A DNA stretch of 64,000 bases from assembly GCF_030389965.1 (NCBI RefSeq), contig NZ_CP128399.1:1-64000 (forward strand), read 5' to 3'. Source of the stretch: Candidatus Chlorohelix allophototropha (lineage in GTDB: Bacteria; Chloroflexota; Chloroflexia; Chloroheliales; Chloroheliaceae). Under the pieces are notes generated by a model. The model did not search any database, was not told the origin of the DNA, and saw only the letters and a program-made list of their open reading frames with translations. Both the position numbers and the translations under genes were made by a program. How positions within the stretch are numbered: position 1 is the first letter of the stretch; each line of letters opens with the position of its first letter. Shown here in pieces: positions 1 to 64,000 of the stretch.

Positions 1-1695
1 ATGACGGAAAACGAACCTTCCCAAAATAAACAGACGCGGCAAAATCGTACGCTGGAGTTAAAGCAAGTTTGGCAAGCCGCATTACACGAATTGAGTCTTA
101 CCCTTCCCAGCAGAGCTTTTGACTCATGGGTTCGAATTATTAACCTAGTAGCAATTGACAGACTTAAAAGTGAAGCCGTTCTGGGTGTTCCTTCTTCTTT
201 CGCTAAAACTATCCTTGAGCAAGATTACCGCCTTCCAATTCAAAGAGCATTATCAAGTGTAATTGGCGAAACCCTAGAAATTCAATTCATAGTAGAACAA
301 CCTGCCCAAACTAGATTTTTTGACCAAGACCAGCAGGAAGAGGCGATTGCTTCGGTTAATACTTCTTATAGCAACGGATATGCTATGCGCAACAGGTATA
401 ACTATAATAAACCTGCAAAAGATTATAGTAATCAAAGATTTGCGCAGGATGAGCATTATGGCGCAAATGGATTGAACGGTAACCAACCTCAAAACTACAA
501 CGCCACTGCACAAAACGGCTTTGACACAACTAGTTTACCTCAAAAACCTTCTTATGAGGAAGAGGTTGATTATATTGATGAAGTTACCGGCGAACCGCAC
601 TACAGTTTCCCTGACCGCTATACCTCTGATTCGCAACTGAGTGAAAAAGCCAAGATTGCTAACCTTAACCCGCGCTATATCTTTGGGGATTATGTTGAAG
701 GCAATAACAATCGCATGGCAGTAGCCGCCGCTCGGCATGTTGCTGAAAATCCCGGACACAGCTATAACCCACTCTTCATATACGGAAATGTAGGTTTGGG
801 TAAAACTCATATTTTGCATGCTATAGGGCATGAAGCCCTGCGTCTTCGCCCACATCTGAACGTACTGTATGTTTCCAGTGAGAAGTTTACTAACGAAATG
901 GTTAACGCTATCCGCGAACGCAGTATGGAGGATTTCCGCAATCGCTACCGTAATATAGATATATTGATGATCGACGATATACAATTCATTGCGGGCAAAG
1001 ATAGCACTCAGGAAGAATTCTTCCACACTTTTAACGCTTTACATGATGCCAATAAGCAAATTGTAATCAGTTCCGATCGACCACCTAAAGCGATGCTTAT
1101 TCTGGAAGATCGTTTGCGCAGCCGTTTTGAGGGTGGGTTAATTTCGGATATCCAGCCACCTGATTACGAAACACGTCTTGCAATTCTGCGAAACAAGGCG
1201 CGCTTGAAGGCAATACCGATTCCAGAAGAAGTGCTGGAGCATATTGCCCGTCACATCCAGAGCAACATCCGTGAACTTGAAGGTGCGCTTACCCGTGTGG
1301 TAGCTTTTGCCTTGCATAATAGGACAAACCTAACGGTTGAACTGGCAGTACAAGCGCTACACGATGTAATGTACAACACCCGTAAGAAAGTTTTGACACC
1401 GGCGCGCGTAGTGGAAGTGGTAAGCCAGTTCTTTAATATGGACATTAAAGAATTGCGGGGTCGCAGCCGTAGTCAGGATATAGTTTTACCGCGCCAGATT
1501 TCGATGTATATCATTCGCGAGGAAACCGATACCAGTCTGGTTGAAATAGGTCAGGAATTGGGCGGACGCGATCACACCACCGTGATGCACGCAATTGAAA
1601 AAATCGAGCGCGAAATGGAAACCAACCAACAGCTTCGTCAGCAGGTTAATACCATAATTCAGTTGCTTTACTCTGAAGGCGGAGCAATGCGTTAA
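1..1695 (+). CDS. dnaA: Chromosomal replication initiator DnaA
   Basis: This AAA+ initiator binds DnaA boxes at oriC, melts the origin and loads the helicase. All four domains are visible in 564 residues: the N-terminal interaction domain (about 20-95), a long linker rich in N, Q, Y and G (about 100-220), the ATPase core with Walker A GNVGLGKT (262-269) and Walker B LMIDDIQF (about 322), and the DNA-binding domain with the signature GGRDHTTVMHA (about 521). The linker is longer and more low-complexity than in many DnaA proteins. The window starts exactly at the ATG, so its promoter and ribosome site are outside. It is followed by a terminator and the probable origin, the classic arrangement. 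Identification is secure. Confidence 0.99.
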   Translation: MTENEPSQNKQTRQNRTLELKQVWQAALHELSLTLPSRAFDSWVRIINLVAIDRLKSEAVLGVPSSFAKTILEQDYRLPIQRALSSVIGETLEIQFIVEQPAQTRFFDQDQQEEAIASVNTSYSNGYAMRNRYNYNKPAKDYSNQRFAQDEHYGANGLNGNQPQNYNATAQNGFDTTSLPQKPSYEEEVDYIDEVTGEPHYSFPDRYTSDSQLSEKAKIANLNPRYIFGDYVEGNNNRMAVAAARHVAENPGHSYNPLFIYGNVGLGKTHILHAIGHEALRLRPHLNVLYVSSEKFTNEMVNAIRERSMEDFRNRYRNIDILMIDDIQFIAGKDSTQEEFFHTFNALHDANKQIVISSDRPPKAMLILEDRLRSRFEGGLISDIQPPDYETRLAILRNKARLKAIPIPEEVLEHIARHIQSNIRELEGALTRVVAFALHNRTNLTVELAVQALHDVMYNTRKKVLTPARVVEVVSQFFNMDIKELRGRSRSQDIVLPRQISMYIIREETDTSLVEIGQELGGRDHTTVMHAIEKIEREMETNQQLRQQVNTIIQLLYSEGGAMR

Positions 1696-1746
1696 TTTTC
1701 TCAGGGCTGGCGGTCAGCCCTAGTACAGAAACCCTTTGACAAACAT

Positions 1747-1773
1747 GAGCAGGTAAAAACCTGCTCTTTTTGT
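1747..1773 (+). terminator. Rho-independent terminator of dnaA
   Basis: An 8-bp perfect stem (GAGCAGGT / ACCTGCTC) with an AAAA loop is followed directly by TTTTT. It lies about 50 bases after the dnaA stop codon and before the DnaA-box region, so it would keep dnaA transcripts out of the origin. Confidence 0.9.
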
Positions 1774-1796
1774 TTCCCCAAATACCATAGAATAGG

Positions 1797-2250
1797 TTAT
1801 ACACAGCTTTACACAAAATGTGGATAAATTATAATGTTCATGTGGAGAATTTGTTCCTTTGGTGTGGAAAAAGCCTAGAAAAAGTTATAATTCTGTGGGA
1901 AAGCACCTCCTGAAAAGTGCAAAAGTATAAGGTTTAAAGTGCATAAATTGTGCAAACAAATTTTTGGTTTTGAGCTGGTTTTCACCATGTGTGTATAACC
2001 GCATGTGGATGAGCATCGACCATGGTGGAAAAATATTGCGTATAACCCCATTTATACACGCTAGTAAAAAAGCAATGTGAATAAATCGCCTTTTATCCAC
2101 AAGGTTTGGCACCGCACATGGGTATAGATTCTGAGCGAATCTGAGGCTAAAATAGGGCTTTCCCACATTTCCACTCCCTCTATTACTGTATACTTCTATA
2201 AATATTAATACTATTAATAAGAATATAAATAGGAGAGTTATACACAAAGC
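1797..2250. other. Probable chromosomal replication origin (oriC)
   Basis: The gene-free stretch after dnaA holds many 9-mer DnaA boxes on both strands. Perfect or consensus copies are TTATACACA (1797-1805), TGTGGATAA (1819-1827), TGTGTATAA (1990-1998), TGTGAATAA (2076-2084), TTATCCACA (2093-2101) and TTATACACA (2238-2246). One-mismatch copies include 1841-1849, 2004-2012 and 2052-2060. An AT-rich segment at about 2178-2232, flanked by the last two perfect boxes, is the likely DNA unwinding element. A 181-aa open frame on the minus strand here is judged spurious. The adjacency to dnaA, box density and AT-rich segment together make this a strong call. The exact limits are inferred. Confidence 0.9.
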
Positions 2251-2339
2251 ACATTGGACGAGAGGACTGAAAATATGATATAAATTGGAGTGCCCGGATA
2301 GCGGCAGGTTTGTAACGGAAATTTGAGGTTTTGAAAACA

Positions 2340-2939
2340 ATGACTCTGATGCGTTATACCATAATAGATTCGGAAACAACTGTAAGCTTTTTAGCGCCCG
2401 GAAATGTCTTAAAGGCATTAGCAGCCGCATGTAGTGCCAAGCCTGCCCCTACAAGCCTCCTAGCGCTTCTAGAGAACGCAAACAAATATGATTCCGGGTT
2501 ACAACAATATGTACTGAGTAGCTTGGAGATTTTTGATCAACACTTAGTCCAACCTGAAATAAAAATGGATTCCCGACTTGAAGCTGATTTGCGTGATGTG
2601 CTGGATAACCTTAATTTCCCCGACCAACCTGTTAGTATTAGCGGTAGCGCCTTCGCTGGTTACGCTGACCTCTTGAACCTTCAACAGAATTCTAACCCGC
2701 AGCGCCTCACTGCTCACCCTGTTCTAAGGGTATTGGATGATGTTACCCGCAATGAAAGCTTGCAACCGATAAGCGCCGGGTTGGTTATTTTTAACTTGCG
2801 CGCTCGACGCATTATTCAGGTACAGAACAGCTTTGGCTTACTTCAACGCAGCGATAGAGGTCGTTATTTTGAAAACGGTATTCCTTCTGAGCGCCTTTTC
2901 TTTTACCGTTTACCCATAGATTGGAGTTTAGTTCCCTGA
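2340..2939 (+). CDS. Hypothetical protein, about 200 aa
   Basis: I do not recognise this family. The protein is soluble, with no signal peptide or membrane segment. It has an alanine/leucine-rich N-terminal half and ends in a basic, aromatic stretch (RLFFYRLPIDW). The ATG at 2340 is preferred over a TTG at 2331 because GAGG at 2325-2328 is 11 bases from the ATG but only two from the TTG. Its stop overlaps the ATG of the next gene by one base (TGATG at 2937-2941), so it is probably co-translated with the phosphoesterase. It is the first gene after the origin. Confidence 0.7.
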   Translation: MTLMRYTIIDSETTVSFLAPGNVLKALAAACSAKPAPTSLLALLENANKYDSGLQQYVLSSLEIFDQHLVQPEIKMDSRLEADLRDVLDNLNFPDQPVSISGSAFAGYADLLNLQQNSNPQRLTAHPVLRVLDDVTRNESLQPISAGLVIFNLRARRIIQVQNSFGLLQRSDRGRYFENGIPSERLFFYRLPIDWSLVP

Positions 2940-3688
2940 TGTCGGAGTACCTAAAGATAGCAATTTTTTCGGATATACATGCCAATGCAGTGGCGTTGGA
3001 AGCAGTATTAGAAGATTTACAAAAACAAAGTGATATAGATTATCTGGTAGCGGCGGGCGATATTATTACCGATGGTACATTACCTCGCGAAACGTGGAAA
3101 ATGTTACAAGAAATGAAATGTCGTTATGTGCGTGGCAATCATGAAGATTTTATGATAGGCAATTTTGGTGTATCACGCGCTCGACTATCCGATGAGGTTT
3201 ACCAGAGCATTTGCCATGTGAATACATGGACTGCTGCACAACTAGATTTTGACATCAGAGCAATAATAAGTGAAATGCCTATGCACCTGCGCTTTTCTCC
3301 CGCGCCCGGTCACGATTTGGTGGTGGTACATTCTAACTTTGACGATTGCCATCGTTTTGTGCCACAACCTTATTTAAGTGATGAAGAATTACAGGATAAA
3401 CGGGGAGAAGCGGGCGCTGAAGTGTTCGTTTTCGGACATTATCACGAAAACTTTAGATTTGAGCGTGCCGGAGTAACCTATGCTAATGTTGCCAGCGTTT
3501 CGGCTCCGGTAGATCGCAAACCACTGGCTGCCTATAGCTTATTTTCATGGCGCAGGAATCACTGGGAAATTGAACAGCACCGCGTCCCTTACGATGTGCA
3601 ACGTTATATACAAATGACCCTTGCTTCGGATATGCCTGAGAAGGGCTGGCAATTATACTCAGTGGGGCATCATCAAATGCTGAGTTAG
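2939..3688 (+). CDS. Calcineurin-like metallophosphoesterase (YfcE/MJ0936-like)
   Basis: This is probably a small cytoplasmic metal-dependent phosphodiesterase or phosphatase; the substrate cannot be told. All family metal-binding motifs are present in order: SDIHAN (about 11-16), GDI (about 37), GNHE (65-68), VVHSN (about 126) and GHYHEN (167-172). At 249 aa it matches the single-domain family. The ATG at 2939 is favoured over an upstream in-frame start because it gives the TGATG overlap with the preceding gene. Its stop overlaps the convergent tyrA stop by a few bases. It is not next to sbcC in an operon and lacks the SbcD length and C-terminal domain, so it should not be read as the SbcD partner. 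Confidence 0.85.
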   Translation: MSEYLKIAIFSDIHANAVALEAVLEDLQKQSDIDYLVAAGDIITDGTLPRETWKMLQEMKCRYVRGNHEDFMIGNFGVSRARLSDEVYQSICHVNTWTAAQLDFDIRAIISEMPMHLRFSPAPGHDLVVVHSNFDDCHRFVPQPYLSDEELQDKRGEAGAEVFVFGHYHENFRFERAGVTYANVASVSAPVDRKPLAAYSLFSWRRNHWEIEQHRVPYDVQRYIQMTLASDMPEKGWQLYSVGHHQMLS

Positions 3689-4734
3689 CTTTTGCTATCC
3701 TCATCTTTCTTGGGCTTTTTTAACATCCCACCCACAAACATCCTGCCTATATTGGCTTTCATCTCTTTTGAGTCCGGCATACTGGAATCTACAAAATTGG
3801 ACTCAAGCTGGAATTTCCGCTTGTTCTGAAATAACTGAGTACGCCCCTCACGGGCGTTTTCAAGAAAAGCGCGCAGCGGTTCAGGTTCGGTTTCTTCGGC
3901 GGGTCTTGACCTGCCTCGCTCATCCTGTAATCCGGCTAACTCTAGCATATGGCGCACTCGCGAGAGCATTTGCTGGTAGCGATCAATCCAGCTAATTAGT
4001 GCGTCGTTATTGGTGCGGCAAATATCCAGCCACATTTGAACGCTGCCATCGGCAAGACGGGTAGTATCTTGAAAGCCAGTACCGGCTACACGAGAGATTT
4101 CTTTCCAGCCGTCGCTTTCAAAAGAGAGGTTCACCAACGAGGTAGCAGTCAGATAGGGTAAGTGGCTTATAGCTGCCACATAGGAATCGTGTTCATCGGC
4201 ATCTATGAAATGAGCTTTTGCGCCGGCAATTTCTACCAACCGCACCACGCTTTCGATTGCTTCCTGCCGGGCATTTGGCGCAGGTATCAGGCAGTAGGTA
4301 CAATCTTGAAAGAGTTTAGCTTCGGCTTCTTCCAGTCCGGCGGTTTTTCCCGCCATAGGATGCCCCCCTACGAAGCTGACGTTATCGGGTAGTAATTCTT
4401 TAGCCCATCGCATTACCTGACGCTTAGTGCTACACACATCGGTAACTATCGCGCCCTTCTCAAGATGAGCAGCAATGTCTTCAAAGGTTTCGCGCACTGC
4501 CATCACCGGGGTAGCTACAATTACCACTTGCGCCCCTTTTACTGCTTCCATGGGGGTAGCATAGATATGGTCAACTATTTTGCGTTTGTTGGCTTCTGCT
4601 CTTTGCGTGCCTTTGGCATCAAAGCCAACCACTTCTATTCCCGATGGTCGCCTTTCTTCTGATTTAGCCCATTCTTTTAGAGCTAACGCCCATGAGCCGC
4701 CGATTAACCCCAGCCCTATTATTGCTATTCTCAT
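3685..4734 (-). CDS. tyrA: Prephenate dehydrogenase family protein (TyrA)
   Basis: This NAD(P)-dependent enzyme of tyrosine synthesis converts prephenate to 4-hydroxyphenylpyruvate (or arogenate to tyrosine). The N-terminal Rossmann fold opens with GLGLIGGS (7-14). The family motifs VTDVCSTKR, GGHPMAG and a helical region with AAISHLPYLTA follow. There is no ACT domain; instead a basic, low-complexity tail of about 80 residues ends in KKPKKDED, which is unusual. It is the last gene of a minus-strand run with sbcC and a membrane protein, starting 14 bases after the latter. The ribosome site is weak. The family call is firm; arogenate versus prephenate specificity cannot be judged. Confidence 0.9.
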   Translation of the reverse strand: MRIAIIGLGLIGGSWALALKEWAKSEERRPSGIEVVGFDAKGTQRAEANKRKIVDHIYATPMEAVKGAQVVIVATPVMAVRETFEDIAAHLEKGAIVTDVCSTKRQVMRWAKELLPDNVSFVGGHPMAGKTAGLEEAEAKLFQDCTYCLIPAPNARQEAIESVVRLVEIAGAKAHFIDADEHDSYVAAISHLPYLTATSLVNLSFESDGWKEISRVAGTGFQDTTRLADGSVQMWLDICRTNNDALISWIDRYQQMLSRVRHMLELAGLQDERGRSRPAEETEPEPLRAFLENAREGRTQLFQNKRKFQLESNFVDSSMPDSKEMKANIGRMFVGGMLKKPKKDEDSKS

Positions 4735-4748
4735 CTACCAGACCTCTA

Positions 4749-5333
4749 TTATGAATTTTGTTTGCCCCTACTTAGTATCAGTAGTTCTATCGCCAAAAAT
4801 ATTAGGAACAAAGCAAAAATGAAGGTGCTATTCAGAAGGCGTAAAGCACCCATTGTAAAAATGCTGATTACATAAATCGAAAGGAAAGCCGCCTCGCGAT
4901 GAGGGCGCAGCATATTATAACGCGCCACACGGGTTTTATATATCCTAAAACCCAGCAGATAAAAAGCGGGCCAGCTAACGCTATATATTACCAATAACAA
5001 ACCCAGCAGAAATATTAGCATGCTTGGTAGGTTTTCTTGCCAGTTTTGGGTAGAGTTGGGCGCAGCAAAGAGCAGCATGAAGCCGAATATAAACCAGCCG
5101 GTGACTGCTAACCAACCATACCAACTAGCATTTAGCATGCGCCCTATTGGCATAAAGGTCAGTGCGGGTGCCGCCAGTAGCAAGACATAGACCAACAATC
5201 GCCCCGGAAACCAGAACCCGTAAACCCCTACGTTATAGATGACCCCAAACCCGATGACCCCTGCCCATGCCAGCCCTGCAAATGCAGAGAGCAGCGCCAT
5301 TGCCCCCTTGTTTTTAATTGCTCTGGTTGCCAT
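4749..5333 (-). CDS. Hypothetical multi-pass membrane protein, 194 aa
   Basis: The function is unknown. About six hydrophobic segments are visible: near residues 12-33, 42-62, 72-92, 103-130, 149-166 and 169-187, with a basic loop (RIYKTRVARYNMLRPHREA) before the last pair. The start ATG follows AAAGGTG. The gene sits between sbcC (20 bases upstream) and tyrA (14 bases downstream) on the same strand, so the three are probably one transcript. Neither neighbour suggests a role for it. Confidence 0.75.
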   Translation of the reverse strand: MATRAIKNKGAMALLSAFAGLAWAGVIGFGVIYNVGVYGFWFPGRLLVYVLLLAAPALTFMPIGRMLNASWYGWLAVTGWFIFGFMLLFAAPNSTQNWQENLPSMLIFLLGLLLVIYSVSWPAFYLLGFRIYKTRVARYNMLRPHREAAFLSIYVISIFTMGALRLLNSTFIFALFLIFLAIELLILSRGKQNS

Positions 5334-5353
5334 TGCCAGCTACACCTTTCTAC

Positions 5354-7900
5354 TTACACCAAAGTGATTTGCGAACCACCGGGCGTTTTTACCACATCAA
5401 TGCGCGTGGGGAACACGTCCTTTAGTTCTTGGATATGGGTGATTACTATAATCCGGTCAAAATCCTTTTCAATGCCCCTGATTGCATCCACAATTCGTTC
5501 GCGTCCTTGTCCGTCTTGACTACCGAAACCCTCGTCAATGAAGAGGGAGCGAAGTTGTGCGCCGCTTCGCCTTGCCAGCATTTTGCTCAGCGCAATTCTA
5601 ACCGCAAAATTAACCCTGAATGCTTCGCCCCCACTGAAAAGCTCGTAAGGGCGTGCGCCGTATTCGTCCGAGATATACAGTTCGAGGGTTTCTATAGCCT
5701 CGCCTCTGCGCCCTTCGCGCTGAGTATCGAAGCGTACACTCATCCGCCCATCGGTCATTTCCGCCAGCAAGCGATTGGATTCTTCCTCAATTTCAGGCAA
5801 AGCGGCATCTATTATCATTGCTTGAATGCCCTTCTTGCCGAAAGCTTCCGCCAGTTCGGTATATATTTTACGTTCTTCGGCGGCGCGCTGGAAAGCTTTT
5901 TCGATTTCAATTTCCTTTTTAGCTTTTGCGTCGCATTCCGACAGTTTCGCTTCCGCTTGCAATTTTTGCTTTTCCAACAAGCTTTGGCGATCACGACTTT
6001 CTTTTATTTCTTTTTCCAGCGCGGTTAGTTTTTGGATAAGCTCCGGTAAATCCTGAATCTCCGCTTCTAGCCGCTTCTTCTCGTTCTCTTTGCGGGCTAT
6101 CTCATTTCGGTAATTTTCTTCTTCTGTGGTGTAACGTTCTTGGTTTCTGTTTTCACGTGCAATGGTGGTTACTGCCATTTCTAGCCGTTGGTATTCACCC
6201 TCGTAACGGGCGTACTGATTGCGCTGTTCGCTGGCTTGGCGATGGGCTTCTCGGTCGTAGTCCAGCGTGGCGATCACTTGCTTCAATTCCTGCAAGCTCT
6301 GTTGCTCCTGTAAGGCAAAATCTTGCGCTTTTAGTTTGCGGGTATTTTCCTCTTTTTCTAGCTCTAGTCGCGAAACTTGCCGTTCTGATTCTTGCGCCGT
6401 TTCTATTTCCTTATCCAACCTTGCCTTCTTGACGTTTAGCTCGTCATAGGGCTTTGCTTGGCTTTCTAACAATTTTACCTGTTCGTTAAGCTCTTTCAGT
6501 CGTTCTTTCAGTTTGTTGTGCTTGGCTTCTTCCGCCTGTTTTAGGTCTTGAACTTCTTTATATTGCTTGCGATATTCTTGGATGGTGTGTTCGCGTGCGT
6601 CTTTTTCCAGCTTCGTGCCACACTGATCGCAGCGATCCCCCTCTTGTGGAACATTATTGGCTTTCGCATGGATTTTAGGCAATTCCCCGCTCAAGCGCTT
6701 TACTTCCAACTCAGCCTGTTTTGCTTCGCCTTGTACTCCGGCACTTTCGCTTCTGAGCTTTTCCACTTCTTTACGTGCGTTAGCCGCATTTTGTAGCTCA
6801 GAAAGAGTTTGTTCTCGTTGCACTACTATTTCAGGCAAGGTGCTGGCGTTGCGCCGTACCGCTGCTAAATCCCGCTCGATACTCTCCAGTTTGTTTTGTA
6901 GACTCATCTTTTGCCGCTGGATTATATTTTCCAATGCGGTTTGTTTTGAGTTCAAGTCGTTTAAATGGTGCAGCTTTTCATTAAAAGAGTCCTCGATTTT
7001 GCGGGCTTCCTGCAATTTGCCATAGCTCTCTTCTATTTCCTCGCGCCGATTCTGCACTGCCAAAGCCACGTTCAGGCTGCGCCTTGCTTCTACCAAGGCT
7101 TCTTTTACCGCTTCGAGGTTTTTACGATTGGCGTTGATTTCTTTGCTAACCCGTTCCAGATCGGCGCGGCTGCTTTCAAGGCGATTTTTGCGTGTCTTAA
7201 ATTCAACTTGCTGTTCTTCGCGCAAGCGCATGGGATTGCGCTCTAGCTCAAGCCGCGCTTCGGCATCCTGCTTTTGTTGCTCAAATTCAGGGCGCATGCG
7301 TAGAAAATCGGTTAATTCCTTTAGCTCGTTTTCGTAACGTAGCCTTTCCGCTTCCGCCTCTCGCGACCGCTCTTTTGTCTGCTTTTCGTATTCGTCGTAG
7401 CGGCTCAGTTCAAGGATTTCCGCCAACACCTTTTTGCGTTCGCCTGCTGTTTTTACCGTAAAGGAATCGGCGCGACCTTGTAGCAGGAAGGCGCTATTGA
7501 TAAAGGTTTCATAACTCGTGCGAATGGTGGTAGCGATTTGCTTCTCTTTGGCGCGTACCGTTGGCTCACCGATATTAGACCAACTGCCATCCAGCTTGCG
7601 GACATAGAAATTTAACTCGGTATGCCCGGAACTTTTGCGAGTACGGCGGCGATTTACCCGGAAATAGTCCTCGCCTACTTTGAACTCGAAATCCACTTCG
7701 CTTTCAACTTCGCCCTGTGCGATAAGATCATCATCCCCGGCGCGTGCCTTGCCCCACAGCGCCCATGTCATAGCATCGAGAATGCTAGATTTGCCCGCGC
7801 CGTTGTCGCCGGAAAGAACTGCCAGATGCACCCCTTCGAGGTCGAGGGTGGCATCGCGATAGCACAGGAAATTTTTCAGGGTCAAGCGATTGGGAATCAT
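5354..7900 (-). CDS. sbcC: SbcC/Rad50-type exonuclease ATPase subunit
   Basis: This is an SMC-like ATPase of the SbcCD/Mre11-Rad50 nuclease, which processes hairpins and broken DNA ends. The 848-aa protein has Walker A GDNGAGKS (31-38), the Q-loop LLQGRAD (about 145), two long charged coiled-coil arms, a central zinc hook with Cys424 and Cys427 (CDQC), the ABC signature LFSGGEAF (about 754) and Walker B LFIDEGFG (about 785). It is shorter than Escherichia coli SbcC (about 1048 aa), as is common for Rad50-like versions. No SbcD nuclease gene is adjacent. It heads a minus-strand run with a membrane protein and tyrA. Confidence 0.95.
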   Translation of the reverse strand: MIPNRLTLKNFLCYRDATLDLEGVHLAVLSGDNGAGKSSILDAMTWALWGKARAGDDDLIAQGEVESEVDFEFKVGEDYFRVNRRRTRKSSGHTELNFYVRKLDGSWSNIGEPTVRAKEKQIATTIRTSYETFINSAFLLQGRADSFTVKTAGERKKVLAEILELSRYDEYEKQTKERSREAEAERLRYENELKELTDFLRMRPEFEQQKQDAEARLELERNPMRLREEQQVEFKTRKNRLESSRADLERVSKEINANRKNLEAVKEALVEARRSLNVALAVQNRREEIEESYGKLQEARKIEDSFNEKLHHLNDLNSKQTALENIIQRQKMSLQNKLESIERDLAAVRRNASTLPEIVVQREQTLSELQNAANARKEVEKLRSESAGVQGEAKQAELEVKRLSGELPKIHAKANNVPQEGDRCDQCGTKLEKDAREHTIQEYRKQYKEVQDLKQAEEAKHNKLKERLKELNEQVKLLESQAKPYDELNVKKARLDKEIETAQESERQVSRLELEKEENTRKLKAQDFALQEQQSLQELKQVIATLDYDREAHRQASEQRNQYARYEGEYQRLEMAVTTIARENRNQERYTTEEENYRNEIARKENEKKRLEAEIQDLPELIQKLTALEKEIKESRDRQSLLEKQKLQAEAKLSECDAKAKKEIEIEKAFQRAAEERKIYTELAEAFGKKGIQAMIIDAALPEIEEESNRLLAEMTDGRMSVRFDTQREGRRGEAIETLELYISDEYGARPYELFSGGEAFRVNFAVRIALSKMLARRSGAQLRSLFIDEGFGSQDGQGRERIVDAIRGIEKDFDRIIVITHIQELKDVFPTRIDVVKTPGGSQITLV

Positions 7901-8011
7901 AGTTGTGTTAGTTTCTTTGGAAAATTTTTTCTTATAATCACAGGGGTAATTTTATCACAGGCTGGAAATAAGGGGCAATTTTTTTGCCGCATAACCTAAC
8001 GAAGACAATAT

Positions 8012-8045
8012 AAAAATCCCCCTTTCCTTGATACAAGAAAGGGGG
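8012..8045 (-). terminator. Terminator of the acyl-CoA synthetase gene
   Basis: A 9-bp perfect stem (CCCCCTTTC at 8018-8026 pairing with GAAAGGGGG at 8037-8045) is followed, on the minus strand, by a run of T residues (A-run at 8012-8016 on the plus strand). It lies 18 bases past the stop of the minus-strand acyl-CoA synthetase and before the sbcC promoter region. Confidence 0.9.
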
Positions 8046-8062
8046 AAATAAGAGAAATGATT

Positions 8063-9769
8063 TTAAGCCATTTTGATGGTGGCGGCGGTTTCAAGACCCA
8101 ATTCCTTAATGCTCTCTTGCCTCATCAGGTATTTCTGGATTTTGCCCGTGACCGTCATAGGGAAGGCTTCCACAAACTTGAAGTAGCGCGGCACTTTGTA
8201 GTGAGCGATTTTGTCCTTGCAATAGGCGCGCAACTCCTCGGAAGTGGCGGTTTCACCTTCGCGCAATTTCACCCATGCCATGATTTCTTCGCCGTATTTA
8301 GGGTCGGGCAAACCGATGACCTGCACATCCGATACTTTCGGGTGGGTGTAGAGGAATTCCTCGATTTCGCGTGGGTACACATTCTCACCGCCCCGAATAA
8401 TCATATCCTTGATACGTCCTACAATATTGACGTAGCCCTCATCATCCATTACCGCAAGGTCACCGGTATGCATCCATCCAGCAGTATCAATCGAGTTTTT
8501 GGTGGCTTCCTCGTTGTTCCAGTAACCGAGCATTACGCTATAGCCACGGGTGCATAGCTCGCCCTTCTCGCCTACTGCTACAATCTTTCCATCGGTAGGG
8601 TCAACTATTTTCACTTCGAGATGCGGGTGAATCAGCCCAACGGTGCTTACACGCTTGTTCAGCGGGGCATCGGTGCGCGTCTGGAAGCTCACGGGACTGG
8701 TTTCGGTCATGCCATACGCTATTTCCGCTTCAGGCATGTGCATCAGAGTGTTAACCTTTTTCATCACTTCAATCGGGCAGGGCGAACCCGCCATGAGTCC
8801 GGTGCGTAGGGTGCTGAAATCATATTTGCTGAAATCGGGGTGATCGAGTTCGGCGATGAACATCGTAGGCACGCCATAGACGGCAGTAGCTTTCTCTGCT
8901 TGAATCGCCTCCAACACCATTTTGGGGTCGAAACCATCATTCGGATAAATGGCGGTTGCACCATGCGTCAGGCAACCTAGATTGCCCATCACCATTCCAA
9001 AACAATGATAGAGCGGAACCGGGATAACAAGACGGTCTTTATCGGTAAAATTCATCAATTCAGCCGTAAAATAGCCGTTGTTCAGAATATTGTGGTGGCT
9101 GAGGGTTGCGCCCTTTGGAAAGCCGGTAGTGCCGCTGGTGTATTGGATATTGATGGGGTCATCAAATTCCTGATCGCGCTGCCGGACGGCAAGTTCGGCT
9201 TCGCTGACATTTTCTGCCACAGACAACACATCGTTCCATGTGAACATGCCGGGCATGCGCTCTTCGCTCAAGCGAATCACAGTGCGTAGCGCTGGCAAAG
9301 CTGCCGACTTCAACTCACCCGGTTTGCTCTCTTTCAATTCAGGGCAAATATCATAAAGCATTTGGGTGTAGTTAGAGGATTTGAACTGCGGGGCAATAGC
9401 TATCGCCTTGCAACCAGATTGGCGTAAAGCATATTCGAGTTCATGCAAACGGTAACTGGGGTTAATATTAACCAAAATGACCCCAATTTTGCTGGTGGCA
9501 TATTGTACTATCGCCCATTCCGCCACATTGGGTGCCCAGATGCCTAAACGCTCGCCTTTCTTGAAGCCCAAATGCATAAGGCTGCGTGCGCATTGGTTTA
9601 CTACTTGCTGGAACTGGCGGTAAGTGTAACGAATATTCTGGTGACGCGAAACTAACGCTTCATTGTCGGGGTACTGCGAAACAATCTGATCGAACAAATC
9701 GCCGATTGTGATACCTAAAAGCGGCTTTTCGCTGGTGCCGCTCACATAGCTCCAGGCTCTGTCGCCCAT
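8063..9769 (-). CDS. AMP-dependent acyl-CoA synthetase (fatty-acid/FadD-like)
   Basis: This is an adenylate-forming enzyme that activates a carboxylic acid, probably a fatty acid, with ATP and CoA. The ANL-family motifs are complete: [12 protein letters not shown] (about residues 209-220), AYGMTETSP, the [11 protein letters not shown] hinge, [16 protein letters not shown], and the C-terminal VTGKIQK with the catalytic lysine (about 545). Two ATGs lie nine bases apart. The second (9769) is chosen because GGAGG is about 10 bases from it but only one base from the first (9778). The gene stands alone between terminators. The chain length of its substrate cannot be read from sequence. Two lipid acyltransferase genes upstream on the same strand could use acyl-CoA, but a link is only inference. 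Confidence 0.92.
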
Positions 9770-9969
9770 TCTTTTCATTCCTCCTCGAATAAAACTGTTT
9801 TTTTTCTCAATGTCCGTGAGATTAGTTTGAAATATACAACCCTATGCCTATTTCGGCAATGTTACAAAGGAGTCGGATACTTTGTGAGGAATGAGTGAAT
9901 AAGAGTAACGCTCCCCCCGGTATTATTTAAACGCAAAGCGGTTGTTGCTTTTTGCTCGATTCTGCGTGA

Positions 9970-10851
9970 CTAGGTGCTGGCTTTTTCTTTTTTCCATAGC
10001 GGTTGTAGCACCATCCAATTGTCAGGAGTGAGTCGGATCATCTTCTCTACTTCGCGCAACATACGGGCGGTCAGTTCGCGAACCGCTTCCTGCTTGTTGG
10101 TGGCGGTAGTTTCAGGAGAGAAGCCGGGGAGTAAATCAATAACGTGTTTGCCTTTAGTGGTGCGGTAAGGGTGTGCGAAAATTATTTCAGCACCTGTGCG
10201 CAAGGCTACTTCAGCAACTCCGAGCGGTATAGAGGTATCCGCGCCGAAAAATTCCATCAGTTGACCTTCTCCGTTCACATCGCGGTCAATTGCCATGCAA
10301 ACTACCGCATTGCGTTTGAGTACTCGGAAGATTTCACGCACTTCCATCCCACCCATCGGAATTAGTTTGACCCCATTATCGGTCTGGCGCTGTTCCTTAA
10401 TAAAATCGTACATTTCAGGTGGCTCGATTGGTTCAACCACCAGATTAAAATCAACGTTATAACTGCTGGCGCGTTGCATCGAAAATGAAAAACTACCCAG
10501 ATGCCCGGATACCATTATTACACCCTTGCCCCGTTCCTGCGCTTTATAAATATTTTCGATCCCGTTTACCATAACCTGCTGCTTGAACTGCTCAGTGGTC
10601 ATTTTGCCTTGTCGCATAATATCAATGTAATTACACAGGTTATTCTTGATTATGCGGCGGGCAATTTTCGCGCGCTGTTGCGGGGTATAATCGGGCAAAA
10701 CATGCGCTAGATTCCACAGTACATTTTCTCGGATACGCCCTATCAGAAAGTAAATCAGGAAAGCTACAAACCTGCACACCGCATAAACGAATCGGTAAGG
10801 GATATAGGGCAGTATTCGCGCACCAAAGCGGAATAAACGAACGGTATTCAT
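9970..10851 (-). CDS. LpxL/HtrB-family lipid acyltransferase paralogue with altered catalytic acid
   Basis: The 293-aa protein belongs to the lysophospholipid/lipid A acyltransferase family (LpxL, mycobacterial PatA), which transfers acyl chains to a glycolipid at the inner face of the membrane. A hydrophobic N-terminal segment near residues 12-40 would anchor it. The family active site is H-x4-D/E; here the sequence is GHLGSFSFS with His117 and Ser122, so the acidic partner is missing. The downstream family motif AIDRDVNGEG and the terminal DNWMVLQPLW match. The start ATG has a CAGGAG site. It begins one base after the stop of a second family member that keeps the motif. It may be inactive, a partner subunit, or a variant enzyme. 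Confidence 0.85.
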   Translation of the reverse strand: MNTVRLFRFGARILPYIPYRFVYAVCRFVAFLIYFLIGRIRENVLWNLAHVLPDYTPQQRAKIARRIIKNNLCNYIDIMRQGKMTTEQFKQQVMVNGIENIYKAQERGKGVIMVSGHLGSFSFSMQRASSYNVDFNLVVEPIEPPEMYDFIKEQRQTDNGVKLIPMGGMEVREIFRVLKRNAVVCMAIDRDVNGEGQLMEFFGADTSIPLGVAEVALRTGAEIIFAHPYRTTKGKHVIDLLPGFSPETTATNKQEAVRELTARMLREVEKMIRLTPDNWMVLQPLWKKEKAST

Positions 10852-10852
10852 A

Positions 10853-11818
10853 TCACTCCTGTGCTATTCCGGCGTTTTTTCTGGCGCGTGCCGGTTTACG
10901 TAAGGGTGCCTCGCGTTTTTGCTGCTCGTATCGGGCAACTTCCTCATCGGTCAGCCACAATTTGCGGAACATATACCATTGATCAGGGTGACGTTTTACC
11001 AGTTTCTCAATTTCACCGGCAAAAAGTTGTGTGATTTCTAGAACATCCTTTTCCTTGTCACCGCTTAACTCATAGCTGAGTGGTGGCGACCATAAGCCAT
11101 AGTAGTAATTGTTTCCGGGTTGGCGGGCGGCATACCCAAACATAATCGAAGCGCCAGTTTTTAGCACCAAGCGGGCAGGTCCAACCGGGAAGCGGGCGGG
11201 TTTGCCAAAGAAATTAATTATCACCGACTCGCTGTCCTCGCTTTGTAGTGGCGAGTCCAGAAGCAGCACTACTATCTCACCTCTCTTCAAGGCAGTATAA
11301 AGCCCGCGCAAGGCTTCTTTGGGCGAAAAGATTGTGAGTCCTTGTTTGCGGCGTGCACCCTGAATCAGTTCATTAAGTTCCGGTGGGTTAAAGTCGTTGG
11401 CTACTGAAGTGAGTTTGTAGCCGCGCTTTCCCACCAACATTGCCGCAACATCCCAGTTTCCAAAGTGGGGCGTAACCAGCATTACCCCTTTGCCCGGAGC
11501 CACCGCTTGTTCAATATATTCCCAACCACCGGTGCCGGTAACTTTGTAATAATCGTCTCCGGTAAGATGATTTACCCTGAAAAAATCGGTCATATATTTA
11601 ACGTAGTTACGGAAACAACGCCGCGAAATCATCCTTACCCGCTTGTTTATTTTCGGCTCACCCAGCACAATTTGCATGCTGAGGTCGGAGTAATGGCTGT
11701 GACTCCGCGCTGCCCAGTAATAAATTTCCCCGGCAATAGCTGCAAACCCGTAGCGTAGCCAATCTGGGCTTAAATAACTTATCCAACTTACTAACTTGAA
11801 CGCATAAACCGCTAACAT
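10853..11818 (-). CDS. LpxL/HtrB-family lipid acyltransferase (intact H-x4-D)
   Basis: This is a probable membrane-associated acyltransferase acting on a glycolipid or phosphoglycolipid. The catalytic motif HFGNWD (His118, Asp123) is intact, followed by the family pattern LLLDSPLQ, FFGKPARFPVGPARL and a C-terminal HPDQWYMFRKLW. A basic, alanine-rich tail (RKPARARKNAG) follows. The ATG at 11818 is chosen over one at 11851 because GAGAGAG lies about nine bases upstream and this avoids a 20-base overlap with the glycosylase gene. It is the middle gene of a three-gene minus-strand run. Because lipopolysaccharide is not expected in this phylum, the acceptor is more likely a mannosylated or other glycolipid; that is inference. 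Confidence 0.87.
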   Translation of the reverse strand: MLAVYAFKLVSWISYLSPDWLRYGFAAIAGEIYYWAARSHSHYSDLSMQIVLGEPKINKRVRMISRRCFRNYVKYMTDFFRVNHLTGDDYYKVTGTGGWEYIEQAVAPGKGVMLVTPHFGNWDVAAMLVGKRGYKLTSVANDFNPPELNELIQGARRKQGLTIFSPKEALRGLYTALKRGEIVVLLLDSPLQSEDSESVIINFFGKPARFPVGPARLVLKTGASIMFGYAARQPGNNYYYGLWSPPLSYELSGDKEKDVLEITQLFAGEIEKLVKRHPDQWYMFRKLWLTDEEVARYEQQKREAPLRKPARARKNAGIAQE

Positions 11819-11831
11819 ATAATCGACTCTC

Positions 11832-12677
11832 TCATACTTTGTTTCTGGCATTCATATATATATACTCATTGGCATATCCGGCAAATTCGCCCCATTTCTG
11901 CGCCGCCAGAAGATAAATATCACGCGGTTGGGTTTTTTTGCCTTCAAAGTAAGCGGTTTCCATTGCTCGTTGCACCCACGAATCTAGCGGAAAGGCTTCA
12001 TATTTGCCCAGCGAAAAGAGCATAACACAATCGGCGACGGTGCGCCCTACGCCGGGGAAAGTCATTAACTGACCCACTGCCCAATCGTAGGGCAACTCAG
12101 TTAATTTATCCAAATTACCACCTTGTTCTGCTACTTGCTTCGAAGTTTGCAGCACATATTTGGCACGATATTCGATACCCTCTTCTTGTTCTAGCTCGGC
12201 TAGTTTTGCTTCTGCCAGAATTTCGGCGGTTGGGAAAGAATAGCCCCGATATTTACCTAGCACAATCGCTTGTCCGTATTTTTTGCTGATTGCTTGTACT
12301 GCCCGCGCGACTTTTGGAATGTTGTTGTTTGCCGAAAGGATAAAAGAAATCAGAGTTTCAAAAGTAGGTTGGCGCAACAACCGCAATCCATAATATTTTT
12401 TTACTGCTCTTTCTATCAAAGGGTCAATGCTGATTCGTTTGGTAATTTCGCGATATTGTTCGTCCTGCTCCAAGCGAAAATAAGCGGCAAGCGTTTCAAA
12501 ATCATCCTGCTGAGGCGCGGTTTCGTAATAAATACGCTTCCCGCTTTGTTGCAACCGCGCAAAAGTATTGCCCATTACGCCATAATAAAAACCATCAGCC
12601 ATTTTCTTCCAGCGAAAAGTCTGCCCGCATTCTAAGGTATATTCTAGATTCAGATGTTCGGTTTCGAACCAGCCCAA
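11832..12677 (-). CDS. OGG1-like HhH-GPD DNA glycosylase lacking the catalytic lysine
   Basis: This 281-aa protein resembles bacterial OGG (8-oxoguanine glycosylase). It has an N-terminal OGG domain (CGQTFRWKK), the asparagine-rich element SANNNIPKVARA and a helix-hairpin-helix GVGRTVADC followed by FPLDSWV. The conserved Asp (Asp232) is present. In OGG enzymes the hairpin reads GVGxKVADC, where the lysine forms the Schiff base; here that position is Thr213 (codon ACC), with Arg at 212. The enzyme is therefore predicted to lack the OGG beta-lyase chemistry and may be monofunctional or altered. It starts with TTG after AAAGGAAG. It is upstream of two acyltransferase genes. Confidence 0.85.
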   Translation of the reverse strand: MGWFETEHLNLEYTLECGQTFRWKKMADGFYYGVMGNTFARLQQSGKRIYYETAPQQDDFETLAAYFRLEQDEQYREITKRISIDPLIERAVKKYYGLRLLRQPTFETLISFILSANNNIPKVARAVQAISKKYGQAIVLGKYRGYSFPTAEILAEAKLAELEQEEGIEYRAKYVLQTSKQVAEQGGNLDKLTELPYDWAVGQLMTFPGVGRTVADCVMLFSLGKYEAFPLDSWVQRAMETAYFEGKKTQPRDIYLLAAQKWGEFAGYANEYIYMNARNKV

Positions 12678-12856
12678 TGACCTGTGCTTCCTTTCTCGGA
12701 TAAATATTATAGCAAAGATGCTACAAAGAATTTTAAAAATTGGTTGTTAGGTATTGCCCTCTAGTGGTGTATTAACATGTGACAGGATATCAGATTATTC
12801 GTGACCGAAATTTGCAATTATTTTCTCGGTTGGACGGATAAAGAAAGGAATAAAAC

Positions 12857-14017
12857 ATGTCACGGAAAGTTAAACTGATTGTAGCAGGCGGTCTGCTAAC
12901 TTTTACAGCGATGGCGTTAGGTTTGATTTTGAGTGTGGTGTTCAGTGTCAGTACTGTTAATACTCGCACTACCTCACCTTCAAATTCAAATACCGCTCAA
13001 CAATCAGCCCCATCTGATCAGGCATTGCAACAGACTGATGCTCAGTCCCTACAGCAGGCTAATGGAGAAGATTTCAATTATGCTGCTGGTTTGAGTGATG
13101 TGATGACACAGCTTGGAAAGGGCGGCGGCGCAGGGATAATTCGGCAATTTGCGAATGGACCTGAAGCGCAAGGCACTATTTCAGCTATAGAACCCGGCGG
13201 AACCAAGCTCACCCTTAATAAGAATAAGGTAGTGAACCTTGCTTCTGACGCTGTGTTGGCTGATGTTAACGGTACTATCACTAAAGATAGCCTGAAGGTA
13301 GGCGATCGGGTGGTCGCGGTGGGCAAGGTTGAGAGCGATAACTCTTTAACAGCCAAAGCCTTAATCCGCTTACCCGCTTTACCAAAGGTTTTGGTGGGTG
13401 ATTTTGTATCGTCAGATGCTAGTACCTTGAAAATCAAGAATAACAATGTGGAATGGACTGCAACTCTTGGTACCAATGCCAAGATTACCAAAGACGGGAA
13501 AGATGCCAAGCTAACCGACCTCACAAATACCCAAAAGGTAACTGTGGTTGGTCTAGCGGATGAAACTGCCCATACTATAGTAGCAACCTCAATCACACAG
13601 GGTCGCCCGACTATAGCTGCTTTGGGAGATTTCACTAATGGCAAGATCAAGAGTATTGATACTGCCGGAAACAGCTTTGTAGTAACCCGTATTGATCCTG
13701 CCACTCGTAACAGCGCCGATGCAACGGTTAAGGTTGACTCAAATACCAAATATTTGGGTAACACTATCAAAGGTCTGAGCGATCTTAAGGTTGATGATAC
13801 TGTAATGGTACGCGGTACCAAACAGACTGACGGCAGTTACTTAGCAACCGAAGTAGTTAGCGGCAATGGTTTTATGCGCGGCATTCAAGCGGGACCGGGT
13901 GGTAAAGGTCAGGGCGGTCAGATTGCTCCCGGTGGTCAAATGCGCCCCGGCGGTAGAGGTCAGATGGGTGGTTCCGGCGGTAATACTAATAGTACAGGAC
14001 CAGTTAGCAACGGCTAA
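12857..14017 (+). CDS. Membrane-anchored/secreted DUF5666 repeat protein
   Basis: An N-terminal hydrophobic segment (about 6-32) acts as a signal or anchor. A Ser/Thr/Gln-rich spacer follows, then three similar beta-rich units of about 70 residues (from about 105, 178 and 255). Each carries the pattern of DUF5666 proteins: a G-x-I/V start, a threonine-rich strand, then D-x-L-K-V-G/D-D-x-V and a V-x-G turn. The C-terminal 50 residues are rich in Gly, Gln and Met (GGQMRPGGRGQMGG) and probably disordered. It precedes an ECF sigma factor and a membrane anti-sigma-like gene, so it may be part of, or controlled by, a cell-envelope stress response. Its biochemical role is unknown. Confidence 0.8.
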   Translation: MSRKVKLIVAGGLLTFTAMALGLILSVVFSVSTVNTRTTSPSNSNTAQQSAPSDQALQQTDAQSLQQANGEDFNYAAGLSDVMTQLGKGGGAGIIRQFANGPEAQGTISAIEPGGTKLTLNKNKVVNLASDAVLADVNGTITKDSLKVGDRVVAVGKVESDNSLTAKALIRLPALPKVLVGDFVSSDASTLKIKNNNVEWTATLGTNAKITKDGKDAKLTDLTNTQKVTVVGLADETAHTIVATSITQGRPTIAALGDFTNGKIKSIDTAGNSFVVTRIDPATRNSADATVKVDSNTKYLGNTIKGLSDLKVDDTVMVRGTKQTDGSYLATEVVSGNGFMRGIQAGPGGKGQGGQIAPGGQMRPGGRGQMGGSGGNTNSTGPVSNG

Positions 14018-14047
14018 TTCTTAACTCACGTTCCTGTGCTATTATTT

Positions 14048-14070
14048 AGAGGCGGTTAATAGCCGCCTCT
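14048..14070 (+). terminator. Hairpin without T-run between DUF5666 gene and sigma factor
   Basis: An 8-bp perfect stem (AGAGGCGG / CCGCCTCT, loop of seven) lies 30 bases after the DUF5666 stop. No T-run follows, so it is more likely a partial attenuator or mRNA-stabilising hairpin than a full terminator. Confidence 0.5.
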
Positions 14071-14102
14071 ATCGATATGGAGGCTTTGTCGGGTAGGTAA
14101 AT

Positions 14103-14693
14103 TTGTTCGGACGCAAAGCAGTAGAAAACCCACAAGAATTTAGCGTGGATTCGAGCATTGAAGAGAGTTTTAACAAGGGAAAAACTCTCTCCCCCGATGA
14201 GTTTGCGCGTTTCTATGATAGCTATTATCCGCGCCTTTACCGCTATTTTTCCTACCGAACTGCAACCCGCGAAGAAGCTGAAGATTTAGTGGAAGCGGTT
14301 TTTGAGCGCATTATCAATAAATTCCATACCTTTGATTCCAAACGCGGTAGCCTAGATGCTTGGGTTTTCACTATTGCTCGGCATATTTTAGCAAATAGAC
14401 ATCGTTATCAAAGCCGCCACCCTGAGTTACCGTTGGAATATGGACTCGCCATTGAAATCGGGTCAGGTTTAAGCGAACTCGTGGTTGAACAAGAAGAAAT
14501 ACAACGCTTGCGCCGTTATTTGGGGCGGCTGAATGAGCGTGAAAAAGAATTGTTGGCGCTACGTTACGGAGCAGAGTTGCCACATCGCCGCATTGGCGAA
14601 TTACTGGGCATGAGCGAAGGGAACGTGACGGTTAGCCTGGGACGCGCAGTAAGAAAATTGCGTGGGTTCTTTGAGGCAGAAGAGAATGAATAA
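14103..14693 (+). CDS. ECF-type RNA polymerase sigma factor
   Basis: This 196-aa sigma-70 family factor has region 2 (about 35-105; FARFYDSYYPRLYRYF and the -10 recognition stretch ending in AWVFTIARHILANRHR) and region 4 (about 130-190; LNEREKELLALRYGAELPHR, then an HTH with MSEGNVTVSLGRAVRKLR). Regions 1 and 3 are absent, as expected for ECF factors. Translation starts at TTG (14103), with GGTAGG close upstream. Its stop lies inside the start of the next gene (ATG at 14686), so sigma and putative anti-sigma are translationally coupled. Confidence 0.9.
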   Translation: MFGRKAVENPQEFSVDSSIEESFNKGKTLSPDEFARFYDSYYPRLYRYFSYRTATREEAEDLVEAVFERIINKFHTFDSKRGSLDAWVFTIARHILANRHRYQSRHPELPLEYGLAIEIGSGLSELVVEQEEIQRLRRYLGRLNEREKELLALRYGAELPHRRIGELLGMSEGNVTVSLGRAVRKLRGFFEAEENE

Positions 14694-15672
14694 GGGAGAT
14701 TTGGACTACTCTGAATATAATAAAGACGAATCCGCCGAAGCTATGCGAGATGCCGCCTTTGCCCGCCACCTTGAAAGTGATTGGCGTTTCGAGCCGAATC
14801 CTGAAAATCAGGCGCGTTTACGCCGCAAATTAATGACAGGCTTGGCGCAAACCAGCGCTCGAATCGAAAGAAAAGGTTGGTTGCGCTTACCTGCTTTGCA
14901 CGGTTGGCAACTGGCTACTGTGGCTCTGCTTTTTTGCACTATTGCTACTACATTAATTGTACTGGTAACTGTATCGGTTTCTTCGCCTACCGATAATCCT
15001 ACCACGGTGGCGAATATCGCCAACCAAACTCTTAATTCTATTAATGACCCTGCGAACAACAAAGCCTTGAGCTTGCAGGAGGCTACTGCTCAACTTGGTT
15101 TCAAAGCTATCCAGCCGACATACTTGCCTGTTGGTTATAGTCCAGATAAAGCCAGTTTATATCAGCCTCAAGTGCGAAACACACCGCTGCGTACTCTTTC
15201 TCCGTCAATTGCGCCTGCCTTGCAAATCAAATACAAAACCAATTCAGCCAATTCTCCACGCTTGCTGGAAGCTTATCAATCTGAATTAATTCAAAACTTG
15301 CCGCTGCAAGCTCGTGAGCGGGTTACAAATATGATGTTTAACATGGCAGGGCGCACTAATAAGTTTAATGAACAGGTAGTGCAAGGGGAAGTGGGTTTTT
15401 TAATAGAAGATAATAACTGGAAAATCGGCTTTGGGGGACGTGCCAATACCGATAAGAGCGATGATGCTTCTCCATTGCCTTTGAACGGTTTCCCACTTAA
15501 TTTCTACCGCAACCCGCAACCCGCCGGTGGGTTTCTTGAATATCATGCGCCTGATTCTGTAAAAGCTACCCGCGCACTTGTCTGGCACCGTGCAGGTGTG
15601 GTATTAGTATTGGTGAGCGACAATAATTTACCGGTGGAAGAACTCCAGAAAATTGCTGAGTCTTTCCAATAG
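14686..15672 (+). CDS. Putative membrane anti-sigma factor with DUF4367-like extracytoplasmic domain
   Basis: The 328-aa protein has a cytoplasmic N-terminal part of about 75 residues, one membrane segment (about 78-103, TVALLFCTIATTLIVLVTVSV) and an outside domain of about 220 residues. That domain opens with a motif typical of DUF4367 proteins (AIQPTYLPVGYSP). It overlaps the sigma gene by eight bases, which is the main reason to call it the cognate anti-sigma. I do not see a clear HxxxCxxC zinc motif. The ATG at 14686 is chosen over an upstream in-frame start at 14662 because the latter would lie deep inside the sigma gene. Confidence 0.75.
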   Translation: MNKGDLDYSEYNKDESAEAMRDAAFARHLESDWRFEPNPENQARLRRKLMTGLAQTSARIERKGWLRLPALHGWQLATVALLFCTIATTLIVLVTVSVSSPTDNPTTVANIANQTLNSINDPANNKALSLQEATAQLGFKAIQPTYLPVGYSPDKASLYQPQVRNTPLRTLSPSIAPALQIKYKTNSANSPRLLEAYQSELIQNLPLQARERVTNMMFNMAGRTNKFNEQVVQGEVGFLIEDNNWKIGFGGRANTDKSDDASPLPLNGFPLNFYRNPQPAGGFLEYHAPDSVKATRALVWHRAGVVLVLVSDNNLPVEELQKIAESFQ

Positions 15673-15684
15673 TGCGGGCATTGC

Positions 15685-16491
15685 ATGCGATTTGATATTC
15701 TGACTCTGTTTCCTGAAATGTTCGAGGCAACCCTTAGCGCGAGTATCCTAGGACGGGCGCAATCACAGGGCTTGTTCGAGGCAAGAGCACATAATATTCG
15801 CGATTGGGGTTTGGGTCGCCACAAGCAGGTGGATGATTACCCCTACGGTGGCGGTGCAGGCATGGTTTTTCGCCCTGAGCCGCTTTTTGCCTGTCTCGAA
15901 GCAGTATTAGAACTACCCGAAGCCATTTCCCTCGAAAACCCTCTGGCGGTGGATTTTCCGGTGATATTATTATCACCGCAAGGCGAAAGATTCACTCAGC
16001 AAATTGCGCAAGAACTGGCGAATCACCAACGTATCGTTCTGATCTGCGGTCATTACGAAGGCTTTGACGAGCGCATCGCCCGCTATGCCACTAATCGCGA
16101 GCTTAGTATTGGCGATTATGTGCTGACCGGGGGTGAGTTGGCGGCGATGGTAATTGTGGACGCAGTAGCGCGCCTCAAACCCGGAGTGCTGGCAGAAGAA
16201 TCTCCACATGAAGAGTCGCACACGCGCCCACTGTTAGAATATCCCCACTACACCCGCCCTGCCGAGTTCAGAGGTTGGAAAGTGCCTGATATGTTGGTAT
16301 CAGGGCACCATGCTAAAGTAGCGGAATGGCGTTTTAAAGAATCGTTGCGCCGCACCATGCAACGCCGCCCCGACCTGCTGGAGCAAATTGAGACTGAACT
16401 GGATAAGAAAGAACGCAAATTATTGGCACAGGTACGGCAGGAAGAAACCGAACGCCTTCCCGCTTCTGATTCAATTGAAGAGAACCTCTAG
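15685..16491 (+). CDS. trmD: tRNA (guanine-N1)-methyltransferase TrmD
   Basis: TrmD methylates G37 of tRNAs that read CNN codons, using S-adenosylmethionine, and prevents +1 frameshifting. The SPOUT-fold family motifs are all present: [11 protein letters not shown] at the N-terminus, [25 protein letters not shown] (SAM-binding knot), [11 protein letters not shown] and a C-terminal [13 protein letters not shown]. Its length (268 aa) is slightly above the E. coli enzyme. It starts 12 bases after the anti-sigma gene, away from its usual rpsP-rimM-rplS neighbours. Confidence 0.97.
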
Positions 16492-17787
16492 CCTCTATTG
16501 TGAGAAAACGCTGTTCTAATTTGTCTGGTTTCTCCCCAAATTATTAGCACCACACAAATTATAAGACTTGGTATTATTAGTTCGACCGCATTGGTTGTTT
16601 GGTTTGCAATTGCAATCAGGTGTATCGGAAATGGTAACAAAGCCAGCAACCAAATTAGCCAACTTGCCCTGAATCGAGAATTACTGATGGTCTCCCGTTT
16701 TTTTAGAATAAAGTAACAGTAGAGTAAAGGGAAAAGCAATACGCAATTGTCATAATCCCGGATATATGGCGCGGTAATAACATTAATCGCTATTCCAGTA
16801 GCCAGCACAAAGGGATAGCCTTGAATATTGGAGCGATTTTTCCACCAGAGCAACGCCAACCCTATCCATAGTGGTGTTGATAGCATCAGTGCTAGAGGTA
16901 AGATTGCGGCTGTATTTGGAGCAATAATCTTGCTAAGGCTACGCAAAGAGACCATTTCACTGTCTATAGATTGGCTATCATTAAAAGGTGTTTTTGTGGC
17001 TGCTTTGAGCCAGTATCCCACCCAATCCGGTAAAAGCGTGAAACTGTAAAATGCGAAAAGTAGTACAACAACCGCAAACCCGGCTAATCGGTGGTAGGTT
17101 TGAAGGTTAAGCCAACCTCTTCCCTTTACGGTTTTGGCTACTACTCGGTACTAAAAGCAGGAGCGGTACTATTAAAAAAACTGTTTGCGGTTTAAGTATA
17201 AGTAACCCGCAGAATAATCCGGCTGTGAACGGACGCTTATTGAAGCTGAAATAGTAAGAGGTTGCCATTGCAAATAACAGCAATAAACTGATATTTCCTC
17301 CCATCATTACCAGAAAAGTGTAGCGCCATATCAAAATGATACCTAAGCCTTGTAACAACCACAGCGGATTATATTCAGGCTGGCTACTTTTTAGAATAAA
17401 AACCAATGCACTTGCCATTAATAGCTGCGAGAGAAGCAGCCAAAGCGTTACGGAAATACCCAACGGAAAAACTGCCAATGGCATGAAAATAGCGGTTAAG
17501 TAGTAGGGGCTTATAAATACATCGTAGGTGGTGCCGCCTGTTCCCATCCAAATATTGTAGAAAATACCGCCTTGCCCACTATCATATGGGTTTTCGCCTT
17601 GCCAGATTGTTCGAGAGGCTGTCCAAAATACACCGAAATCATTGCCTTTACTTGTTTCGCTCAAATTCTTCAAAGGTACAATGAAGTTTGCGTCAGACCA
17701 AGCGAGTAATGCCAGACTCACCAGAAGAATCGGAATTACCAACCATCTATTATTGCGGGTTTTAATGCTAAATTTAAACTGTGACAT
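16488..17787 (-). pseudogene. GT87/DUF2029-type membrane glycosyltransferase, frameshifted
   Basis: Two minus-strand frames make one protein. The first (17787 to 17107) has a basic N-terminus, several membrane helices, an early aspartate motif (GNDFGVFWTASRTI) and LKPQTVFLIVP, as in polyprenol-phosphate-mannose-dependent GT87 mannosyltransferases. It stops at TAA after GKGKRLA. The next frame, one base over, continues without a break (GWLNLQTYHRLAGF, then more membrane helices) to 16488. The join falls near 17107-17135 around a CGTAAAGGGAAGAGG tract. It is either a real single-base indel, a programmed shift, or an assembly error. Restored, the protein would be about 430 aa. The 3' end overlaps the convergent trmD by four bases. 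Confidence 0.75.
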
Positions 17788-17833
17788 CTACACCCTTTAT
17801 CCCTATAGGAATTAAGAAAAGCCATGCTCTTTC

Positions 17834-18631
17834 TTAATTCCCTTTTCGTGCTATGAGCAGTGCTTGGGCGGAACGCCCTACTAGACCACGCAAGTCATAT
17901 AGATTGGCGTTGGTCAGCCCTACCCCCTCGGTTTGAATCAGCGTACTGGCTTCAAGGCAAATCCATTCGCCTGTTGGTGGTCGCAGGCTGTGGATGGTCA
18001 ATTCTGGTGGAATGAATTGCCATTCCCTGATGTCGAGTGGACCACTCGCCCCATTGGCGGAATCCGCGCTAAGAATCAGCCGTTGCATTGGGGAGGTATT
18101 CTCACTCGCTAACAAAGGGTAGCGCATACGTTGCCAGACGATAGCAGGACCCGGGTTATGCAAACCGCCATGCACAAAATGCCACTCAATCGCTTTCATA
18201 AAGCCCCCACTCCAACCGGGCGCTTGGGTTGGGTCGATTTCCGGTGCTGAATCGGGCAGCCCTACAATATCCGGCAACTGGATTTCTTCTTCCGCTTGGG
18301 TAGGACGCTCATTCGGTACGCGAATACGCCATCCGGTGGCGCGCATCACCGTGCGCCCCTCATGTTCCAGCAACGCTTCGAGCTTTTCCACGCTGCGCCC
18401 CGGTCTGACCAAATGGGCATGGGCGCGTAATGGGGCAAGCGGAACAGGACCGAAAATATCAATTGAGATACGTGCCAACACGGTATCTGGGCGAGGCGAG
18501 CAGTTTTCCAACTGGCGTATCAGCAACGCGCCGGGTGGTCCGCCATGCTGGAAACGCGCATCCCACGGGCCTTGTGTATGAATAGTGGGCTGGAACATAT
18601 CGTTGCCTTCATCTATCCAGAATGAGTCCAT
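17834..18631 (-). CDS. Acyl-CoA thioesterase-like (TesB/4HBT_3-type) protein
   Basis: The sequence pattern fits the double-hotdog thioesterase-like family: an early FQHGGPPGALLIRQLE segment, VLARISIDIFGPVPLAPL, then VRPGRSVEKLEALL, and a C-terminal ANLYDLRGLVGRSAQALL. Many such proteins hydrolyse acyl-CoA, but the catalytic residues are not diagnostic here, so activity is inferred. The ATG at 18631 is chosen over 18661 because a strong GGGGAGGAAGA site precedes it. It is transcribed divergently from a TetR gene. An operator copy lies between the two, which suggests it is part of the TetR regulon together with the downstream hydrolase. Confidence 0.75.
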   Translation of the reverse strand: MDSFWIDEGNDMFQPTIHTQGPWDARFQHGGPPGALLIRQLENCSPRPDTVLARISIDIFGPVPLAPLRAHAHLVRPGRSVEKLEALLEHEGRTVMRATGWRIRVPNERPTQAEEEIQLPDIVGLPDSAPEIDPTQAPGWSGGFMKAIEWHFVHGGLHNPGPAIVWQRMRYPLLASENTSPMQRLILSADSANGASGPLDIREWQFIPPELTIHSLRPPTGEWICLEASTLIQTEGVGLTNANLYDLRGLVGRSAQALLIARKGN

Positions 18632-18746
18632 TCTTCCTCCCCTGTGGTAATTACCCGCCAATCGGGTTGACCTGAAAAGCCTTCAAAATAACCCGCCTAT
18701 ACTAACCTCTTTTTTCGGGTTTATAAACTCAAAAGCGATATAGGTC

Positions 18747-18775
18747 TTGACAAGCCTTACCGCATGTCATATAAT
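18747..18775 (+). promoter_or_regulatory. Consensus sigma-70 promoter of the TetR gene
   Basis: TTGACA (18747-18752) and TATAAT (18770-18775) are both perfect and separated by 17 bases. The expected start of transcription, about 18782, falls at the edge of the operator at 18780-18795, so the repressor would block its own strong promoter. Confidence 0.9.
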
Positions 18776-18779
18776 CAAA

Positions 18780-18795
18780 ATGACCGAACGTTCGG
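18780..18795. promoter_or_regulatory. TetR operator copy 1
   Basis: The site ATGACCGAACGTTCGG contains a perfect 12-bp palindrome, CCGAACGTTCGG (18784-18795). This is the shape of operators used by many TetR regulators. It sits directly downstream of a consensus promoter and between two divergent genes. An identical 16-bp copy occurs at 19446-19461. Confidence 0.88.
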
Positions 18796-18820
18796 ATAAT
18801 TACAAAAAGGCAAAACGATA

Positions 18821-19429
18821 ATGCAACAAACCCATGATAGCTACACTCTAATACTGAATGTCGCACTAGAGCTTTTCACTCGCAAAGGTTATGACGGCAC
18901 TTCCATTGACGACATTCGAAACGCGGCAGGGTTCAGGTCAAAAGCCAGCCTTTACACCCATTTCAAGGGTAAGGAAGAAGTGGCAAAGGCTTTGCAGGAA
19001 AAGTGTGAAGCCGAACTCAGTAAAACGCTTACGGAGGCTTATCGTAGCGCATCTCCTGAAGCCCTCAAACGCTTTACCAGAGTGGGGCGTGCCTTCATAG
19101 AATGGGCGCTGAATCACCCCCGTGAATATGCTTTCCGGTACTTAAGGGTGCAGCAGGAAAAGCTGATGAGCGGGGAATACGCTTATCTCGGTGAAACACC
19201 ATCGAGTGAATATACCATGATGATGGATTTACTCAAGGCGTTGCGGACGAGCTACCCGGTGCGCCATATCGCCGATGCTGCGCTGTTGAGTATGATGGTG
19301 GGCTTGATTAGCAAGGCTGTCGTGGATCAGGAATCTTTCGGTAATGTTATTTTCGAAGAGCGGGTCAGGCAATTAATGGAAATGTGTTTTGGTATTCTTT
19401 TTTCCGAATCTGTTCCATTAGCTGGGTAA
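18821..19429 (+). CDS. TetR/AcrR-family transcriptional repressor
   Basis: The 202-aa protein has the TetR N-terminal DNA-binding domain (about 10-55): ALELFTRKGYDGTSIDDIRNAAG, then the recognition helix region SKASLYTHFKGKEEV. The C-terminal ligand-binding part is helical and unassigned. AAAGG lies nine bases before the ATG. Identical palindromic operators lie upstream of this gene and upstream of the next one, which strongly suggests self-repression and control of the hydrolase, and probably of the divergent thioesterase-like gene. The inducer is unknown; neighbours suggest an acyl-CoA or ester, but this is inference. Confidence 0.93.
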   Translation: MQQTHDSYTLILNVALELFTRKGYDGTSIDDIRNAAGFRSKASLYTHFKGKEEVAKALQEKCEAELSKTLTEAYRSASPEALKRFTRVGRAFIEWALNHPREYAFRYLRVQQEKLMSGEYAYLGETPSSEYTMMMDLLKALRTSYPVRHIADAALLSMMVGLISKAVVDQESFGNVIFEERVRQLMEMCFGILFSESVPLAG

Positions 19430-19445
19430 TATTTTCATTTAATAA

Positions 19446-19461
19446 ATGACCGAACGTTCGG
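19446..19461. promoter_or_regulatory. TetR operator copy 2
   Basis: This is an exact repeat of the 16-bp ATGACCGAACGTTCGG at 18780-18795, including the CCGAACGTTCGG palindrome (19450-19461). It lies 27 bases before the alpha/beta hydrolase start, where a repressor could block transcription. The matching distant copy is the evidence that both are real sites. Confidence 0.88.
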
Positions 19462-19488
19462 TGATTATACAAATTATAAAGGGAGTAT

Positions 19489-20298
19489 ATGATGAAAACC
19501 ATGAATAGAGTATTTGAAAAAAGCATCAAGATAGAGGGTGGCGAGCTTTCCTATGATATTGCAGGCGCTGGAATGGCGGTACTTTGCCTTCCCAGTCTGG
19601 GTGATACTCGCCGCGAATATGAAAAATTTGCGCCAGACTTGGTGGAACAGGGTTATCAGGTGATAACTACCGACCTGCGCGGGATGGGCAAATCGCGCGG
19701 GAAGTTCAAAAAACATGATATTCCCACGCTGGCGAGCGATATAAAAGCTATTCTGGACGCAGAAAAGATTGATAAAGTGGTTTTGGTAGCATGTTCAGTA
19801 TCGGGTGCATCGGCGGGATATTTCGCGGTGCATTATCCTGAAAGAGTGGCAGGGCTGATAATGTTCAACCCGATTATGCACACCGGACCGCGCCTGATGA
19901 CCTTGCTGGTAGCTACTCTTATCGGTACACCGGGAATCGGCAAAGGCTTGTGGCTATCTTATTTCAAATCGCTTTATCCGACTCGCAAAGTTGATGATAA
20001 CTATCTGGCGCATATAAAAGAACAAACAGCTTTGCCGGGTGCGCTCAAAAGCATTGCGGGCATGACTAGAGCGAAGCGTATTGATGATATTATCGGTAAT
20101 ATCAATGTTCCTGCCTTGATTTTTTTCGGTAGTAAAGACCCTGACTTCAAATCGCCTGAAGCGGAAGCAAAACTGGTTCAGCAGGAAATCAAGCAAGCAC
20201 AGGTGGTAGTATTGAACGATTCAGGGCATTACCCGCAGCGCGAGTTCCCCGAACTGGTGTTGCCCCGCACGCTTGAATTTCTCAAAGTTCTTCGCTAA
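19489..20298 (+). CDS. Alpha/beta hydrolase
   Basis: This 269-aa protein has the alpha/beta hydrolase fold. Visible elements are DLRGMGKSRG (oxyanion-side loop), the nucleophile elbow ACSVSGAS, an acid candidate in FFGSKDPDFKS and the catalytic histidine in DSGHYPQ. The nucleophile elbow is atypical: the usual G-x-S-x-G reads A-C-S-V-S. A good AAAGGGAG site precedes the ATG. The substrate is unknown; it could be an esterase or hydrolase of a small lipid or lactone. It is followed by a terminator shared with the convergent ispH gene. Confidence 0.85.
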   Translation: MMKTMNRVFEKSIKIEGGELSYDIAGAGMAVLCLPSLGDTRREYEKFAPDLVEQGYQVITTDLRGMGKSRGKFKKHDIPTLASDIKAILDAEKIDKVVLVACSVSGASAGYFAVHYPERVAGLIMFNPIMHTGPRLMTLLVATLIGTPGIGKGLWLSYFKSLYPTRKVDDNYLAHIKEQTALPGALKSIAGMTRAKRIDDIIGNINVPALIFFGSKDPDFKSPEAEAKLVQQEIKQAQVVVLNDSGHYPQREFPELVLPRTLEFLKVLR

Positions 20299-20300
20299 TT

Positions 20301-20341
20301 AAAAAGGCGCTCCCTCGGTTTATAGTGCCGTTGGGAGCGCC
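20301..20341 (-). terminator. Terminator between the hydrolase and ispH
   Basis: A 9-bp perfect stem (GGCGCTCCC / GGGAGCGCC at 20306-20314 and 20333-20341) is followed on the minus strand by five T residues (20301-20305). It would end ispH transcripts and may also slow transcription from the convergent hydrolase. Confidence 0.82.
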
Positions 20342-20355
20342 TGATTTCAGCCGAT

Positions 20356-21243
20356 TTATACCGCAGTTTTGCTGTTCATTTGCTGTTTCAAATCAATAGC
20401 CCGTAAGGCAGCGACCACTTCTTCGATGCTTTCATCGGGGGTGCTGGCTCCGGCAGTTACGCCCACGCTTTCGACCCCTTCAAACCACGCCGGGTCTATT
20501 TCATCGGCACGCTCGATTTTATAGGTAATCGCGCCGTTTTCGTGGCACAGGTCGGCGAGATGTTGGGTATTAGCGCTCTTTTTGCCGCCGATTACCACCA
20601 TGACTTGGCATTCTTGCGACAGTTCTTCCGCGTTGCTTTGCAGGCGAGTGGTTGGGGCGCAGATGGTATTATGCACCTTGATTTCCTTTGTTTTGCCAAG
20701 AAAATGCTCATTCACCTTTAAGACAAATTCCTTAAACTCTTTCAGGATGGTGGTACTTTGGCAGAGGATGCCGATGCGCTTGGGTGGGCGTATGTCTTTA
20801 ACCTCGTTAAAATCTTTGGTGGCAAGCGCATTTTTTCCAGCCCAAGCCAGAATGCTGATTACTTCAGGATGGTTGCGATCTCCGTAAACAAAAACGAAAT
20901 AGCCTTCCTTGACCATTTCCATAGCGGATTGTTGAATAAGCGTAACCAGCGGGCAAGTAGCATCCAGCACTTCCAGCCCTTTTTGGCGAGCTGCTTCGAT
21001 AACTTCGGGCGCAACGCCATGCGCGGTAAAGGCAATCGTTCCACCGGATATTTCCTGCATGTCGCGCTCGGTGTACTTTACGCCCAACTCCAGCAACCTA
21101 TCCACCACTACCGGGTTATGTACTACTGCGCCGTAGGTGGTGATATTAGCGTTTACGCGGGTTTTGGCTTCTTTTTCCACCAATTCTATCGCTTTACGCA
21201 CCCCAAAGCAGAAACCCATTTCTTTTGCCGTTTTTATTTCCAT
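20356..21243 (-). CDS. ispH: 4-hydroxy-3-methylbut-2-enyl diphosphate reductase IspH
   Basis: IspH is the last enzyme of the MEP isoprenoid pathway; it makes IPP and DMAPP using a 4Fe-4S cluster. The three cluster cysteines are visible in MGFCFGVRKA, DATCPLV and HNTICAPTT, with the catalytic region STPDESIEEVV near the end. The ATG at 21243 is chosen over 21285 because GGAGAAAAGGATTAG precedes it and homologues begin at this MEIKTAKEMGF. The bifunctional ispDF gene of the same pathway lies in this window at 54802-56046. Transcription diverges from selB. Confidence 0.97.
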   Translation of the reverse strand: MEIKTAKEMGFCFGVRKAIELVEKEAKTRVNANITTYGAVVHNPVVVDRLLELGVKYTERDMQEISGGTIAFTAHGVAPEVIEAARQKGLEVLDATCPLVTLIQQSAMEMVKEGYFVFVYGDRNHPEVISILAWAGKNALATKDFNEVKDIRPPKRIGILCQSTTILKEFKEFVLKVNEHFLGKTKEIKVHNTICAPTTRLQSNAEELSQECQVMVVIGGKKSANTQHLADLCHENGAITYKIERADEIDPAWFEGVESVGVTAGASTPDESIEEVVAALRAIDLKQQMNSKTAV

Positions 21244-21448
21244 ACTTCTAACTAATCCTTTTCTCCTAAGCAAGTGCTGGCTCACTTTTAAACCTTTGTA
21301 TATTATAGCAGAAGCGCGCTTTTCTTCGACTCCTTTTGTCTCATACTATACGTAAAAGTTACGGCAAGGTTAGGGGTATAATGGTTTGCCCGGAAAGCCA
21401 ATTTGCGTTAAGCTTTTCGGGTGTTATAAGCAAAGGGGGATTGCGCAA

Positions 21449-23335
21449 GTGTACGTGGTAGGTACGGCAGGACATGTAGATCACGGCAAAAGCACACTGG
21501 TTAAGGCGCTGACGGGCATTGACCCCGACAGGCTGGAAGAGGAAAAACGCCGTGAAATGACCATAGATTTGGGCTTTGCTTGGCTAAAGCTACCGAGTGG
21601 CAATGAAATTAGCATCGTAGATGTGCCGGGTCATGAACGCTTTATCAAGAACATGCTGGCGGGGGTGGGCGGTTTTGATGCGGCGCTTTTAGTGATTGCG
21701 GCTGACGAAGGTATTATGCCCCAAACCGAAGAACACCTTGCTATCCTCAATCTGCTACAAGTTGAGCGCGGTTTAGTGGCATTGACCAAGCGCGATATGG
21801 TGGATGAGGAATGGCTTGAACTGGTAACGGACGAGGTGAAAGCGAAACTCGCCGGGAGTGTGCTGGCAAACGCCCCTATCGTACCCGTATCGGCGCGAAC
21901 CGGGCAGGGGCTTAAAGAACTGGTGGCGATACTGGAAGAAATTTTGCAAAATACTACCCTTCGTCCTGATATCGGCAAGCCTCGCCTACCCATTGATCGT
22001 GTTTTCAGCGTGACAGGCTTCGGGACGGTAGTTACCGGAACGTTGATAGAAGGCAGCCTACGAGTAGGGCAAGAAGTTGAGCTTATGCCGGGAAACCTGA
22101 AAAGCCGGGTGCGCGGTTTGCAGATGCACAAAACCAAAGCTGAAATCGCCGCCCCCGGTAATCGCGTAGCGGTGAACCTGACCGGATTAGAAGTGAGCGA
22201 CCTACAGCGTGGCATGGTATTGACTGTTCCGGGTTGGTTGCATGCCACCGACCTAGTGGATGTGCGCTTGCACTTGCTACCCGATTCGCCCGTAGAAATT
22301 ACCCAGAACAGCCGCTTTGATTTTTTCAGTGGCGCGGTGGAAGCTACTGCCGGAATCACCATTCTTGATAAAGAAAAAATCCTGCCCGGTGAGGAGGGCT
22401 TGCTGCAATTGCGTTTGAGCGAACCGTTGGCGCTGGCAAAAAATGATCGTTTTATTCTACGGCTTCCTTCACCCAGTCAAACGGTTGGCGGTGGTATCGT
22501 GATTGACCCGCAGCCACGCCGACACAAGCGTTTTCAGGCACAGGTAATCCAGACTCTACAAACGTTGGAGAAAGGCACACCCGCCGAAGTGTTGCTGCAA
22601 ACTCTCAACAGCGATTCTGGCTTGCCTCGCGACCTTAAAGCCTTGTCAGAGGCTACCAAATTGCCAAGTCCAATCCTTCAAGAGGCATTGGAGCAACTGG
22701 TGGCGCAAAATAGCACGCTGATTTTGGGTGATGCTTTTTATACCGGGCTTGCCGCGTGGCAAAGAATCGCCGATAAAAGCGTAGCGTTGCTGCGCCAATT
22801 TCACGCCCAGTTTCCGCTCAAACGCGGCATGGGGCGCGAAGAACTGAAAAGCAAACTGGCAATCGGCAGCCCCAAAATCTTTAACCTGTTGCTGGCACGC
22901 TTACTTTCAGAGCAAGTACTAATAGAGAGCGAAGGCAAGGGTGGTGGCGGAATGGCTTTGAGTTTGCCCGGATTCGCAGTGCAATTCAACCCGGCGCAGC
23001 AAAAGCAAGTAGATACTCTGCTGGCAGCGTTCCGACAAAACCCCTATTCACCACCAAGTATTTCTGAGCTAGGCACCGACTTGAATATTGTTGCCGCGTT
23101 GGTTGATGATGGGCGAATAAAAAAAGTATCCGACTCGCTATATTTTATCAATGAGGCTTATGAGACTATGGTTTCGCTGATTCTAAAACGTCTGGACGAG
23201 CAGGGTAAAATTACACTGGCGGAGGTGCGCGATATGTTTGGCAACAGTCGCAAATATGTACAAAGCTTGTTGGAGCATCTGGACGAAATTAAACTAACCC
23301 AACGTGTGGGTGATGAGCGGGTACGCCGTAAATGA
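21449..23335 (+). CDS. selB: Selenocysteine-specific elongation factor SelB
   Basis: SelB is the GTPase that delivers selenocysteyl-tRNA to UGA codons marked by a SECIS element. The GTPase domain has GHVDHGKS (8-15), the switch region EEEKRREMTIDLGFAWL, DVPGHERF and LTKRD. EF-Tu-like beta barrels follow (IDRVFSVTGFGTVVTGTL), then winged-helix repeats that read the SECIS RNA. The GTG at 21449 is preferred because AAGGGGG lies about ten bases upstream and the protein then starts at YVVGTAGHVDHG like its relatives; this gives 628 aa. Its stop overlaps the next gene's ATG (ATGA). No selA, selD, selC or clear selenoprotein was seen in the window. Confidence 0.93.
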   Translation: MYVVGTAGHVDHGKSTLVKALTGIDPDRLEEEKRREMTIDLGFAWLKLPSGNEISIVDVPGHERFIKNMLAGVGGFDAALLVIAADEGIMPQTEEHLAILNLLQVERGLVALTKRDMVDEEWLELVTDEVKAKLAGSVLANAPIVPVSARTGQGLKELVAILEEILQNTTLRPDIGKPRLPIDRVFSVTGFGTVVTGTLIEGSLRVGQEVELMPGNLKSRVRGLQMHKTKAEIAAPGNRVAVNLTGLEVSDLQRGMVLTVPGWLHATDLVDVRLHLLPDSPVEITQNSRFDFFSGAVEATAGITILDKEKILPGEEGLLQLRLSEPLALAKNDRFILRLPSPSQTVGGGIVIDPQPRRHKRFQAQVIQTLQTLEKGTPAEVLLQTLNSDSGLPRDLKALSEATKLPSPILQEALEQLVAQNSTLILGDAFYTGLAAWQRIADKSVALLRQFHAQFPLKRGMGREELKSKLAIGSPKIFNLLLARLLSEQVLIESEGKGGGGMALSLPGFAVQFNPAQQKQVDTLLAAFRQNPYSPPSISELGTDLNIVAALVDDGRIKKVSDSLYFINEAYETMVSLILKRLDEQGKITLAEVRDMFGNSRKYVQSLLEHLDEIKLTQRVGDERVRRK

Positions 23336-23841
23336 TAGTATTTGTGGACGGCTACAACCTGATGAAGACTGACCCTGAACTGGCGTTGTACCAGAAAGCG
23401 GGACTGGAATTTGCTCGCGAGGCTGTGATAAAGCGGGTGAATAGCGCTGCCGGACTTAAAAAAGCTACCAGCATCACGATTGTATTTGATGGGCATCTCG
23501 ATGGAAAAGAACGCGAAACGGTTGAGCGGAAGGGGCGCATCACCGTTATCTACAGTAAATTGGGCGAGTCGGCGGACGATGTAATCAAACGTATGGTGGC
23601 TGCTCACCCGCAATCTGCTCAAGTTCGAGTCATTACCCGTGATAGCGATTTGCGCTCAACCGTTGGCTTGAGCGGGGCAACTCCTGGCATGATGAAACGC
23701 CGCCCTGTTTCTCCCTCAAACTCCACGAAAAAAGATGACGATAGCGAAGATTCAGGTTGGAACAAATCCACCCGCAAGAAAGGACAATCCAAACGCTCCC
23801 CCCGTAAAAAGCGCGGTTCAGATAACGACCTCTACTGGTAG
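23332..23841 (+). CDS. YacP-like NYN-domain ribonuclease
   Basis: This 169-aa protein starts with the NYN/PIN-like fold seen in YacP/Rae1 proteins: IVFVDGYNLMK (4-11), IVFDGHLDG, YSKLGESADDVIKRM and VITRDSDLRS. These acidic positions fit a metal-dependent RNase; Bacillus Rae1 cuts mRNA on the ribosome. The last 60 residues are basic and low-complexity (STRKKGQSKRSPRKKRG), unlike the compact Bacillus protein, and could bind RNA. Its ATG overlaps the selB stop by four bases, so the two are coupled, which is in keeping with a translation-related role. Confidence 0.87.
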   Translation: MIVFVDGYNLMKTDPELALYQKAGLEFAREAVIKRVNSAAGLKKATSITIVFDGHLDGKERETVERKGRITVIYSKLGESADDVIKRMVAAHPQSAQVRVITRDSDLRSTVGLSGATPGMMKRRPVSPSNSTKKDDDSEDSGWNKSTRKKGQSKRSPRKKRGSDNDLYW

Positions 23842-23899
23842 AGCCTTTCAACTCCTGTGATTAGAACTACAGACTAATTAGTTTAATCAATATTTTATA

Positions 23900-23929
23900 T
23901 TGACAGCATAAAGTTATATTGCGTTTATT
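23900..23929 (+). promoter_or_regulatory. Possible promoter of the WD40 membrane gene
   Basis: TTGACA (23900-23905) is followed after 18 bases by TTTATT (23924-23929), a poor -10. The stretch is AT-rich. The gene begins at 23965. The -35 box is perfect, but the -10 is doubtful. Confidence 0.5.
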
Positions 23930-23964
23930 TAGTATTTTAAGCAACTAAATTAAAGAGTAAGATT

Positions 23965-25308
23965 ATGGAAATTCTGCAACAGTGGGGCTACCCGATTACA
24001 GTTATCTTGCTCACAGGGTGGACTTCTTCAAGCACGCGATATCGCCCTTTTAGTCGAAACAATTTCCTGAACACTCTTTCTTACATAGTACTCTTTTTGC
24101 TACTTGGTATTTGTGCTTTTTTGATTAACAATCTTTACTTTAGTTTAGATACTCATATAGATTTTTTTATTTGGTGGAGCGCTACCTTTATTTACTTTTT
24201 TCCATTATGGCGTATTGCCCAATGCCTTTTTGCCAGAAAACCACTTCCCGGTTATAACCCGCCTGTTCGGGCGCTGTTATTTCGCGCTCCCGACCCGGAT
24301 GCCCAAAGCTTACCCCTGCGTGATACCCCTTTAATGCTTCACCTCGGTATTATAGCGATTACCCTATCCCTTATAGGAGTAGGGTTAACCGGACTGGGAC
24401 TACATACATGCGGGTGGTCGGACAAGCTTTTTGGTTACAGCGGCTGTCTTGTGGAAATAAATACTAACACTTCTATGTATGTTCTCAAGTTTTCGCCGGA
24501 CAGTCAATTGCTTGCGGCAGGCGGGCTTGAAAATGGTTACTTGAGTCTTTTAAGTACAAAAAATGGTAATACTGTACGCGAATTGAAAGGTCATACTGAC
24601 CTGATCAGGACAGTAGCATTTTCACCAGATGGGAAAATGCTGGCGAGCGGTTCGAGGGAAACCGTACGTTTGTGGCAGGTAAGTGACGGCGCACCGCTAA
24701 AAAAGCTGGATATGCCGGCTGAGAACGTAGAATTTTCACCTGATGGCACTTTGATGGCAGCAGGTTATTACGAAACAGGGATTAAAGTCTGGAATGTAAC
24801 CGACTGGCAAGTGGTTAGAGAATTTCCCAAAAATGGAGGTTTTACTTTTGCCCCTAATGGTTTGCTGGTTTTCATAAGCAGTAACCAACTGCAATTTTGG
24901 AATACATCGAATTGGACAATTGAAAAGAGCCTGCCCAGTATTAATAATAGTAATTTGGTTATCTCGCCGGACGGTAAAATGTTTGCCTCCAGTTATCAAG
25001 GTAACCAATGGACAGACCAGTATATTTTAGTGAGACGTTTATCAGACGGTGCGCAACTCTACAAGCTAAATTCCTATCCATCAAATTCTAATATCACTAC
25101 ATTTTCACCTGACAGCCGTTTCCTGTTGTTTGGTGTCGGTTCTCAAACCAACAACAATTTTTCTTTACAGCTATGGGACATGTCTAACGGGCAATTGGTA
25201 CGTGAGTTCGGTCAAGCACGTAATAGCATAGATAGCCTTGATTTTTCTCGCGCTGGTAAAATTTCCTATAGCACTCTCGATAGGCTCAGCATATGGCAAC
25301 TTCGCTAA
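23965..25308 (+). CDS. Membrane-anchored WD40 beta-propeller protein
   Basis: The N-terminal 160 residues contain several hydrophobic helices (near 35-55, 65-80 and 125-150). The remainder is a WD40/YVTN-like propeller of about 290 residues. It has repeated LKFSPDSQLLAAGG, VAFSPDGKMLASGS, VRLWQVSDG, IKVWNVTDW and LQLWDMSNG units; I count about six or seven blades. The outside part probably binds a protein partner, but no catalytic domain is attached, so the role is unknown. WD40 proteins with N-terminal membrane helices occur in several Chloroflexota; that is general knowledge, not tested here. It stands alone. Confidence 0.8.
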   Translation: MEILQQWGYPITVILLTGWTSSSTRYRPFSRNNFLNTLSYIVLFLLLGICAFLINNLYFSLDTHIDFFIWWSATFIYFFPLWRIAQCLFARKPLPGYNPPVRALLFRAPDPDAQSLPLRDTPLMLHLGIIAITLSLIGVGLTGLGLHTCGWSDKLFGYSGCLVEINTNTSMYVLKFSPDSQLLAAGGLENGYLSLLSTKNGNTVRELKGHTDLIRTVAFSPDGKMLASGSRETVRLWQVSDGAPLKKLDMPAENVEFSPDGTLMAAGYYETGIKVWNVTDWQVVREFPKNGGFTFAPNGLLVFISSNQLQFWNTSNWTIEKSLPSINNSNLVISPDGKMFASSYQGNQWTDQYILVRRLSDGAQLYKLNSYPSNSNITTFSPDSRFLLFGVGSQTNNNFSLQLWDMSNGQLVREFGQARNSIDSLDFSRAGKISYSTLDRLSIWQLR

Positions 25309-25425
25309 ACCACATTTATGAGAAAGTGTAATACTGACTATAAAATCGGCTCAAATTAACCTACTTTTTGTTTTGAGCAAATCTCAGTCGCGCTTGAACC
25401 CAACGCTATAAACACAATTTTTGCG

Positions 25426-25454
25426 TTGACATGGTCATGCTATCGTGCTAATAT
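25426..25454 (+). promoter_or_regulatory. Strong promoter of the small acidic protein gene
   Basis: TTGACA (25426-25431) and TAATAT (25449-25454) are separated by exactly 17 bases. The ATG at 25503 lies about 42 bases past the expected transcription start. Confidence 0.82.
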
Positions 25455-25502
25455 AAATTTCAGTTTTGTTTGGGATAGACCACTGTACTAACTCTCAGTC
25501 CT

Positions 25503-25880
25503 ATGTCTGGTATTGCGGAAGGAAACAGAAAATTGCAAGGTCTTAACTTTCAACGGCAGTTTCGCACCAGCAGCAGCGAGGGTTTCCTCATTCTCGAAAA
25601 TAATCAGCGCATCGGTCGGGTAGATTTGCATTACGCCAGTGAAAATGTGTACGCTACAGTAGTACTGGAAGTGCCCTTGCCTGAAAACGAAGTTGCCCAC
25701 ATAATTGAAGAAATTGATGAACGTTTGGTGGTTACTGCAACCGTCAAACGAGATGACCTTAATGTTTGGGTTTACCAAGGTCAAGAAGTTGGCTTTTTCA
25801 ATGATGAATTTCTCGAAGAGGAATTCGAAGCAGATAGTACCGAAGACTCACTTCTGGATTATGAGGAAGAAGAGGTTTAA
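25503..25880 (+). CDS. Hypothetical small acidic protein, 125 aa
   Basis: I do not recognise a family. The first 95 residues look like a compact beta-rich domain (FLILENNQRIGRVDLHY, VYATVVLEVPL, RLVVTATVKR), followed by an extremely acidic tail (DEFLEEEFEADS, DYEEEEV). There is no signal peptide. It has its own near-consensus promoter and is monocistronic, so it is likely well expressed. The ribosome site is not obvious; the ATG is only about 40 bases into the transcript. It stands between a WD40 protein and rpsA. Confidence 0.75.
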   Translation: MSGIAEGNRKLQGLNFQRQFRTSSSEGFLILENNQRIGRVDLHYASENVYATVVLEVPLPENEVAHIIEEIDERLVVTATVKRDDLNVWVYQGQEVGFFNDEFLEEEFEADSTEDSLLDYEEEEV

Positions 25881-26184
25881 TCAATCTCAAGATTAAGCCT
25901 TAAAACCTGAGACTATTTATCACAGGTTTTATCGGCGCCCAGTAGATTCTCGGAGTACTTTGCACTCTGCGAATACAACTGTACGACGCTATCTTATATT
26001 TGCGGTTAATTTAGTTCACTCCACTTGCAATTTTTCCACTTAAGCATTATAATACCGCCTGAGACACGCCTGCCCGAATTTTGTTCAATCGCATCTGCAA
26101 GCCTTATATAAGACTTGATAAAGAGTTGCGAGAGAAAATACTCTCGGCAAAGGTCGGTCTAACTCTCTTTTCTAAGGAAGGCAT
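25881..26184 (+). promoter_or_regulatory. rpsA promoter and structured 5' leader
   Basis: This 304-base gap has no gene. A promoter, TTGCAA (26025-26030) and a perfect TATAAT (26048-26053) with a 17-base spacer, starts a leader of about 125 bases. The leader contains a nested hairpin: CGAGAG / CTCTCG (26129-26134 with 26141-26146), enclosed by GAGTT / AACTC (26123-26127 with 26161-26165), ending 20 bases before the start codon. Its position fits feedback control of S1 synthesis, as known in other bacteria, but that is inference. Confidence 0.72.
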
Positions 26185-27624
26185 ATGGAAGAAAACGTCG
26201 AAAGAAACAAAATTGAAGGTAGCGAGGTAGGAGGTGATGCTGTCGAACAGCACGGTATGACTATTGTGGCAGAACAGAATCCTGAAAACCTCGAAACAGA
26301 AGCGGTAACCGAGCTTGCCAATGGCAACGATACCGTCCAAGAAGTAGCTGAAGAACTTGAAGTTGCTATCGAGTCAACTACTAACGCATCTGAGGATGCT
26401 GACAGTGAAGAACTTGAAGCCGCTACTCCGGTAGAAAACCTTACTCCCCTCTCGTTGATGGAACAACTTTTAAGCGAGCCTGGCAGTGCCCTCAAAGCCT
26501 TACATTATGGTGAGGTCATTGAAGGTATCGTCATGCATCGTGACCGTGACGAGATACTGGTTGATATAGGCGCTAAGAGCGAAGGCATCGTTCCCAACAA
26601 AGAACTGCAAACTCTTACCCAGCAGGAATTGATCGAAATAAAGGTCGGCGACCAGATTCTGGTTTTCGTGGTACAGCCTGAAAATCAGGAAGGTCACGCC
26701 GTTCTTTCCATCGATAAAGCCAAAATGGAAAAAAGCTGGCGAAAACTCCAGAAGCAGTTCGAGGGTGGCGAAATTATCGAAGCAGAAGTCACCGGCTACA
26801 ACAAAGGCGGTTTGCTGGTTAACCTCGAAGGAGTGCGTGGTTTCGTACCTGCCTCGCAGGTAACCGGCTTAGCAACTACCAATGAAGCTGCCAAACAGAG
26901 CGAAATGACCCGATTGGTCAACTCCCACCTACCTCTCAAGATTATCGAAATTAATCGGCACCGCAACCGCCTGATTTTGAGCGAGCGTCTTGCTGCTCAA
27001 GAACAGCGCGATGCCCAGAAAGATCGCTTGATGCAGGAGCTTGAACCCGGTCAGGTACGCGAGGGTATGGTTACCAGCATTTGTGACTTTGGAGCCTTTG
27101 TGGACATCGGTGGCGCAGATGGTTTGGTTCACTTGAGCGAACTGAGCTGGAGTCGCATCAACCATCCGAGTGAGATTCTCAAGGTCAGCGATAGGGTTAA
27201 AGTGTTCGTGCTGAGTGTAGACGAAGCCGATAAGAAAGTCGCGCTCTCGATCAAACGTACTCAGGCTGAGCCTTGGTCTACCGTGATGGAGAATTACCAG
27301 CCCGGACAATTGGTTAAAGGCGTAATAACCCAGTTAGCCAACTTTGGAGCTTTTGCCAGAATTGCCGATGGTATCGAAGGCTTGATCCACGTCAGCGAAC
27401 TGGCGGAAGGTCGTGTTCAGCATCCACGTAGCGTAGTCAAAGAAGGCGATGAAGTTGAGTTGCGGATTATCCGCATTGACCCGCAGCGCAAGCGCATGGG
27501 TCTCAGCCTCAAACGTGCCGCTCCTGATTATGCCGGTAGCCTCACCGATGACGAAGACGAGGGCAGCCGCCCACGCAAGTCTCACTCTTCGGAAGATGGG
27601 GAAGCTGAGCTAACCGAGGAATAA
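26185..27624 (+). CDS. rpsA: Ribosomal protein S1 (four S1 domains)
   Basis: S1 binds mRNA and helps the 30S subunit load it. Four S1/OB-fold domains begin near residues 109, 194, 289 and 374. Domains 3 and 4 keep the strong RNA-binding pattern (FGAFVDI, GLVHLSEL, KVALSIKR), while domains 1 and 2 are more divergent, as usual. The first 105 residues are a very acidic, Glu-rich extension with no predicted fold, and the C-terminal 35 residues are charged. E. coli S1 has six domains; four-domain forms are usual outside Proteobacteria. A clear TAAGGAAGG site precedes the ATG. Terminator-like hairpins follow the stop. Confidence 0.95.
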   Translation: MEENVERNKIEGSEVGGDAVEQHGMTIVAEQNPENLETEAVTELANGNDTVQEVAEELEVAIESTTNASEDADSEELEAATPVENLTPLSLMEQLLSEPGSALKALHYGEVIEGIVMHRDRDEILVDIGAKSEGIVPNKELQTLTQQELIEIKVGDQILVFVVQPENQEGHAVLSIDKAKMEKSWRKLQKQFEGGEIIEAEVTGYNKGGLLVNLEGVRGFVPASQVTGLATTNEAAKQSEMTRLVNSHLPLKIIEINRHRNRLILSERLAAQEQRDAQKDRLMQELEPGQVREGMVTSICDFGAFVDIGGADGLVHLSELSWSRINHPSEILKVSDRVKVFVLSVDEADKKVALSIKRTQAEPWSTVMENYQPGQLVKGVITQLANFGAFARIADGIEGLIHVSELAEGRVQHPRSVVKEGDEVELRIIRIDPQRKRMGLSLKRAAPDYAGSLTDDEDEGSRPRKSHSSEDGEAELTEE

Positions 27625-27663
27625 CTTCCCGGTGTTTTCCTAACAACCGGAAAAGAGAAAAAT

Positions 27664-27708
27664 ACAAGGTGAGCTATACATAGATTTGTATGGCTCACCT
27701 TGTTTGTA
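27664..27708 (+). terminator. Very strong hairpin terminator after rpsA
   Basis: ACAAGGTGAGC (27664-27674) pairs perfectly with GCTCACCTTGT (27693-27703). The stem continues inward through a T-G pair and ATACA / TGTAT to a six-base loop, giving about 17 pairs. TTTG follows. A smaller hairpin (TTCCGGT-type) comes just after the rpsA stop near 27630-27653. Confidence 0.85.
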
Positions 27709-28079
27709 GTACAAAGTACAAATTTGTGCGCCGATTCGGGTTAAAATCAACCCGTAAGCGCCTGTCAAAGCTCGCTTGCTTATTTTGTCTGCTAACTCCT
27801 GCTCTGTTACAATTTGGAGCTATACAGCGTGCCCTATATATACCTCAGTTTTGATGAACCTACACGCACAAGAACAAGCCTATCGGAACAGAGCCTATAC
27901 TTTTGGGGTTGTTGAAAAAACGCGATAATAAAAGAGCCGGATAAGTTTTGTTTAAGCTTTGAGTTGTGATTTAGTACAATGCACCACCTTTCGAGTAGTA
28001 CTGAATATTAACTGCTTGTTCTGGCGATATAACTCTTGAAAGTTATGGTTTATCGCCTCAGAAAGTGAGGGGACAGGTT
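27709..28079. other. Gene-free stretch before the ClpC-like gene
   Basis: I see no gene in these 371 bases. A 6-bp hairpin, CGGGTT / AACCCG (27737-27742 and 27749-27754, loop AAAATC), is followed by no T-run. No convincing promoter could be fixed, although the ClpC-like gene needs one here, since the rpsA terminator lies upstream. Confidence 0.5.
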
Positions 28080-28994
28080 ATGGATAGTGGCAATAAAGTC
28101 AGTCCTAATACTCCCGAAAAAGCCCATGATGAAGCATCTACGCCCTCAAAAGCTACCGCGCGCGGTACGTTATATTCTGCCGGAATTAGCCTGATTGAGC
28201 GAGCGCAGGCAGGAGAACTCGATCCGTTGGTAGGGCGCGATGAAGAAGTTGCGCGTATTTTTCGGCTTTTATTACGTAGGCAGGACCCTCATGTATTGCT
28301 GGTTGGAGAAAGCGGTTCAGGAAAAACTGCGTTGGTAAACGGAGTGGCGTTGCGCCTTGCCGAAGACCCACCGCATGGTTTTGAAGGAGTAGATATAATC
28401 CAGGTAAATCACTTCTTCTTGGCACAATCGCTGCCGGGAGTGCGCTGGAAACAGGATATCGGCAACGGAAAAACAATCTTGTATGTACCGGATGGTTTGC
28501 TAAACTTCAGCCTATTCGCCGCGCTGTACGATCTGGTGAATCGGCATGGTGTACGTATTATTTCTGCTACAACCCCTGCTGGAATGTACAATATCAAAGA
28601 GCAAGACCCCGGATTGTTGCGCCGTTTCCAGGCTGTAGCGGTCAAAGCCCCGGATGAAGTTGAAACCATGAAGATTTTACGTTCCTCGCACAAGCTATAT
28701 GAACAGCATCATAAGGTATTTATAGACGATGGCGCGTTGGAAATGGCTTGGCTGCTTTCGGAGAAATATATAAACGATCGGGTACAACCGGGCGCGGCAA
28801 TGGATTTGCTAGACGAAGCTTGCGCAATGGTTGCGCTTAAGCGTGAGCCAGCTTTAAAGAAAAACAAAAAAGAAGATGTGCTAAAGGAAATCCGCGAGAG
28901 TCCGGTAACTGCCTATGAGGTGCTGGAAATAGTAGCAGACATAACCGGTAAAACTCCCGAAGAATTGGATAAAGAGCTAGACGAATCTGATTAA
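28080..28994 (+). CDS. Stand-alone degenerate ClpC D1-type AAA+ protein
   Basis: The 304-aa protein aligns by eye with the first ATPase domain of the neighbouring ClpC. Shared elements are GELDPLVGRDEEVARI (Clp[17 protein letters not shown]), Walker A GESGSGKT (about 75-82), a sensor-1-like ISATT and the arginine finger context LLRRF (about 180). The Walker B region is altered: ClpC has LFIDELH, while here it reads LYVPDGL, so the catalytic glutamate is missing. There is no Clp_N domain, no middle domain and no D2. It may bind ATP without hydrolysing it. The ATG at 28080 has GAGGGG upstream. It lies 343 bases before clpC on the same strand and may be a regulator of it. Confidence 0.82.
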   Translation: MDSGNKVSPNTPEKAHDEASTPSKATARGTLYSAGISLIERAQAGELDPLVGRDEEVARIFRLLLRRQDPHVLLVGESGSGKTALVNGVALRLAEDPPHGFEGVDIIQVNHFFLAQSLPGVRWKQDIGNGKTILYVPDGLLNFSLFAALYDLVNRHGVRIISATTPAGMYNIKEQDPGLLRRFQAVAVKAPDEVETMKILRSSHKLYEQHHKVFIDDGALEMAWLLSEKYINDRVQPGAAMDLLDEACAMVALKREPALKKNKKEDVLKEIRESPVTAYEVLEIVADITGKTPEELDKELDESD

Positions 28995-29337
28995 GTCTAA
29001 ATAAGGTAAAAATTGGGTCGATTCATACACTATACTAACGCAAAAGATACTACCCTTATTTGGCAAGTATGGTAAAATAGCCTTACTGCGGGGATTATAC
29101 TTACATGATAGTCCCCGTTATATATTTAATACTTAAAAAAGACTTTTATAAAAACTATACTACTTATTAAGCCCCTAAAAAAATAGACCCAATTACACCA
29201 GAATTGTAGATTTATTAGTGACAAAACTGAGCTGGCGTGGGGCAGCAGGGTCGTTTCTCTCCTAATATAAGTCCCTCGACTATAGAGAGATAGAGAGTTG
29301 CGGCAGAACTCAGTTTAGTTTAGTGGGAGAAACCATA
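28995..29337. other. Gene-free stretch between ClpC-like gene and clpC
   Basis: No gene is visible in these 343 AT-rich bases. One hairpin (CGGGGA / TCCCCG at 29089-29094 and 29112-29117) followed by an AT-rich run may end the upstream transcript. AATTGGGTC near 29011 and GACCCAATT near 29184 are inverted copies about 170 bases apart; their meaning is unclear. The clpC promoter should be here, but I cannot assign it. I see no CtsR or CIRCE-type repeat. Confidence 0.5.
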
Positions 29338-31863
29338 ATGTCTGATAGGTTTGAGAAATTCACAGAACGTGCGCGCAAGGTTTTGACGCTGGCGCAGGAG
29401 GAAGCGCAGCGTTTTAACCATAATTATATAGGTACTGAGCATCTACTTCTTGGTTTAGTGCGTGAAGGTGATGGAGTTGCTGCCCGCGTTCTCAACAATT
29501 TGGGCGTAGAACTCCATAAAGTGCGCAGCGCCGTTGAATTCATTATAGGGCGTGGCGATCGCGCTCCACAGGGTGAAATCGGCTTGACTCCTCGTGCCAA
29601 GAAGGTGATTGAACTTGCTGTAGATGAAGCCCGCCGCCTCAACCACCACTATATCGGAACCGAACATCTCTTGCTTGGTCTGGTACGTGAAGGCGAAGGT
29701 ATTGCTGCGGGTGTGCTGGAAAGCTTAGGCGTAAGTCTTGAGAAAGTGCGCCAGCAGGTTATTCAGGTGCTAAACCAGAGCACCTATAGTAACCAATCGG
29801 CTAAGCAGACCAGCCCAACACCTTTTGTTGATGCGATGGGCGTTGATCTGACAGAGCAAGCCCGCCAAGATAAACTTGACCCGGTTATCGGGCGCAAAAA
29901 AGAAATTGAGCGCGTCGTCCAGATTTTAAGTCGCCGCACCAAGAACAATCCCGCTTTGATCGGCGAACCCGGCGTTGGTAAAACTGCTATCGTCGAAGGT
30001 CTTGCACAGCGCATTGTCAGTGGTGATGTTCCTGAAAACTTGCTCAACAAGCGCTTGTTGGCGCTTGATATCGGCGCATTGGTTGCCGGTACTAAGTATC
30101 GCGGTGAGTTCGAAGAGCGCCTCAAAAAGGTAGTAGCTGAGGTCAAAAATACTGGCGCTATCCTCTTCATTGACGAGTTGCATACTCTGGTAGGTGCAGG
30201 CGCAGCCGAGGGCGCTGTGGATGCCGCTAACATCCTCAAGCCGGCTCTTAGCCGTGGCGAATTGCAGACTATCGGTGCAACCACTCTTGATGAGTACCGC
30301 AAGTATATTGAGCGTGATGCCGCTCTCGAACGCCGCTTCCAGCCCATTCAGGTGGAAGAACCTTCGGTAGAAGAAACCGTTCTCATTCTGCAAGGTATCA
30401 AATCCAAGTATGAAGAGCATCACCACCTGACGATTACCGATAATGCCATTAAAGCGGCGGCGGAATTGGCAGCGCGTTATATTACCGACCGCTATTTGCC
30501 TGACAAAGCGATTGACCTAATTGACGAGGCTGCCAGCCGTGTGCGTATGCACCGCAGTAGTAGCCCGCCCACTCTGAAAGAGGCGTTGCGTGGTCTTGAC
30601 AGTATCCGCAAGGAGAAAGATGCTGCTATAGCGGCTCAGCAGTTTGAACTTGCTGCCGACCTACGGGATCGTGAAGATCGTCTGCGCGAACGCATCACCG
30701 AGATGGAAAACAAATGGGAGAATGCGCAGGAGAACGAGCGACCTTACGTAACCGAAGAGGATATTGCTGAAATCGTTTCGATGCAAACCGGTATCCCCTT
30801 GATGCGTATTGCGGGTGAAGAAAGCGAACGCTTACTTCATATGGCGGAAGAGCTTCACAAACGCCTGATTGGTCAGGAAGAGGCAATTCAGCGCGTCAGT
30901 AAAGCGGTACAGCGCAGTCGCGCCGGAGTGAAAGACCCGAAACGCCCGATTGGTTCGTTTATGTTCCTCGGACCTACCGGGGTTGGTAAAACCGAATTGG
31001 CAAAAGCCTTAGCCGAATTCATGTTTGGCGATGAGAAAGCGCTCATCAAAATTGATATGAGCGAGTTCATGGAGCGTCATAACGTGAGTCGCTTAGTTGG
31101 AGCGCCCCCCGGCTATATCGGCTATGAGGAAGGCGGACAGCTAACCGAAGCGGTTCGGCGTAAAAGCTATTCCGTGATTTTGCTCGATGAAATTGAGAAG
31201 GCACACCCTGAAGCCTTCAATATGTTGCTCCAGATTTTGGATGATGGCTATTTGAGTGATGCCAAGGGTCGCCGGGTTGACTTCCGCAATACCATTATCA
31301 TTATGACCTCCAACGTAGGTGCGGAGTTCATCAATCGCAGCATGGTTACGCTCGGCTTCCGGCAAAAAGGCGACACGGATAAAACCGCCAAGACCGATTA
31401 CGATGAGATGAAATCGAAGGTGATGGAAGAACTCAAGCGCATGTTCCGCCCTGAGTTCCTGAACCGCGTCGATGACATCATCGTCTTCCACGCGCTACGC
31501 CAACCGGAAATTCGCCAGATTGTGAACCTGTTACTCAGGCGGGTACAAAACCAGCTTGTTGAGCAGCAAATTACGCTGGAAATAACCGAGGCAGCAATGG
31601 ACTGGATTGCCGAGAAGGGCTACGATAAAACCTATGGCGCTCGCCCGCTGCGCCGCGTTATCCAAAACGAGATTGAGGATAAACTGGCAGAGGGTTTGCT
31701 TTCCGGTAGTGTTCTGCCCAACCACAGGGTACTCGTTGAAACAAAAGATGCCGAACTGGTTATCACTAGCGTGCCACTGACCGATGCTGTGCCTGTTCTA
31801 CCTGATGGTAAACTGGCAATAATTGACGCTGAAATAGTGGTCGAAGAAAATAAAGAGAGTTAG
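29338..31863 (+). CDS. clpC: ATP-dependent chaperone/protease ATPase ClpC
   Basis: ClpC unfolds proteins for the ClpP protease and handles stress-damaged proteins. Two Clp_N repeats occupy about 1-145, each with an [11 protein letters not shown] motif. D1 has Walker A GEPGVGKT (about 207) and Walker B FIDELHT, and the middle domain contains the UVR motif region near 415-450. D2 has GPTGVGKT (about 544), [11 protein letters not shown], the arginine finger region and the [11 protein letters not shown]-terminal motif. The length of 841 aa is typical. The ATG at 29338 follows GGGAGAAACCATA; an upstream in-frame start at 29323 is not preferred. No clpP, ctsR or mcsB genes are adjacent; the close neighbour is a degenerate D1 paralogue. 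A strong terminator follows. Confidence 0.98.
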
Positions 31864-31877
31864 AAAATCTTGCTCTT

Positions 31878-31910
31878 GCCCCTTCCGCTCAAGGAAGGGG
31901 CTTTTTTGTT
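31878..31910 (+). terminator. Rho-independent terminator of clpC
   Basis: The perfect 9-bp stem GCCCCTTCC / GGAAGGGGC (31878-31886 and 31893-31901) is followed by TTTTTTG. It ends 12 bases before the convergent nuclease-like gene. Confidence 0.92.
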
Positions 31911-31921
31911 TGGGTATGCCA

Positions 31922-32731
31922 CTAATCTAATAACTTACGATTCCTGAATTCCTGTAAGAGGTCGGAAATGAGCTTGTCACCTGTTTCAGAGAACTCTGTT
32001 TGCAGTTCTCCTCTGAGCTTGTCAAGTTCGGTTTGAAAGTATTGACCGATTTCGGTCCAAGTAGTTGCACCAATAGTTAGATTATCGCATACCCATTTTG
32101 CTTCTTTTTTTAAGCGATAAAATTCATCCTTACTCATTCTTGGAGATCGTTGAATTCTAGCATTCTTGAGATATGTTAGTAGATTATCAATGCCATCATT
32201 GTTAATGAATATAATATTACGCTCTTTGGTAACCCACTGCGCTTTGATTGGTTTTTTTGTCAAAAGAAGTAGATAGGGTTTTCTCCGTTCTTCAGTTGCT
32301 AAGTTCCATCTCGCTAATAGCATCACGTACTTCCAAATTTGTGATAACTCAAGATTATCTCCTACCTTCATCTCAATAAAAATTCTAGTATTTTCGTCTT
32401 CCAATGTTGTATCTGGCTGTGCAAATGCTACCTTTCGATCAATATCTACAAGATAGTGTCTCAATGTTAGCGAAGTGCAGAAATCTACTTTCTGTGTATC
32501 CAAAAAACAGTTGAGAAATCCACTAATTATCCGTGTTGGAAATACACGTAAACTGATATTCAGAACTCCATTAAGTGGCACTTCATATCGACGAACTTTT
32601 TCTAATACTTGTTGGTAAGGTAATTTGTTTTCAGGATCTGTTTTCAGTCCAAAAAGGTTAGGACTATAATGAACACTTTCGACAAAATAGTAATAAAGTT
32701 GTTCTACCCATGAATTTCCCGCGTCTGCCAT
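31922..32731 (-). CDS. Putative PD-(D/E)XK nuclease-like protein
   Basis: I do not recognise a named family. The middle of this 269-aa protein has the spacing of a PD-(D/E)XK nuclease core: QPD with Asp107, then FIEMK with Glu120 and Lys122, flanked by predicted strands (IDRKVAFA, TRIFIEMKV, KPYLLLLTK). This resembles small DUF-type PD-(D/E)XK proteins of unknown substrate. The C-terminal part is helical and charged. The ATG at 32731 is preferred over 32746 because GGAG lies nine bases upstream. The gene and its flanks are clearly more AT-rich than the surroundings, which suggests recent transfer. No methylase or partner lies next to it. Confidence 0.7.
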   Translation of the reverse strand: MADAGNSWVEQLYYYFVESVHYSPNLFGLKTDPENKLPYQQVLEKVRRYEVPLNGVLNISLRVFPTRIISGFLNCFLDTQKVDFCTSLTLRHYLVDIDRKVAFAQPDTTLEDENTRIFIEMKVGDNLELSQIWKYVMLLARWNLATEERRKPYLLLLTKKPIKAQWVTKERNIIFINNDGIDNLLTYLKNARIQRSPRMSKDEFYRLKKEAKWVCDNLTIGATTWTEIGQYFQTELDKLRGELQTEFSETGDKLISDLLQEFRNRKLLD

Positions 32732-32867
32732 AGCCTTTTTCTCCATGTGTTCAAAGCGAGTAGAATAATTGTAGTATTTAACTTTATTATAATATTAAGT
32801 ATATTAATTGAATGTAGTGTTAATAATCCTAATAAATCGTTAATGAAATTGTTTTAACACAGGTTAT

Positions 32868-33839
32868 CTATGACCGACCGAACCAACCGCCCTTTTTCTT
32901 AAGGTCGCCGGTATCGCCGGGAGGTGGAGTCAATAGAGGGGGATGAGAGTCGAATACGGGCAGCATTGTTCGCGGCAGATTGTTTATCTGGCGATAACGG
33001 ATACACACGTCCTGTACGCTCATACGGTCAAGGGGGGCTTTGGAGAGCAATCGGATCATCATAGTGTGGATTTCAGGCCCATGCGCCACTAGCGGACCCA
33101 ATGAAGGCGGATTCTGGTAACTGTGCGCCAGAATCAATTGATCGTAAGTGCCGGTGAAAGGATAACGCCCGCTCAGGATAAAGTAAAGAATCACTCCAAA
33201 ATCGTACACATCGTTGGATTTGGAGGGTGGTTCACCCCTGAACCTTTCCGGTGCGATAAATTCAGGAATGCCAGCCGGTACTTTCCAGCCGATCATTTGC
33301 TCATGCTCTTTTTGGGAGAAAGGCGTAAGCAACTGCACCAACCCGAAGTCAGTCACCTCCACGCTGGCAGCGCCATTTCTTTCGCGCATGGTAATATTCC
33401 ACAAATTCAGATTACCATGAATGATATTTTGGCGGTTGGCATATTCGAGCGCGGCGGCAATTTGCTCAATTAAAACTGCTACCAGATCAGGTGAAAGTTG
33501 GGAGCGCACTCTCTGAACATAAGCATAAAGCGTTTCAGTGCCGGGCGGCTCATTTACCAGATAATGAAGGTTTGCGCCGCTTTGTACGTCTCGCATAACG
33601 CCCTGCGCTATCACTCGGTTTATATAAAGCTGATCCCAACTTGCCAGTTTAGGAGCAATTTCTGCCAATCGTTCCGCAAAACCCGGCAACATGCAGAGTC
33701 TTTTATCCAGTATGCGAATAGCTACCTGTTTGACTTCTCTGCGCCAACGGGTATCACGTCCGATATAAACTATACCAAACTGATCTCGCCCTAGCTCTTG
33801 TTCAATTAGAAAATGTTCTCCTACCAGCGTATTAATCAC
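32868..33839 (-). CDS. Hanks-type serine/threonine kinase homologue, predicted pseudokinase
   Basis: The 323-aa soluble protein keeps the kinase fold: a glycine-rich-type loop LGRDQFGIVY, DFG in VTDFGLV, APE in FIAPERF, and YDFGVILYFILSGRYPF. However, the ATP-binding VAIK lysine reads VAIR, and the catalytic loop reads HGNLNLWN where active kinases have HRDLKxxN. Both the catalytic aspartate and its lysine are therefore Asn. It probably cannot transfer phosphate in the usual way and may act as a scaffold or sensor. The start is GTG (33839) with a weak ribosome site. A short proline- and glycine-rich C-terminal tail has no membrane segment. The neighbours are a nuclease-like gene and a divergent PolX-like gene. 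Confidence 0.87.
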   Translation of the reverse strand: MINTLVGEHFLIEQELGRDQFGIVYIGRDTRWRREVKQVAIRILDKRLCMLPGFAERLAEIAPKLASWDQLYINRVIAQGVMRDVQSGANLHYLVNEPPGTETLYAYVQRVRSQLSPDLVAVLIEQIAAALEYANRQNIIHGNLNLWNITMRERNGAASVEVTDFGLVQLLTPFSQKEHEQMIGWKVPAGIPEFIAPERFRGEPPSKSNDVYDFGVILYFILSGRYPFTGTYDQLILAHSYQNPPSLGPLVAHGPEIHTMMIRLLSKAPLDRMSVQDVCIRYRQINNLPRTMLPVFDSHPPLLTPPPGDTGDLKKKGGWFGRS

Positions 33840-33976
33840 TTCACTAACCCACTACATTATCAAATTTTTGCTATGTCTAATTAAGATTATAGCAAACAGC
33901 TTGAAAATAACAACCGGAATATGCCACGTATGCTAACATACAGTAATTGTATAGTGTCCATTTTAGGAGATTAACG

Positions 33977-35449
33977 ATGAATAATGATAATAATGTCGGA
34001 AATATAAATAGAAACGAACCATTGCCCTTGTGCGTTGTGCCGGGTCTCAACCAGCGTATTGCTGCTATGCTTGAACAAAAAGCGGGAATACTTGGCGCGA
34101 CTGAATTGTTTGAAGCGTTGCAGGAGAGGCGTTTGGAGACGCTACCCGACCTCGGCATGAACGAATTAAAGCAGAATCTGGAACGCTGGCAAGCGAATAA
34201 TAAAATGTCGCTGGGCTTTGCTTTGGAACGAGCCAGAGAATTTGCCGGAAAGATAAGTGCGTTTGATTCCAACATTGTACGTATTGAAGTTACTGGAGCA
34301 TTACGTCGCGCCGAAGAACTGGTAGAACAGGTTAGCCTAATTGCGGTGAGCAACGATACATATGATACTCTTGAAGCTTTTCTAAAATTGCCCGAAATTG
34401 CCGAGGTACGAAAGCGTCGAGATTACAAAGCTGATGTCACCTTGCAAAACGGTCTCAAGTTGGAGTTTATCACTTGTTTTCCTGAGCAATTGGCTACAAC
34501 ATGGGCGCTTACTACCGGAACGACTGAACACCGTACCCAATTGCGCAACCTTGCCTACAAATACGGCTACGAACTCAGTCTTGGTGGCTTTCTGAAACGC
34601 GAGGACGTTTGGCCCGCCAAAGATGAAGAAGAGGTTTTTCGCTATCTAGGCTTGCCCTACATTCCACCTGAACTGCGTAACGGCAATGGCGAGATAGAAG
34701 CTATCCAGAAGGGTGAAATGTCGCTTGATTTGGTAACGTTATCCGGAATCAAGGGCGATTTGCATGTTCACTCAACTTGGGGCAATGGTAGCACCACTAT
34801 CGAGGAAATGGCGCGCGCTGCCATAAAAAGAGGCTACCACTACCTGTTGCTGGCTGACCACGCCGGACAAAATGCAAACCTTGCTAAATTGCTCCAACAA
34901 CGCGCCGAGATATACAGAGTGAACGATGTATTGGCACGCGAGGGTTATAACTTTAGCTTGCTATGGGGCGCTGAAGTGGAAATTTTGCCCGATGGTACGC
35001 TTTCGCTACCGGACGAGATACTTTCACAACTAGAGATTGTGGTTGCGACTATGCTTTCCGGCTTGCACCAAGAACGCAAGCAAATTACCGAACGCCTTAT
35101 CAAAGCTATGCAAAACCCTCATGTGGATATTGTGGCGCATCCCACCGGACGTATTTTGAACTTGTGTGAACCAGCCGACCTTTTTATGCTGAAAATCTTT
35201 GTAGCAGCGAGAGAGACAGGCACGGTTCTTGAAATCAACGGTAATCCCGACCGACTCGACCTGAAAGCAGAGTATATCCAGCAAGCTTTAGAAGAAAAGG
35301 CGAAATTGGTAATTTCAAGCGGGGCACATTCCACTCAAGCATTGGCACACCTTGAATACGGAGTTTTGACGGCGCGACGGGGTGCGGCGCGTGCTTCTGA
35401 AATACTCAATACGCTGGAACTGAATAAATTCAAAGCAGCGTTAAAATAA
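33977..35449 (+). CDS. PolX-like protein with PHP domain, both catalytic centres altered
   Basis: Bacterial PolX joins a family X DNA polymerase to a PHP exonuclease. This 490-aa protein has HhH-like N-terminal helices, a palm region (IVRIEVTGALRRAEELV) and a PHP domain starting DLHVHSTWGNG (about 261). The palm aspartates (VGDIDIL in PolX) are replaced by V-E-Q118-V-S120, and the third aspartate is Glu (LKLEFIT). In the PHP domain the usual SVHS histidine is Leu360 (TMLSG) and the DAH aspartate is Gly449 (SSGAHS), although HxH and AHPTGR remain. It may be structural or have changed chemistry. ATG 33977 follows TTAGGAGATT. Confidence 0.85.
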   Translation: MNNDNNVGNINRNEPLPLCVVPGLNQRIAAMLEQKAGILGATELFEALQERRLETLPDLGMNELKQNLERWQANNKMSLGFALERAREFAGKISAFDSNIVRIEVTGALRRAEELVEQVSLIAVSNDTYDTLEAFLKLPEIAEVRKRRDYKADVTLQNGLKLEFITCFPEQLATTWALTTGTTEHRTQLRNLAYKYGYELSLGGFLKREDVWPAKDEEEVFRYLGLPYIPPELRNGNGEIEAIQKGEMSLDLVTLSGIKGDLHVHSTWGNGSTTIEEMARAAIKRGYHYLLLADHAGQNANLAKLLQQRAEIYRVNDVLAREGYNFSLLWGAEVEILPDGTLSLPDEILSQLEIVVATMLSGLHQERKQITERLIKAMQNPHVDIVAHPTGRILNLCEPADLFMLKIFVAARETGTVLEINGNPDRLDLKAEYIQQALEEKAKLVISSGAHSTQALAHLEYGVLTARRGAARASEILNTLELNKFKAALK

Positions 35450-35451
35450 AA

Positions 35452-35471
35452 CAAGGGGCTTAAGCCCCTTG
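35452..35471 (+). terminator. Palindromic hairpin after the PolX-like gene
   Basis: CAAGGGGCTTAAGCCCCTTG is a perfect 20-base palindrome starting three bases after the stop. There is no T-run, so termination strength is uncertain; it may serve convergent pspA as well. Confidence 0.5.
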
Positions 35472-35506
35472 CCTGAAACGGATGTCTTGTGGTTTAGGAA
35501 GGGGTA

Positions 35507-36184
35507 CTAGGCGTTACCACCCATGCCCATCTTGGATTTGAGGGCTTTCAAATCATCGTCCATGTCATCGGTAGCATCAAGCTGCGCGAACTGGTCTTCC
35601 AGCGTGCTACTGCCCTTGTTGAGTTCGGCTTCGGCAGCAGAGCGGGCTTCCATCTCGCGAATGCGGCGATCCATGCGCCCAATTTCGCTGCTGTGATCCA
35701 GACCACTCATCGCTGACATTTGCTTGTTGATTTGCTGTTGGGCTTGAGCAGTGCGATAACGCGCCAACATTACATCGCGGTTGCGCACCGAATCTTCATA
35801 TTTACGAATAAGCGCGTCAAGTTGGGTTCGCAACTGTTGGCTCATCTGGTGTTGCGTATCAAATTGCTGTTTGTAAGTAGTAGCTATTCCTTCAAGGTCT
35901 TTTTTGCGGCGCAATGCTTCGCGCGCAAGGTCATCCCGTCCGGCTTTAACCGCTTTTTCCGCCCGATCCGACCATTCTTGCGACTGGCGCAAATTGCTGT
36001 TCATTTCGGCTTCGGTCTGTTTTTCCTGCGCTATAACTCCTGCAACCTGTCCCTTTGCTTCCTCAATTGCGCTCGACATGTCCCGGATGATCTGATCAAG
36101 CATCTTTTCCGGGTTTTCGGCTTTATCAAGCGCCGAATTGATGTTCGAGCGGAGAATAGTAGAAATTCGGTCGAGAATGCCCAT
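35507..36184 (-). CDS. pspA: PspA/IM30 (Vipp1)-family membrane stress protein
   Basis: PspA proteins form ESCRT-III-like coats on the cytoplasmic membrane and protect it under stress. The 225-aa sequence is nearly all charged helix, starting with the family's amphipathic MGILDRISTILRSNINSALDKAENPEKMLDQII. The central coiled coil (VIAQEKQTEAEMN, ARYRTAQAQQQINKQM) is typical, and a short acidic C-terminal tail follows (DATDDMDDDLKALKSKM). Length matches E. coli PspA. No pspF/pspC-type partners are adjacent, so regulation is unknown. A 240-base gap upstream separates it from the flavodoxin gene. Confidence 0.93.
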   Translation of the reverse strand: MGILDRISTILRSNINSALDKAENPEKMLDQIIRDMSSAIEEAKGQVAGVIAQEKQTEAEMNSNLRQSQEWSDRAEKAVKAGRDDLAREALRRKKDLEGIATTYKQQFDTQHQMSQQLRTQLDALIRKYEDSVRNRDVMLARYRTAQAQQQINKQMSAMSGLDHSSEIGRMDRRIREMEARSAAEAELNKGSSTLEDQFAQLDATDDMDDDLKALKSKMGMGGNA

Positions 36185-36427
36185 TTCAGCCTCCTCTAAA
36201 AGCTTTTTGATTATTATTAATTAATAAGGGAATAGCTGCATGAGCGTGCCGGGTACGCCCTTGTGCCTTCCGCTTGTATTCCAGTTTAACGCACTTACTT
36301 TCACATTCTAGCAAATTCGGAAAGCCATTGCTATAGATAATAATTCCAAACAACAGGGAATTTTCTCGCTCATCTCAGCTATATACGCTGGTTTAGGCAT
36401 CAGGTTTCATAGAATCTAAGAAACCTT

Positions 36428-36880
36428 TCAGGCTGTAGCAACAAGTCGTTCATATTGTGTTTTTAGCTCGATCGCCCACAGGTTTGCATTCGCTATTTCA
36501 TCCGATCCCAATGGGCCTTCCGAATGTTCTACGACGAATTTGCGGGTTGGTATAAGCTGTTTTCCACCGGCTGAAATCAGCCTTTTCATTATCTTGGCAG
36601 CCGCGTTCCCGGAAAACTTGGAGCGATAACCTGTATCGAATGCTGCTACGCATTTATCTTTTAATTTAATGGCTTCAAGTTTAGTCAGTAATGCTTGAGT
36701 CAAAGGAGATGGTCCCCACCCATTGATAGGGCTGCCCACCACTACTACATCTATCCCTACCAGCATCTCTGGGTTAAAATCGGTGACATTCACCGATTCC
36801 CCGTCAATAACTTTAGCGACACTTTCAGCGATTTGCTTGGTATTTCCATATTTGGAATCATAAATAACCAGCGCTTTCAT
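36428..36880 (-). CDS. Flavodoxin-domain protein
   Basis: This 150-aa protein has a flavodoxin fold that binds FMN and carries one or two electrons. The phosphate-binding loop is in VIYDSKYGNTKQIAES, the second flavin loop in GSPINGWGPSP and the third in FDTGYRSKFSG. AAAGGAGG precedes the ATG with good spacing. It is located just downstream of the GT9 gene on the same strand, 64 bases away; a functional link is not evident. Confidence 0.88.
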   Translation of the reverse strand: MKALVIYDSKYGNTKQIAESVAKVIDGESVNVTDFNPEMLVGIDVVVVGSPINGWGPSPLTQALLTKLEAIKLKDKCVAAFDTGYRSKFSGNAAAKIMKRLISAGGKQLIPTRKFVVEHSEGPLGSDEIANANLWAIELKTQYERLVATA

Positions 36881-36944
36881 CTTTTCGAGAACCTCCTTTG
36901 TTTGGAAGTCATTACATTTTTTTCCTTAAACAACTTCCGGGATT

Positions 36945-38138
36945 TTATGCCTTTTCGGTCATATCCCCTAATATTAGACAATGTATATGACGTTTTTCAA
37001 GCAAAGTTTGCGCCGCTGTTACTACCTGTTCCACTTTGATTTCGCTTAGGCAAGGGCGCGGGGCGCATCCGGTGCGACTACCCAGTTCCATGCCTCGATA
37101 TAGGCAGGGACGGCAAGGTAGCTCAAGCTCTGCTCTCACAATGATAGACCCGCTGCGCCCTGCTTTTGTTTCGCTTTTTAGTTCAAGCCCCTGTGTACCG
37201 TATGGTTGCCATGCTTGCGGATTAGTTGGTCCAAATATCCCGACTACCGGCGCACCTGCGGTTGCCGCCAGATGCATTAGCCCGGCATCGTTGCCGATAA
37301 AAAGGTCGCACATTCCGAGAAAAGCGGTAACTTCACGTACCCCCGTTTTACCCGCCAGATTTACCACCTTATCTGAAAAGCGCATTTGCTTTATTACTTG
37401 GGCGCAAAGTTCGTGTTCTTCTGCACCGCCCACCAGCGCAATTTTTGCGCCGTATCGTTCTACTAGCGCATCTGCCACCCCCGCAAATCCAGACGGTTGC
37501 CAGCGTCGCGCCAGACTGTAGCCCCCGCTGCCGGGGTGAATTGCCACCAGTAGGGTTTTCTCTTGACCTATAATCGAGTCGCGCAACTCGGCGGCTACCC
37601 GGTAATGCTTTTCATTCAAAGGGATTTCCGGGCGCGTGTTATCGCTTTTAGCTTCTAATGCGCCAACCACTTCCAGCCAGTACGCCCGCTCAGTAGCAGC
37701 ATCGAAACCCCTATCGGCAATTTTCAGGTTCAGAAACCAACCGCGCCCATTATCCAGCCCAACCCGGCGTTTGGCAAGGCTGGAAAGTAGCAGCGCGGCA
37801 TATTTTAACGCGCCAAAACGCAGAGTGAGATGGTGGAACAGGATAACCGTATCGTAGCGTGCCAAAGTTAGGCTTAGCAAAAAGCGAAAAGCCACCCATA
37901 GATTGTTGGGTTTTAAGGCTTGGCGTGGTTCGTCAAAGAGGTACTTGTTGAAATAGATTACTCGATTGAGATAGGGCAAATCTTCCAGCACCGCACCGCC
38001 ATTGGTGGTTAGCACTTCGATGGTGGCATCGGGGTAAGCCTCACGCAAGGCACGCAGGGCAGGGGTAATTGCCAGCGTATCGCCTAAATCCGCCAGCTTT
38101 ATCGCTAGAATTTTTTTAATCGTTTTGCTTTTACCCAC
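36945..38138 (-). CDS. GT9 (heptosyltransferase-like) glycosyltransferase
   Basis: The 397-aa protein has the GT9/ADP-heptose:LPS-heptosyltransferase pattern: an N-terminal ILAIKLADLGDTLAITPALRAL, the C-terminal nucleotide-sugar domain with IHPGSGGYSLARRWQ and the strong motif FIGNDAGLMHLAAT, then GIFGPTNPQAW. The donor may be an ADP- or other NDP-sugar, and the acceptor is probably a surface glycan, since lipopolysaccharide is not expected here. A cysteine-rich insert (PCRPCLYR...GCAPRPC) near the end is unusual. Start is GTG (38138) with AGGATTAGG upstream. It is the last gene of a run of sugar genes. Confidence 0.9.
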   Translation of the reverse strand: MGKSKTIKKILAIKLADLGDTLAITPALRALREAYPDATIEVLTTNGGAVLEDLPYLNRVIYFNKYLFDEPRQALKPNNLWVAFRFLLSLTLARYDTVILFHHLTLRFGALKYAALLLSSLAKRRVGLDNGRGWFLNLKIADRGFDAATERAYWLEVVGALEAKSDNTRPEIPLNEKHYRVAAELRDSIIGQEKTLLVAIHPGSGGYSLARRWQPSGFAGVADALVERYGAKIALVGGAEEHELCAQVIKQMRFSDKVVNLAGKTGVREVTAFLGMCDLFIGNDAGLMHLAATAGAPVVGIFGPTNPQAWQPYGTQGLELKSETKAGRSGSIIVRAELELPCRPCLYRGMELGSRTGCAPRPCLSEIKVEQVVTAAQTLLEKRHIHCLILGDMTEKA

Positions 38139-38143
38139 ACTGC

Positions 38144-39109
38144 CTAATCCTGCAACAGCTTTTCAAAATAATTTCGGCTAACCCGGCAAGAGGCTTGCAC
38201 CCGTTTGCGTTGTCGCAAAGTGCGCGGCAATGCTTTCAGGGAGTGCCATTGCCCTTTCAGGCGCGCCCGTTCGGTATCCAGCTTAATTAACCTGAGTGAT
38301 GTAAGGGCGTAGCCTAACTGCGCTTTGATTATACCGGGCAAGCATTGTTGCAAAACCCCGCTGGGTAGGTCTTTTACTGCTACCAACAGAAAGTTACGCC
38401 CACACTGATAAGCGGCGCGTTTGCCACCACCTGTCGCGCTCAATTGGTGATATACCAGCGCATCTGGAACATACAGGCAGCGTTTGCCGCGCAAGTGCAT
38501 GCGCAAGTTCAAATCAACATCTTCGAGATACATATACAGGCTTTCGTCTAGCACTTTGCCGTCCTCATTATCGCGACGCACCTCGTCCAATGCCTCGCGT
38601 TTGTAGGCAGCAGCCGCGCCACATGGTCCGAAAATCTCTTCTGCCTTATCGAATTGCCCCTTGTCCTCTTCCCACACCCCCCGGTTACCGGGTACGCCGT
38701 TGCGGCGATAAAAATCGCCTGCCGCGTGGAAAACATTAGGGCGATCACGCAGCATTATCTTGCATGCCACTATGTCGATTTCAGGGCGTTGCTGCAAGGC
38801 GTGGTCGATCGCCTCTAACCAGCCGGGTGCGGCTTCTGCGTCGTTGTTGAAGAGTATCATAACGTCACCCTTCGCCTTGTCGAACCCGCTATTGCAGGCG
38901 GCAGTAAAGCCACCGTTGCGTTCGCGTTTTATCAGACGCACCCATGAATAATTCTCGGAAAGATAATCTATGGAATTATCGTTGCTGGCATCATCCACTA
39001 CAATCGTTTCGAGGGGCTGAAGCGTTTGTGCGGAGATGGATTCAAGACATGCACCCAACAACTTTGCCCCGTTGTAATTAGGTATGATAATAGAATAGGT
39101 AAAACTCAC
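38144..39109 (-). CDS. GT2-family glycosyltransferase
   Basis: The 321-aa protein starts with the GT-A fold, YSIIIPNYNGAKLLGACLESI, followed by VDDASNDNS and the metal-binding region LFNNDAEAAPGW. The C-terminal segment (LDESLYMYLEDVDLNLRMHLRG) is typical of rhamnosyltransferase-like GT2 proteins, which fits the RfbD-like gene in the same run. It starts with GTG inside the stop codon of the GNAT gene (GTGA overlap at 39106-39109), so the two are coupled. Confidence 0.92.
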   Translation of the reverse strand: MSFTYSIIIPNYNGAKLLGACLESISAQTLQPLETIVVDDASNDNSIDYLSENYSWVRLIKRERNGGFTAACNSGFDKAKGDVMILFNNDAEAAPGWLEAIDHALQQRPEIDIVACKIMLRDRPNVFHAAGDFYRRNGVPGNRGVWEEDKGQFDKAEEIFGPCGAAAAYKREALDEVRRDNEDGKVLDESLYMYLEDVDLNLRMHLRGKRCLYVPDALVYHQLSATGGGKRAAYQCGRNFLLVAVKDLPSGVLQQCLPGIIKAQLGYALTSLRLIKLDTERARLKGQWHSLKALPRTLRQRKRVQASCRVSRNYFEKLLQD

Positions 39110-39891
39110 TTCAACTCCAGCGTGTATTCGGCATATTCTCCGGCAATTTCAAAGCCCAGTTTGCGATAAGCTGCCAACGCTCCCGGATTATCCGACCTTA
39201 CGTTCAACCCAATGGTATCCACAGTTTTAAGTAGCTCGCGGCAAATGTGAGCGCATAGCCCAAGGCTATAACCGCGTCCTCGGTACGAGGGGTGGGTAGC
39301 TACGTTGCCTACTGCTGCTACTTTATACTGTGGCGAATAGACATGCACTCCGCCGATACTGACCAACTTGTTATTGTTTCGGATGCCATAGTAGAATCCG
39401 GTATCCAACATGCGCGGGTCAAACCAGTTTTGCGGGTAACTTTCTATATAAAGTTGTTCAATCTCTTCTACATTTTGCCAACTCAACTGCACCGGGTGCG
39501 TTTTATCATATTTTTCCAAACGTGAACAATCTTGAAGCGCCATTTTATAATGCGCCCCGTGATATTCAACTTGGTAATCTTCTTGTAGCGCTGGAATAAC
39601 TTCTGGGCTTAGATGGGAATAAAAACGGGAAGGCAAGCGAGGGCGTGTGGCTTCCAGCAATTCACTTAAATGCGCTGCATTGCCGTTCGCCTGCCCGATT
39701 AACACCGGAAGGTCTGAGCCGCAATATAGCAATAGAACCTGCTGTAACACCCCGTCCTCTTTCAAACCGTACCATTCGGTATCTTCCCAGAAAAAGTCGT
39801 CAAGGTCACCCAGTTCATAAACTCGCAAAGCTTGGTCTTTTCTTAGGAAGTGTTCGATTTCCTCTTTAGAATGTAAGTTTACCGTCCGCAT
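39106..39891 (-). CDS. GNAT-family N-acetyltransferase
   Basis: The C-terminal 120 residues carry the acetyl-CoA-binding GNAT motif: VAAVGNVATHPSYRGRGYSLGLCAHICREL, then LNVRSDNPGALAAYRKLGFEIAG. The first 130 residues are a separate, more divergent domain, making a 261-aa two-part protein. The substrate is unknown. Its stop overlaps the GT2 start (GTGA), which puts it in the sugar-gene run and suggests it may modify an amino sugar, but this is inference. Confidence 0.88.
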   Translation of the reverse strand: MRTVNLHSKEEIEHFLRKDQALRVYELGDLDDFFWEDTEWYGLKEDGVLQQVLLLYCGSDLPVLIGQANGNAAHLSELLEATRPRLPSRFYSHLSPEVIPALQEDYQVEYHGAHYKMALQDCSRLEKYDKTHPVQLSWQNVEEIEQLYIESYPQNWFDPRMLDTGFYYGIRNNNKLVSIGGVHVYSPQYKVAAVGNVATHPSYRGRGYSLGLCAHICRELLKTVDTIGLNVRSDNPGALAAYRKLGFEIAGEYAEYTLELK

Positions 39892-39925
39892 ACCACACTC
39901 GTTTCTGGCTACTATTTAGCTTGAT

Positions 39926-40789
39926 TTAGTTAAGGATTGCTTCCCGGATATACTGCTCCAATGCTTCTTGCCAAGTGCGCATCTTTACACCAAGGCTGGC
40001 TGCGGCGAAGTTTTTAAGGGCGCTGTTGTAAAGAGGTGGGGTAGGACGTTTAAAGTCCTTTAAGCTGGTAGGAGTAATCGTCACATTGCGTTGGCTAAGG
40101 CGAAAAATCTCCTGCGCAAATTCGTAACGGCTGGCTACACCCGTGTTCGTCAAATGGTAGATTCCATATGCTTCGGTTTCCGCCAAGTCCAAGAGGGCTT
40201 CTGCTAGGTCAGGCGCATAGGTAGGGTTACTTCGTTCATCTTCAACTACCGTTGCTGACCCCCGCTCATCGGCGATTTGTAGCATACGCTGTACAAAATT
40301 GACTTTTCCCGGTACAGGTTTTGAACCAAAAACCCAAGCGGTGCGAACCACATAAAATTTGTGAGCTATATTGCTGGTGTACCATTCTCCTGCCAGTTTG
40401 CTTCGTCCATATACGCTGGTGGGATTGGTGGCATCGTACTCGTAATACTCGTAAGGATAGGGTTTTTCCCCATCAAAAACGCAATTGGTGCTGACATATA
40501 GCAAAGTTGCGCCACTTTTAGCGCAAGCCAGCGCGAGATTCTGAGTGCCGAGCGCATTTACCCGGTAGGCGGTATCTGGGTCGCTCTCACACTGGTCAAC
40601 ATAGGTATAGGCGGCAGGATGGATAACAAGGTCGGGCGCGTGGTGCATAATGTAGTTCATTACCCCGGTGCGGTTGGTGATATCGCCTTGTTCATGCGAC
40701 ATACCCCATGTTTCAAAACCGCGTTGTTCTGCTGCTTTCAAAACCGCACTACCTAACTGCCCGTTTATACCCGTTACCACTACTCGCAT
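39926..40789 (-). CDS. rfbD: dTDP-4-dehydrorhamnose reductase (RfbD/RmlD-like)
   Basis: RmlD makes dTDP-L-rhamnose for surface polysaccharides. This short-chain-type reductase has VVVTGINGQLGSAV, the family stretch VIHPAAYTYVDQCESDP, the catalytic YGRSKLAGEW with Tyr and Lys, and RTAWVFG. The ATG at 40789 is chosen over an upstream start because GGAGGAAACGGT precedes it; it then overlaps the ferredoxin gene by ten bases. No rmlA, rmlB or rmlC gene is in the window. Related SDR enzymes such as methionine adenosyltransferase beta-like proteins look similar, so the symbol is not absolute. Confidence 0.83.
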   Translation of the reverse strand: MRVVVTGINGQLGSAVLKAAEQRGFETWGMSHEQGDITNRTGVMNYIMHHAPDLVIHPAAYTYVDQCESDPDTAYRVNALGTQNLALACAKSGATLLYVSTNCVFDGEKPYPYEYYEYDATNPTSVYGRSKLAGEWYTSNIAHKFYVVRTAWVFGSKPVPGKVNFVQRMLQIADERGSATVVEDERSNPTYAPDLAEALLDLAETEAYGIYHLTNTGVASRYEFAQEIFRLSQRNVTITPTSLKDFKRPTPPLYNSALKNFAAASLGVKMRTWQEALEQYIREAILN

Positions 40790-41484
40790 ACCGTTTCCTC
40801 CGCTGCCAGCACTCGCCTGGTACATTCCCCGCAGCGCTGCCCGCTTTTTTTGCCTTTTTTCTTGCTGGTTGGTTTAGCCATTTCTAGGTCGTAGATACGT
40901 GCTGAAAACAAGTTGAGGGCAGGTATTTTTGCGCCACATTCGGCGCATTTCTCCCACGCCAGTTCTTCTTCGATTATAAATTCGGAGAGGTCGCTGGTTC
41001 CCCGGTTTTGAACGGTAAGGTGAATCGCCTGAGTTGGGCACGCCGCTTCGCACAAACCACAATACATGCATTTGCCTAGGTCAAACTTTCGCAAGTAGCC
41101 TTTGGTAGTTGGATTGGTGGAAACGGCAGTGGCGGGGCAAACAAAAACGCACAACCCGCAGCCGGTGCATAGTCCCGGTTTAAAGTTCAAGCCGTTGCGT
41201 CCTTGCGCCGGGTAAATGATGCCGCCTCGTTCGCTTGGTCCCAAACCTTCTGAGGGCAACATAACCAGTGCCTGTGTAGTTTCCTCACCTGTGCCGCTAC
41301 CTGATACGTCGGCATTCTTAGCTAGTTCCGGCAATTGCACCCGGTTTGTTAGTAAAAGGTTCTGCCGTACCAATCCACCATGTGTGATATGCGTCAGAAA
41401 ATATGCCAGCCCATATAGCGCTGTCAGCCCGCTTATAATCCACAGCGCAAACGCCGGAAGCCCGTTTTGTAGAAAATCGAACAT
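40780..41484 (-). CDS. 4Fe-4S protein of NuoI/HycF type with N-terminal membrane helix
   Basis: The 234-aa protein has one membrane helix (about 12-32). Two classical 4Fe-4S motifs follow, CTGCGLCVFVCP and CMYCGLCEAACP, spaced as in NuoI, HycF or HyfH, which relay electrons in complex I or [NiFe] hydrogenase. A C-terminal extension has two further Cys pairs (CAECGAK and CGECTRR) not expected in plain NuoI, perhaps a zinc site. It starts three bases after the NuoH/HyfC-like gene, so the two form a pair. No catalytic subunit is nearby. Confidence 0.87.
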   Translation of the reverse strand: MFDFLQNGLPAFALWIISGLTALYGLAYFLTHITHGGLVRQNLLLTNRVQLPELAKNADVSGSGTGEETTQALVMLPSEGLGPSERGGIIYPAQGRNGLNFKPGLCTGCGLCVFVCPATAVSTNPTTKGYLRKFDLGKCMYCGLCEAACPTQAIHLTVQNRGTSDLSEFIIEEELAWEKCAECGAKIPALNLFSARIYDLEMAKPTSKKKGKKSGQRCGECTRRVLAAEETVCE

Positions 41485-41487
41485 ACC

Positions 41488-42498
41488 TTACACTTTAACC
41501 AGAAAAGCAAGAACCAATAGCCAAACTGTTGCACCTACACCAGCATATACCAAATAAAATTTTAAAGCTGTATTTAATTTTACATGGCTGAATAGGACTT
41601 CTGCAACACCCGTATAGCCCAGACACAGCAATACGCCTGCGGCAAAAACCAATGGATTGTTACTGAACGGTACGAATAGCGCGGTGAATAGTATTGCAAC
41701 GGCGGCTCGTTCCAGCATTAGCATGAGACGATAGAAAGCAAGCGGCGGTCCGTTAAGGTCGGTAGTTACGCCTTCCAAAGCTTCGCCCTGTCCTGCTTCA
41801 AGTGGGCTGATTCGCAGTTTGGGTGGCAGCGTTACCAGAAAGAGCAAGCCACACACCAGTTTTACCGGGATATAGGCGAACTGGTTTGAAGCGGCAATTT
41901 TATTGAGATTCAGGCTACCTAGCACCAACGCGGGACCAAAAACCGCTATTCCGTAAGGTAACAAGTAAGAAATTGCCAGTTGAGCGGTGCGCGAACCGGC
42001 AACCTGTGTGTAGATAGAGGGACCCATCGCGCCGAATATAATACTAACTGCCACCGGCAATTCCAGCAATAATACTACCGCCAGTAAGTCTGCTCCTAGT
42101 CCTTTGCTCTCATTCTCAAATTGCGCCGTCCAGAGATTGCCGGGAACTGGCACAAATGCTACAGCTACGGCTATTGCCAGAACTGCCAATGCGGGCATAA
42201 AGAATTGGATGGTACGCCAAGTGGCGGCGCGCTGAGCGTTTAGCGCCGAGTCGGTTACATATGTTTCGCTAGGGGGTAACGCAGGTGCAGACACAGGAGA
42301 AGGTCTTTTGAAAAGCTTTAGTAGGTCGTACAGAGGTTGTAAAAGAGGTGGGCTAAGCCTACCTTCGGCGCGCGCTTGGAACATGCGGCGCAAGCCTTCT
42401 GCCAACAACCCTAGGCTGGCAATGAAAAAGAAACCCGGGTAAATGGCTACGGTAAATAGCAGGCGCAGAAGCATTTCAGTTGTTGAGCTAGTTACCAT
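41488..42498 (-). CDS. NuoH/HyfC/HycD-like membrane subunit
   Basis: Seven or eight membrane helices and the family signature LLQPLYDLLKLFKR and SPLEAGQGEALEGVTTDLNGPPLAFYRL identify a complex I NuoH or hydrogenase-4/formate hydrogenlyase HycD homologue, the membrane arm protein that faces the quinone/iron-sulfur module. The HyfC/HycD pattern fits slightly better. An ATG at 42498 (MVTSS) is given; an ATG at 42555 in the same frame is also possible, and neither has a clear ribosome site. It starts the operon of the 4Fe-4S protein and sugar genes. Confidence 0.85.
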   Translation of the reverse strand: MVTSSTTEMLLRLLFTVAIYPGFFFIASLGLLAEGLRRMFQARAEGRLSPPLLQPLYDLLKLFKRPSPVSAPALPPSETYVTDSALNAQRAATWRTIQFFMPALAVLAIAVAVAFVPVPGNLWTAQFENESKGLGADLLAVVLLLELPVAVSIIFGAMGPSIYTQVAGSRTAQLAISYLLPYGIAVFGPALVLGSLNLNKIAASNQFAYIPVKLVCGLLFLVTLPPKLRISPLEAGQGEALEGVTTDLNGPPLAFYRLMLMLERAAVAILFTALFVPFSNNPLVFAAGVLLCLGYTGVAEVLFSHVKLNTALKFYLVYAGVGATVWLLVLAFLVKV

Positions 42499-42614
42499 AA
42501 ATCGAGTGTAGCACAGCAAGGCAAGGCTTTCAAGTTTTAGATTTGACGACCCCATGAAACTGTGCGAAAATTCCCGAAACTACCAACTTATGCTGTAAAA
42601 GGGGAGGTTTGCCG

Positions 42615-43187
42615 ATGGTTTTAAGCGATGGTGATATTGTTGAGCATTTGAAGCAGGGCAAGATTCGCATTACGCCCGAACCTGATTACGATAAAGCGTT
42701 GAGCAGTTGCTCGGTAGATTTCCGCTTGAGCAATACTTTCATGGTTTTTGAGCATAGCCGTTTCAGCTTTATCGACCCGCGCAGCCCGGTTTCGATTGCC
42801 GAATCTATGCGTAAAATTATCGTAGCAGATAATGAACCTTTTATGATGCATCCGGGTGATTTTGTACTTGCCAGCACCGTTGAGACGCTAGAATTGCCGG
42901 ATGATTTGGTGGGTAGGTTGGAAGGGCGTAGCAGCCTTGCTCGGTTGGGCATTATCGTGCATAGCACCGCCGCTTTGTTTGAGCCGGGTTGGGTTGGTAC
43001 GGCTACTATGGAATTGGGCAATCTGGGTAGAATAGCGGTGGCGCTTTATCCCGGCATGCGAATTTGCTCTTTCCATTTTGAAAAACTAACCTCGCCTGCT
43101 CAAGTTCCGTATCGACTTAAACCCGGCAACAAGTATGCGGGACAAACTTTGCCGGGACCAAGCAAACTAACTTTAGAAGTGGAATAG
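42615..43187 (+). CDS. dcd: dCTP deaminase
   Basis: This enzyme converts dCTP to dUTP, feeding thymidylate synthesis. The 190-aa protein has the trimeric dUTPase-like fold with GRSSLARLGI (conserved Ser and Arg), TAALFEPGWVG and the catalytic glutamate in TATMELGNLG, all as in E. coli Dcd. ATG 42615 with GGGGAGG upstream is chosen over an in-frame TTG at 42609. A second family member follows after ten bases, so the two are expressed together. Confidence 0.94.
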   Translation: MVLSDGDIVEHLKQGKIRITPEPDYDKALSSCSVDFRLSNTFMVFEHSRFSFIDPRSPVSIAESMRKIIVADNEPFMMHPGDFVLASTVETLELPDDLVGRLEGRSSLARLGIIVHSTAALFEPGWVGTATMELGNLGRIAVALYPGMRICSFHFEKLTSPAQVPYRLKPGNKYAGQTLPGPSKLTLEVE

Positions 43188-43197
43188 GAGAATAATT

Positions 43198-43764
43198 TTG
43201 CCGGATAACCTGCCCTCGTTTCTAACCAGAAACCAGCTTGTACCCTTACTTATGCCTGAAAGCGGTTTGCCGCTGGTGGAAGGGTTACTCGATCCTAAAG
43301 TGCAGGTGCAGCCTGCCGGAATCGACCTATCGGCGCAAAAAGTGCTTGCGCCTACCAATGGTGCGATTATCGGCTTTTCACAGGCGGAAACGAAACTGCC
43401 CGATTATAAAGAACTGGAATGGGACTCGGAAGGAAAGGTTTACCTTGCGCCCGGTCCTTATAAGGTTATTTTGAACGAGATTGTGCATATCCCTCGTAAC
43501 ATCGTAGGGCTGGCGCGCCCACGCTCCACTATTGCGCGTGGTGGCGGTTCGGTGGTAACTGCGCTATGGGATCCGGGCTATAGCGGGCGCAGTGAGGTTT
43601 TGCTGGTGGTGCATAATCCTTTTGGAATGACTATTTCTCGCAATGCTCGAATTATTCAGCTTTGCTTCTGGGAATTGGCTGAACCGTTGGCGGAAGGCGA
43701 AGGCTATAACGGTCGCTATCAACTTGAGAATATACCAACCAACCGTGATTTAACGACTAAATAA
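43198..43764 (+). CDS. Dcd/Dut-family paralogue, probably dUTPase
   Basis: This 188-aa homologue of the upstream dcd product keeps GLARPRSTIARGGG and a WDPGYSGRSEV segment. At the place of the deaminase catalytic glutamate it has LLVVHNPFG (E to V). Archaeal and some bacterial dUTPases of the same fold show a similar A-x-WDxGYxGRS pattern, so dUTP hydrolysis to dUMP is the best reading, which would complete dCTP to dUTP to dUMP in two neighbouring genes. The start is TTG (43198) with AGGAGAATAATT upstream. Its stop overlaps the convergent xseB end. Confidence 0.78.
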   Translation: MPDNLPSFLTRNQLVPLLMPESGLPLVEGLLDPKVQVQPAGIDLSAQKVLAPTNGAIIGFSQAETKLPDYKELEWDSEGKVYLAPGPYKVILNEIVHIPRNIVGLARPRSTIARGGGSVVTALWDPGYSGRSEVLLVVHNPFGMTISRNARIIQLCFWELAEPLAEGEGYNGRYQLENIPTNRDLTTK

Positions 43765-44008
43765 AGTCGTCGTCTTCACCCAGATCAAGAGTAGCTTGCC
43801 GGGTTTCCGATTCAGGCTCTCCCGGCGAAATTTGTTTTACCCGTAGCTCGGCTTTATCCAGCAGTTCTTTGCAACGTTCTGCCAAAGCAACCCCTTCTTC
43901 GTATAATGCCAGCGATTTATCCAGCGGCAGGTTGCCGTTCTCAAGAGCGGCAGCAGTTTCGGAGAGGCGTTGGTACGCCTCTTCAAAGTTCATTTTCTCA
44001 ATTTTCAT
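43757..44008 (-). CDS. xseB: Exodeoxyribonuclease VII small subunit XseB
   Basis: XseB joins XseA in the nuclease that degrades single-stranded DNA from both ends. The 83-aa sequence matches the family: MNFEEAYQRLSETAAALENGNLPLDKSLALYEEGVALAERC. An acidic tail (LDLGEDDDFI) follows. The ATG at 43990, giving MNFEEAYQ, may be the real start, as TTGAGAAA precedes it. XseA is not in the window. The 3' end overlaps the convergent dut-like gene by eight bases. Confidence 0.9.
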   Translation of the reverse strand: MKIEKMNFEEAYQRLSETAAALENGNLPLDKSLALYEEGVALAERCKELLDKAELRVKQISPGEPESETRQATLDLGEDDDFI

Positions 44009-44092
44009 TTTAGTTTTGAAATAACACCAATCAGGTTAATTTATAGCGCCATGTATAGCATCGGGGTGAATTATAGCATACTGAGGTTGGGC

Positions 44093-45853
44093 TTAACGGC
44101 GTTCGCCTAACACTTCGCCAATGCGCAATGCCAAATGTAAGCCCAGTCGCGCTTCGGCATCCTCTTCAAATTCCACGCCCAGAATTTCCTGGATTCGACG
44201 CAGGCGATATAACAAAGTGTTGCGGTGCAGGCTCATGCCTTCCGCCATTTTGCTAGGGCTACCGTGATATCTGAAATAGGACTCAAGGGTTTGCATCAGT
44301 TCTCCACCATTGCGCGAGTCATGCTCTAGCAGTTTGCCCAATACTTCCTGATAAAATTCGCGTAGCTCTTTCTGGTTGCTGATGGTTAGTAGCAGACGAT
44401 AAACCCCTAAATCGCCAAAATAGGTGAGGTTGCCCGCACCGAAGAGCTTCAAACCCATTGTTACAGATTTTTCTGATTCCTGTGCGCTTCGGCTGATGCC
44501 TTCGATACCTTCATAAAAACGCCCCAAGCCTGCGCTGACCGACATTTCGGTAAAATGCGCCTGTACCCGATCGTGGAAGATTTTGGCGCTTTTCTTTAGT
44601 TCGATATGATTGGATTTATCTTTACCTGAACCAAAAAATAGCACAAAACGGTCATCTCGAACTCGGCTGATAATGCTCAATTGGCGGCGTGCCGCTTCTT
44701 GTTCAACCAACCGCTGCAATTCACGCGCCATGTTTTCGCTTATAGGTAAGTCCAGTTCCAATTCTTGACCATCTAGGACAATTGTAAGAGGCTTTTTGCG
44801 GTTTTTGGCTTCGCTATGCCTGAAAGCAAACGTGATAACGCAATAGGGTAAGTTTAGATTGTAGCTCAGGCGTTTGCCACGCTCTACCACCGCATCCGCA
44901 TTGGTGAAGGTTCCGTCTATAATTTCATCCAACACGTTTGCTTGGAAACGGTCTTCCACCGCGCTCACCGCAATTTCGCGAGAGCGTTCGATAGCACAAG
45001 CAGAAGCCGCCCGAATTACCGCTACCCGATGGATATTGGTGAAATCTTTCCCAAGAATAGAAACATAACCGGAAATAGTCGCTTGCACAATAATCGGGGC
45101 AGTAAGTTGCATTAGCCCCGCCCCGTTTTCGAAGGTATGCAGCGGCGGGTCGGCTGCACGCAAATCTTTGCTGGATAACCATTCACGCACTGACTGCGCA
45201 TGTTCCCTCAAACCTGAAACGTAATTTTCTGGAGAAGGCGGTTGATTGATCCCATTAGGGAAACCGCTTCTTGCGCGGGTATTATATGCCGGTATAGGCT
45301 CGCTTAAATCGGGCAAACTGCGGGCGCGTAGCCGGAATGAGCTATCTTCGATGATGACAGCACACTCAGTTAGCTGGCACAACCTTTCGGCAATTGCTAC
45401 AAGACCTTTGCCTTCGATTACCAGTTCGGTAAACTGGCGAATCACATCCTGAGTCCACTGTTGCAATAGCTGGCGGTGTTCCACAATATATTTCGTAAGC
45501 GCTCTTTCGAGTTCGCTTAGGCTTGTGCCTTCCGGCAAACTGAGCAAGGGTAACGCAAATTCCTTAGCGGTAGAGATGGCAGAGTCGTTTATTTGCCCCA
45601 TTATGGCTACACCGCTAACGCCTCTTTCTGCCAGATAACCAAAAAGGCGGTCAATATCGATTTCTTCGTCGATAAGCCGCAGCGAGCGCATGCTGATTAA
45701 TACCAATTCACCGCCCTTGAGGTCATCGAACAAGGGCGTGCGACTACGGCTGACCACTACCCACGAAACTTCACGTCCGAGGTCTTCATTTTCAGTCAGC
45801 AGCACCGCTTGAGGGGGTAAAACTTTTTGATATAGTTCAGCGAATGTAATCAT
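44093..45853 (-). CDS. PucR-family transcriptional regulator
   Basis: The 586-aa protein has an N-terminal PucR domain (about 5-125), a GAF-like middle region (about 160-320) and a C-terminal GGDEF-like/CdaR middle plus a helix-turn-helix (LESYFRYHGSPSKMAEGMSLHRNTLLYRLRRIQEILGVE). PucR proteins control purine and nitrogen catabolism genes and respond to nitrogen metabolites. Its ATG overlaps the glnA stop (ATGA at 45850-45853), so it is translationally coupled to glutamine synthetase, a direct sign that it senses nitrogen state. Its target genes are unknown. Confidence 0.9.
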   Translation of the reverse strand: MITFAELYQKVLPPQAVLLTENEDLGREVSWVVVSRSRTPLFDDLKGGELVLISMRSLRLIDEEIDIDRLFGYLAERGVSGVAIMGQINDSAISTAKEFALPLLSLPEGTSLSELERALTKYIVEHRQLLQQWTQDVIRQFTELVIEGKGLVAIAERLCQLTECAVIIEDSSFRLRARSLPDLSEPIPAYNTRARSGFPNGINQPPSPENYVSGLREHAQSVREWLSSKDLRAADPPLHTFENGAGLMQLTAPIIVQATISGYVSILGKDFTNIHRVAVIRAASACAIERSREIAVSAVEDRFQANVLDEIIDGTFTNADAVVERGKRLSYNLNLPYCVITFAFRHSEAKNRKKPLTIVLDGQELELDLPISENMARELQRLVEQEAARRQLSIISRVRDDRFVLFFGSGKDKSNHIELKKSAKIFHDRVQAHFTEMSVSAGLGRFYEGIEGISRSAQESEKSVTMGLKLFGAGNLTYFGDLGVYRLLLTISNQKELREFYQEVLGKLLEHDSRNGGELMQTLESYFRYHGSPSKMAEGMSLHRNTLLYRLRRIQEILGVEFEEDAEARLGLHLALRIGEVLGERR

Positions 45854-47358
45854 GATAAATCAAGATAACGATCAACTTCCCACGGACTGATATGCCTTCT
45901 ATATTCAGCCCATTCTTCCATTTTTGCCTCGACTAAATTCTCATATACATGGTCGCCCAACGATTCTTGTATTACATCGTCATGCTTGAGATCATCAAGC
46001 GCTTCGCGCAAGGTGCTGGGCAAGGTTTCAATATTACGACGGCGCAACTCGCTGGCATCAAATTGGTAGATGCTTTCCTCAACCGGTTCGGGTAAGGGTA
46101 ATTTACGCTTGATTCCATCTAGACCCGCTTTTAGCATTGCCGCATAAGCAAGGTAAGGATTACAAGCGGGGTCAGGGCAGCGCAGTTCAAGACGTGCTGC
46201 GTATTTGTGATTCGGACCGGGACCGCTGTGGGGAACTCGGATTAATGCACCTCGGTTGACTCGCGCCCAACTGATATATACCGGAGCTTCATAACCTGCT
46301 ACCAACCGCTTGTATGAATTTACTATGGGAGCAAGTACCACCGCCATGCCTTTTGCATGATAGAGTTGCCCGGCAATGAAATGACGCGCTACGGGTGAAA
46401 GCCCATATTGCTCGGTTAAACCGGCGAAAACATTTTCACTGGAAGGAGCAGGAATAACTTTACTTGCGCCTGCGCCGTTGCGTTGCCCTTGCTCACCGTT
46501 AAAAATAAGGCTCTGGTGGGTATGCATCCCATTACCGGGGATTCCAAACAGTGGCTTGGGCATAAAAGAAGCACGTAGATTATTTTGTCGAGCTACCGCT
46601 TTGATGGCGCTTTTCGCGCTTATCACATGATCGGCAGAGCGTAAAGCTTGGTTTACCGAAAAATCAAGCTCATGTTGTCCCGGCGCAATTTCATGATGGA
46701 AGCTGTCAAACTCTATACCCATTTGGGTTAACGCATAAGCGGCTTTCTGCTTGATAATAGAAGCGGTATCGTTTGAATGGTCAAAATATCCGGCGCGGTC
46801 GTTTTCTTCTGTTACCGGCAAACCACCTACCAAGTCCTTTTTAAAGAGAAAAAATTCTAGCTCAGGAGCGGTGTTGTACAAATAGCCCAGTGCCGCCGCT
46901 TCTTTTAGAAGTTTATCCAACACATGGCGTGGGTCGCCGGGGAAACGTTCCCCGCGTGGGGTATAAACCCAGCAAATAAGGCGCGCAACACGTATTTCCG
47001 GGTCACTCCATGGCACTACCGTAAAGGTGCTGGTATCTGGAACTAGATACATATCATGTTCGGCGATACGTGCCAGACCCTCAATCGAAGAGCCATCGAA
47101 CCAGACACCATTTTCGAGGGCGGCGCTTAACTGGCTAACAGGTATTGTTACAGTTTTTACCGAGCCAAAAATATCGGTAAATTGCAGGTCGATGAAACGG
47201 ATTCCGATATCACGCGCCCGCGCAATTACTTCATCATTTTCCAGTTTTTCGACTCTGCTAGCTTTATCCGCTTTGGTTGCATCACTTGTTTTGTTTATTT
47301 TGCCTAGATTTTGGCTTGGTGGCTGCCCACCATTTGGCATATTCTCACTGTCAGCCAC
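45850..47358 (-). CDS. glnA: Glutamine synthetase type I
   Basis: Glutamine synthetase makes glutamine from glutamate, ammonia and ATP. The GSI motifs are complete: WFDGSSIEGLARIAEHDM, APELEFFLFK, HHEIAPGQHELDFS, IPGNGMHTHQSL, NSYKRLVAGYEAPVYISWARVNRGALIRVP and LELRCPDPACNPYLAYA. The adenylylation loop NLYxLP of GSI-beta is not seen, so it is probably GSI-alpha. The start is GTG (47358) with TAGGAG upstream. The first 40 residues are a Gln/Lys-rich tail that is not part of the family. A PucR regulator is coupled to its 3' end. Confidence 0.97.
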   Translation of the reverse strand: MADSENMPNGGQPPSQNLGKINKTSDATKADKASRVEKLENDEVIARARDIGIRFIDLQFTDIFGSVKTVTIPVSQLSAALENGVWFDGSSIEGLARIAEHDMYLVPDTSTFTVVPWSDPEIRVARLICWVYTPRGERFPGDPRHVLDKLLKEAAALGYLYNTAPELEFFLFKKDLVGGLPVTEENDRAGYFDHSNDTASIIKQKAAYALTQMGIEFDSFHHEIAPGQHELDFSVNQALRSADHVISAKSAIKAVARQNNLRASFMPKPLFGIPGNGMHTHQSLIFNGEQGQRNGAGASKVIPAPSSENVFAGLTEQYGLSPVARHFIAGQLYHAKGMAVVLAPIVNSYKRLVAGYEAPVYISWARVNRGALIRVPHSGPGPNHKYAARLELRCPDPACNPYLAYAAMLKAGLDGIKRKLPLPEPVEESIYQFDASELRRRNIETLPSTLREALDDLKHDDVIQESLGDHVYENLVEAKMEEWAEYRRHISPWEVDRYLDLS

Positions 47359-47648
47359 AATTTACGCTCCTAGGGTTTGAGCTTTAAGCTATACCTAGCT
47401 GGTATTTTTCTTAACAGAATTGTGCAAAATGCACGTTGAAAACACTCTGTAAAGTATAACACCCTCAGTAAAAGGCATGCAAGTGTCTAAAAGCACAACA
47501 CAGACCAAAAATCATTGTTTAAATTGTCTATACTCAATAGATTAACCGAATATTCACCGCTTGTTAGTCTTTTATTTGTAATTCCAACATATTTTACTGG
47601 TATATTAAGATAGAAGGGTATTTCGTCAAATCTTAATGCATCTTTTGT

Positions 47649-47673
47649 GGAGGATTTCCTCCTGAATCAGGAG
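47649..47673 (+). promoter_or_regulatory. Two overlapping, mutually exclusive hairpins at the peroxiredoxin ribosome site
   Basis: Hairpin 1 is GGAGG (47649-47653) with CCTCC (47658-47662), loop ATTT. Hairpin 2 is CTCCTG (47659-47664) with CAGGAG (47668-47673), loop AAT. They share bases 47659-47662, so only one can form at a time. Hairpin 2 buries the AGGAG at 47669-47673, which is the Shine-Dalgarno site of the gene starting at 47682. This could be a simple translational switch; stability has not been calculated. Confidence 0.55.
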
Positions 47674-47681
47674 TAAGCAAA

Positions 47682-48263
47682 ATGGCTACCCAGAGTAAAA
47701 ATGAAGCGCAAGTTGGGGATAAAGCCCCCAACGCACGTGTGATTGACAAAGACGGCAATGTTTTTAAGCTGTCCGATTTATGGAAAGATAAACCGTTGGT
47801 GTTGGTTTTTACCCGACACAAAGGCTGTCCGTTCTGCCGCCAATATTTAGGCGAGTTTCAAAAAAATTACGCTCGTTTCAGCGAAAAAGGCGCTAACGTG
47901 GCGGCGATTATGATGGGTAATCAGAGCGCAGTTAAAGAATTTTTGACCGATCGTAAATTCAGCTTCAAGGTTTATGGCAGTGGAGGGAGTGCGTTACACC
48001 GGGCATATGGGTTGAAGCGTTTTACTGAAACCGGCGATCTTTTTAATCCTGTAAAGTCCGCAGGCGAAATATTCAAATCCCTCTCAGCAGCTTCTAAATA
48101 CGGTTTGGGTATTCCCGAAGGTGATGTAGCGCAACTAGGTGGCACTTTTGTTATTGATACCGATGGTACAATCTTGTTTGCTCACCAATCGGAATTGGCG
48201 AGCGATAATGCGCCGTTATCGGTTGTATTGAATGCTTTGGAAGACCCAAAGATTCAAAACTAA
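47682..48263 (+). CDS. AhpC/TSA-type peroxiredoxin-like protein
   Basis: The 193-aa thioredoxin-fold protein has a Cys49-x-x-Cys52 motif (KGCPFCRQYLG) and a GGTFVIDTDGTILFAHQS segment, as in the AhpC/TSA_2 (prostamide-synthase-like) peroxiredoxin group. It probably reduces peroxides or acts as a thiol oxidoreductase. There is no signal peptide. A clear AGGAGTAAGCAAA site precedes the ATG, but that site can be sequestered in a hairpin. A terminator follows directly. It is convergent with the sensor kinase. Confidence 0.85.
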   Translation: MATQSKNEAQVGDKAPNARVIDKDGNVFKLSDLWKDKPLVLVFTRHKGCPFCRQYLGEFQKNYARFSEKGANVAAIMMGNQSAVKEFLTDRKFSFKVYGSGGSALHRAYGLKRFTETGDLFNPVKSAGEIFKSLSAASKYGLGIPEGDVAQLGGTFVIDTDGTILFAHQSELASDNAPLSVVLNALEDPKIQN

Positions 48264-48272
48264 AATTCAGGT

Positions 48273-48302
48273 AAGGACGGGTTTTATTACCCGTCCTTTT
48301 TT
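48273..48302 (+). terminator. Terminator between the peroxiredoxin and sensor kinase
   Basis: A 10-bp perfect stem (AAGGACGGGT / ACCCGTCCTT, 48273-48282 and 48289-48298) is followed by TTTT. It can act for the peroxiredoxin gene and, weakly, for the convergent kinase gene. Confidence 0.9.
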
Positions 48303-50451
48303 AATTTTGCCCACTATTGGGGTCGGTGTAAGGCAAGGAGATATAGAAAGTGCTACCTTGCCCGTAGTTACTTTCAGCCCAAATGCGCCCGCCATGGGCA
48401 TCAATTACCAATTTACAAAGGGCTAATCCAAGCCCGCTGCCAATCTTGCCTCGACTGTTAGGTAACTGAACAAATTTGTTGAAGATTCTGCCGAGGTCTT
48501 CTGGTGGTATCCCCGGACCTTCGTCTGCTACGGTAATCAAAATTGATTTTTGAGGAACTTCGCTGCGTTCGCGCAAAAGTTGGGTAGCGCTTTGGCGCAA
48601 GCGTCCGGTATCGAGACTGCTGGTAGTACCACGCCGCCGAACACCCTGCTCAACTTGTACCGTTACCAGTATATCGCTACCTTCCGGGCTAAATTTGATG
48701 GCATTTGCCAGCAAGTTCATAAGCACCCGTTTCATTTGTGATAGGTCAATTTTCAACCATACTGGTTCATAAGGCAACTTGCGGCGTAGGTTTATTTGTT
48801 TCTCGCGTGCGTTCAGTTCAAGATCGGAAAGGCTGGCTTGTACCAAATCTTCTGCGGTAATTAGCTTCATATCCAGCGGCATGCGTCCGGCTTCCAGCCG
48901 ACTTACTTCGAGCATAGTATTGACCATGGTAAGCATACTATGGCAGTTATTACTAGCCATTTGCAAGAATTCGCGCTGTTGTGGCACTTCGGAGTCAGTC
49001 TGCGGCTCTTCAGAGAATAGACTGTCTGCTAGTTCAATTCCACCGATAACGCCAGTAAGCGGACTTTTGAGGTCATGCACCAGCATATTGATAAAGTCTT
49101 CGCGCAATTGCTCCAGTTCTCGCTGCTGTGTAAAATCGTGGAAAACATTGAGCCAGCCAATCGGATTACGGTTTACATCCAGAACCGGTGCGCCGCTCCA
49201 TTCAATATTGCGCAGTTTCGGGTCTGTTATAGTGATCTTGCGCATAAAACCCTTTTCAGGATTGCGGTTTAAATCGCGCAAAATACGATTCATATTGTCG
49301 CTACTGAAGGGTGGCTCTGCTTCCAGCACTTCTGCCAGCAAATCGGCAACTTCGCTGATACTTCGTCCGGTAACTTGATCGCTCTGAAGTTCCATTAGTT
49401 CGCTGAAACGTTGATTAGCCAGCACTACCGAATAGTTGCGATCCAGCATCAAGATGCCGTCCTTAACCGAGTTAAGCAATGCTTGCAAGCGGTCGCGTTC
49501 GCGGGTTACATCTTCATATAGTAGCGCATTGCTCAAAGCAATGGCAGCTTGTGGCGCAAGCAAATTGAGCAAACGTACATCTTCATCTGTAAATACATGG
49601 TTACGATAATCGTCGAGTATTTCCAGAACGCCCACCGTTCGCCCATTAGCAAGTAAGGGCATCCCAAGCACAGCGGTTATGCTGGAGTCATTTGAAAATA
49701 GCGGCGCTTTACCTGACCAATCGTAGTAATTATTAATCCGCATCGGCTTTTGGGTAATTGCTACCAAACCGGCAACACCCTCGCCGTACATAATGCCCGC
49801 GCCTAGATATTTGTGGTCAATATTATGAATGGCGGCAATCTGTAATTTGCCTTCCTCACCGTTGACCAGATACATAATACCGCTTTGCGCTTTTACCAAT
49901 TCGCAGCTTTTAGCCAGCACCAGTTTCAGTAGTTCTTGCAAGCTGATTTTTGAGCCAATGCCCAACGAGGTTTCATTGAGAGTGGCAAGCTCAAGTGCGC
50001 GCTGTTCCGCCTGTTTATAGAGATATTCTTTTTCTATAGCGGTATGGTTTAGGTGGTCGGTAGTGCGCTTCAAGCGGATTAGCGAACGTGTTCTTGCAAT
50101 TAATTCGAGGCGTTGGATAGGTTTAACCAAAAAATCATCTGCGCCGGTTTCGAGAGCGCGAATTTTATCATTATTATCGTTTCGGGCGGTTACCAGAATA
50201 ATGGGGATATAGCCTAAAGCTTTGTCGGCACGAATGCGCTGCGTGAGTTGAAACCCATTTAAACCGGGCATCATAACATCCGAAAGTATGAGATCAGGAT
50301 CGGTGGAGCGAACCTTATCTAACCCGGTCAGCCCATCGCTGGCAGTCTCTATTTTATAACCTTCACGCTCAAGTAAGCCTCGTAGCAATGCGACATTATC
50401 TTCGCTATCGTCAATGATGAGAATTTTAGGTGGTTGTAATGAATTAGTCAT
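48301..50451 (-). CDS. Hybrid sensor histidine kinase with N-terminal receiver, GAF and PAS
   Basis: The 716-aa protein begins with a CheY-like receiver (1-125; phospho-acceptor Asp58 in LILSDVMMPG, Lys in FLVKPIQ). A coiled coil, a GAF domain (about 165-310), a PAS domain (about 320-440), the HisKA helix with His in FINMLVHDLKSPLTG, and a HATPase_c domain (NLLANAIKFSPEG, DEGPGIPPEDLG, GSGLGLALCK) follow. It has no membrane segment, so it is cytoplasmic. A receiver at the N-terminus makes it a signal-integrating kinase that can take a phosphate from another kinase. No response regulator is next to it. Confidence 0.95.
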   Translation of the reverse strand: MTNSLQPPKILIIDDSEDNVALLRGLLEREGYKIETASDGLTGLDKVRSTDPDLILSDVMMPGLNGFQLTQRIRADKALGYIPIILVTARNDNNDKIRALETGADDFLVKPIQRLELIARTRSLIRLKRTTDHLNHTAIEKEYLYKQAEQRALELATLNETSLGIGSKISLQELLKLVLAKSCELVKAQSGIMYLVNGEEGKLQIAAIHNIDHKYLGAGIMYGEGVAGLVAITQKPMRINNYYDWSGKAPLFSNDSSITAVLGMPLLANGRTVGVLEILDDYRNHVFTDEDVRLLNLLAPQAAIALSNALLYEDVTRERDRLQALLNSVKDGILMLDRNYSVVLANQRFSELMELQSDQVTGRSISEVADLLAEVLEAEPPFSSDNMNRILRDLNRNPEKGFMRKITITDPKLRNIEWSGAPVLDVNRNPIGWLNVFHDFTQQRELEQLREDFINMLVHDLKSPLTGVIGGIELADSLFSEEPQTDSEVPQQREFLQMASNNCHSMLTMVNTMLEVSRLEAGRMPLDMKLITAEDLVQASLSDLELNAREKQINLRRKLPYEPVWLKIDLSQMKRVLMNLLANAIKFSPEGSDILVTVQVEQGVRRRGTTSSLDTGRLRQSATQLLRERSEVPQKSILITVADEGPGIPPEDLGRIFNKFVQLPNSRGKIGSGLGLALCKLVIDAHGGRIWAESNYGQGSTFYISLPYTDPNSGQN

Positions 50452-50643
50452 TCAAACTTGTACCATTAAAAGAACAATTATTATTGAAGTTCCGAGGCAA
50501 ATTATCATCTGAAATAGGTGGAAATAGGTAGTTCCTTCATTTGTTACTACCCATTAATAGCACTTCAGGTCGTAATATGAACGCTGTACTATCGGTTTAT
50601 ATTTCTCTAATATATAATTTCAAATTCTATTCAGGCAAAAGTT

Positions 50644-51878
50644 AACAGTTTATTTGCTACCGTACAGATATAAAGGAGAGGAAAAGGAGGAGAAGGTTGA
50701 GGCAGAGTGGTAAACTGTAGTTTTCTTACCGACCAAAGTAGAAAGCAAAAGGATACCAAAATGAGTGACAACCTTCGCCGACATCGTGCCATAAAACAGC
50801 AATTGTTGCAACTCCACCCACAAGCGCAGGGGCGCGAATTACAATATTTAACAATTCTAGCGATGGTGATCAGTGGGATTGTAGGTAGTCGGCATAGTGC
50901 GTTGCCTAATATCGCCGCCAAAGTGCCAGATAAAACTAAACGGGAAAGCCGCATCATCCGAATGCGCCGATTGCTCAAAAATGATAACTTTAACCAAAAA
51001 GTGGTGTATGCTCCTTTCGCCAAACAATTGCTGAGTAGCCTGTGTCATTGTCCACTGGTACTGGTGATAGATGGCAGTCAGGTTGGTGCTGGTGGAATGG
51101 GCTTAGTAATCAGTGTAGTATATCAGGGGCGGGCTTTACCTTTGGGTTGGTTGGTGGTTAAGGCTAAAAAGGGACATTTAGCTCAAGCTTTGCACATCAG
51201 ATTGTTAAAGCAAGTTCACTCGTTGGTTCCGTCTGGTAGCCAAGTAGTCTTTTTGGGTGATGGTGAATTCGATGGCTGTCGTTTGTTAAGACGGTTAGAT
51301 TATTACGGTTGGCAGTATGTCTGTCGTACTGCTAAAAATAGCCAGGTCTGGTTGGATGAACAAGCTCATTATGCCATCAGTAAGTTAGGGGTTCAGCCTG
51401 GTCAGGTAGTGAGTCAGAGCGGCGTAGCATTCAGCAAACACGAGTACGGACCAGTACTGGTCATAGCGGTCTGGCAAAAGCCTTACCGTGAGCCACTTTA
51501 TCTGGTGAGTAATTTGGCTCTAGCCCAGGAAGCAATCCGGTACTACAAAAAGAGGTTTAGGATTGAAACCTTCTTTTCCGATAGCAAGAGCCGAGGGTTT
51601 CGGCTGGACAAGAGCCATTTGGATGACCCTAAACGGCTAGAAAGGTTATTGTTAGCGGCTTGTCTGGCTTATCTTTGGATTGTACATCTGGGTACGATAG
51701 CTTTAGCTGAAGGCTGGAACCGGGTCATTCATCGCACCGAACGACTGGATTTGAGCCTGTTCAATTTAGGTTTGAACCTGCTTGAGCATTTTTTGAATGA
51801 ACATTTACCCTTACCAGTCGCCTTTATCCCTTTTCTTTTAGAGGATTTCTAATTGTGTACGGTAGCAAAACAGTTTAT
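50644..51878 (+). mobile_element. Complete IS4-type insertion sequence with target duplication
   Basis: The element itself spans 50654-51868 (1215 bp). Its ends are 13-bp perfect inverted repeats, TTGCTACCGTACA (50654-50666) and TGTACGGTAGCAA (51856-51868). It is flanked by identical 10-bp target duplications, AACAGTTTAT (50644-50653 and 51869-51878), typical of IS4-family insertion. A single intact DDE transposase fills it. Intact ends and duplication point to a recent jump. It lies in the intergenic space between the sensor kinase and the LON-domain gene. Confidence 0.95.
50761..51852 (+). CDS. IS4-family DDE transposase
   Basis: The 363-aa transposase has the IS4 catalytic triad: D in LVLVIDGSQ, D in FLGDGEFDGCR and E in the family signature Y-(2)-R-(3)-E-(6)-K, here YKKRFRIETFFSDSK. 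The ATG at 50761 follows AAAGGATACC; an in-frame GTG at 50707 would add 18 residues. The frame is complete with no stops or shifts, so the element may still move by itself. The stop is 16 bases before the right end. Confidence 0.94.
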   Translation: MSDNLRRHRAIKQQLLQLHPQAQGRELQYLTILAMVISGIVGSRHSALPNIAAKVPDKTKRESRIIRMRRLLKNDNFNQKVVYAPFAKQLLSSLCHCPLVLVIDGSQVGAGGMGLVISVVYQGRALPLGWLVVKAKKGHLAQALHIRLLKQVHSLVPSGSQVVFLGDGEFDGCRLLRRLDYYGWQYVCRTAKNSQVWLDEQAHYAISKLGVQPGQVVSQSGVAFSKHEYGPVLVIAVWQKPYREPLYLVSNLALAQEAIRYYKKRFRIETFFSDSKSRGFRLDKSHLDDPKRLERLLLAACLAYLWIVHLGTIALAEGWNRVIHRTERLDLSLFNLGLNLLEHFLNEHLPLPVAFIPFLLEDF

Positions 51879-52105
51879 TCATTTTATAACTACCTTTTAA
51901 CTTAATGATTAATATTATAAGTTACATTTCGGATATATAGCAAGTTCTGAGGGCACTCGGTTTTACTTAGTGCTAACACAATTTTCACAGCCCTTTACCA
52001 TCACATGTGTTGCGACAAGGTAGTTTTATTTCTATACTTCTGATAGCAAGGTCTTTTAAGATATTCAGGTCATATAAGACCTGCTAGTCAGGATTACAAC
52101 AGGAA

Positions 52106-52849
52106 ATGATTATAAAAGATGTTCCGCTCTTTCCGCTGAACACTGTGCTATTCCCACAGATGTTTCAAGCTTTACAAATATTTGAACCACGTTACCGTTT
52201 AATGATAAATGAGTGCTTACGTGATGATAAGCCTTTTGGCATTGTGCTTATAGATGGCAATTTTTCGGACGCGAAGGAAGATATGCAAGGCAATAAGTTG
52301 CAAGATTCCTCTCCGCCCTTACATCGTGTAGGCACTTTGGCGAAAATCACCGATGTTACCCGACTCGATGATGGTCGTATGCTAATCAGCACAATCGGCA
52401 CTGAGCGGTTTCGTTTGCTTCAATATCATGAAGAAAAACCCTATGTAACAGCCGATATCGAGCTTTGGCCCGATGGTCAGCTTAGCGCTTCTACTGATGA
52501 AACTGATAAACTGGTTGGGCGCGTTACACAGGTTTTCCAAAATTACCTAGATGTGCTTATGAATATTGCTCATAAACGCATCGAGGATTTGGATATTCCC
52601 GAAGACCCGGCAGTGCTTTCCTACGTTATACCACATTGGCTGCCCCAAATTAGTTTGGAAGATAAACAAAATCTTCTAGAAAACGATGACCCTTATAAAC
52701 GTTTGCACAATGAATTGACTTTGCTTATCAGTGAAACCGAGTTTCTACACAAGATTATGCAACATTCGGAAGAAACTGAACAAGAGGTGGAAAATGGTAC
52801 AGTTCGCCGTTCTGCCTTCAATATTGGTAAACGTTTCTCCCAGAACTAG
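52106..52849 (+). CDS. LON N-terminal substrate-binding domain protein
   Basis: The 247-aa protein consists of the LON N-terminal domain without ATPase or protease parts: VPLFPLNTVLFPQMFQALQIFEPRYRLMINECL at the start, then IGTERFRLLQYHEEKPYVTADIE and a helical C-terminal half. Such proteins (COG2802-like) are widespread and their job is unproven; a role in binding damaged proteins is inferred. There is no clear ribosome site (CAGGAA lies nine bases upstream of the ATG). The gene is downstream of the new IS, so its upstream promoter region may have been disturbed. It overlaps the convergent DUF192 gene at its end. Confidence 0.88.
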   Translation: MIIKDVPLFPLNTVLFPQMFQALQIFEPRYRLMINECLRDDKPFGIVLIDGNFSDAKEDMQGNKLQDSSPPLHRVGTLAKITDVTRLDDGRMLISTIGTERFRLLQYHEEKPYVTADIELWPDGQLSASTDETDKLVGRVTQVFQNYLDVLMNIAHKRIEDLDIPEDPAVLSYVIPHWLPQISLEDKQNLLENDDPYKRLHNELTLLISETEFLHKIMQHSEETEQEVENGTVRRSAFNIGKRFSQN

Positions 52850-53406
52850 CCTAATTTAAAAATATCGCCCACTTTGATGCCTTTTTGTGCAAAGTAACCT
52901 TGTGTTACTTCAAGCGCATAGAGGTGCTCAGCTTTGGGCGTTATTATTTCTTCTGAAAACGGGTTCATATCTCGGATATCTACCAGTTTGCCGTCAGATG
53001 CAATAAAGGCAATAGAAAGCGCCAATGGCGTATCTTTCATCCAAAAGCTATATTTTCCAGTCTCCGGGAAAATGAAAAGCATCCCGCTATCCGCTGGCAA
53101 GCTTTGCCTTCCCATCAAACCTGTTTCCTGTTCTCTTGGGGTACGCGCTAACTCGACCGTCATTTTTATTTCTTCCCCGTTAGTTTTGCGAATTACTGCT
53201 GCAGAAGCAGTAAGCTGAGACTGACCGGGTGTAGCAATGGATGTGGTGGGGGTTGGGGCAGGTATCGTTGCAGAAAATGAAGTTGTAGTAATCTTTAGGC
53301 TGGTATTGGTAGGCTGAGATACATTTTGTATCGAATCGTCGCACCCGCTCAGAAGTAGATTCCATGCAATAAATAGGAATAAAATTAAAACCTTTGGTTT
53401 TGACAT
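52846..53406 (-). CDS. DUF192-family lipoprotein
   Basis: The N-terminal segment (KPKVLILFLFIAWNLLLSGC) is a lipoprotein signal with lipobox LLSGC and Cys at about residue 22. A Thr/Ser-rich spacer follows, then a DUF192 domain (about 75-185) with VELARTPREQETGLMGRQSLP, MLFIFPETGKYSFWMKDTPLALSIAFI and the final YALEVTQGYFAQKGIKVGD. DUF192 proteins are small and exported, and their function is not established. The ATG at 53406 is chosen over 53442 because AGGAAGG precedes it. It is convergent with the LON gene. Confidence 0.9.
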   Translation of the reverse strand: MSKPKVLILFLFIAWNLLLSGCDDSIQNVSQPTNTSLKITTTSFSATIPAPTPTTSIATPGQSQLTASAAVIRKTNGEEIKMTVELARTPREQETGLMGRQSLPADSGMLFIFPETGKYSFWMKDTPLALSIAFIASDGKLVDIRDMNPFSEEIITPKAEHLYALEVTQGYFAQKGIKVGDIFKLG

Positions 53407-53728
53407 AGCATCCTTCCTAATACTACGATAAGGCTTTGACACCCTTATATGTGAATGGTAATATTATACTAGACTTTTTCTGCCACATAGCGACTTGAAT
53501 CGGACAAAGTTTAACTCCCAAAACATACTCAATTGTAATCTGGGAGGACCGTCAGGTCACTGGCTATTTTTTTTAACGCCCTTGGTAGCGGTCAGGTCGC
53601 GTTCCGGAAAATGGAAACTGAGGAATTGCAGGCTTTATTGAATGCACTATTCAAATTTATCTTAAGTTTTATATACACTCCGATGAACCTGAGCATCGAG
53701 GGCGCTGTTATTATACGGAGTCTTAGCC
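53407..53728. other. Gene-free stretch upstream of the PIN/TRAM gene
   Basis: I see no gene in these 322 bases. Two short related segments, GTCAGGTC at 53552-53559 and 53591-53598, form a direct repeat of unknown meaning. Promoters for two divergent genes must lie here, but none reaches a convincing consensus match by eye. Confidence 0.4.
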
Positions 53729-54802
53729 ATGAATATCCGGTTTTTTTTCCGCCTGTTAGGAATGGTGGTATTTGGGATACTTGGCTGGCAACTGGGCAGC
53801 GCCATTTCACAAGATTTGCAAGCGCCAGAGCAAAGGCAGTTGATTGTACTGCTGATGTTGGCAGGCGCGGCAATAGGCGCTACTGCTGCCCCATATTTTA
53901 CCCTTGTGCCTTTCAGTTACGCCCGTAAGTGGGTAAAAATGCTACCTGCCATAGATTTGATTGCCAGTAGTATTGGCTTGACTTTAGGTTTAGTGGTAGC
54001 AGGTTTGCTTACTTTCCCTCTCGCGCAATTGCCGGGCTTGCTCGGAAATATTCTGCCGGTTACAGGCGCTATTGTGTTCGGCTATCTAGGCGTATCCATA
54101 ATGGTTATGCGCAAGCGCGAGGTTTTCGAGTTTCTAGGCATGAATCGGGCGGCAAGTTCGTTGCCCAAAGAAAATGCTAATGCCAGTAATAACTTTTCTC
54201 GTAGCATACTGGTTGATACCAGCGCGATTATAGATGGGCGTATTGCTGATGTGAGCCAAACCGGCTTCATTGAAGGGACGCTTATTATTCCTCGTTTTGT
54301 GCTTAACGAACTTCAGCACATTGCCGATAGCTCTGACCCGCAACGCCGTAACCGTGGGCAGCGCGGATTGGAAATGTTGCGGAAACTTCGAAAAGACTCG
54401 GTTGTACCGATTGAAATCTCTGAAATCGATACGCCCGATGTAAACGAGGTAGATGGCAAGCTGGTAAAAATTGCCAAGACTAACCATTTTCCCGTCATTA
54501 CCAACGATTATAACCTTAACCGAGTCGCCGAATTACAAGGGGTTAAGGTCTTGAATGTCAACGAACTGGCTCAGGCAGTCCGTCCTGTGGTGTTGCCCGG
54601 TGAAGAGCTAATAGTACGGATAACTCAAGAGGGCAAGGAAATGGGTCAGGGCTTGAGTTACCTTGATGATGGCACGATGATAGTGGTCGAAAACGGTAGA
54701 CGCTATATGAACCAAGAAGTTACTATTACTGTTACCCGCGTACTGCAAACCGTAGCAGGACGCATGATATTTGCGCAAGTGCGTAACTCTGGCTATGAAT
54801 AA
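53729..54802 (+). CDS. PIN/TRAM-domain membrane protein (YacL-like)
   Basis: The 357-aa protein has about four N-terminal membrane helices (4-20, 37-55, 73-100 and 108-130), a PIN nuclease domain (about 163-275) and a C-terminal TRAM RNA-binding domain (about 290-350; LPGEELIVRITQEGKEMGQGLSYLDDGTMIVVENG). The PIN acidic residues are visible in VDTSAIIDGRI, VLNELQ, VDGKLV and TNDYNLN. A similar gene (yacL) precedes ispD/ispF in Firmicutes, and here too it precedes ispDF; its stop overlaps the ispDF start by one base (TAATG). It may cut or bind RNA at the membrane. Confidence 0.93.
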   Translation: MNIRFFFRLLGMVVFGILGWQLGSAISQDLQAPEQRQLIVLLMLAGAAIGATAAPYFTLVPFSYARKWVKMLPAIDLIASSIGLTLGLVVAGLLTFPLAQLPGLLGNILPVTGAIVFGYLGVSIMVMRKREVFEFLGMNRAASSLPKENANASNNFSRSILVDTSAIIDGRIADVSQTGFIEGTLIIPRFVLNELQHIADSSDPQRRNRGQRGLEMLRKLRKDSVVPIEISEIDTPDVNEVDGKLVKIAKTNHFPVITNDYNLNRVAELQGVKVLNVNELAQAVRPVVLPGEELIVRITQEGKEMGQGLSYLDDGTMIVVENGRRYMNQEVTITVTRVLQTVAGRMIFAQVRNSGYE

Positions 54803-56046
54803 TGACACAAAATAATAATACTTCAGACAAAGTTGTAGCTGTAATAGTAGCGGCGGGGCGCAGCACGCGAATGGCTGGTCTGGACAAACAATTTGCACTG
54901 GTGGAAGGTCGCCCGCTGTTATTTCATACCGTTGAGGTCTTTGAAGCCTCTCCGCTAATTTCCGAATATGTGATAGTGCTAAACGAAGATAACCTGATGC
55001 GTGGGCGTGCTTTGGCTTACGAAATGGGCTTGCAAAAGCTGAAAAGGATTGTACCGGGTGGATCGCGCCGCCAAGATTCGGTCTGGGCAGGTTTGCAGGC
55101 GTTTGAAGCTAACCCGCCCGGTTGGGTGATGATTCATGATGGCGCACGCCCTTTCATTACCTCGCAAATACTTACAGATGGGTTGGCAGCAGCGCAGGAA
55201 CATGGCGCAGCCGTAGCGGCTGTTCCGGTTAAAGATACTATCAAATTGGTGGATGAAACTGGTTTGGTGGCGAGTACCCCTGCTCGCGACCTTCTGTGGG
55301 CAATCCAAACTCCTCAGATTTTTAGCTATTCCTCGATCTGTGAGGCGCACCGCCAAGCAATTGCGCGCAACCTCGATGTTACAGACGACGCGATGTTGCT
55401 TGAACTGATGGGGCAACCGGTAAAGGTTTACCGTGCCAGCTATAACAACTTTAAGGTAACTACCCCCGAAGATTTGGTTATTGCGCGCCAGCTATTCACA
55501 CTTGAATCGCAGGCGCAAAACCCTGAGCCTAAAGCTGTGACAGAAACGGTGAGCGACAAAACCTTGCCCGAAATCAGGATGGGACAGGGCTATGATGTAC
55601 ACCGCTTGGCTAAGGGTAGAAAGCTGATTCTGGGGGGCGTGGAAGTGCCTTTTGAGCTTGGGTTGGACGGGCATAGTGATGCCGATGTGCTAACCCATGT
55701 GATAATCAATGCGCTGCTTGGTGCTGCCGGACTGGGCGATATCGGGCGTTACTTTCCGCCTACCGACCCCATCTACAAGGATATTTCCAGCCTCAAAATG
55801 CTGGAGCATGTGCGCAACTTGCTTTATGAACGCAATTGGCAGATTTTGAATATTGATGCCACAGTAGCGGCACAACGCCCAAAACTCGCTTCTTACATTC
55901 CGTCCATGCGCGAGGCGTTGGCACAGGTTTTGCAAATTGAAGCGACCCTCATCAATGTTAAAGCTACCACTACCGAAGAACTTGGTTTTGTGGGACGTAT
56001 GGAAGGTATGGAAGGGCAGGCAGTCGCGCTCTTACGCAAGCGATAA
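54802..56046 (+). CDS. ispDF: Bifunctional IspD/IspF isoprenoid enzyme
   Basis: Two consecutive-pathway enzymes are fused in 414 aa. The IspD part (about 8-235) has VAAGRSTRMAGLDKQF, IPGGSRRQDSVWAGL and WAIQTPQIF; it makes CDP-methylerythritol. The IspF part (about 255-414) has GQGYDVHRL, DGHSDADVLTHVI and GDIGRYFPPTD; it forms the cyclic diphosphate. IspDF fusions are known in Alpha- and Campylobacteria-type bacteria; IspE, the step in between, is not part of this protein or the window. It overlaps the PIN/TRAM gene by one base and is followed by dtd. Confidence 0.96.
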   Translation: MTQNNNTSDKVVAVIVAAGRSTRMAGLDKQFALVEGRPLLFHTVEVFEASPLISEYVIVLNEDNLMRGRALAYEMGLQKLKRIVPGGSRRQDSVWAGLQAFEANPPGWVMIHDGARPFITSQILTDGLAAAQEHGAAVAAVPVKDTIKLVDETGLVASTPARDLLWAIQTPQIFSYSSICEAHRQAIARNLDVTDDAMLLELMGQPVKVYRASYNNFKVTTPEDLVIARQLFTLESQAQNPEPKAVTETVSDKTLPEIRMGQGYDVHRLAKGRKLILGGVEVPFELGLDGHSDADVLTHVIINALLGAAGLGDIGRYFPPTDPIYKDISSLKMLEHVRNLLYERNWQILNIDATVAAQRPKLASYIPSMREALAQVLQIEATLINVKATTTEELGFVGRMEGMEGQAVALLRKR

Positions 56047-56127
56047 CTTTCGGAAACCCTTTGATTTTTGTGCAGGGCGGCGGTAACGTCGCCTTTCGTT
56101 TGTGGTAAAGGAAAGAGAATTTTAAGA

Positions 56128-56592
56128 ATGAAAGCAATTATTCAGCGGGTGCGGCGTGGGCAGGTTACTGTGGAAAGTGAATTGGTAGGGCAATGTGGCA
56201 AAGGTTTTGTAGTGCTGGTGGGCGTAACACATGGCGATGTCAATGCTGATGCCGATTATCTTGCCAACAAAATTGCTAACTTGCGTATATTTGAAGATGC
56301 TGCTGGTAAGATGAATCTATCGGCGCTTGACCTTGAACCTCGCGGAGAACTGCTTGTGGTATCCCAGTTTACGCTTTATGCCGATACTCGTAAAGGCAGA
56401 CGACCTAGCTTTCTAAATGCTGCTTTGCCAGATGTCGCGGAACCGTTGGTGCATTACTTCGTCAATAAAATAAGGGAAATCGGATTAAAAGTAGAAACCG
56501 GGCAGTTTGGCGCAGAAATGCTGGTCGCGATAGAAAACGATGGGCCTGTAACGATTGTTATAGATAGCGCCGAAGCTACCGATAAAAAATAA
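56128..56592 (+). CDS. dtd: D-aminoacyl-tRNA deacylase
   Basis: Dtd removes D-amino acids wrongly attached to tRNA. The family motifs are [16 protein letters not shown] at the start, [17 protein letters not shown] (catalytic region) and [11 protein letters not shown] at the end. At 154 aa it has the normal length. ATG 56128 is chosen over an upstream in-frame start because homologues begin at MKAIIQRV and GGAAAGAG precedes it. It follows ispDF after 81 bases. Confidence 0.96.
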
Positions 56593-56757
56593 TCTCCTTA
56601 GTAAAACTCCCGCTCCCTTGCGTTTATTGTTATTGACTATAATTCTATCTTTGTTATGATTGTTTAGAGTAACCTCCAATAAACTAAAATTCTACGGTTC
56701 AACAATATAAAAACTTATAATTTAACCTCTAGTTGTTGGCTTTTCAGGAGAAAAGGG

Positions 56758-58215
56758 ATGTTCGGATCAAATCAGAACCAGCAAAAAAGTTTTGCTCTAA
56801 AACCAAGCAAAGCCGGTTTTACTCCGGCTCGTTTAGGACGTATTCTTTGGGTATTGTTACTCTTATTAAGTTTAGTGCCTGCAACGGGCGTTGTAGCGGC
56901 ACCCGCTTCTCAAACTGCATCGGGCGGGAATTTTGGTGGGGTAAATGTTGGTACTACTGCTACCGGTGTAGTAACCTTTAGCAATACAACCACAACTACA
57001 ATCAACATTAACAGTTATAATATTCTACCTGCTGGTTCGGTTTTCAGCGTTACAAGTACCACATGTTTAACTCGCACCGGGTTAGCTGCGAATGCAAGCT
57101 GTACTTTTAATGTAAATTTTAGTCCCACAAACCTTGTAAATTATAACGCTACTCTGCAAGTTTCTTACGGCGTTGTAGCGGTTTTTAATTTTAACATTCC
57201 TCTGTCCGGGCAGGGTGTGAACCCGTTAGGTAGCATCGCCGGAAAAGTTACCTTGCAGGGCAACCCTTATCCCGGACCTGCCGGAAAAGTTACCCTCAAC
57301 GGCGGGCAACAACAATTTGTTGATGCGGTCGGCAACTATGGCTACGGTGATTTAAAGCCCGGTAATTATACCGTTGGGGTTGATTATGACAGGACTCTGT
57401 ATGTGACTGATACCGGGCAGGATACAGCGACGGTAACGGTAAGTGCAGGTGCAACCTCACACCTTAATTTTAATCTGATACCACGCCCGATTACTACTAC
57501 GCCCGTTACTACCACGCCCGTTACCACAACTCCGGTCACTACCACGCCACCGTCCACCACTACTACTCCGCCAGCCACGGGAAGTACCGGAGCAGGTAGC
57601 AATTGTGCGCCTACAAGCCCAATACAAGGGCGAATCGATTTGGTAGTGTGCCGCGCAGCCGAGTTGCCGCCTGTCGCTGCGGGCAGAGGCAATCGCTATG
57701 TGTTAACTTTCACTTTGCATAACGGTCTTCAGAATACCATAAATGTACAGAACACCGTGGAAATCCCGCTTGCTAACGGCGTATCGGTGGTATCGGCTTC
57801 CACTGATATAGGCACAACTCGCACCGAAGATAACGGCAAGCGCGTGAGTTGGAACGGTTACGATTTGCCATCTGGACGTTCTGCAGTACTGAACCTGACG
57901 GTGGAAGCTCCGCCTGCATCAGCAGGGACTGTAAGCAGCCTTTTATCGCAGGATGTTTTCGCTGAAGTTATTGATGCAGTGACAGGCAGCCGCTATGAAG
58001 GTTATGCCGGTGCTATTAGTAGTCAAACCGGGCAGAGCCGAACTCAATTACAACCCCAACCCGCAGTACCGGGTAAAGTGCCTGCTACCGGTGCTAATAA
58101 TTCAGACTTTCCACGCTGGTGGGGCTTGTTATTGCTTGGCAGTGGTACTCTCGCGATAGCGGTTTCCGGCTTGTGGTCAAGCTATATACTTTGGCGCAAA
58201 CGAGCAAGGCGTTAA
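56758..58215 (+). CDS. Secreted surface protein with ASH-like domain and sortase-like tail
   Basis: The 485-aa protein has a signal sequence (about 25-48, LWVLLLLLSLVPATGVVAAPA), an ASH/choice-of-anchor-like beta domain (about 55-155), a carboxypeptidase-regulatory-like beta domain (about 165-235) and a Pro/Thr linker with TTTPVTTTPV repeats (about 245-275). A DUF11-like domain follows, with the C-terminal order VPATG, hydrophobic stretch, RRKRARR. This tail matches an LPxTG-type wall anchor with Val in place of Leu, so covalent attachment by a sortase is possible. GGAGAAAAGGG precedes the ATG. The short repeats are low-complexity rather than a tandem array. Confidence 0.82.
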   Translation: MFGSNQNQQKSFALKPSKAGFTPARLGRILWVLLLLLSLVPATGVVAAPASQTASGGNFGGVNVGTTATGVVTFSNTTTTTININSYNILPAGSVFSVTSTTCLTRTGLAANASCTFNVNFSPTNLVNYNATLQVSYGVVAVFNFNIPLSGQGVNPLGSIAGKVTLQGNPYPGPAGKVTLNGGQQQFVDAVGNYGYGDLKPGNYTVGVDYDRTLYVTDTGQDTATVTVSAGATSHLNFNLIPRPITTTPVTTTPVTTTPVTTTPPSTTTTPPATGSTGAGSNCAPTSPIQGRIDLVVCRAAELPPVAAGRGNRYVLTFTLHNGLQNTINVQNTVEIPLANGVSVVSASTDIGTTRTEDNGKRVSWNGYDLPSGRSAVLNLTVEAPPASAGTVSSLLSQDVFAEVIDAVTGSRYEGYAGAISSQTGQSRTQLQPQPAVPGKVPATGANNSDFPRWWGLLLLGSGTLAIAVSGLWSSYILWRKRARR

Positions 58216-58287
58216 AAGCTGGAATGGCATAAATGGCTTATAGCGGAGCGTGGTGGTAAACTGCGCTCTGCTATAGTATTAGCCTTA

Positions 58288-58626
58288 TTGACAGTAATAT
58301 GGCTGGTGTTGGTGATTAGCCTGCCGCTAATGGTGGCAGGAGTGCTGGCATTAGCTCTTTTATTTACTTTACTCCCCTTTTTTACTCCAAGTTATTACCG
58401 GATAGATGCTGCTGGCATAACCATCCAGCGCGGTTTCAAGTTATTCAACCGCCAATATAAATGGTTGGATTTCGGTGGCTGCCGCGAAACTGCCGGAGGT
58501 TTCTGGCTAATTCCGCTTGAATCACGCGCCGCAGTGTTTCGCGCTCTCTATCTTCCATTTCCTCCCGACTCTGCTTTGCTTGAGAAATTGCGTAATACTC
58601 TGGAAGAGCATTTTCCAATTATTTAG
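58288..58626 (+). CDS. Small membrane protein, about 112 aa, start uncertain
   Basis: A hydrophobic N-terminus (about 1-30) is followed by a compact domain with ITIQRGFKLFNRQYKWLDFGG. The family is not recognised; PH-domain-like membrane proteins have a similar look. The TTG at 58288 falls inside the hydrophobic stretch. The frame stays open back to the stop codon of the preceding gene (58213-58215), but it offers no ATG or GTG and no strong ribosome site, so the start may be an unusual codon such as CTG near 58219. It could also be an in-frame remnant. It lies between the surface protein and the tail cluster. Confidence 0.55.
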   Translation: MTVIWLVLVISLPLMVAGVLALALLFTLLPFFTPSYYRIDAAGITIQRGFKLFNRQYKWLDFGGCRETAGGFWLIPLESRAAVFRALYLPFPPDSALLEKLRNTLEEHFPII

Positions 58627-58750
58627 TAGGCATTAACCATTTACAAAGCCTCAAAATATGGTATCATAAGGCTAAGACGTATTAACATAACAAATATTTA
58701 TTGGTCTTTATTTCAGGTTTGAGGCAACTTAAGCCCGTCGCAATTGCTTA

Positions 58751-59263
58751 ATGAGAAATAGCGAAAAAACTGGGGAAAGCTTTATAACTATACAGGCTAC
58801 CCCCGCGCAAGCACAGCGACTCCTTGAACTGGGCGCAATAAGCGAATCCCAAGCTCGCCATGCCAGTGAGGCTGGTGGGCTAATGGTGCGTTTACCGGCT
58901 CATTTGGTAAATGAATTTCGCAACAACGAACCCGTTTCGTTACCTGACAGCCTTATCACTCTCGCTGCTACAGGCGGGACTCAATCTCAACCTTTCGATG
59001 AGGAACTTGAACTGGATAAAATGGCAGACTGGTTTCACCGCGCTGGGTTGAACTCCGCGGCGCGCCTGTTTTTCGCCACAAACCGTCCTTTAAGTTTTTT
59101 CGGAAGCCAGTTTTTACTGGCGCTGCAGCCCCTTACCCGTACCGCTTTCGGTTTGAACGATCCGACCGGGCGCTGGAGTAAATTGCTGGAAAAACGCTCC
59201 AACCTTGATCGGCTGGTTTACAAGCTGGAACGGTTGGCGCAGCAACAAAGAGGTAAGAAATAA
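58751..59263 (+). CDS. Hypothetical protein 1 of the tail cluster, 170 aa
   Basis: The protein is soluble, with no signal peptide and no family that I recognise. Residues 15-60 are helical and amphipathic (ATPAQAQRLLELGAISESQARHASEAGG). The C-terminal half is rich in Leu, Arg and aromatic residues (DWFHRAGLNSAARLFFATN, LVYKLERLAQQQRGKK). The stop overlaps the ATG of the next gene by one base (TAATG), so it is coupled to it. No clear ribosome site is seen. Confidence 0.7.
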   Translation: MRNSEKTGESFITIQATPAQAQRLLELGAISESQARHASEAGGLMVRLPAHLVNEFRNNEPVSLPDSLITLAATGGTQSQPFDEELELDKMADWFHRAGLNSAARLFFATNRPLSFFGSQFLLALQPLTRTAFGLNDPTGRWSKLLEKRSNLDRLVYKLERLAQQQRGKK

Positions 59264-60054
59264 TGGCAGGCTTATCCGGTGGTACGCTGCTTTCAATAGT
59301 TATTATACTGGTATTCGTAATCTTATATTTCTATATCTGGGCGCAACTGGAACGAAAGCGCACTGTTAATTTACGCCCTTTAACGGGCTTGAATCGGTTG
59401 CGTCTGATGGTTCAGCGCACAGTTGAAACCGGCTCAAAAGTGCATTTTTCGGTTGGGAACGGTGGCTTGGAAGGTGAAGCCGGGACTGCTGAAACCCTTA
59501 GTGGAATCAGCGCTTTATCCTCGGTGCAACAAGTGGCAGCACGCAGTAAAGGGAATGTAATCACCACCACTAACGACTCGATTACTTATTTGATGGCAGC
59601 CGCTACCTCCGATGCCGAATACGTTCAGGCGGGTCGCCTTCAGGATTATAAGCCTGATCAAACCCGTTTTATTACTCAGCAACAAAGCGCTGCTTTTGCG
59701 GCAGGGCTTGCATCGATAATCGCAGAGCCGAACATTAGTGGCAGTGCCTTGATAGGGCGGATAGGTCCTGAATATCTGTTGGTGGGTGACACGGCAAATC
59801 GGCGGGATATTCCGCAGGTGGTAGGCACTACCAGTACACAAGCAATGCCTTTGGCGATTGCCAGCGCCGGTTTTGAAAATACGCTGCTGGGCGAAGAAGT
59901 ATATGCTGCGCCTGCGTATCTCAGCCGTAAGCCGGCTCAACTAGCCTCGCTTCAAGTGCAAGATTTATTCCGAATTTTGATAATTATCGGCATTCTGGGA
60001 GGTGTAGTGGCGGCAACTCTCGGATTTAATGTTGGGGATTTATTTTTACGGTAA
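59263..60054 (+). CDS. Hypothetical protein 2 of the tail cluster, DUF6754-like membrane protein
   Basis: One N-terminal membrane helix (about 9-28), an alanine/serine-rich globular central part (about 50-225, including VHFSVGNGGLEGEAGTAETL) and one C-terminal membrane helix (about 235-257) make up the 263-aa protein. The order resembles Chloroflexota proteins annotated DUF6754, which I recall but cannot confirm without a search. No catalytic motif is seen. It overlaps the upstream gene by one base and precedes a multi-pass membrane gene by six bases. Confidence 0.72.
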   Translation: MAGLSGGTLLSIVIILVFVILYFYIWAQLERKRTVNLRPLTGLNRLRLMVQRTVETGSKVHFSVGNGGLEGEAGTAETLSGISALSSVQQVAARSKGNVITTTNDSITYLMAAATSDAEYVQAGRLQDYKPDQTRFITQQQSAAFAAGLASIIAEPNISGSALIGRIGPEYLLVGDTANRRDIPQVVGTTSTQAMPLAIASAGFENTLLGEEVYAAPAYLSRKPAQLASLQVQDLFRILIIIGILGGVVAATLGFNVGDLFLR

Positions 60055-60060
60055 TAGCTT

Positions 60061-60681
60061 ATGCGCAAACCCGGTTTATATATACCAATAATCATTATTT
60101 ACCTGAGTGCAGCTCTGGTTTTAATCGATTTTTTCACCAGTAATGTAGTAGAGGGCTTTGCCTCACTGTTGGGGCTTTGGGCTTCTATTATTATGGCGTT
60201 TGCTGTGCTGGTTGGACTGGGTAACGTAGTACGAGTCCATTTTGGGCGAGTACTAAAGCGCGAATCGGGCTATGTTTACAGCCTAATCTTGCTTTTGAGC
60301 GCCGGGGGCGTGCTTATTGCCGGTATAATCGGACGAGTCACAAATCTGCAAGATGATGTTACAAACTGGATATACCAGTATATTTATCAACCGCTTTCGA
60401 CCACTTTGTTTTCTCTTTTGGCGTTCCTAATGGTTTCAGCAGCGGTAAAAGCTTTAAGAATAGGAACAGTAGAGTCTACTTTGATGATGGTGGGCGCTTT
60501 GATTGTATTGTTAGGGCAAGTTGCGTTACAACCATTCGGCGGTTTAAGTGACCTTGCGCACTGGTTCCAGAATTACCCGGTTATGGGAGTGTTGCGCGGC
60601 GTGCTAATCGGGGCGGCTTTAGGAGCAATTGCAACTAGTTTACGTTATATTCTGGGCGTGGATAATCGCTATCTGGGCTGA
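60061..60681 (+). CDS. Hypothetical protein 3 of the tail cluster, multi-pass membrane protein
   Basis: The 206-aa protein has about six membrane helices (near 7-24, 35-56, 72-92, 110-130, 138-155 and 172-192). A short basic loop (RVHFGRVLKRESG) lies between helices 2 and 3. No known transporter signature is present. It starts six bases after the previous stop. The next gene, with P-x-W-L repeats, begins 52 bases later. Confidence 0.72.
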   Translation: MRKPGLYIPIIIIYLSAALVLIDFFTSNVVEGFASLLGLWASIIMAFAVLVGLGNVVRVHFGRVLKRESGYVYSLILLLSAGGVLIAGIIGRVTNLQDDVTNWIYQYIYQPLSTTLFSLLAFLMVSAAVKALRIGTVESTLMMVGALIVLLGQVALQPFGGLSDLAHWFQNYPVMGVLRGVLIGAALGAIATSLRYILGVDNRYLG

Positions 60682-60733
60682 AAATTTGCCCAAAGGCGTT
60701 TTATGAAGTAGCAAACGGGATTCGGGTAACTTT

Positions 60734-63700
60734 ATGTCTGACCGGGCTGAACAGGTTAATAAATGCCAGGCGTGTGGGCAAATAAATTTGCCTACTGCTA
60801 CCCTATGCCAGAATTGTGGCACGCCACTTCCGCGTATAAAAGCGAAGAAAGATGAAAGCCAGTTAGGAAATCAAGAAACACCTACTCTTGGAGGGCGGGT
60901 GAACTTGCAGCAGTTCGGACAAGAGACTCCTACTGCTAACCGTAGGCTCTCGCGTTTTGCCGAAGCGGCTGCTAAAAAACGTCAGGAAAAAGGTAACGAA
61001 TCCTCACATACCGAGTCCTTTGATTCTTTCAGCGCCCTAAGGAGTGATTTACCCAAACCCACCGATTTTTCACCAGTGGAGGAAGAATCTGTTGCGCTGG
61101 AAGAACTAAATTTGGATTTGCCCGCTTTTGCACCGGAAGATTTTGGGCTACTTGCCGAGGAATTACGCTTGCCAGTTGAGGAAATTCCACCGGAAGAGCG
61201 TCCGGTTGCAGCCCCACCACTTCGTCGCTCGAACCTGCCACAGACCGGTGAATTGCCAGATTGGTTATCTATGGCACAGCCTTCCGGTGAATCAGTTTTT
61301 CACAGTTCAAATATAGAGCAAAACTCTACACTTGAAGCCTTCTCGCCGGAAGAAACGGGAACTTTCAATTCTGCTGAAGTATTACCCTTTGAATTATCCC
61401 CGTCTGAAAGAGGGTTTGCTACCGGTAGCAGTAGAGTATCCGATACCGAAGATTTGGATAGTGGCGTACCTGAATGGTTGCGCGACCTTACTGCACCTTC
61501 CTCGGAAAAGCAAGAAAATCGCACCTCCAGCCGTTTGCGCGATCAGCCGGTTTTCGTTCCTTTCCCACACCAAACCGACGAACTGGTAGAGCCTACGGAA
61601 GGTTTGTTCTCCCAGACCGAAAAACAGCCTCGCCCTTTAAGAGATGCGCCGGAATGGCTCAACCGTAACCAAACTGAACCAGATTCTGCAAGCGGAAAGT
61701 CGGGCATTTTTGGCGATGTTGAACTTGAAAAAGCTCTCGAAGAGGCATTTGAAGAAGGCGATCCCAAATCTCTCGCCCGAAAATTACTCGGTCTTGACAC
61801 TTTTGAGCTTGAAGAACTCCCCGATTTGAGTCAGCCTAATGTGGCTGGAGTGGTTAGGAAGAATAGCACTTCAGAGTTGTTAGATTCAGAGTCGCTACCA
61901 CCGTTGGAAGAACTGTTTATAGAAGAAGAAAATGTTGAAGAGAGTGCAACCACTCTATCAAAAGAAACTGCTTCGGGGCAGCCTGATGCTAATAATGTAC
62001 CACCTTGGGGTGAAGGTGTTGCTCCATGGCTTAGAGGGCTGGTTCTTCCAAATTACACACCATCTGCTCCTACTAAAGCCGAAATAACGCTTGCGCCTTT
62101 CAACCCTGTTGCTGAACAGCAAATAGCGCGCCAAAAGTTTATTCATACTGATGAGTTTGATGCCGATAAGCCCCAATGGGTAGAGGAAGCCGCTGTTTCA
62201 GCAGAATCTACAGATGAAACAAGACCGCTTTCGATGCGTGAATTGTTGCGACAGACTAACGAACTTGCCGGTCCTGAGATGTTGTTACAAGAGGTAAAAT
62301 CTTCGGAGGATATAACTACACCTCCGTTAATTGATATACATCAACGCCCCACCGAAGAATTCAGCCTTGCCGATTTGGATATACAACAAATATCGGATAG
62401 TCCTGTAAATTTGCCGGAAGCTGCCTCGTCTGAGGAAAACCTGATTGAGCAAGTAGCCTCTCTTGATATGCCGGAATGGCTGAGTAGTGAGATAAAAGCA
62501 ACCGGAAGTCAAGAAACCCTTGATGAACTGCCAGCATGGTTGAAAGCCGAAATTGGCGATGAGCCAGTTACACCTCCACCCGGAGTAATGCCGGATTGGC
62601 TTACAACCGGAGTCCAAACTGAGAAGCAAGCACAGGAAGAAGAAGCTATACCCGATTGGCTAGGTGAAATCTCACCGTCTGAACCTACTTCTGTTGAAGA
62701 AGAGATACCGGATTGGCTAAAGGGTTTAAAAGAAGAGCTACCAGAAGAAAAAACCATTGCCCCTGTACCCACCGAAGAGTATCCGCAGTGGTTGGGCGAT
62801 GTTGACGTGCAAGCCACCGCTAAACCGGCTGAGCAAATGCCGGAGTGGTTACAATCGCCTATTTCTGAAAGCGCTACTGCCGCCCCTGACACTCAGCCAG
62901 AGTCTGCTGAAGATAAATTAGAACCGTTTGACCTTGCTCATTTTGTGGAGACAGAACCAGAAGTTGACGAGTCATCTCATACAGTTGTGGATGCGTCAAG
63001 TACTTCTAGTTCTGAAATTCCGGAATGGCTAGGTGAATTTGAACATCCGCAAGGTCAGGCAGGTGAGGAAGAACCACCTGAGTGGCTCAAATCTATGATG
63101 CAAGGTACTGCTCCATCTCGTAAAGCGGAAGAAGCGCCTAAAACCTATTCGCAGGTAGGCTCTTACGCTTTGGATGAGCAGCTTGAAAATATACCGGAAT
63201 GGCTCAAGGATAAAACTGAAGCTCCTGTTGCAAATACCGCTGCGGCGACTCCGGTTGCGCAAGAGTCCCAGATAGGCGCATTATTGCGTGAAATCGCGCT
63301 GCTGGGCGATGATGAACAATTGCCCGTGACAACTCCGGAATGGCTCAATACCGAAAAGAAACCTGAGCCTGAACCTGAGCCTGAAATACCCATGCCGCTC
63401 TCTGAAATACCGGATTGGTTAAAAGATGATACGGCAAATCTTAAGGGTATCGCTCAAGTGGCGGACGTTGGTACTCTCCAGCCAAATTTGCAAATGCCAC
63501 AGGTGGAGGTTGCTACTCCTTTTGAAATAGAAGGTCAGAACTTCCTCGGTGACCTAGATGTACCATCATGGTTGGTACAACAATCCCAACCTGCTGTTGT
63601 TGCGCCTGCTCAACCCCTGACTCAGCCCACCCCGGCAGAATTTGTGCCTGGGCAATTACCCGCTTGGTTGCGCACTGTTGGTCCGACTGTAACTGAAGAA

Positions 63701-64000
63701 CCAGATCAACTTACCGATTCGGTTAAACTTGTCGGTAGCCTTCCTTTAGTGACTATACCGATAACGTTGGCTGGTGCAGAGGTGCTTAATACTTTGCTAT
63801 CCTCCCCACATAAAATAGCAGTTGAGGATAAAAAAGAGCAGAAAAAACCGCTCATCAGCCAAGCTATCTTGATAAGATACGCAGGTTTTATGGTGCTGTT
63901 ACTGGCGGCGTTGCTTGGTATTCTGTTAACACCGCTAAAAGATGCCTCTATTAATATTCAGCCTTCTACCCTCAATTTCTTTACTGCGGTTGAAAGTCTG
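60734..64000 (+). CDS. Giant zinc-ribbon protein with about 18 P-x-W-L motifs (partial, runs off window)
   Basis: The frame is open from ATG 60734 to the window end (1089 codons, no stop), so the 3' end is missing. It begins with a zinc ribbon (Cys11, 14, 25 and 28: CQACG...CQNCG). A very acidic, Pro/Glu/Thr/Ser-rich disordered stretch of about 1000 residues follows. It holds about 18 short [hydrophobic]-P-[D/E/A/Q/S]-W-L motifs, such as LPDWL (61253-61267), MPEWL, IPDWL and the last LPAWL (63656-63670). Spacing is irregular, about 20-40 residues in the dense part (62.4-63.4 kb). Near the cut end is a basic segment and a membrane helix (about nt 63865-63940). The remaining sequence is unknown. 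Confidence 0.85.
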   Translation, partial: MSDRAEQVNKCQACGQINLPTATLCQNCGTPLPRIKAKKDESQLGNQETPTLGGRVNLQQFGQETPTANRRLSRFAEAAAKKRQEKGNESSHTESFDSFSALRSDLPKPTDFSPVEEESVALEELNLDLPAFAPEDFGLLAEELRLPVEEIPPEERPVAAPPLRRSNLPQTGELPDWLSMAQPSGESVFHSSNIEQNSTLEAFSPEETGTFNSAEVLPFELSPSERGFATGSSRVSDTEDLDSGVPEWLRDLTAPSSEKQENRTSSRLRDQPVFVPFPHQTDELVEPTEGLFSQTEKQPRPLRDAPEWLNRNQTEPDSASGKSGIFGDVELEKALEEAFEEGDPKSLARKLLGLDTFELEELPDLSQPNVAGVVRKNSTSELLDSESLPPLEELFIEEENVEESATTLSKETASGQPDANNVPPWGEGVAPWLRGLVLPNYTPSAPTKAEITLAPFNPVAEQQIARQKFIHTDEFDADKPQWVEEAAVSAESTDETRPLSMRELLRQTNELAGPEMLLQEVKSSEDITTPPLIDIHQRPTEEFSLADLDIQQISDSPVNLPEAASSEENLIEQVASLDMPEWLSSEIKATGSQETLDELPAWLKAEIGDEPVTPPPGVMPDWLTTGVQTEKQAQEEEAIPDWLGEISPSEPTSVEEEIPDWLKGLKEELPEEKTIAPVPTEEYPQWLGDVDVQATAKPAEQMPEWLQSPISESATAAPDTQPESAEDKLEPFDLAHFVETEPEVDESSHTVVDASSTSSSEIPEWLGEFEHPQGQAGEEEPPEWLKSMMQGTAPSRKAEEAPKTYSQVGSYALDEQLENIPEWLKDKTEAPVANTAAATPVAQESQIGALLREIALLGDDEQLPVTTPEWLNTEKKPEPEPEPEIPMPLSEIPDWLKDDTANLKGIAQVADVGTLQPNLQMPQVEVATPFEIEGQNFLGDLDVPSWLVQQSQPAVVAPAQPLTQPTPAEFVPGQLPAWLRTVGPTVTEEPDQLTDSVKLVGSLPLVTIPITLAGAEVLNTLLSSPHKIAVEDKKEQKKPLISQAILIRYAGFMVLLLAALLGILLTPLKDASINIQPSTLNFFTAVESL

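What the first reader, a model, noticed from the sequence alone, without database searches (positions are those of the whole stretch)
33977..35449. PolX/PHP protein that appears to have lost both polymerase and PHP catalytic residues
The polymerase D-x-D is Q118-V-S120, the third Asp is Glu, and in the PHP domain a metal His is Leu360 and a metal Asp is Gly449. HxH and AHPTGR remain. The long frame is intact, so selection for a non-catalytic role (DNA binding, scaffold) is plausible. It is transcribed divergently from the pseudokinase.
Basis: partly seen in the sequence, partly recalled or inferred. Interest (0 to 1): 0.62.

Follow-up and report, generated by a model that had tools for sequence, protein, structure and literature searches.

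The report
Doubly inactivated PolX repair polymerase relic
A bacterial DNA-repair enzyme (PolX) appears to have lost first its DNA-building site, as its relatives also have, and then, in this lineage alone, its DNA-cutting site and most of its DNA-gripping parts, yet the gene was kept intact, which makes it a rare candidate for a repair enzyme reduced to a non-enzymatic role or caught on the way to loss.

Summary
ORF 33977-35449 (490 aa, good Shine-Dalgarno) is the only PolX in its genome, which appears to be the closed genome of 'Ca. Chlorohelix allophototropha'. The polymerase triad is Q118/S120/E163. The nine-ligand PHP site reads HHNHELHGH instead of HHDHEHHDH (D270N, H360L, D449G). The loop after metal ligand H295 has a 5-residue deletion, and R397C removes a DNA-path arginine. 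The N-terminal ~90 residues are absent and the remaining helix-hairpin-helix motifs are eroded. Loss of the polymerase triad is not new: same-family relatives (58-59% identical) share it and keep PHP and the N-terminus intact. They fit the published 'noncanonical PolX' class, exonucleases without polymerase activity. The PHP loss is specific to this lineage: it is the only such case among 145 aligned relatives. So the sequence shows two steps, an old polymerase loss followed by a recent PHP loss. The gene does not look like simple junk. Whole-branch omega is about 0.065, palm and thumb evolve at relatives' rates, and the fold models well. But fingers and PHP are accelerated, and another family member has no PolX. 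Best reading: a noncanonical PolX turned non-catalytic protein, with slow gene loss as the main rival.

The parts
33977..35449 (+). PolX-derived protein, 490 aa, only PolX of the genome
33965..33969 (+). Shine-Dalgarno AGGAG, 7 nt before ATG 33977; fixes the start downstream of the missing N-terminal domain
   Evidence: read from sequence
33977..34024 (+). residues 1-16, non-homologous, low-confidence leader in place of about 90 N-terminal residues (8-kDa domain with HhH1)
   Evidence: no remnant found in own genome
34025..34261 (+). fingers region, residues 17-95; HhH2 GxG changed (G25N) and HhH3 changed; about 33% identical to family relatives, accelerated about 5-fold
34262..34531 (+). palm, residues 96-185; triad D-x-D...D replaced by Q118 (34328), S120 (34334), E163 (34463); family-wide loss
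34532..34726 (+). thumb, residues 186-250; 68% identical to relatives, not accelerated
34742..35446 (+). PHP barrel, residues 256-490; nine ligands read HHNHELHGH
34784..34786 (+). D270N, PHP ligand position 3
34865..34873 (+). motif II loop: 5-residue deletion after residue 297 and G299N
35054..35056 (+). H360L, PHP ligand position 6 (B. subtilis H437)
35165..35167 (+). R397C, equivalent by position to B. subtilis DNA-path R474
35321..35323 (+). D449G, PHP ligand position 8 (B. subtilis D526)
35449..35474 (.). palindrome between the convergent polX and pspA, terminator-like on the minus strand
32868..33839 (-). divergent Ser/Thr kinase-like gene with R for the VAIK lysine, HGN for HRD, DFG kept; no ortholog in relatives

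Best explanation
This is a noncanonical PolX that has gone one step further, to a predicted pseudoenzyme. Shown by sequence: (1) the polymerase triad was lost before the family's genera split, while PHP and the N-terminus stayed intact, which is the published exonuclease-only type; (2) in this lineage the gene sits in a different neighbourhood from its relatives, lacks the 8-kDa domain, has eroded HhH motifs and lost three of nine PHP metal ligands plus the motif II loop. Inferred: neither polymerase nor 3'-5' exonuclease/AP-endonuclease activity remains. Inferred with less confidence: the palm-thumb-PHP body is kept for a non-catalytic task, most likely as a structural or binding partner. The PHP barrel still has six ligands and most of its DNA-path residues, so it could hold metal and a 3' end without cutting, or act through the conserved thumb-linker surface on a protein partner.
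For: Active-site states in the window, same-family relatives and the phylum. Single changes equivalent to each of the three PHP losses abolish or impair nuclease activity in related enzymes: S. aureus PolX H435A, chosen as one of nine exonuclease-critical residues; M. tuberculosis DnaE1 D23N and D226N; B. subtilis PolX H437 and D526. Maintenance: an intact 490-codon frame with ribosome site; whole-gene omega 0.065 on this branch, with omega 1 rejected (2dlnL 43) and 0.2 rejected (2dlnL 14); palm and thumb rate ratios to relatives of 0.7 and 1.06; and neutral decay to 5 lost invariants without a stop in only 1.2% of simulations. The model has pLDDT 85.5, pTM 0.81 and matches PolX 3auo and the YcdX barrel.
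Against: The branch dS is saturated, so omega averages the whole branch and cannot exclude recent decay. PHP evolves 2.4 times and fingers 5 times faster than in relatives. Another family genome, G403, has no PolX. No expression data and no partner are known. Only one sequence of the doubly altered type exists, so its own conservation cannot be tested.
Confidence: 0.55

Rival explanations
1. The gene is in slow decay toward loss: after polymerase loss and then loss of need for the exonuclease, it has no remaining function and has not yet picked up a stop or frameshift.
For: PHP and fingers are accelerated; the N-terminus is missing and gene context is not conserved; G403 in the same family and most of the no-match genomes listed in the same class (family f2) lack a match.
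Against: Palm and thumb are not accelerated and keep 9 of 9 invariant positions; whole-branch omega is low; five invariant losses with no stop is unlikely under neutrality (p 0.012); clean start signal.
Confidence: 0.3
2. The PHP domain keeps a reduced metal site (six of nine ligands, N270 as a possible weak ligand) and still catalyses something, for example a slower phosphatase or phosphodiesterase reaction.
For: H263, H265, H295, E333, H388, H451 and E419 are retained; T. thermophilus PolX is listed with Q at the first ligand; zinc is still present in purified M. tuberculosis DnaE1 D226N.
Against: Single changes equivalent to each of the three losses abolish or impair activity in related enzymes; the motif II loop and R397 are also lost. 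G. kaustophilus PolC with one D-to-N change binds metals but is inactive.
Confidence: 0.12
3. Alignment, assembly or sequencing artefact: the acids are elsewhere or the changes are errors.
For: None found.
Against: Context aligns without shift across the homologues; some changes differ from the relatives by two bases in the codon (D449G is GGG against GAT/GAC, G299N is AAT against GGC/GGT) and come with a 5-residue in-frame deletion; the genome's size and five contigs match a published closed genome.
Confidence: 0.02

Closest known systems
Noncanonical prokaryotic PolX (Prostova et al. 2022, PMC9226535)
   Same: Altered polymerase triad with conserved context, thumb and PHP fold; the family relatives L046-L048 fit this class by sequence.
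   Different: There the PHP consensus is kept in 98% of altered PolXs and the full 8-kDa domain in 95.3% of all; here three PHP ligands and the N-terminal ~90 residues are gone.
Canonical bacterial PolX (B. subtilis YshC, T. thermophilus 3au2)
   Same: Order of fingers, palm, thumb and PHP; 34% identity to T. thermophilus PolX in the structure alignment.
   Different: Polymerase triad, HhH motifs, 8-kDa domain and PHP site are all altered.
Variant PHP domain of E. coli Pol III alpha (PMC3666897)
   Same: A PHP barrel that kept its fold after losing metal ligands and acts structurally.
   Different: That domain sits in an active polymerase; here the attached polymerase is dead too.
PolX-like PHP proteins (PMC12926913; NCBIfam NF005928 also matches the PHP half here)
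   Same: PolX-derived proteins that dispense with polymerase function.
   Different: They deleted the polymerase and kept the PHP site; here the dead palm is kept and the PHP site is lost.

Membership tests
Bacterial PolX (PolX1) | Fingers-palm-thumb core fused to C-terminal PHP | tested here: met
Bacterial PolX (PolX1) | N-terminal 8-kDa domain | tested here: not met
   no remnant (which had no positive control)
Noncanonical PolX | Substitution in the catalytic triad of the palm | tested here: met
   QSE
Noncanonical PolX | Intact PHP nuclease site | tested here: not met
   HHNHELHGH; relatives HHDHEHHDH
Noncanonical PolX | 3'-5' exonuclease activity without polymerase activity | not testable with these tools
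   needs a bench assay
NHEJ-linked PolX | Ku in the genome | tested here: not met
   no Ku in G000 or the four other genomes of the order; B. subtilis control positive
PolX-like PHP protein | Polymerase domain absent | tested here: not met
   palm and thumb present
Pseudoenzyme under selection | Frame and fold maintained after catalytic loss | tested here: inconclusive
   searches support it for the branch as a whole; recent decay cannot be excluded

The most novel reading that the evidence does not exclude
A PolX that has lost both enzyme activities and its DNA-gripping N-terminus has been kept as a purely non-enzymatic protein, to my knowledge the first described fully inactive PolX, in a type I reaction-centre phototroph.
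Probability: 0.45. Interest if true: 0.6.

Novelty: new variant of a known kind. Interest (0 to 1): 0.4.

Why it matters
Published surveys conclude that PolX is kept for its PHP nuclease even where polymerase activity is lost. This case is an exception to that rule, with a clear before-state in close relatives, so the order of losses can be read and tested. If the protein is made and matters, PolX has a third, non-enzymatic use; if not, it is a snapshot of PolX being lost from a bacterial lineage.

Tried and rejected
A shifted motif register: rejected by alignment and model. A second intact polX: none. A remnant of the 8-kDa domain upstream or elsewhere: none found, though one search had no positive control. 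A conserved operon or partner: the kinase has no ortholog, pspA lies elsewhere in relatives, and the flanking genes of relatives' polX are not found beside it. An NHEJ link: no Ku. A test of whether lost invariant PHP positions concentrate in catalytic or DNA-path residues was not significant (4 of 12 against 3 of 23, p 0.20), so that argument is not used. The contrast between PHP and palm-thumb by parsimony counts is only suggestive (p 0.087), although PHP alone is clearly skewed (33 against 9). The codon test for palm plus thumb alone was not significant, probably because synonymous sites are saturated (LRT 2.2). A plasmid search gave only ordinary PolX below 60% identity and was not pursued.

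Full report
What is there. The ORF at 33977-35449 on the + strand starts at an ATG with AGGAG 7 nt upstream and codes for 490 aa. It is a PolX by whole-length similarity to the T. thermophilus and D. radiodurans enzymes, by the thumb and PHP profiles (the PHP Pfam match is just below cut-off) and by its predicted structure (pLDDT 85.5, pTM 0.81; best PDB matches 3auo/3au2 and 2w9m, with the PHP barrel matching YcdX at target TM 0.79). It is the only PolX of the genome. The genome has 6.086 Mb in five contigs and carries an FMO protein gene. These agree with the closed genome of 'Candidatus Chlorohelix allophototropha' L227-S17, whose replicons are 2.96, 2.45, 0.375, 0.241 and 0.055 Mb (PMC10972752). 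The host name is an inference.

The observation. More is lost than was reported. The PHP nine-ligand site, in the order H H D H E H H D H, reads H H N H E L H G H, so D270N is a third changed ligand. The loop after ligand H295 is five residues shorter and loses an invariant glycine. An arginine equivalent by position to B. subtilis R474 is C397. The first ~90 residues of PolX (the 8-kDa domain with HhH1) are missing, and the second and third helix-hairpin-helix motifs are eroded.

How it came about. Three genomes of the same family, in another genus, carry a PolX 58-59% identical to this one. All three have the polymerase triad replaced (M, T or V; S; E), the GS and TGS motifs changed in the same way as here, an intact PHP site and a full N-terminus. 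The polymerase was therefore most likely lost before these lineages split, and the branch leading to the family is long in palm and thumb (1.46 and 1.19) against PHP (0.42). In the window lineage palm and thumb then evolve no faster than in relatives (ratios 0.70 and 1.06), whereas PHP (2.4) and fingers (5.2) are accelerated; parsimony counts agree (PHP 33 against 9 derived changes, p 0.0003; fingers 23 against 5; palm plus thumb 12 against 9). This is a two-step loss. In a census of 145 aligned homologues, 121 of them with the palm columns, mostly Chloroflexota, no other sequence loses a PHP ligand beyond the first one or two histidines; four partial sequences could not be scored at every ligand. 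Polymerase-site alterations recur in other Chloroflexota lineages.

Is it dead. Published single substitutions speak to each PHP change. S. aureus PolX H435A, one of nine residues critical for exonuclease activity and by its numbering probably the motif III histidine, has no exonuclease (PMC7893174). M. tuberculosis DnaE1 D23N and D226N, the third and eighth ligands by motif order, have none (PMC5636811; ligand order in PMC3666897). In B. subtilis PolX, substitutions of the ligands including H437 and D526 impair all PHP activities (PMC6616362), and R474A lowers AP-endonuclease and exonuclease efficiency. The window protein combines these, so loss of nuclease activity is a strong inference but untested. 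Zinc was still found in DnaE1 D226N, so residual metal binding is possible.

Is it kept. A codon model on eight sequences gives omega 0.065 for the window branch; omega 1 is rejected (2dlnL 43) and so is 0.2 (2dlnL 14); a common omega with the relatives is not rejected. Synonymous change is saturated and the palm-thumb part alone does not reject omega 1, so this shows constraint averaged over the branch, not in the present. In simulated neutral decay to the observed five losses among 20 invariant PHP positions, 98.8% of runs acquire at least one nonsense mutation (substitutions only). So the invariant losses mostly happened while the frame was still selected. Against this, G403 in the same family (also FMO-positive) has no PolX at all, and many f2 genomes in the class have none. 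A slow path to loss remains the main rival.

What it might do. A classic gap-binding role is unlikely without the 8-kDa domain and the HhH motifs. The kept parts are the thumb and the thumb-PHP linker (58-85% identical to relatives in 20-residue bins), most of the PHP barrel and a helix near its C-terminus (88% in one bin), and the DNA-path residues R392, N421, R426, R467 and R468. The most economical reading is a non-catalytic body that binds a partner or a DNA 3' end; this step is inference. No partner is suggested by the neighbourhood: it is flanked by a divergent kinase-like gene with K-to-R and HRD-to-HGN changes and a convergent pspA, neither arrangement shared with relatives.

Against the known. 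The family belongs by sequence with the noncanonical PolXs of Prostova et al. (PMC9226535), which lack polymerase activity and keep an exonuclease; there 98% of altered PolXs have the full PHP consensus. A 2026 survey reports PHP residues conserved in 95% of PolX1 (PMC12926913). The parts of these papers that I read do not describe a PolX with both sites lost, but the supplementary tables could not be consulted, so rare precedents may exist. The window protein fails one defining feature of the noncanonical class (an intact PHP site), so it is filed as a derivative, not a member: a new variant of a known kind.

Noticed in passing
L087-L096, L098-L105, L109, L110 and places: Family f25 of Chloroflexota encodes only PHP-half PolX-like proteins (many about 335-345 aa), and f12 genomes carry the polymerase half and PHP half as separate genes at different places. 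PolX-like proteins have been described as almost exclusive to Actinobacteria. All fully scorable PHP sites in them are intact or differ only at the first histidine.
   Followed up: partly
L020, L027, L052, L055, L061, L062 and others: Polymerase-site alterations of PolX (DNT, NDR, DDQ, DNR, DNW and others) occur in several separate Chloroflexota lineages, with the PHP site kept. The phylum could serve to date repeated polymerase loss.
   Followed up: partly
32868-33839 (-): Kinase-like protein with R for the catalytic lysine, HGNLNLWN for HRDLKxxN and DFG kept, probably a pseudokinase; no ortholog in the four other genomes of its order (best 32% identity).
   Followed up: partly
31922-32746 (-): 274-aa protein with a weak PD-(D/E)XK nuclease match (Pfam PF14281, E 0.022, below cut-off) downstream of the kinase-like gene.
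   Followed up: no
28065-28994 (+): 309-aa ClpA/ClpB-like AAA protein with AAA lid directly upstream of a full-length clpC-like gene (29323-31863), possibly a truncated duplicate.
   Followed up: no
G000 and G403: FMO protein gene found in G000 and G403 but not in G400-G402 of the same family; the two FMO-positive genomes are also the ones with dead or absent PolX. Only two cases, so suggestive at most.
   Followed up: no
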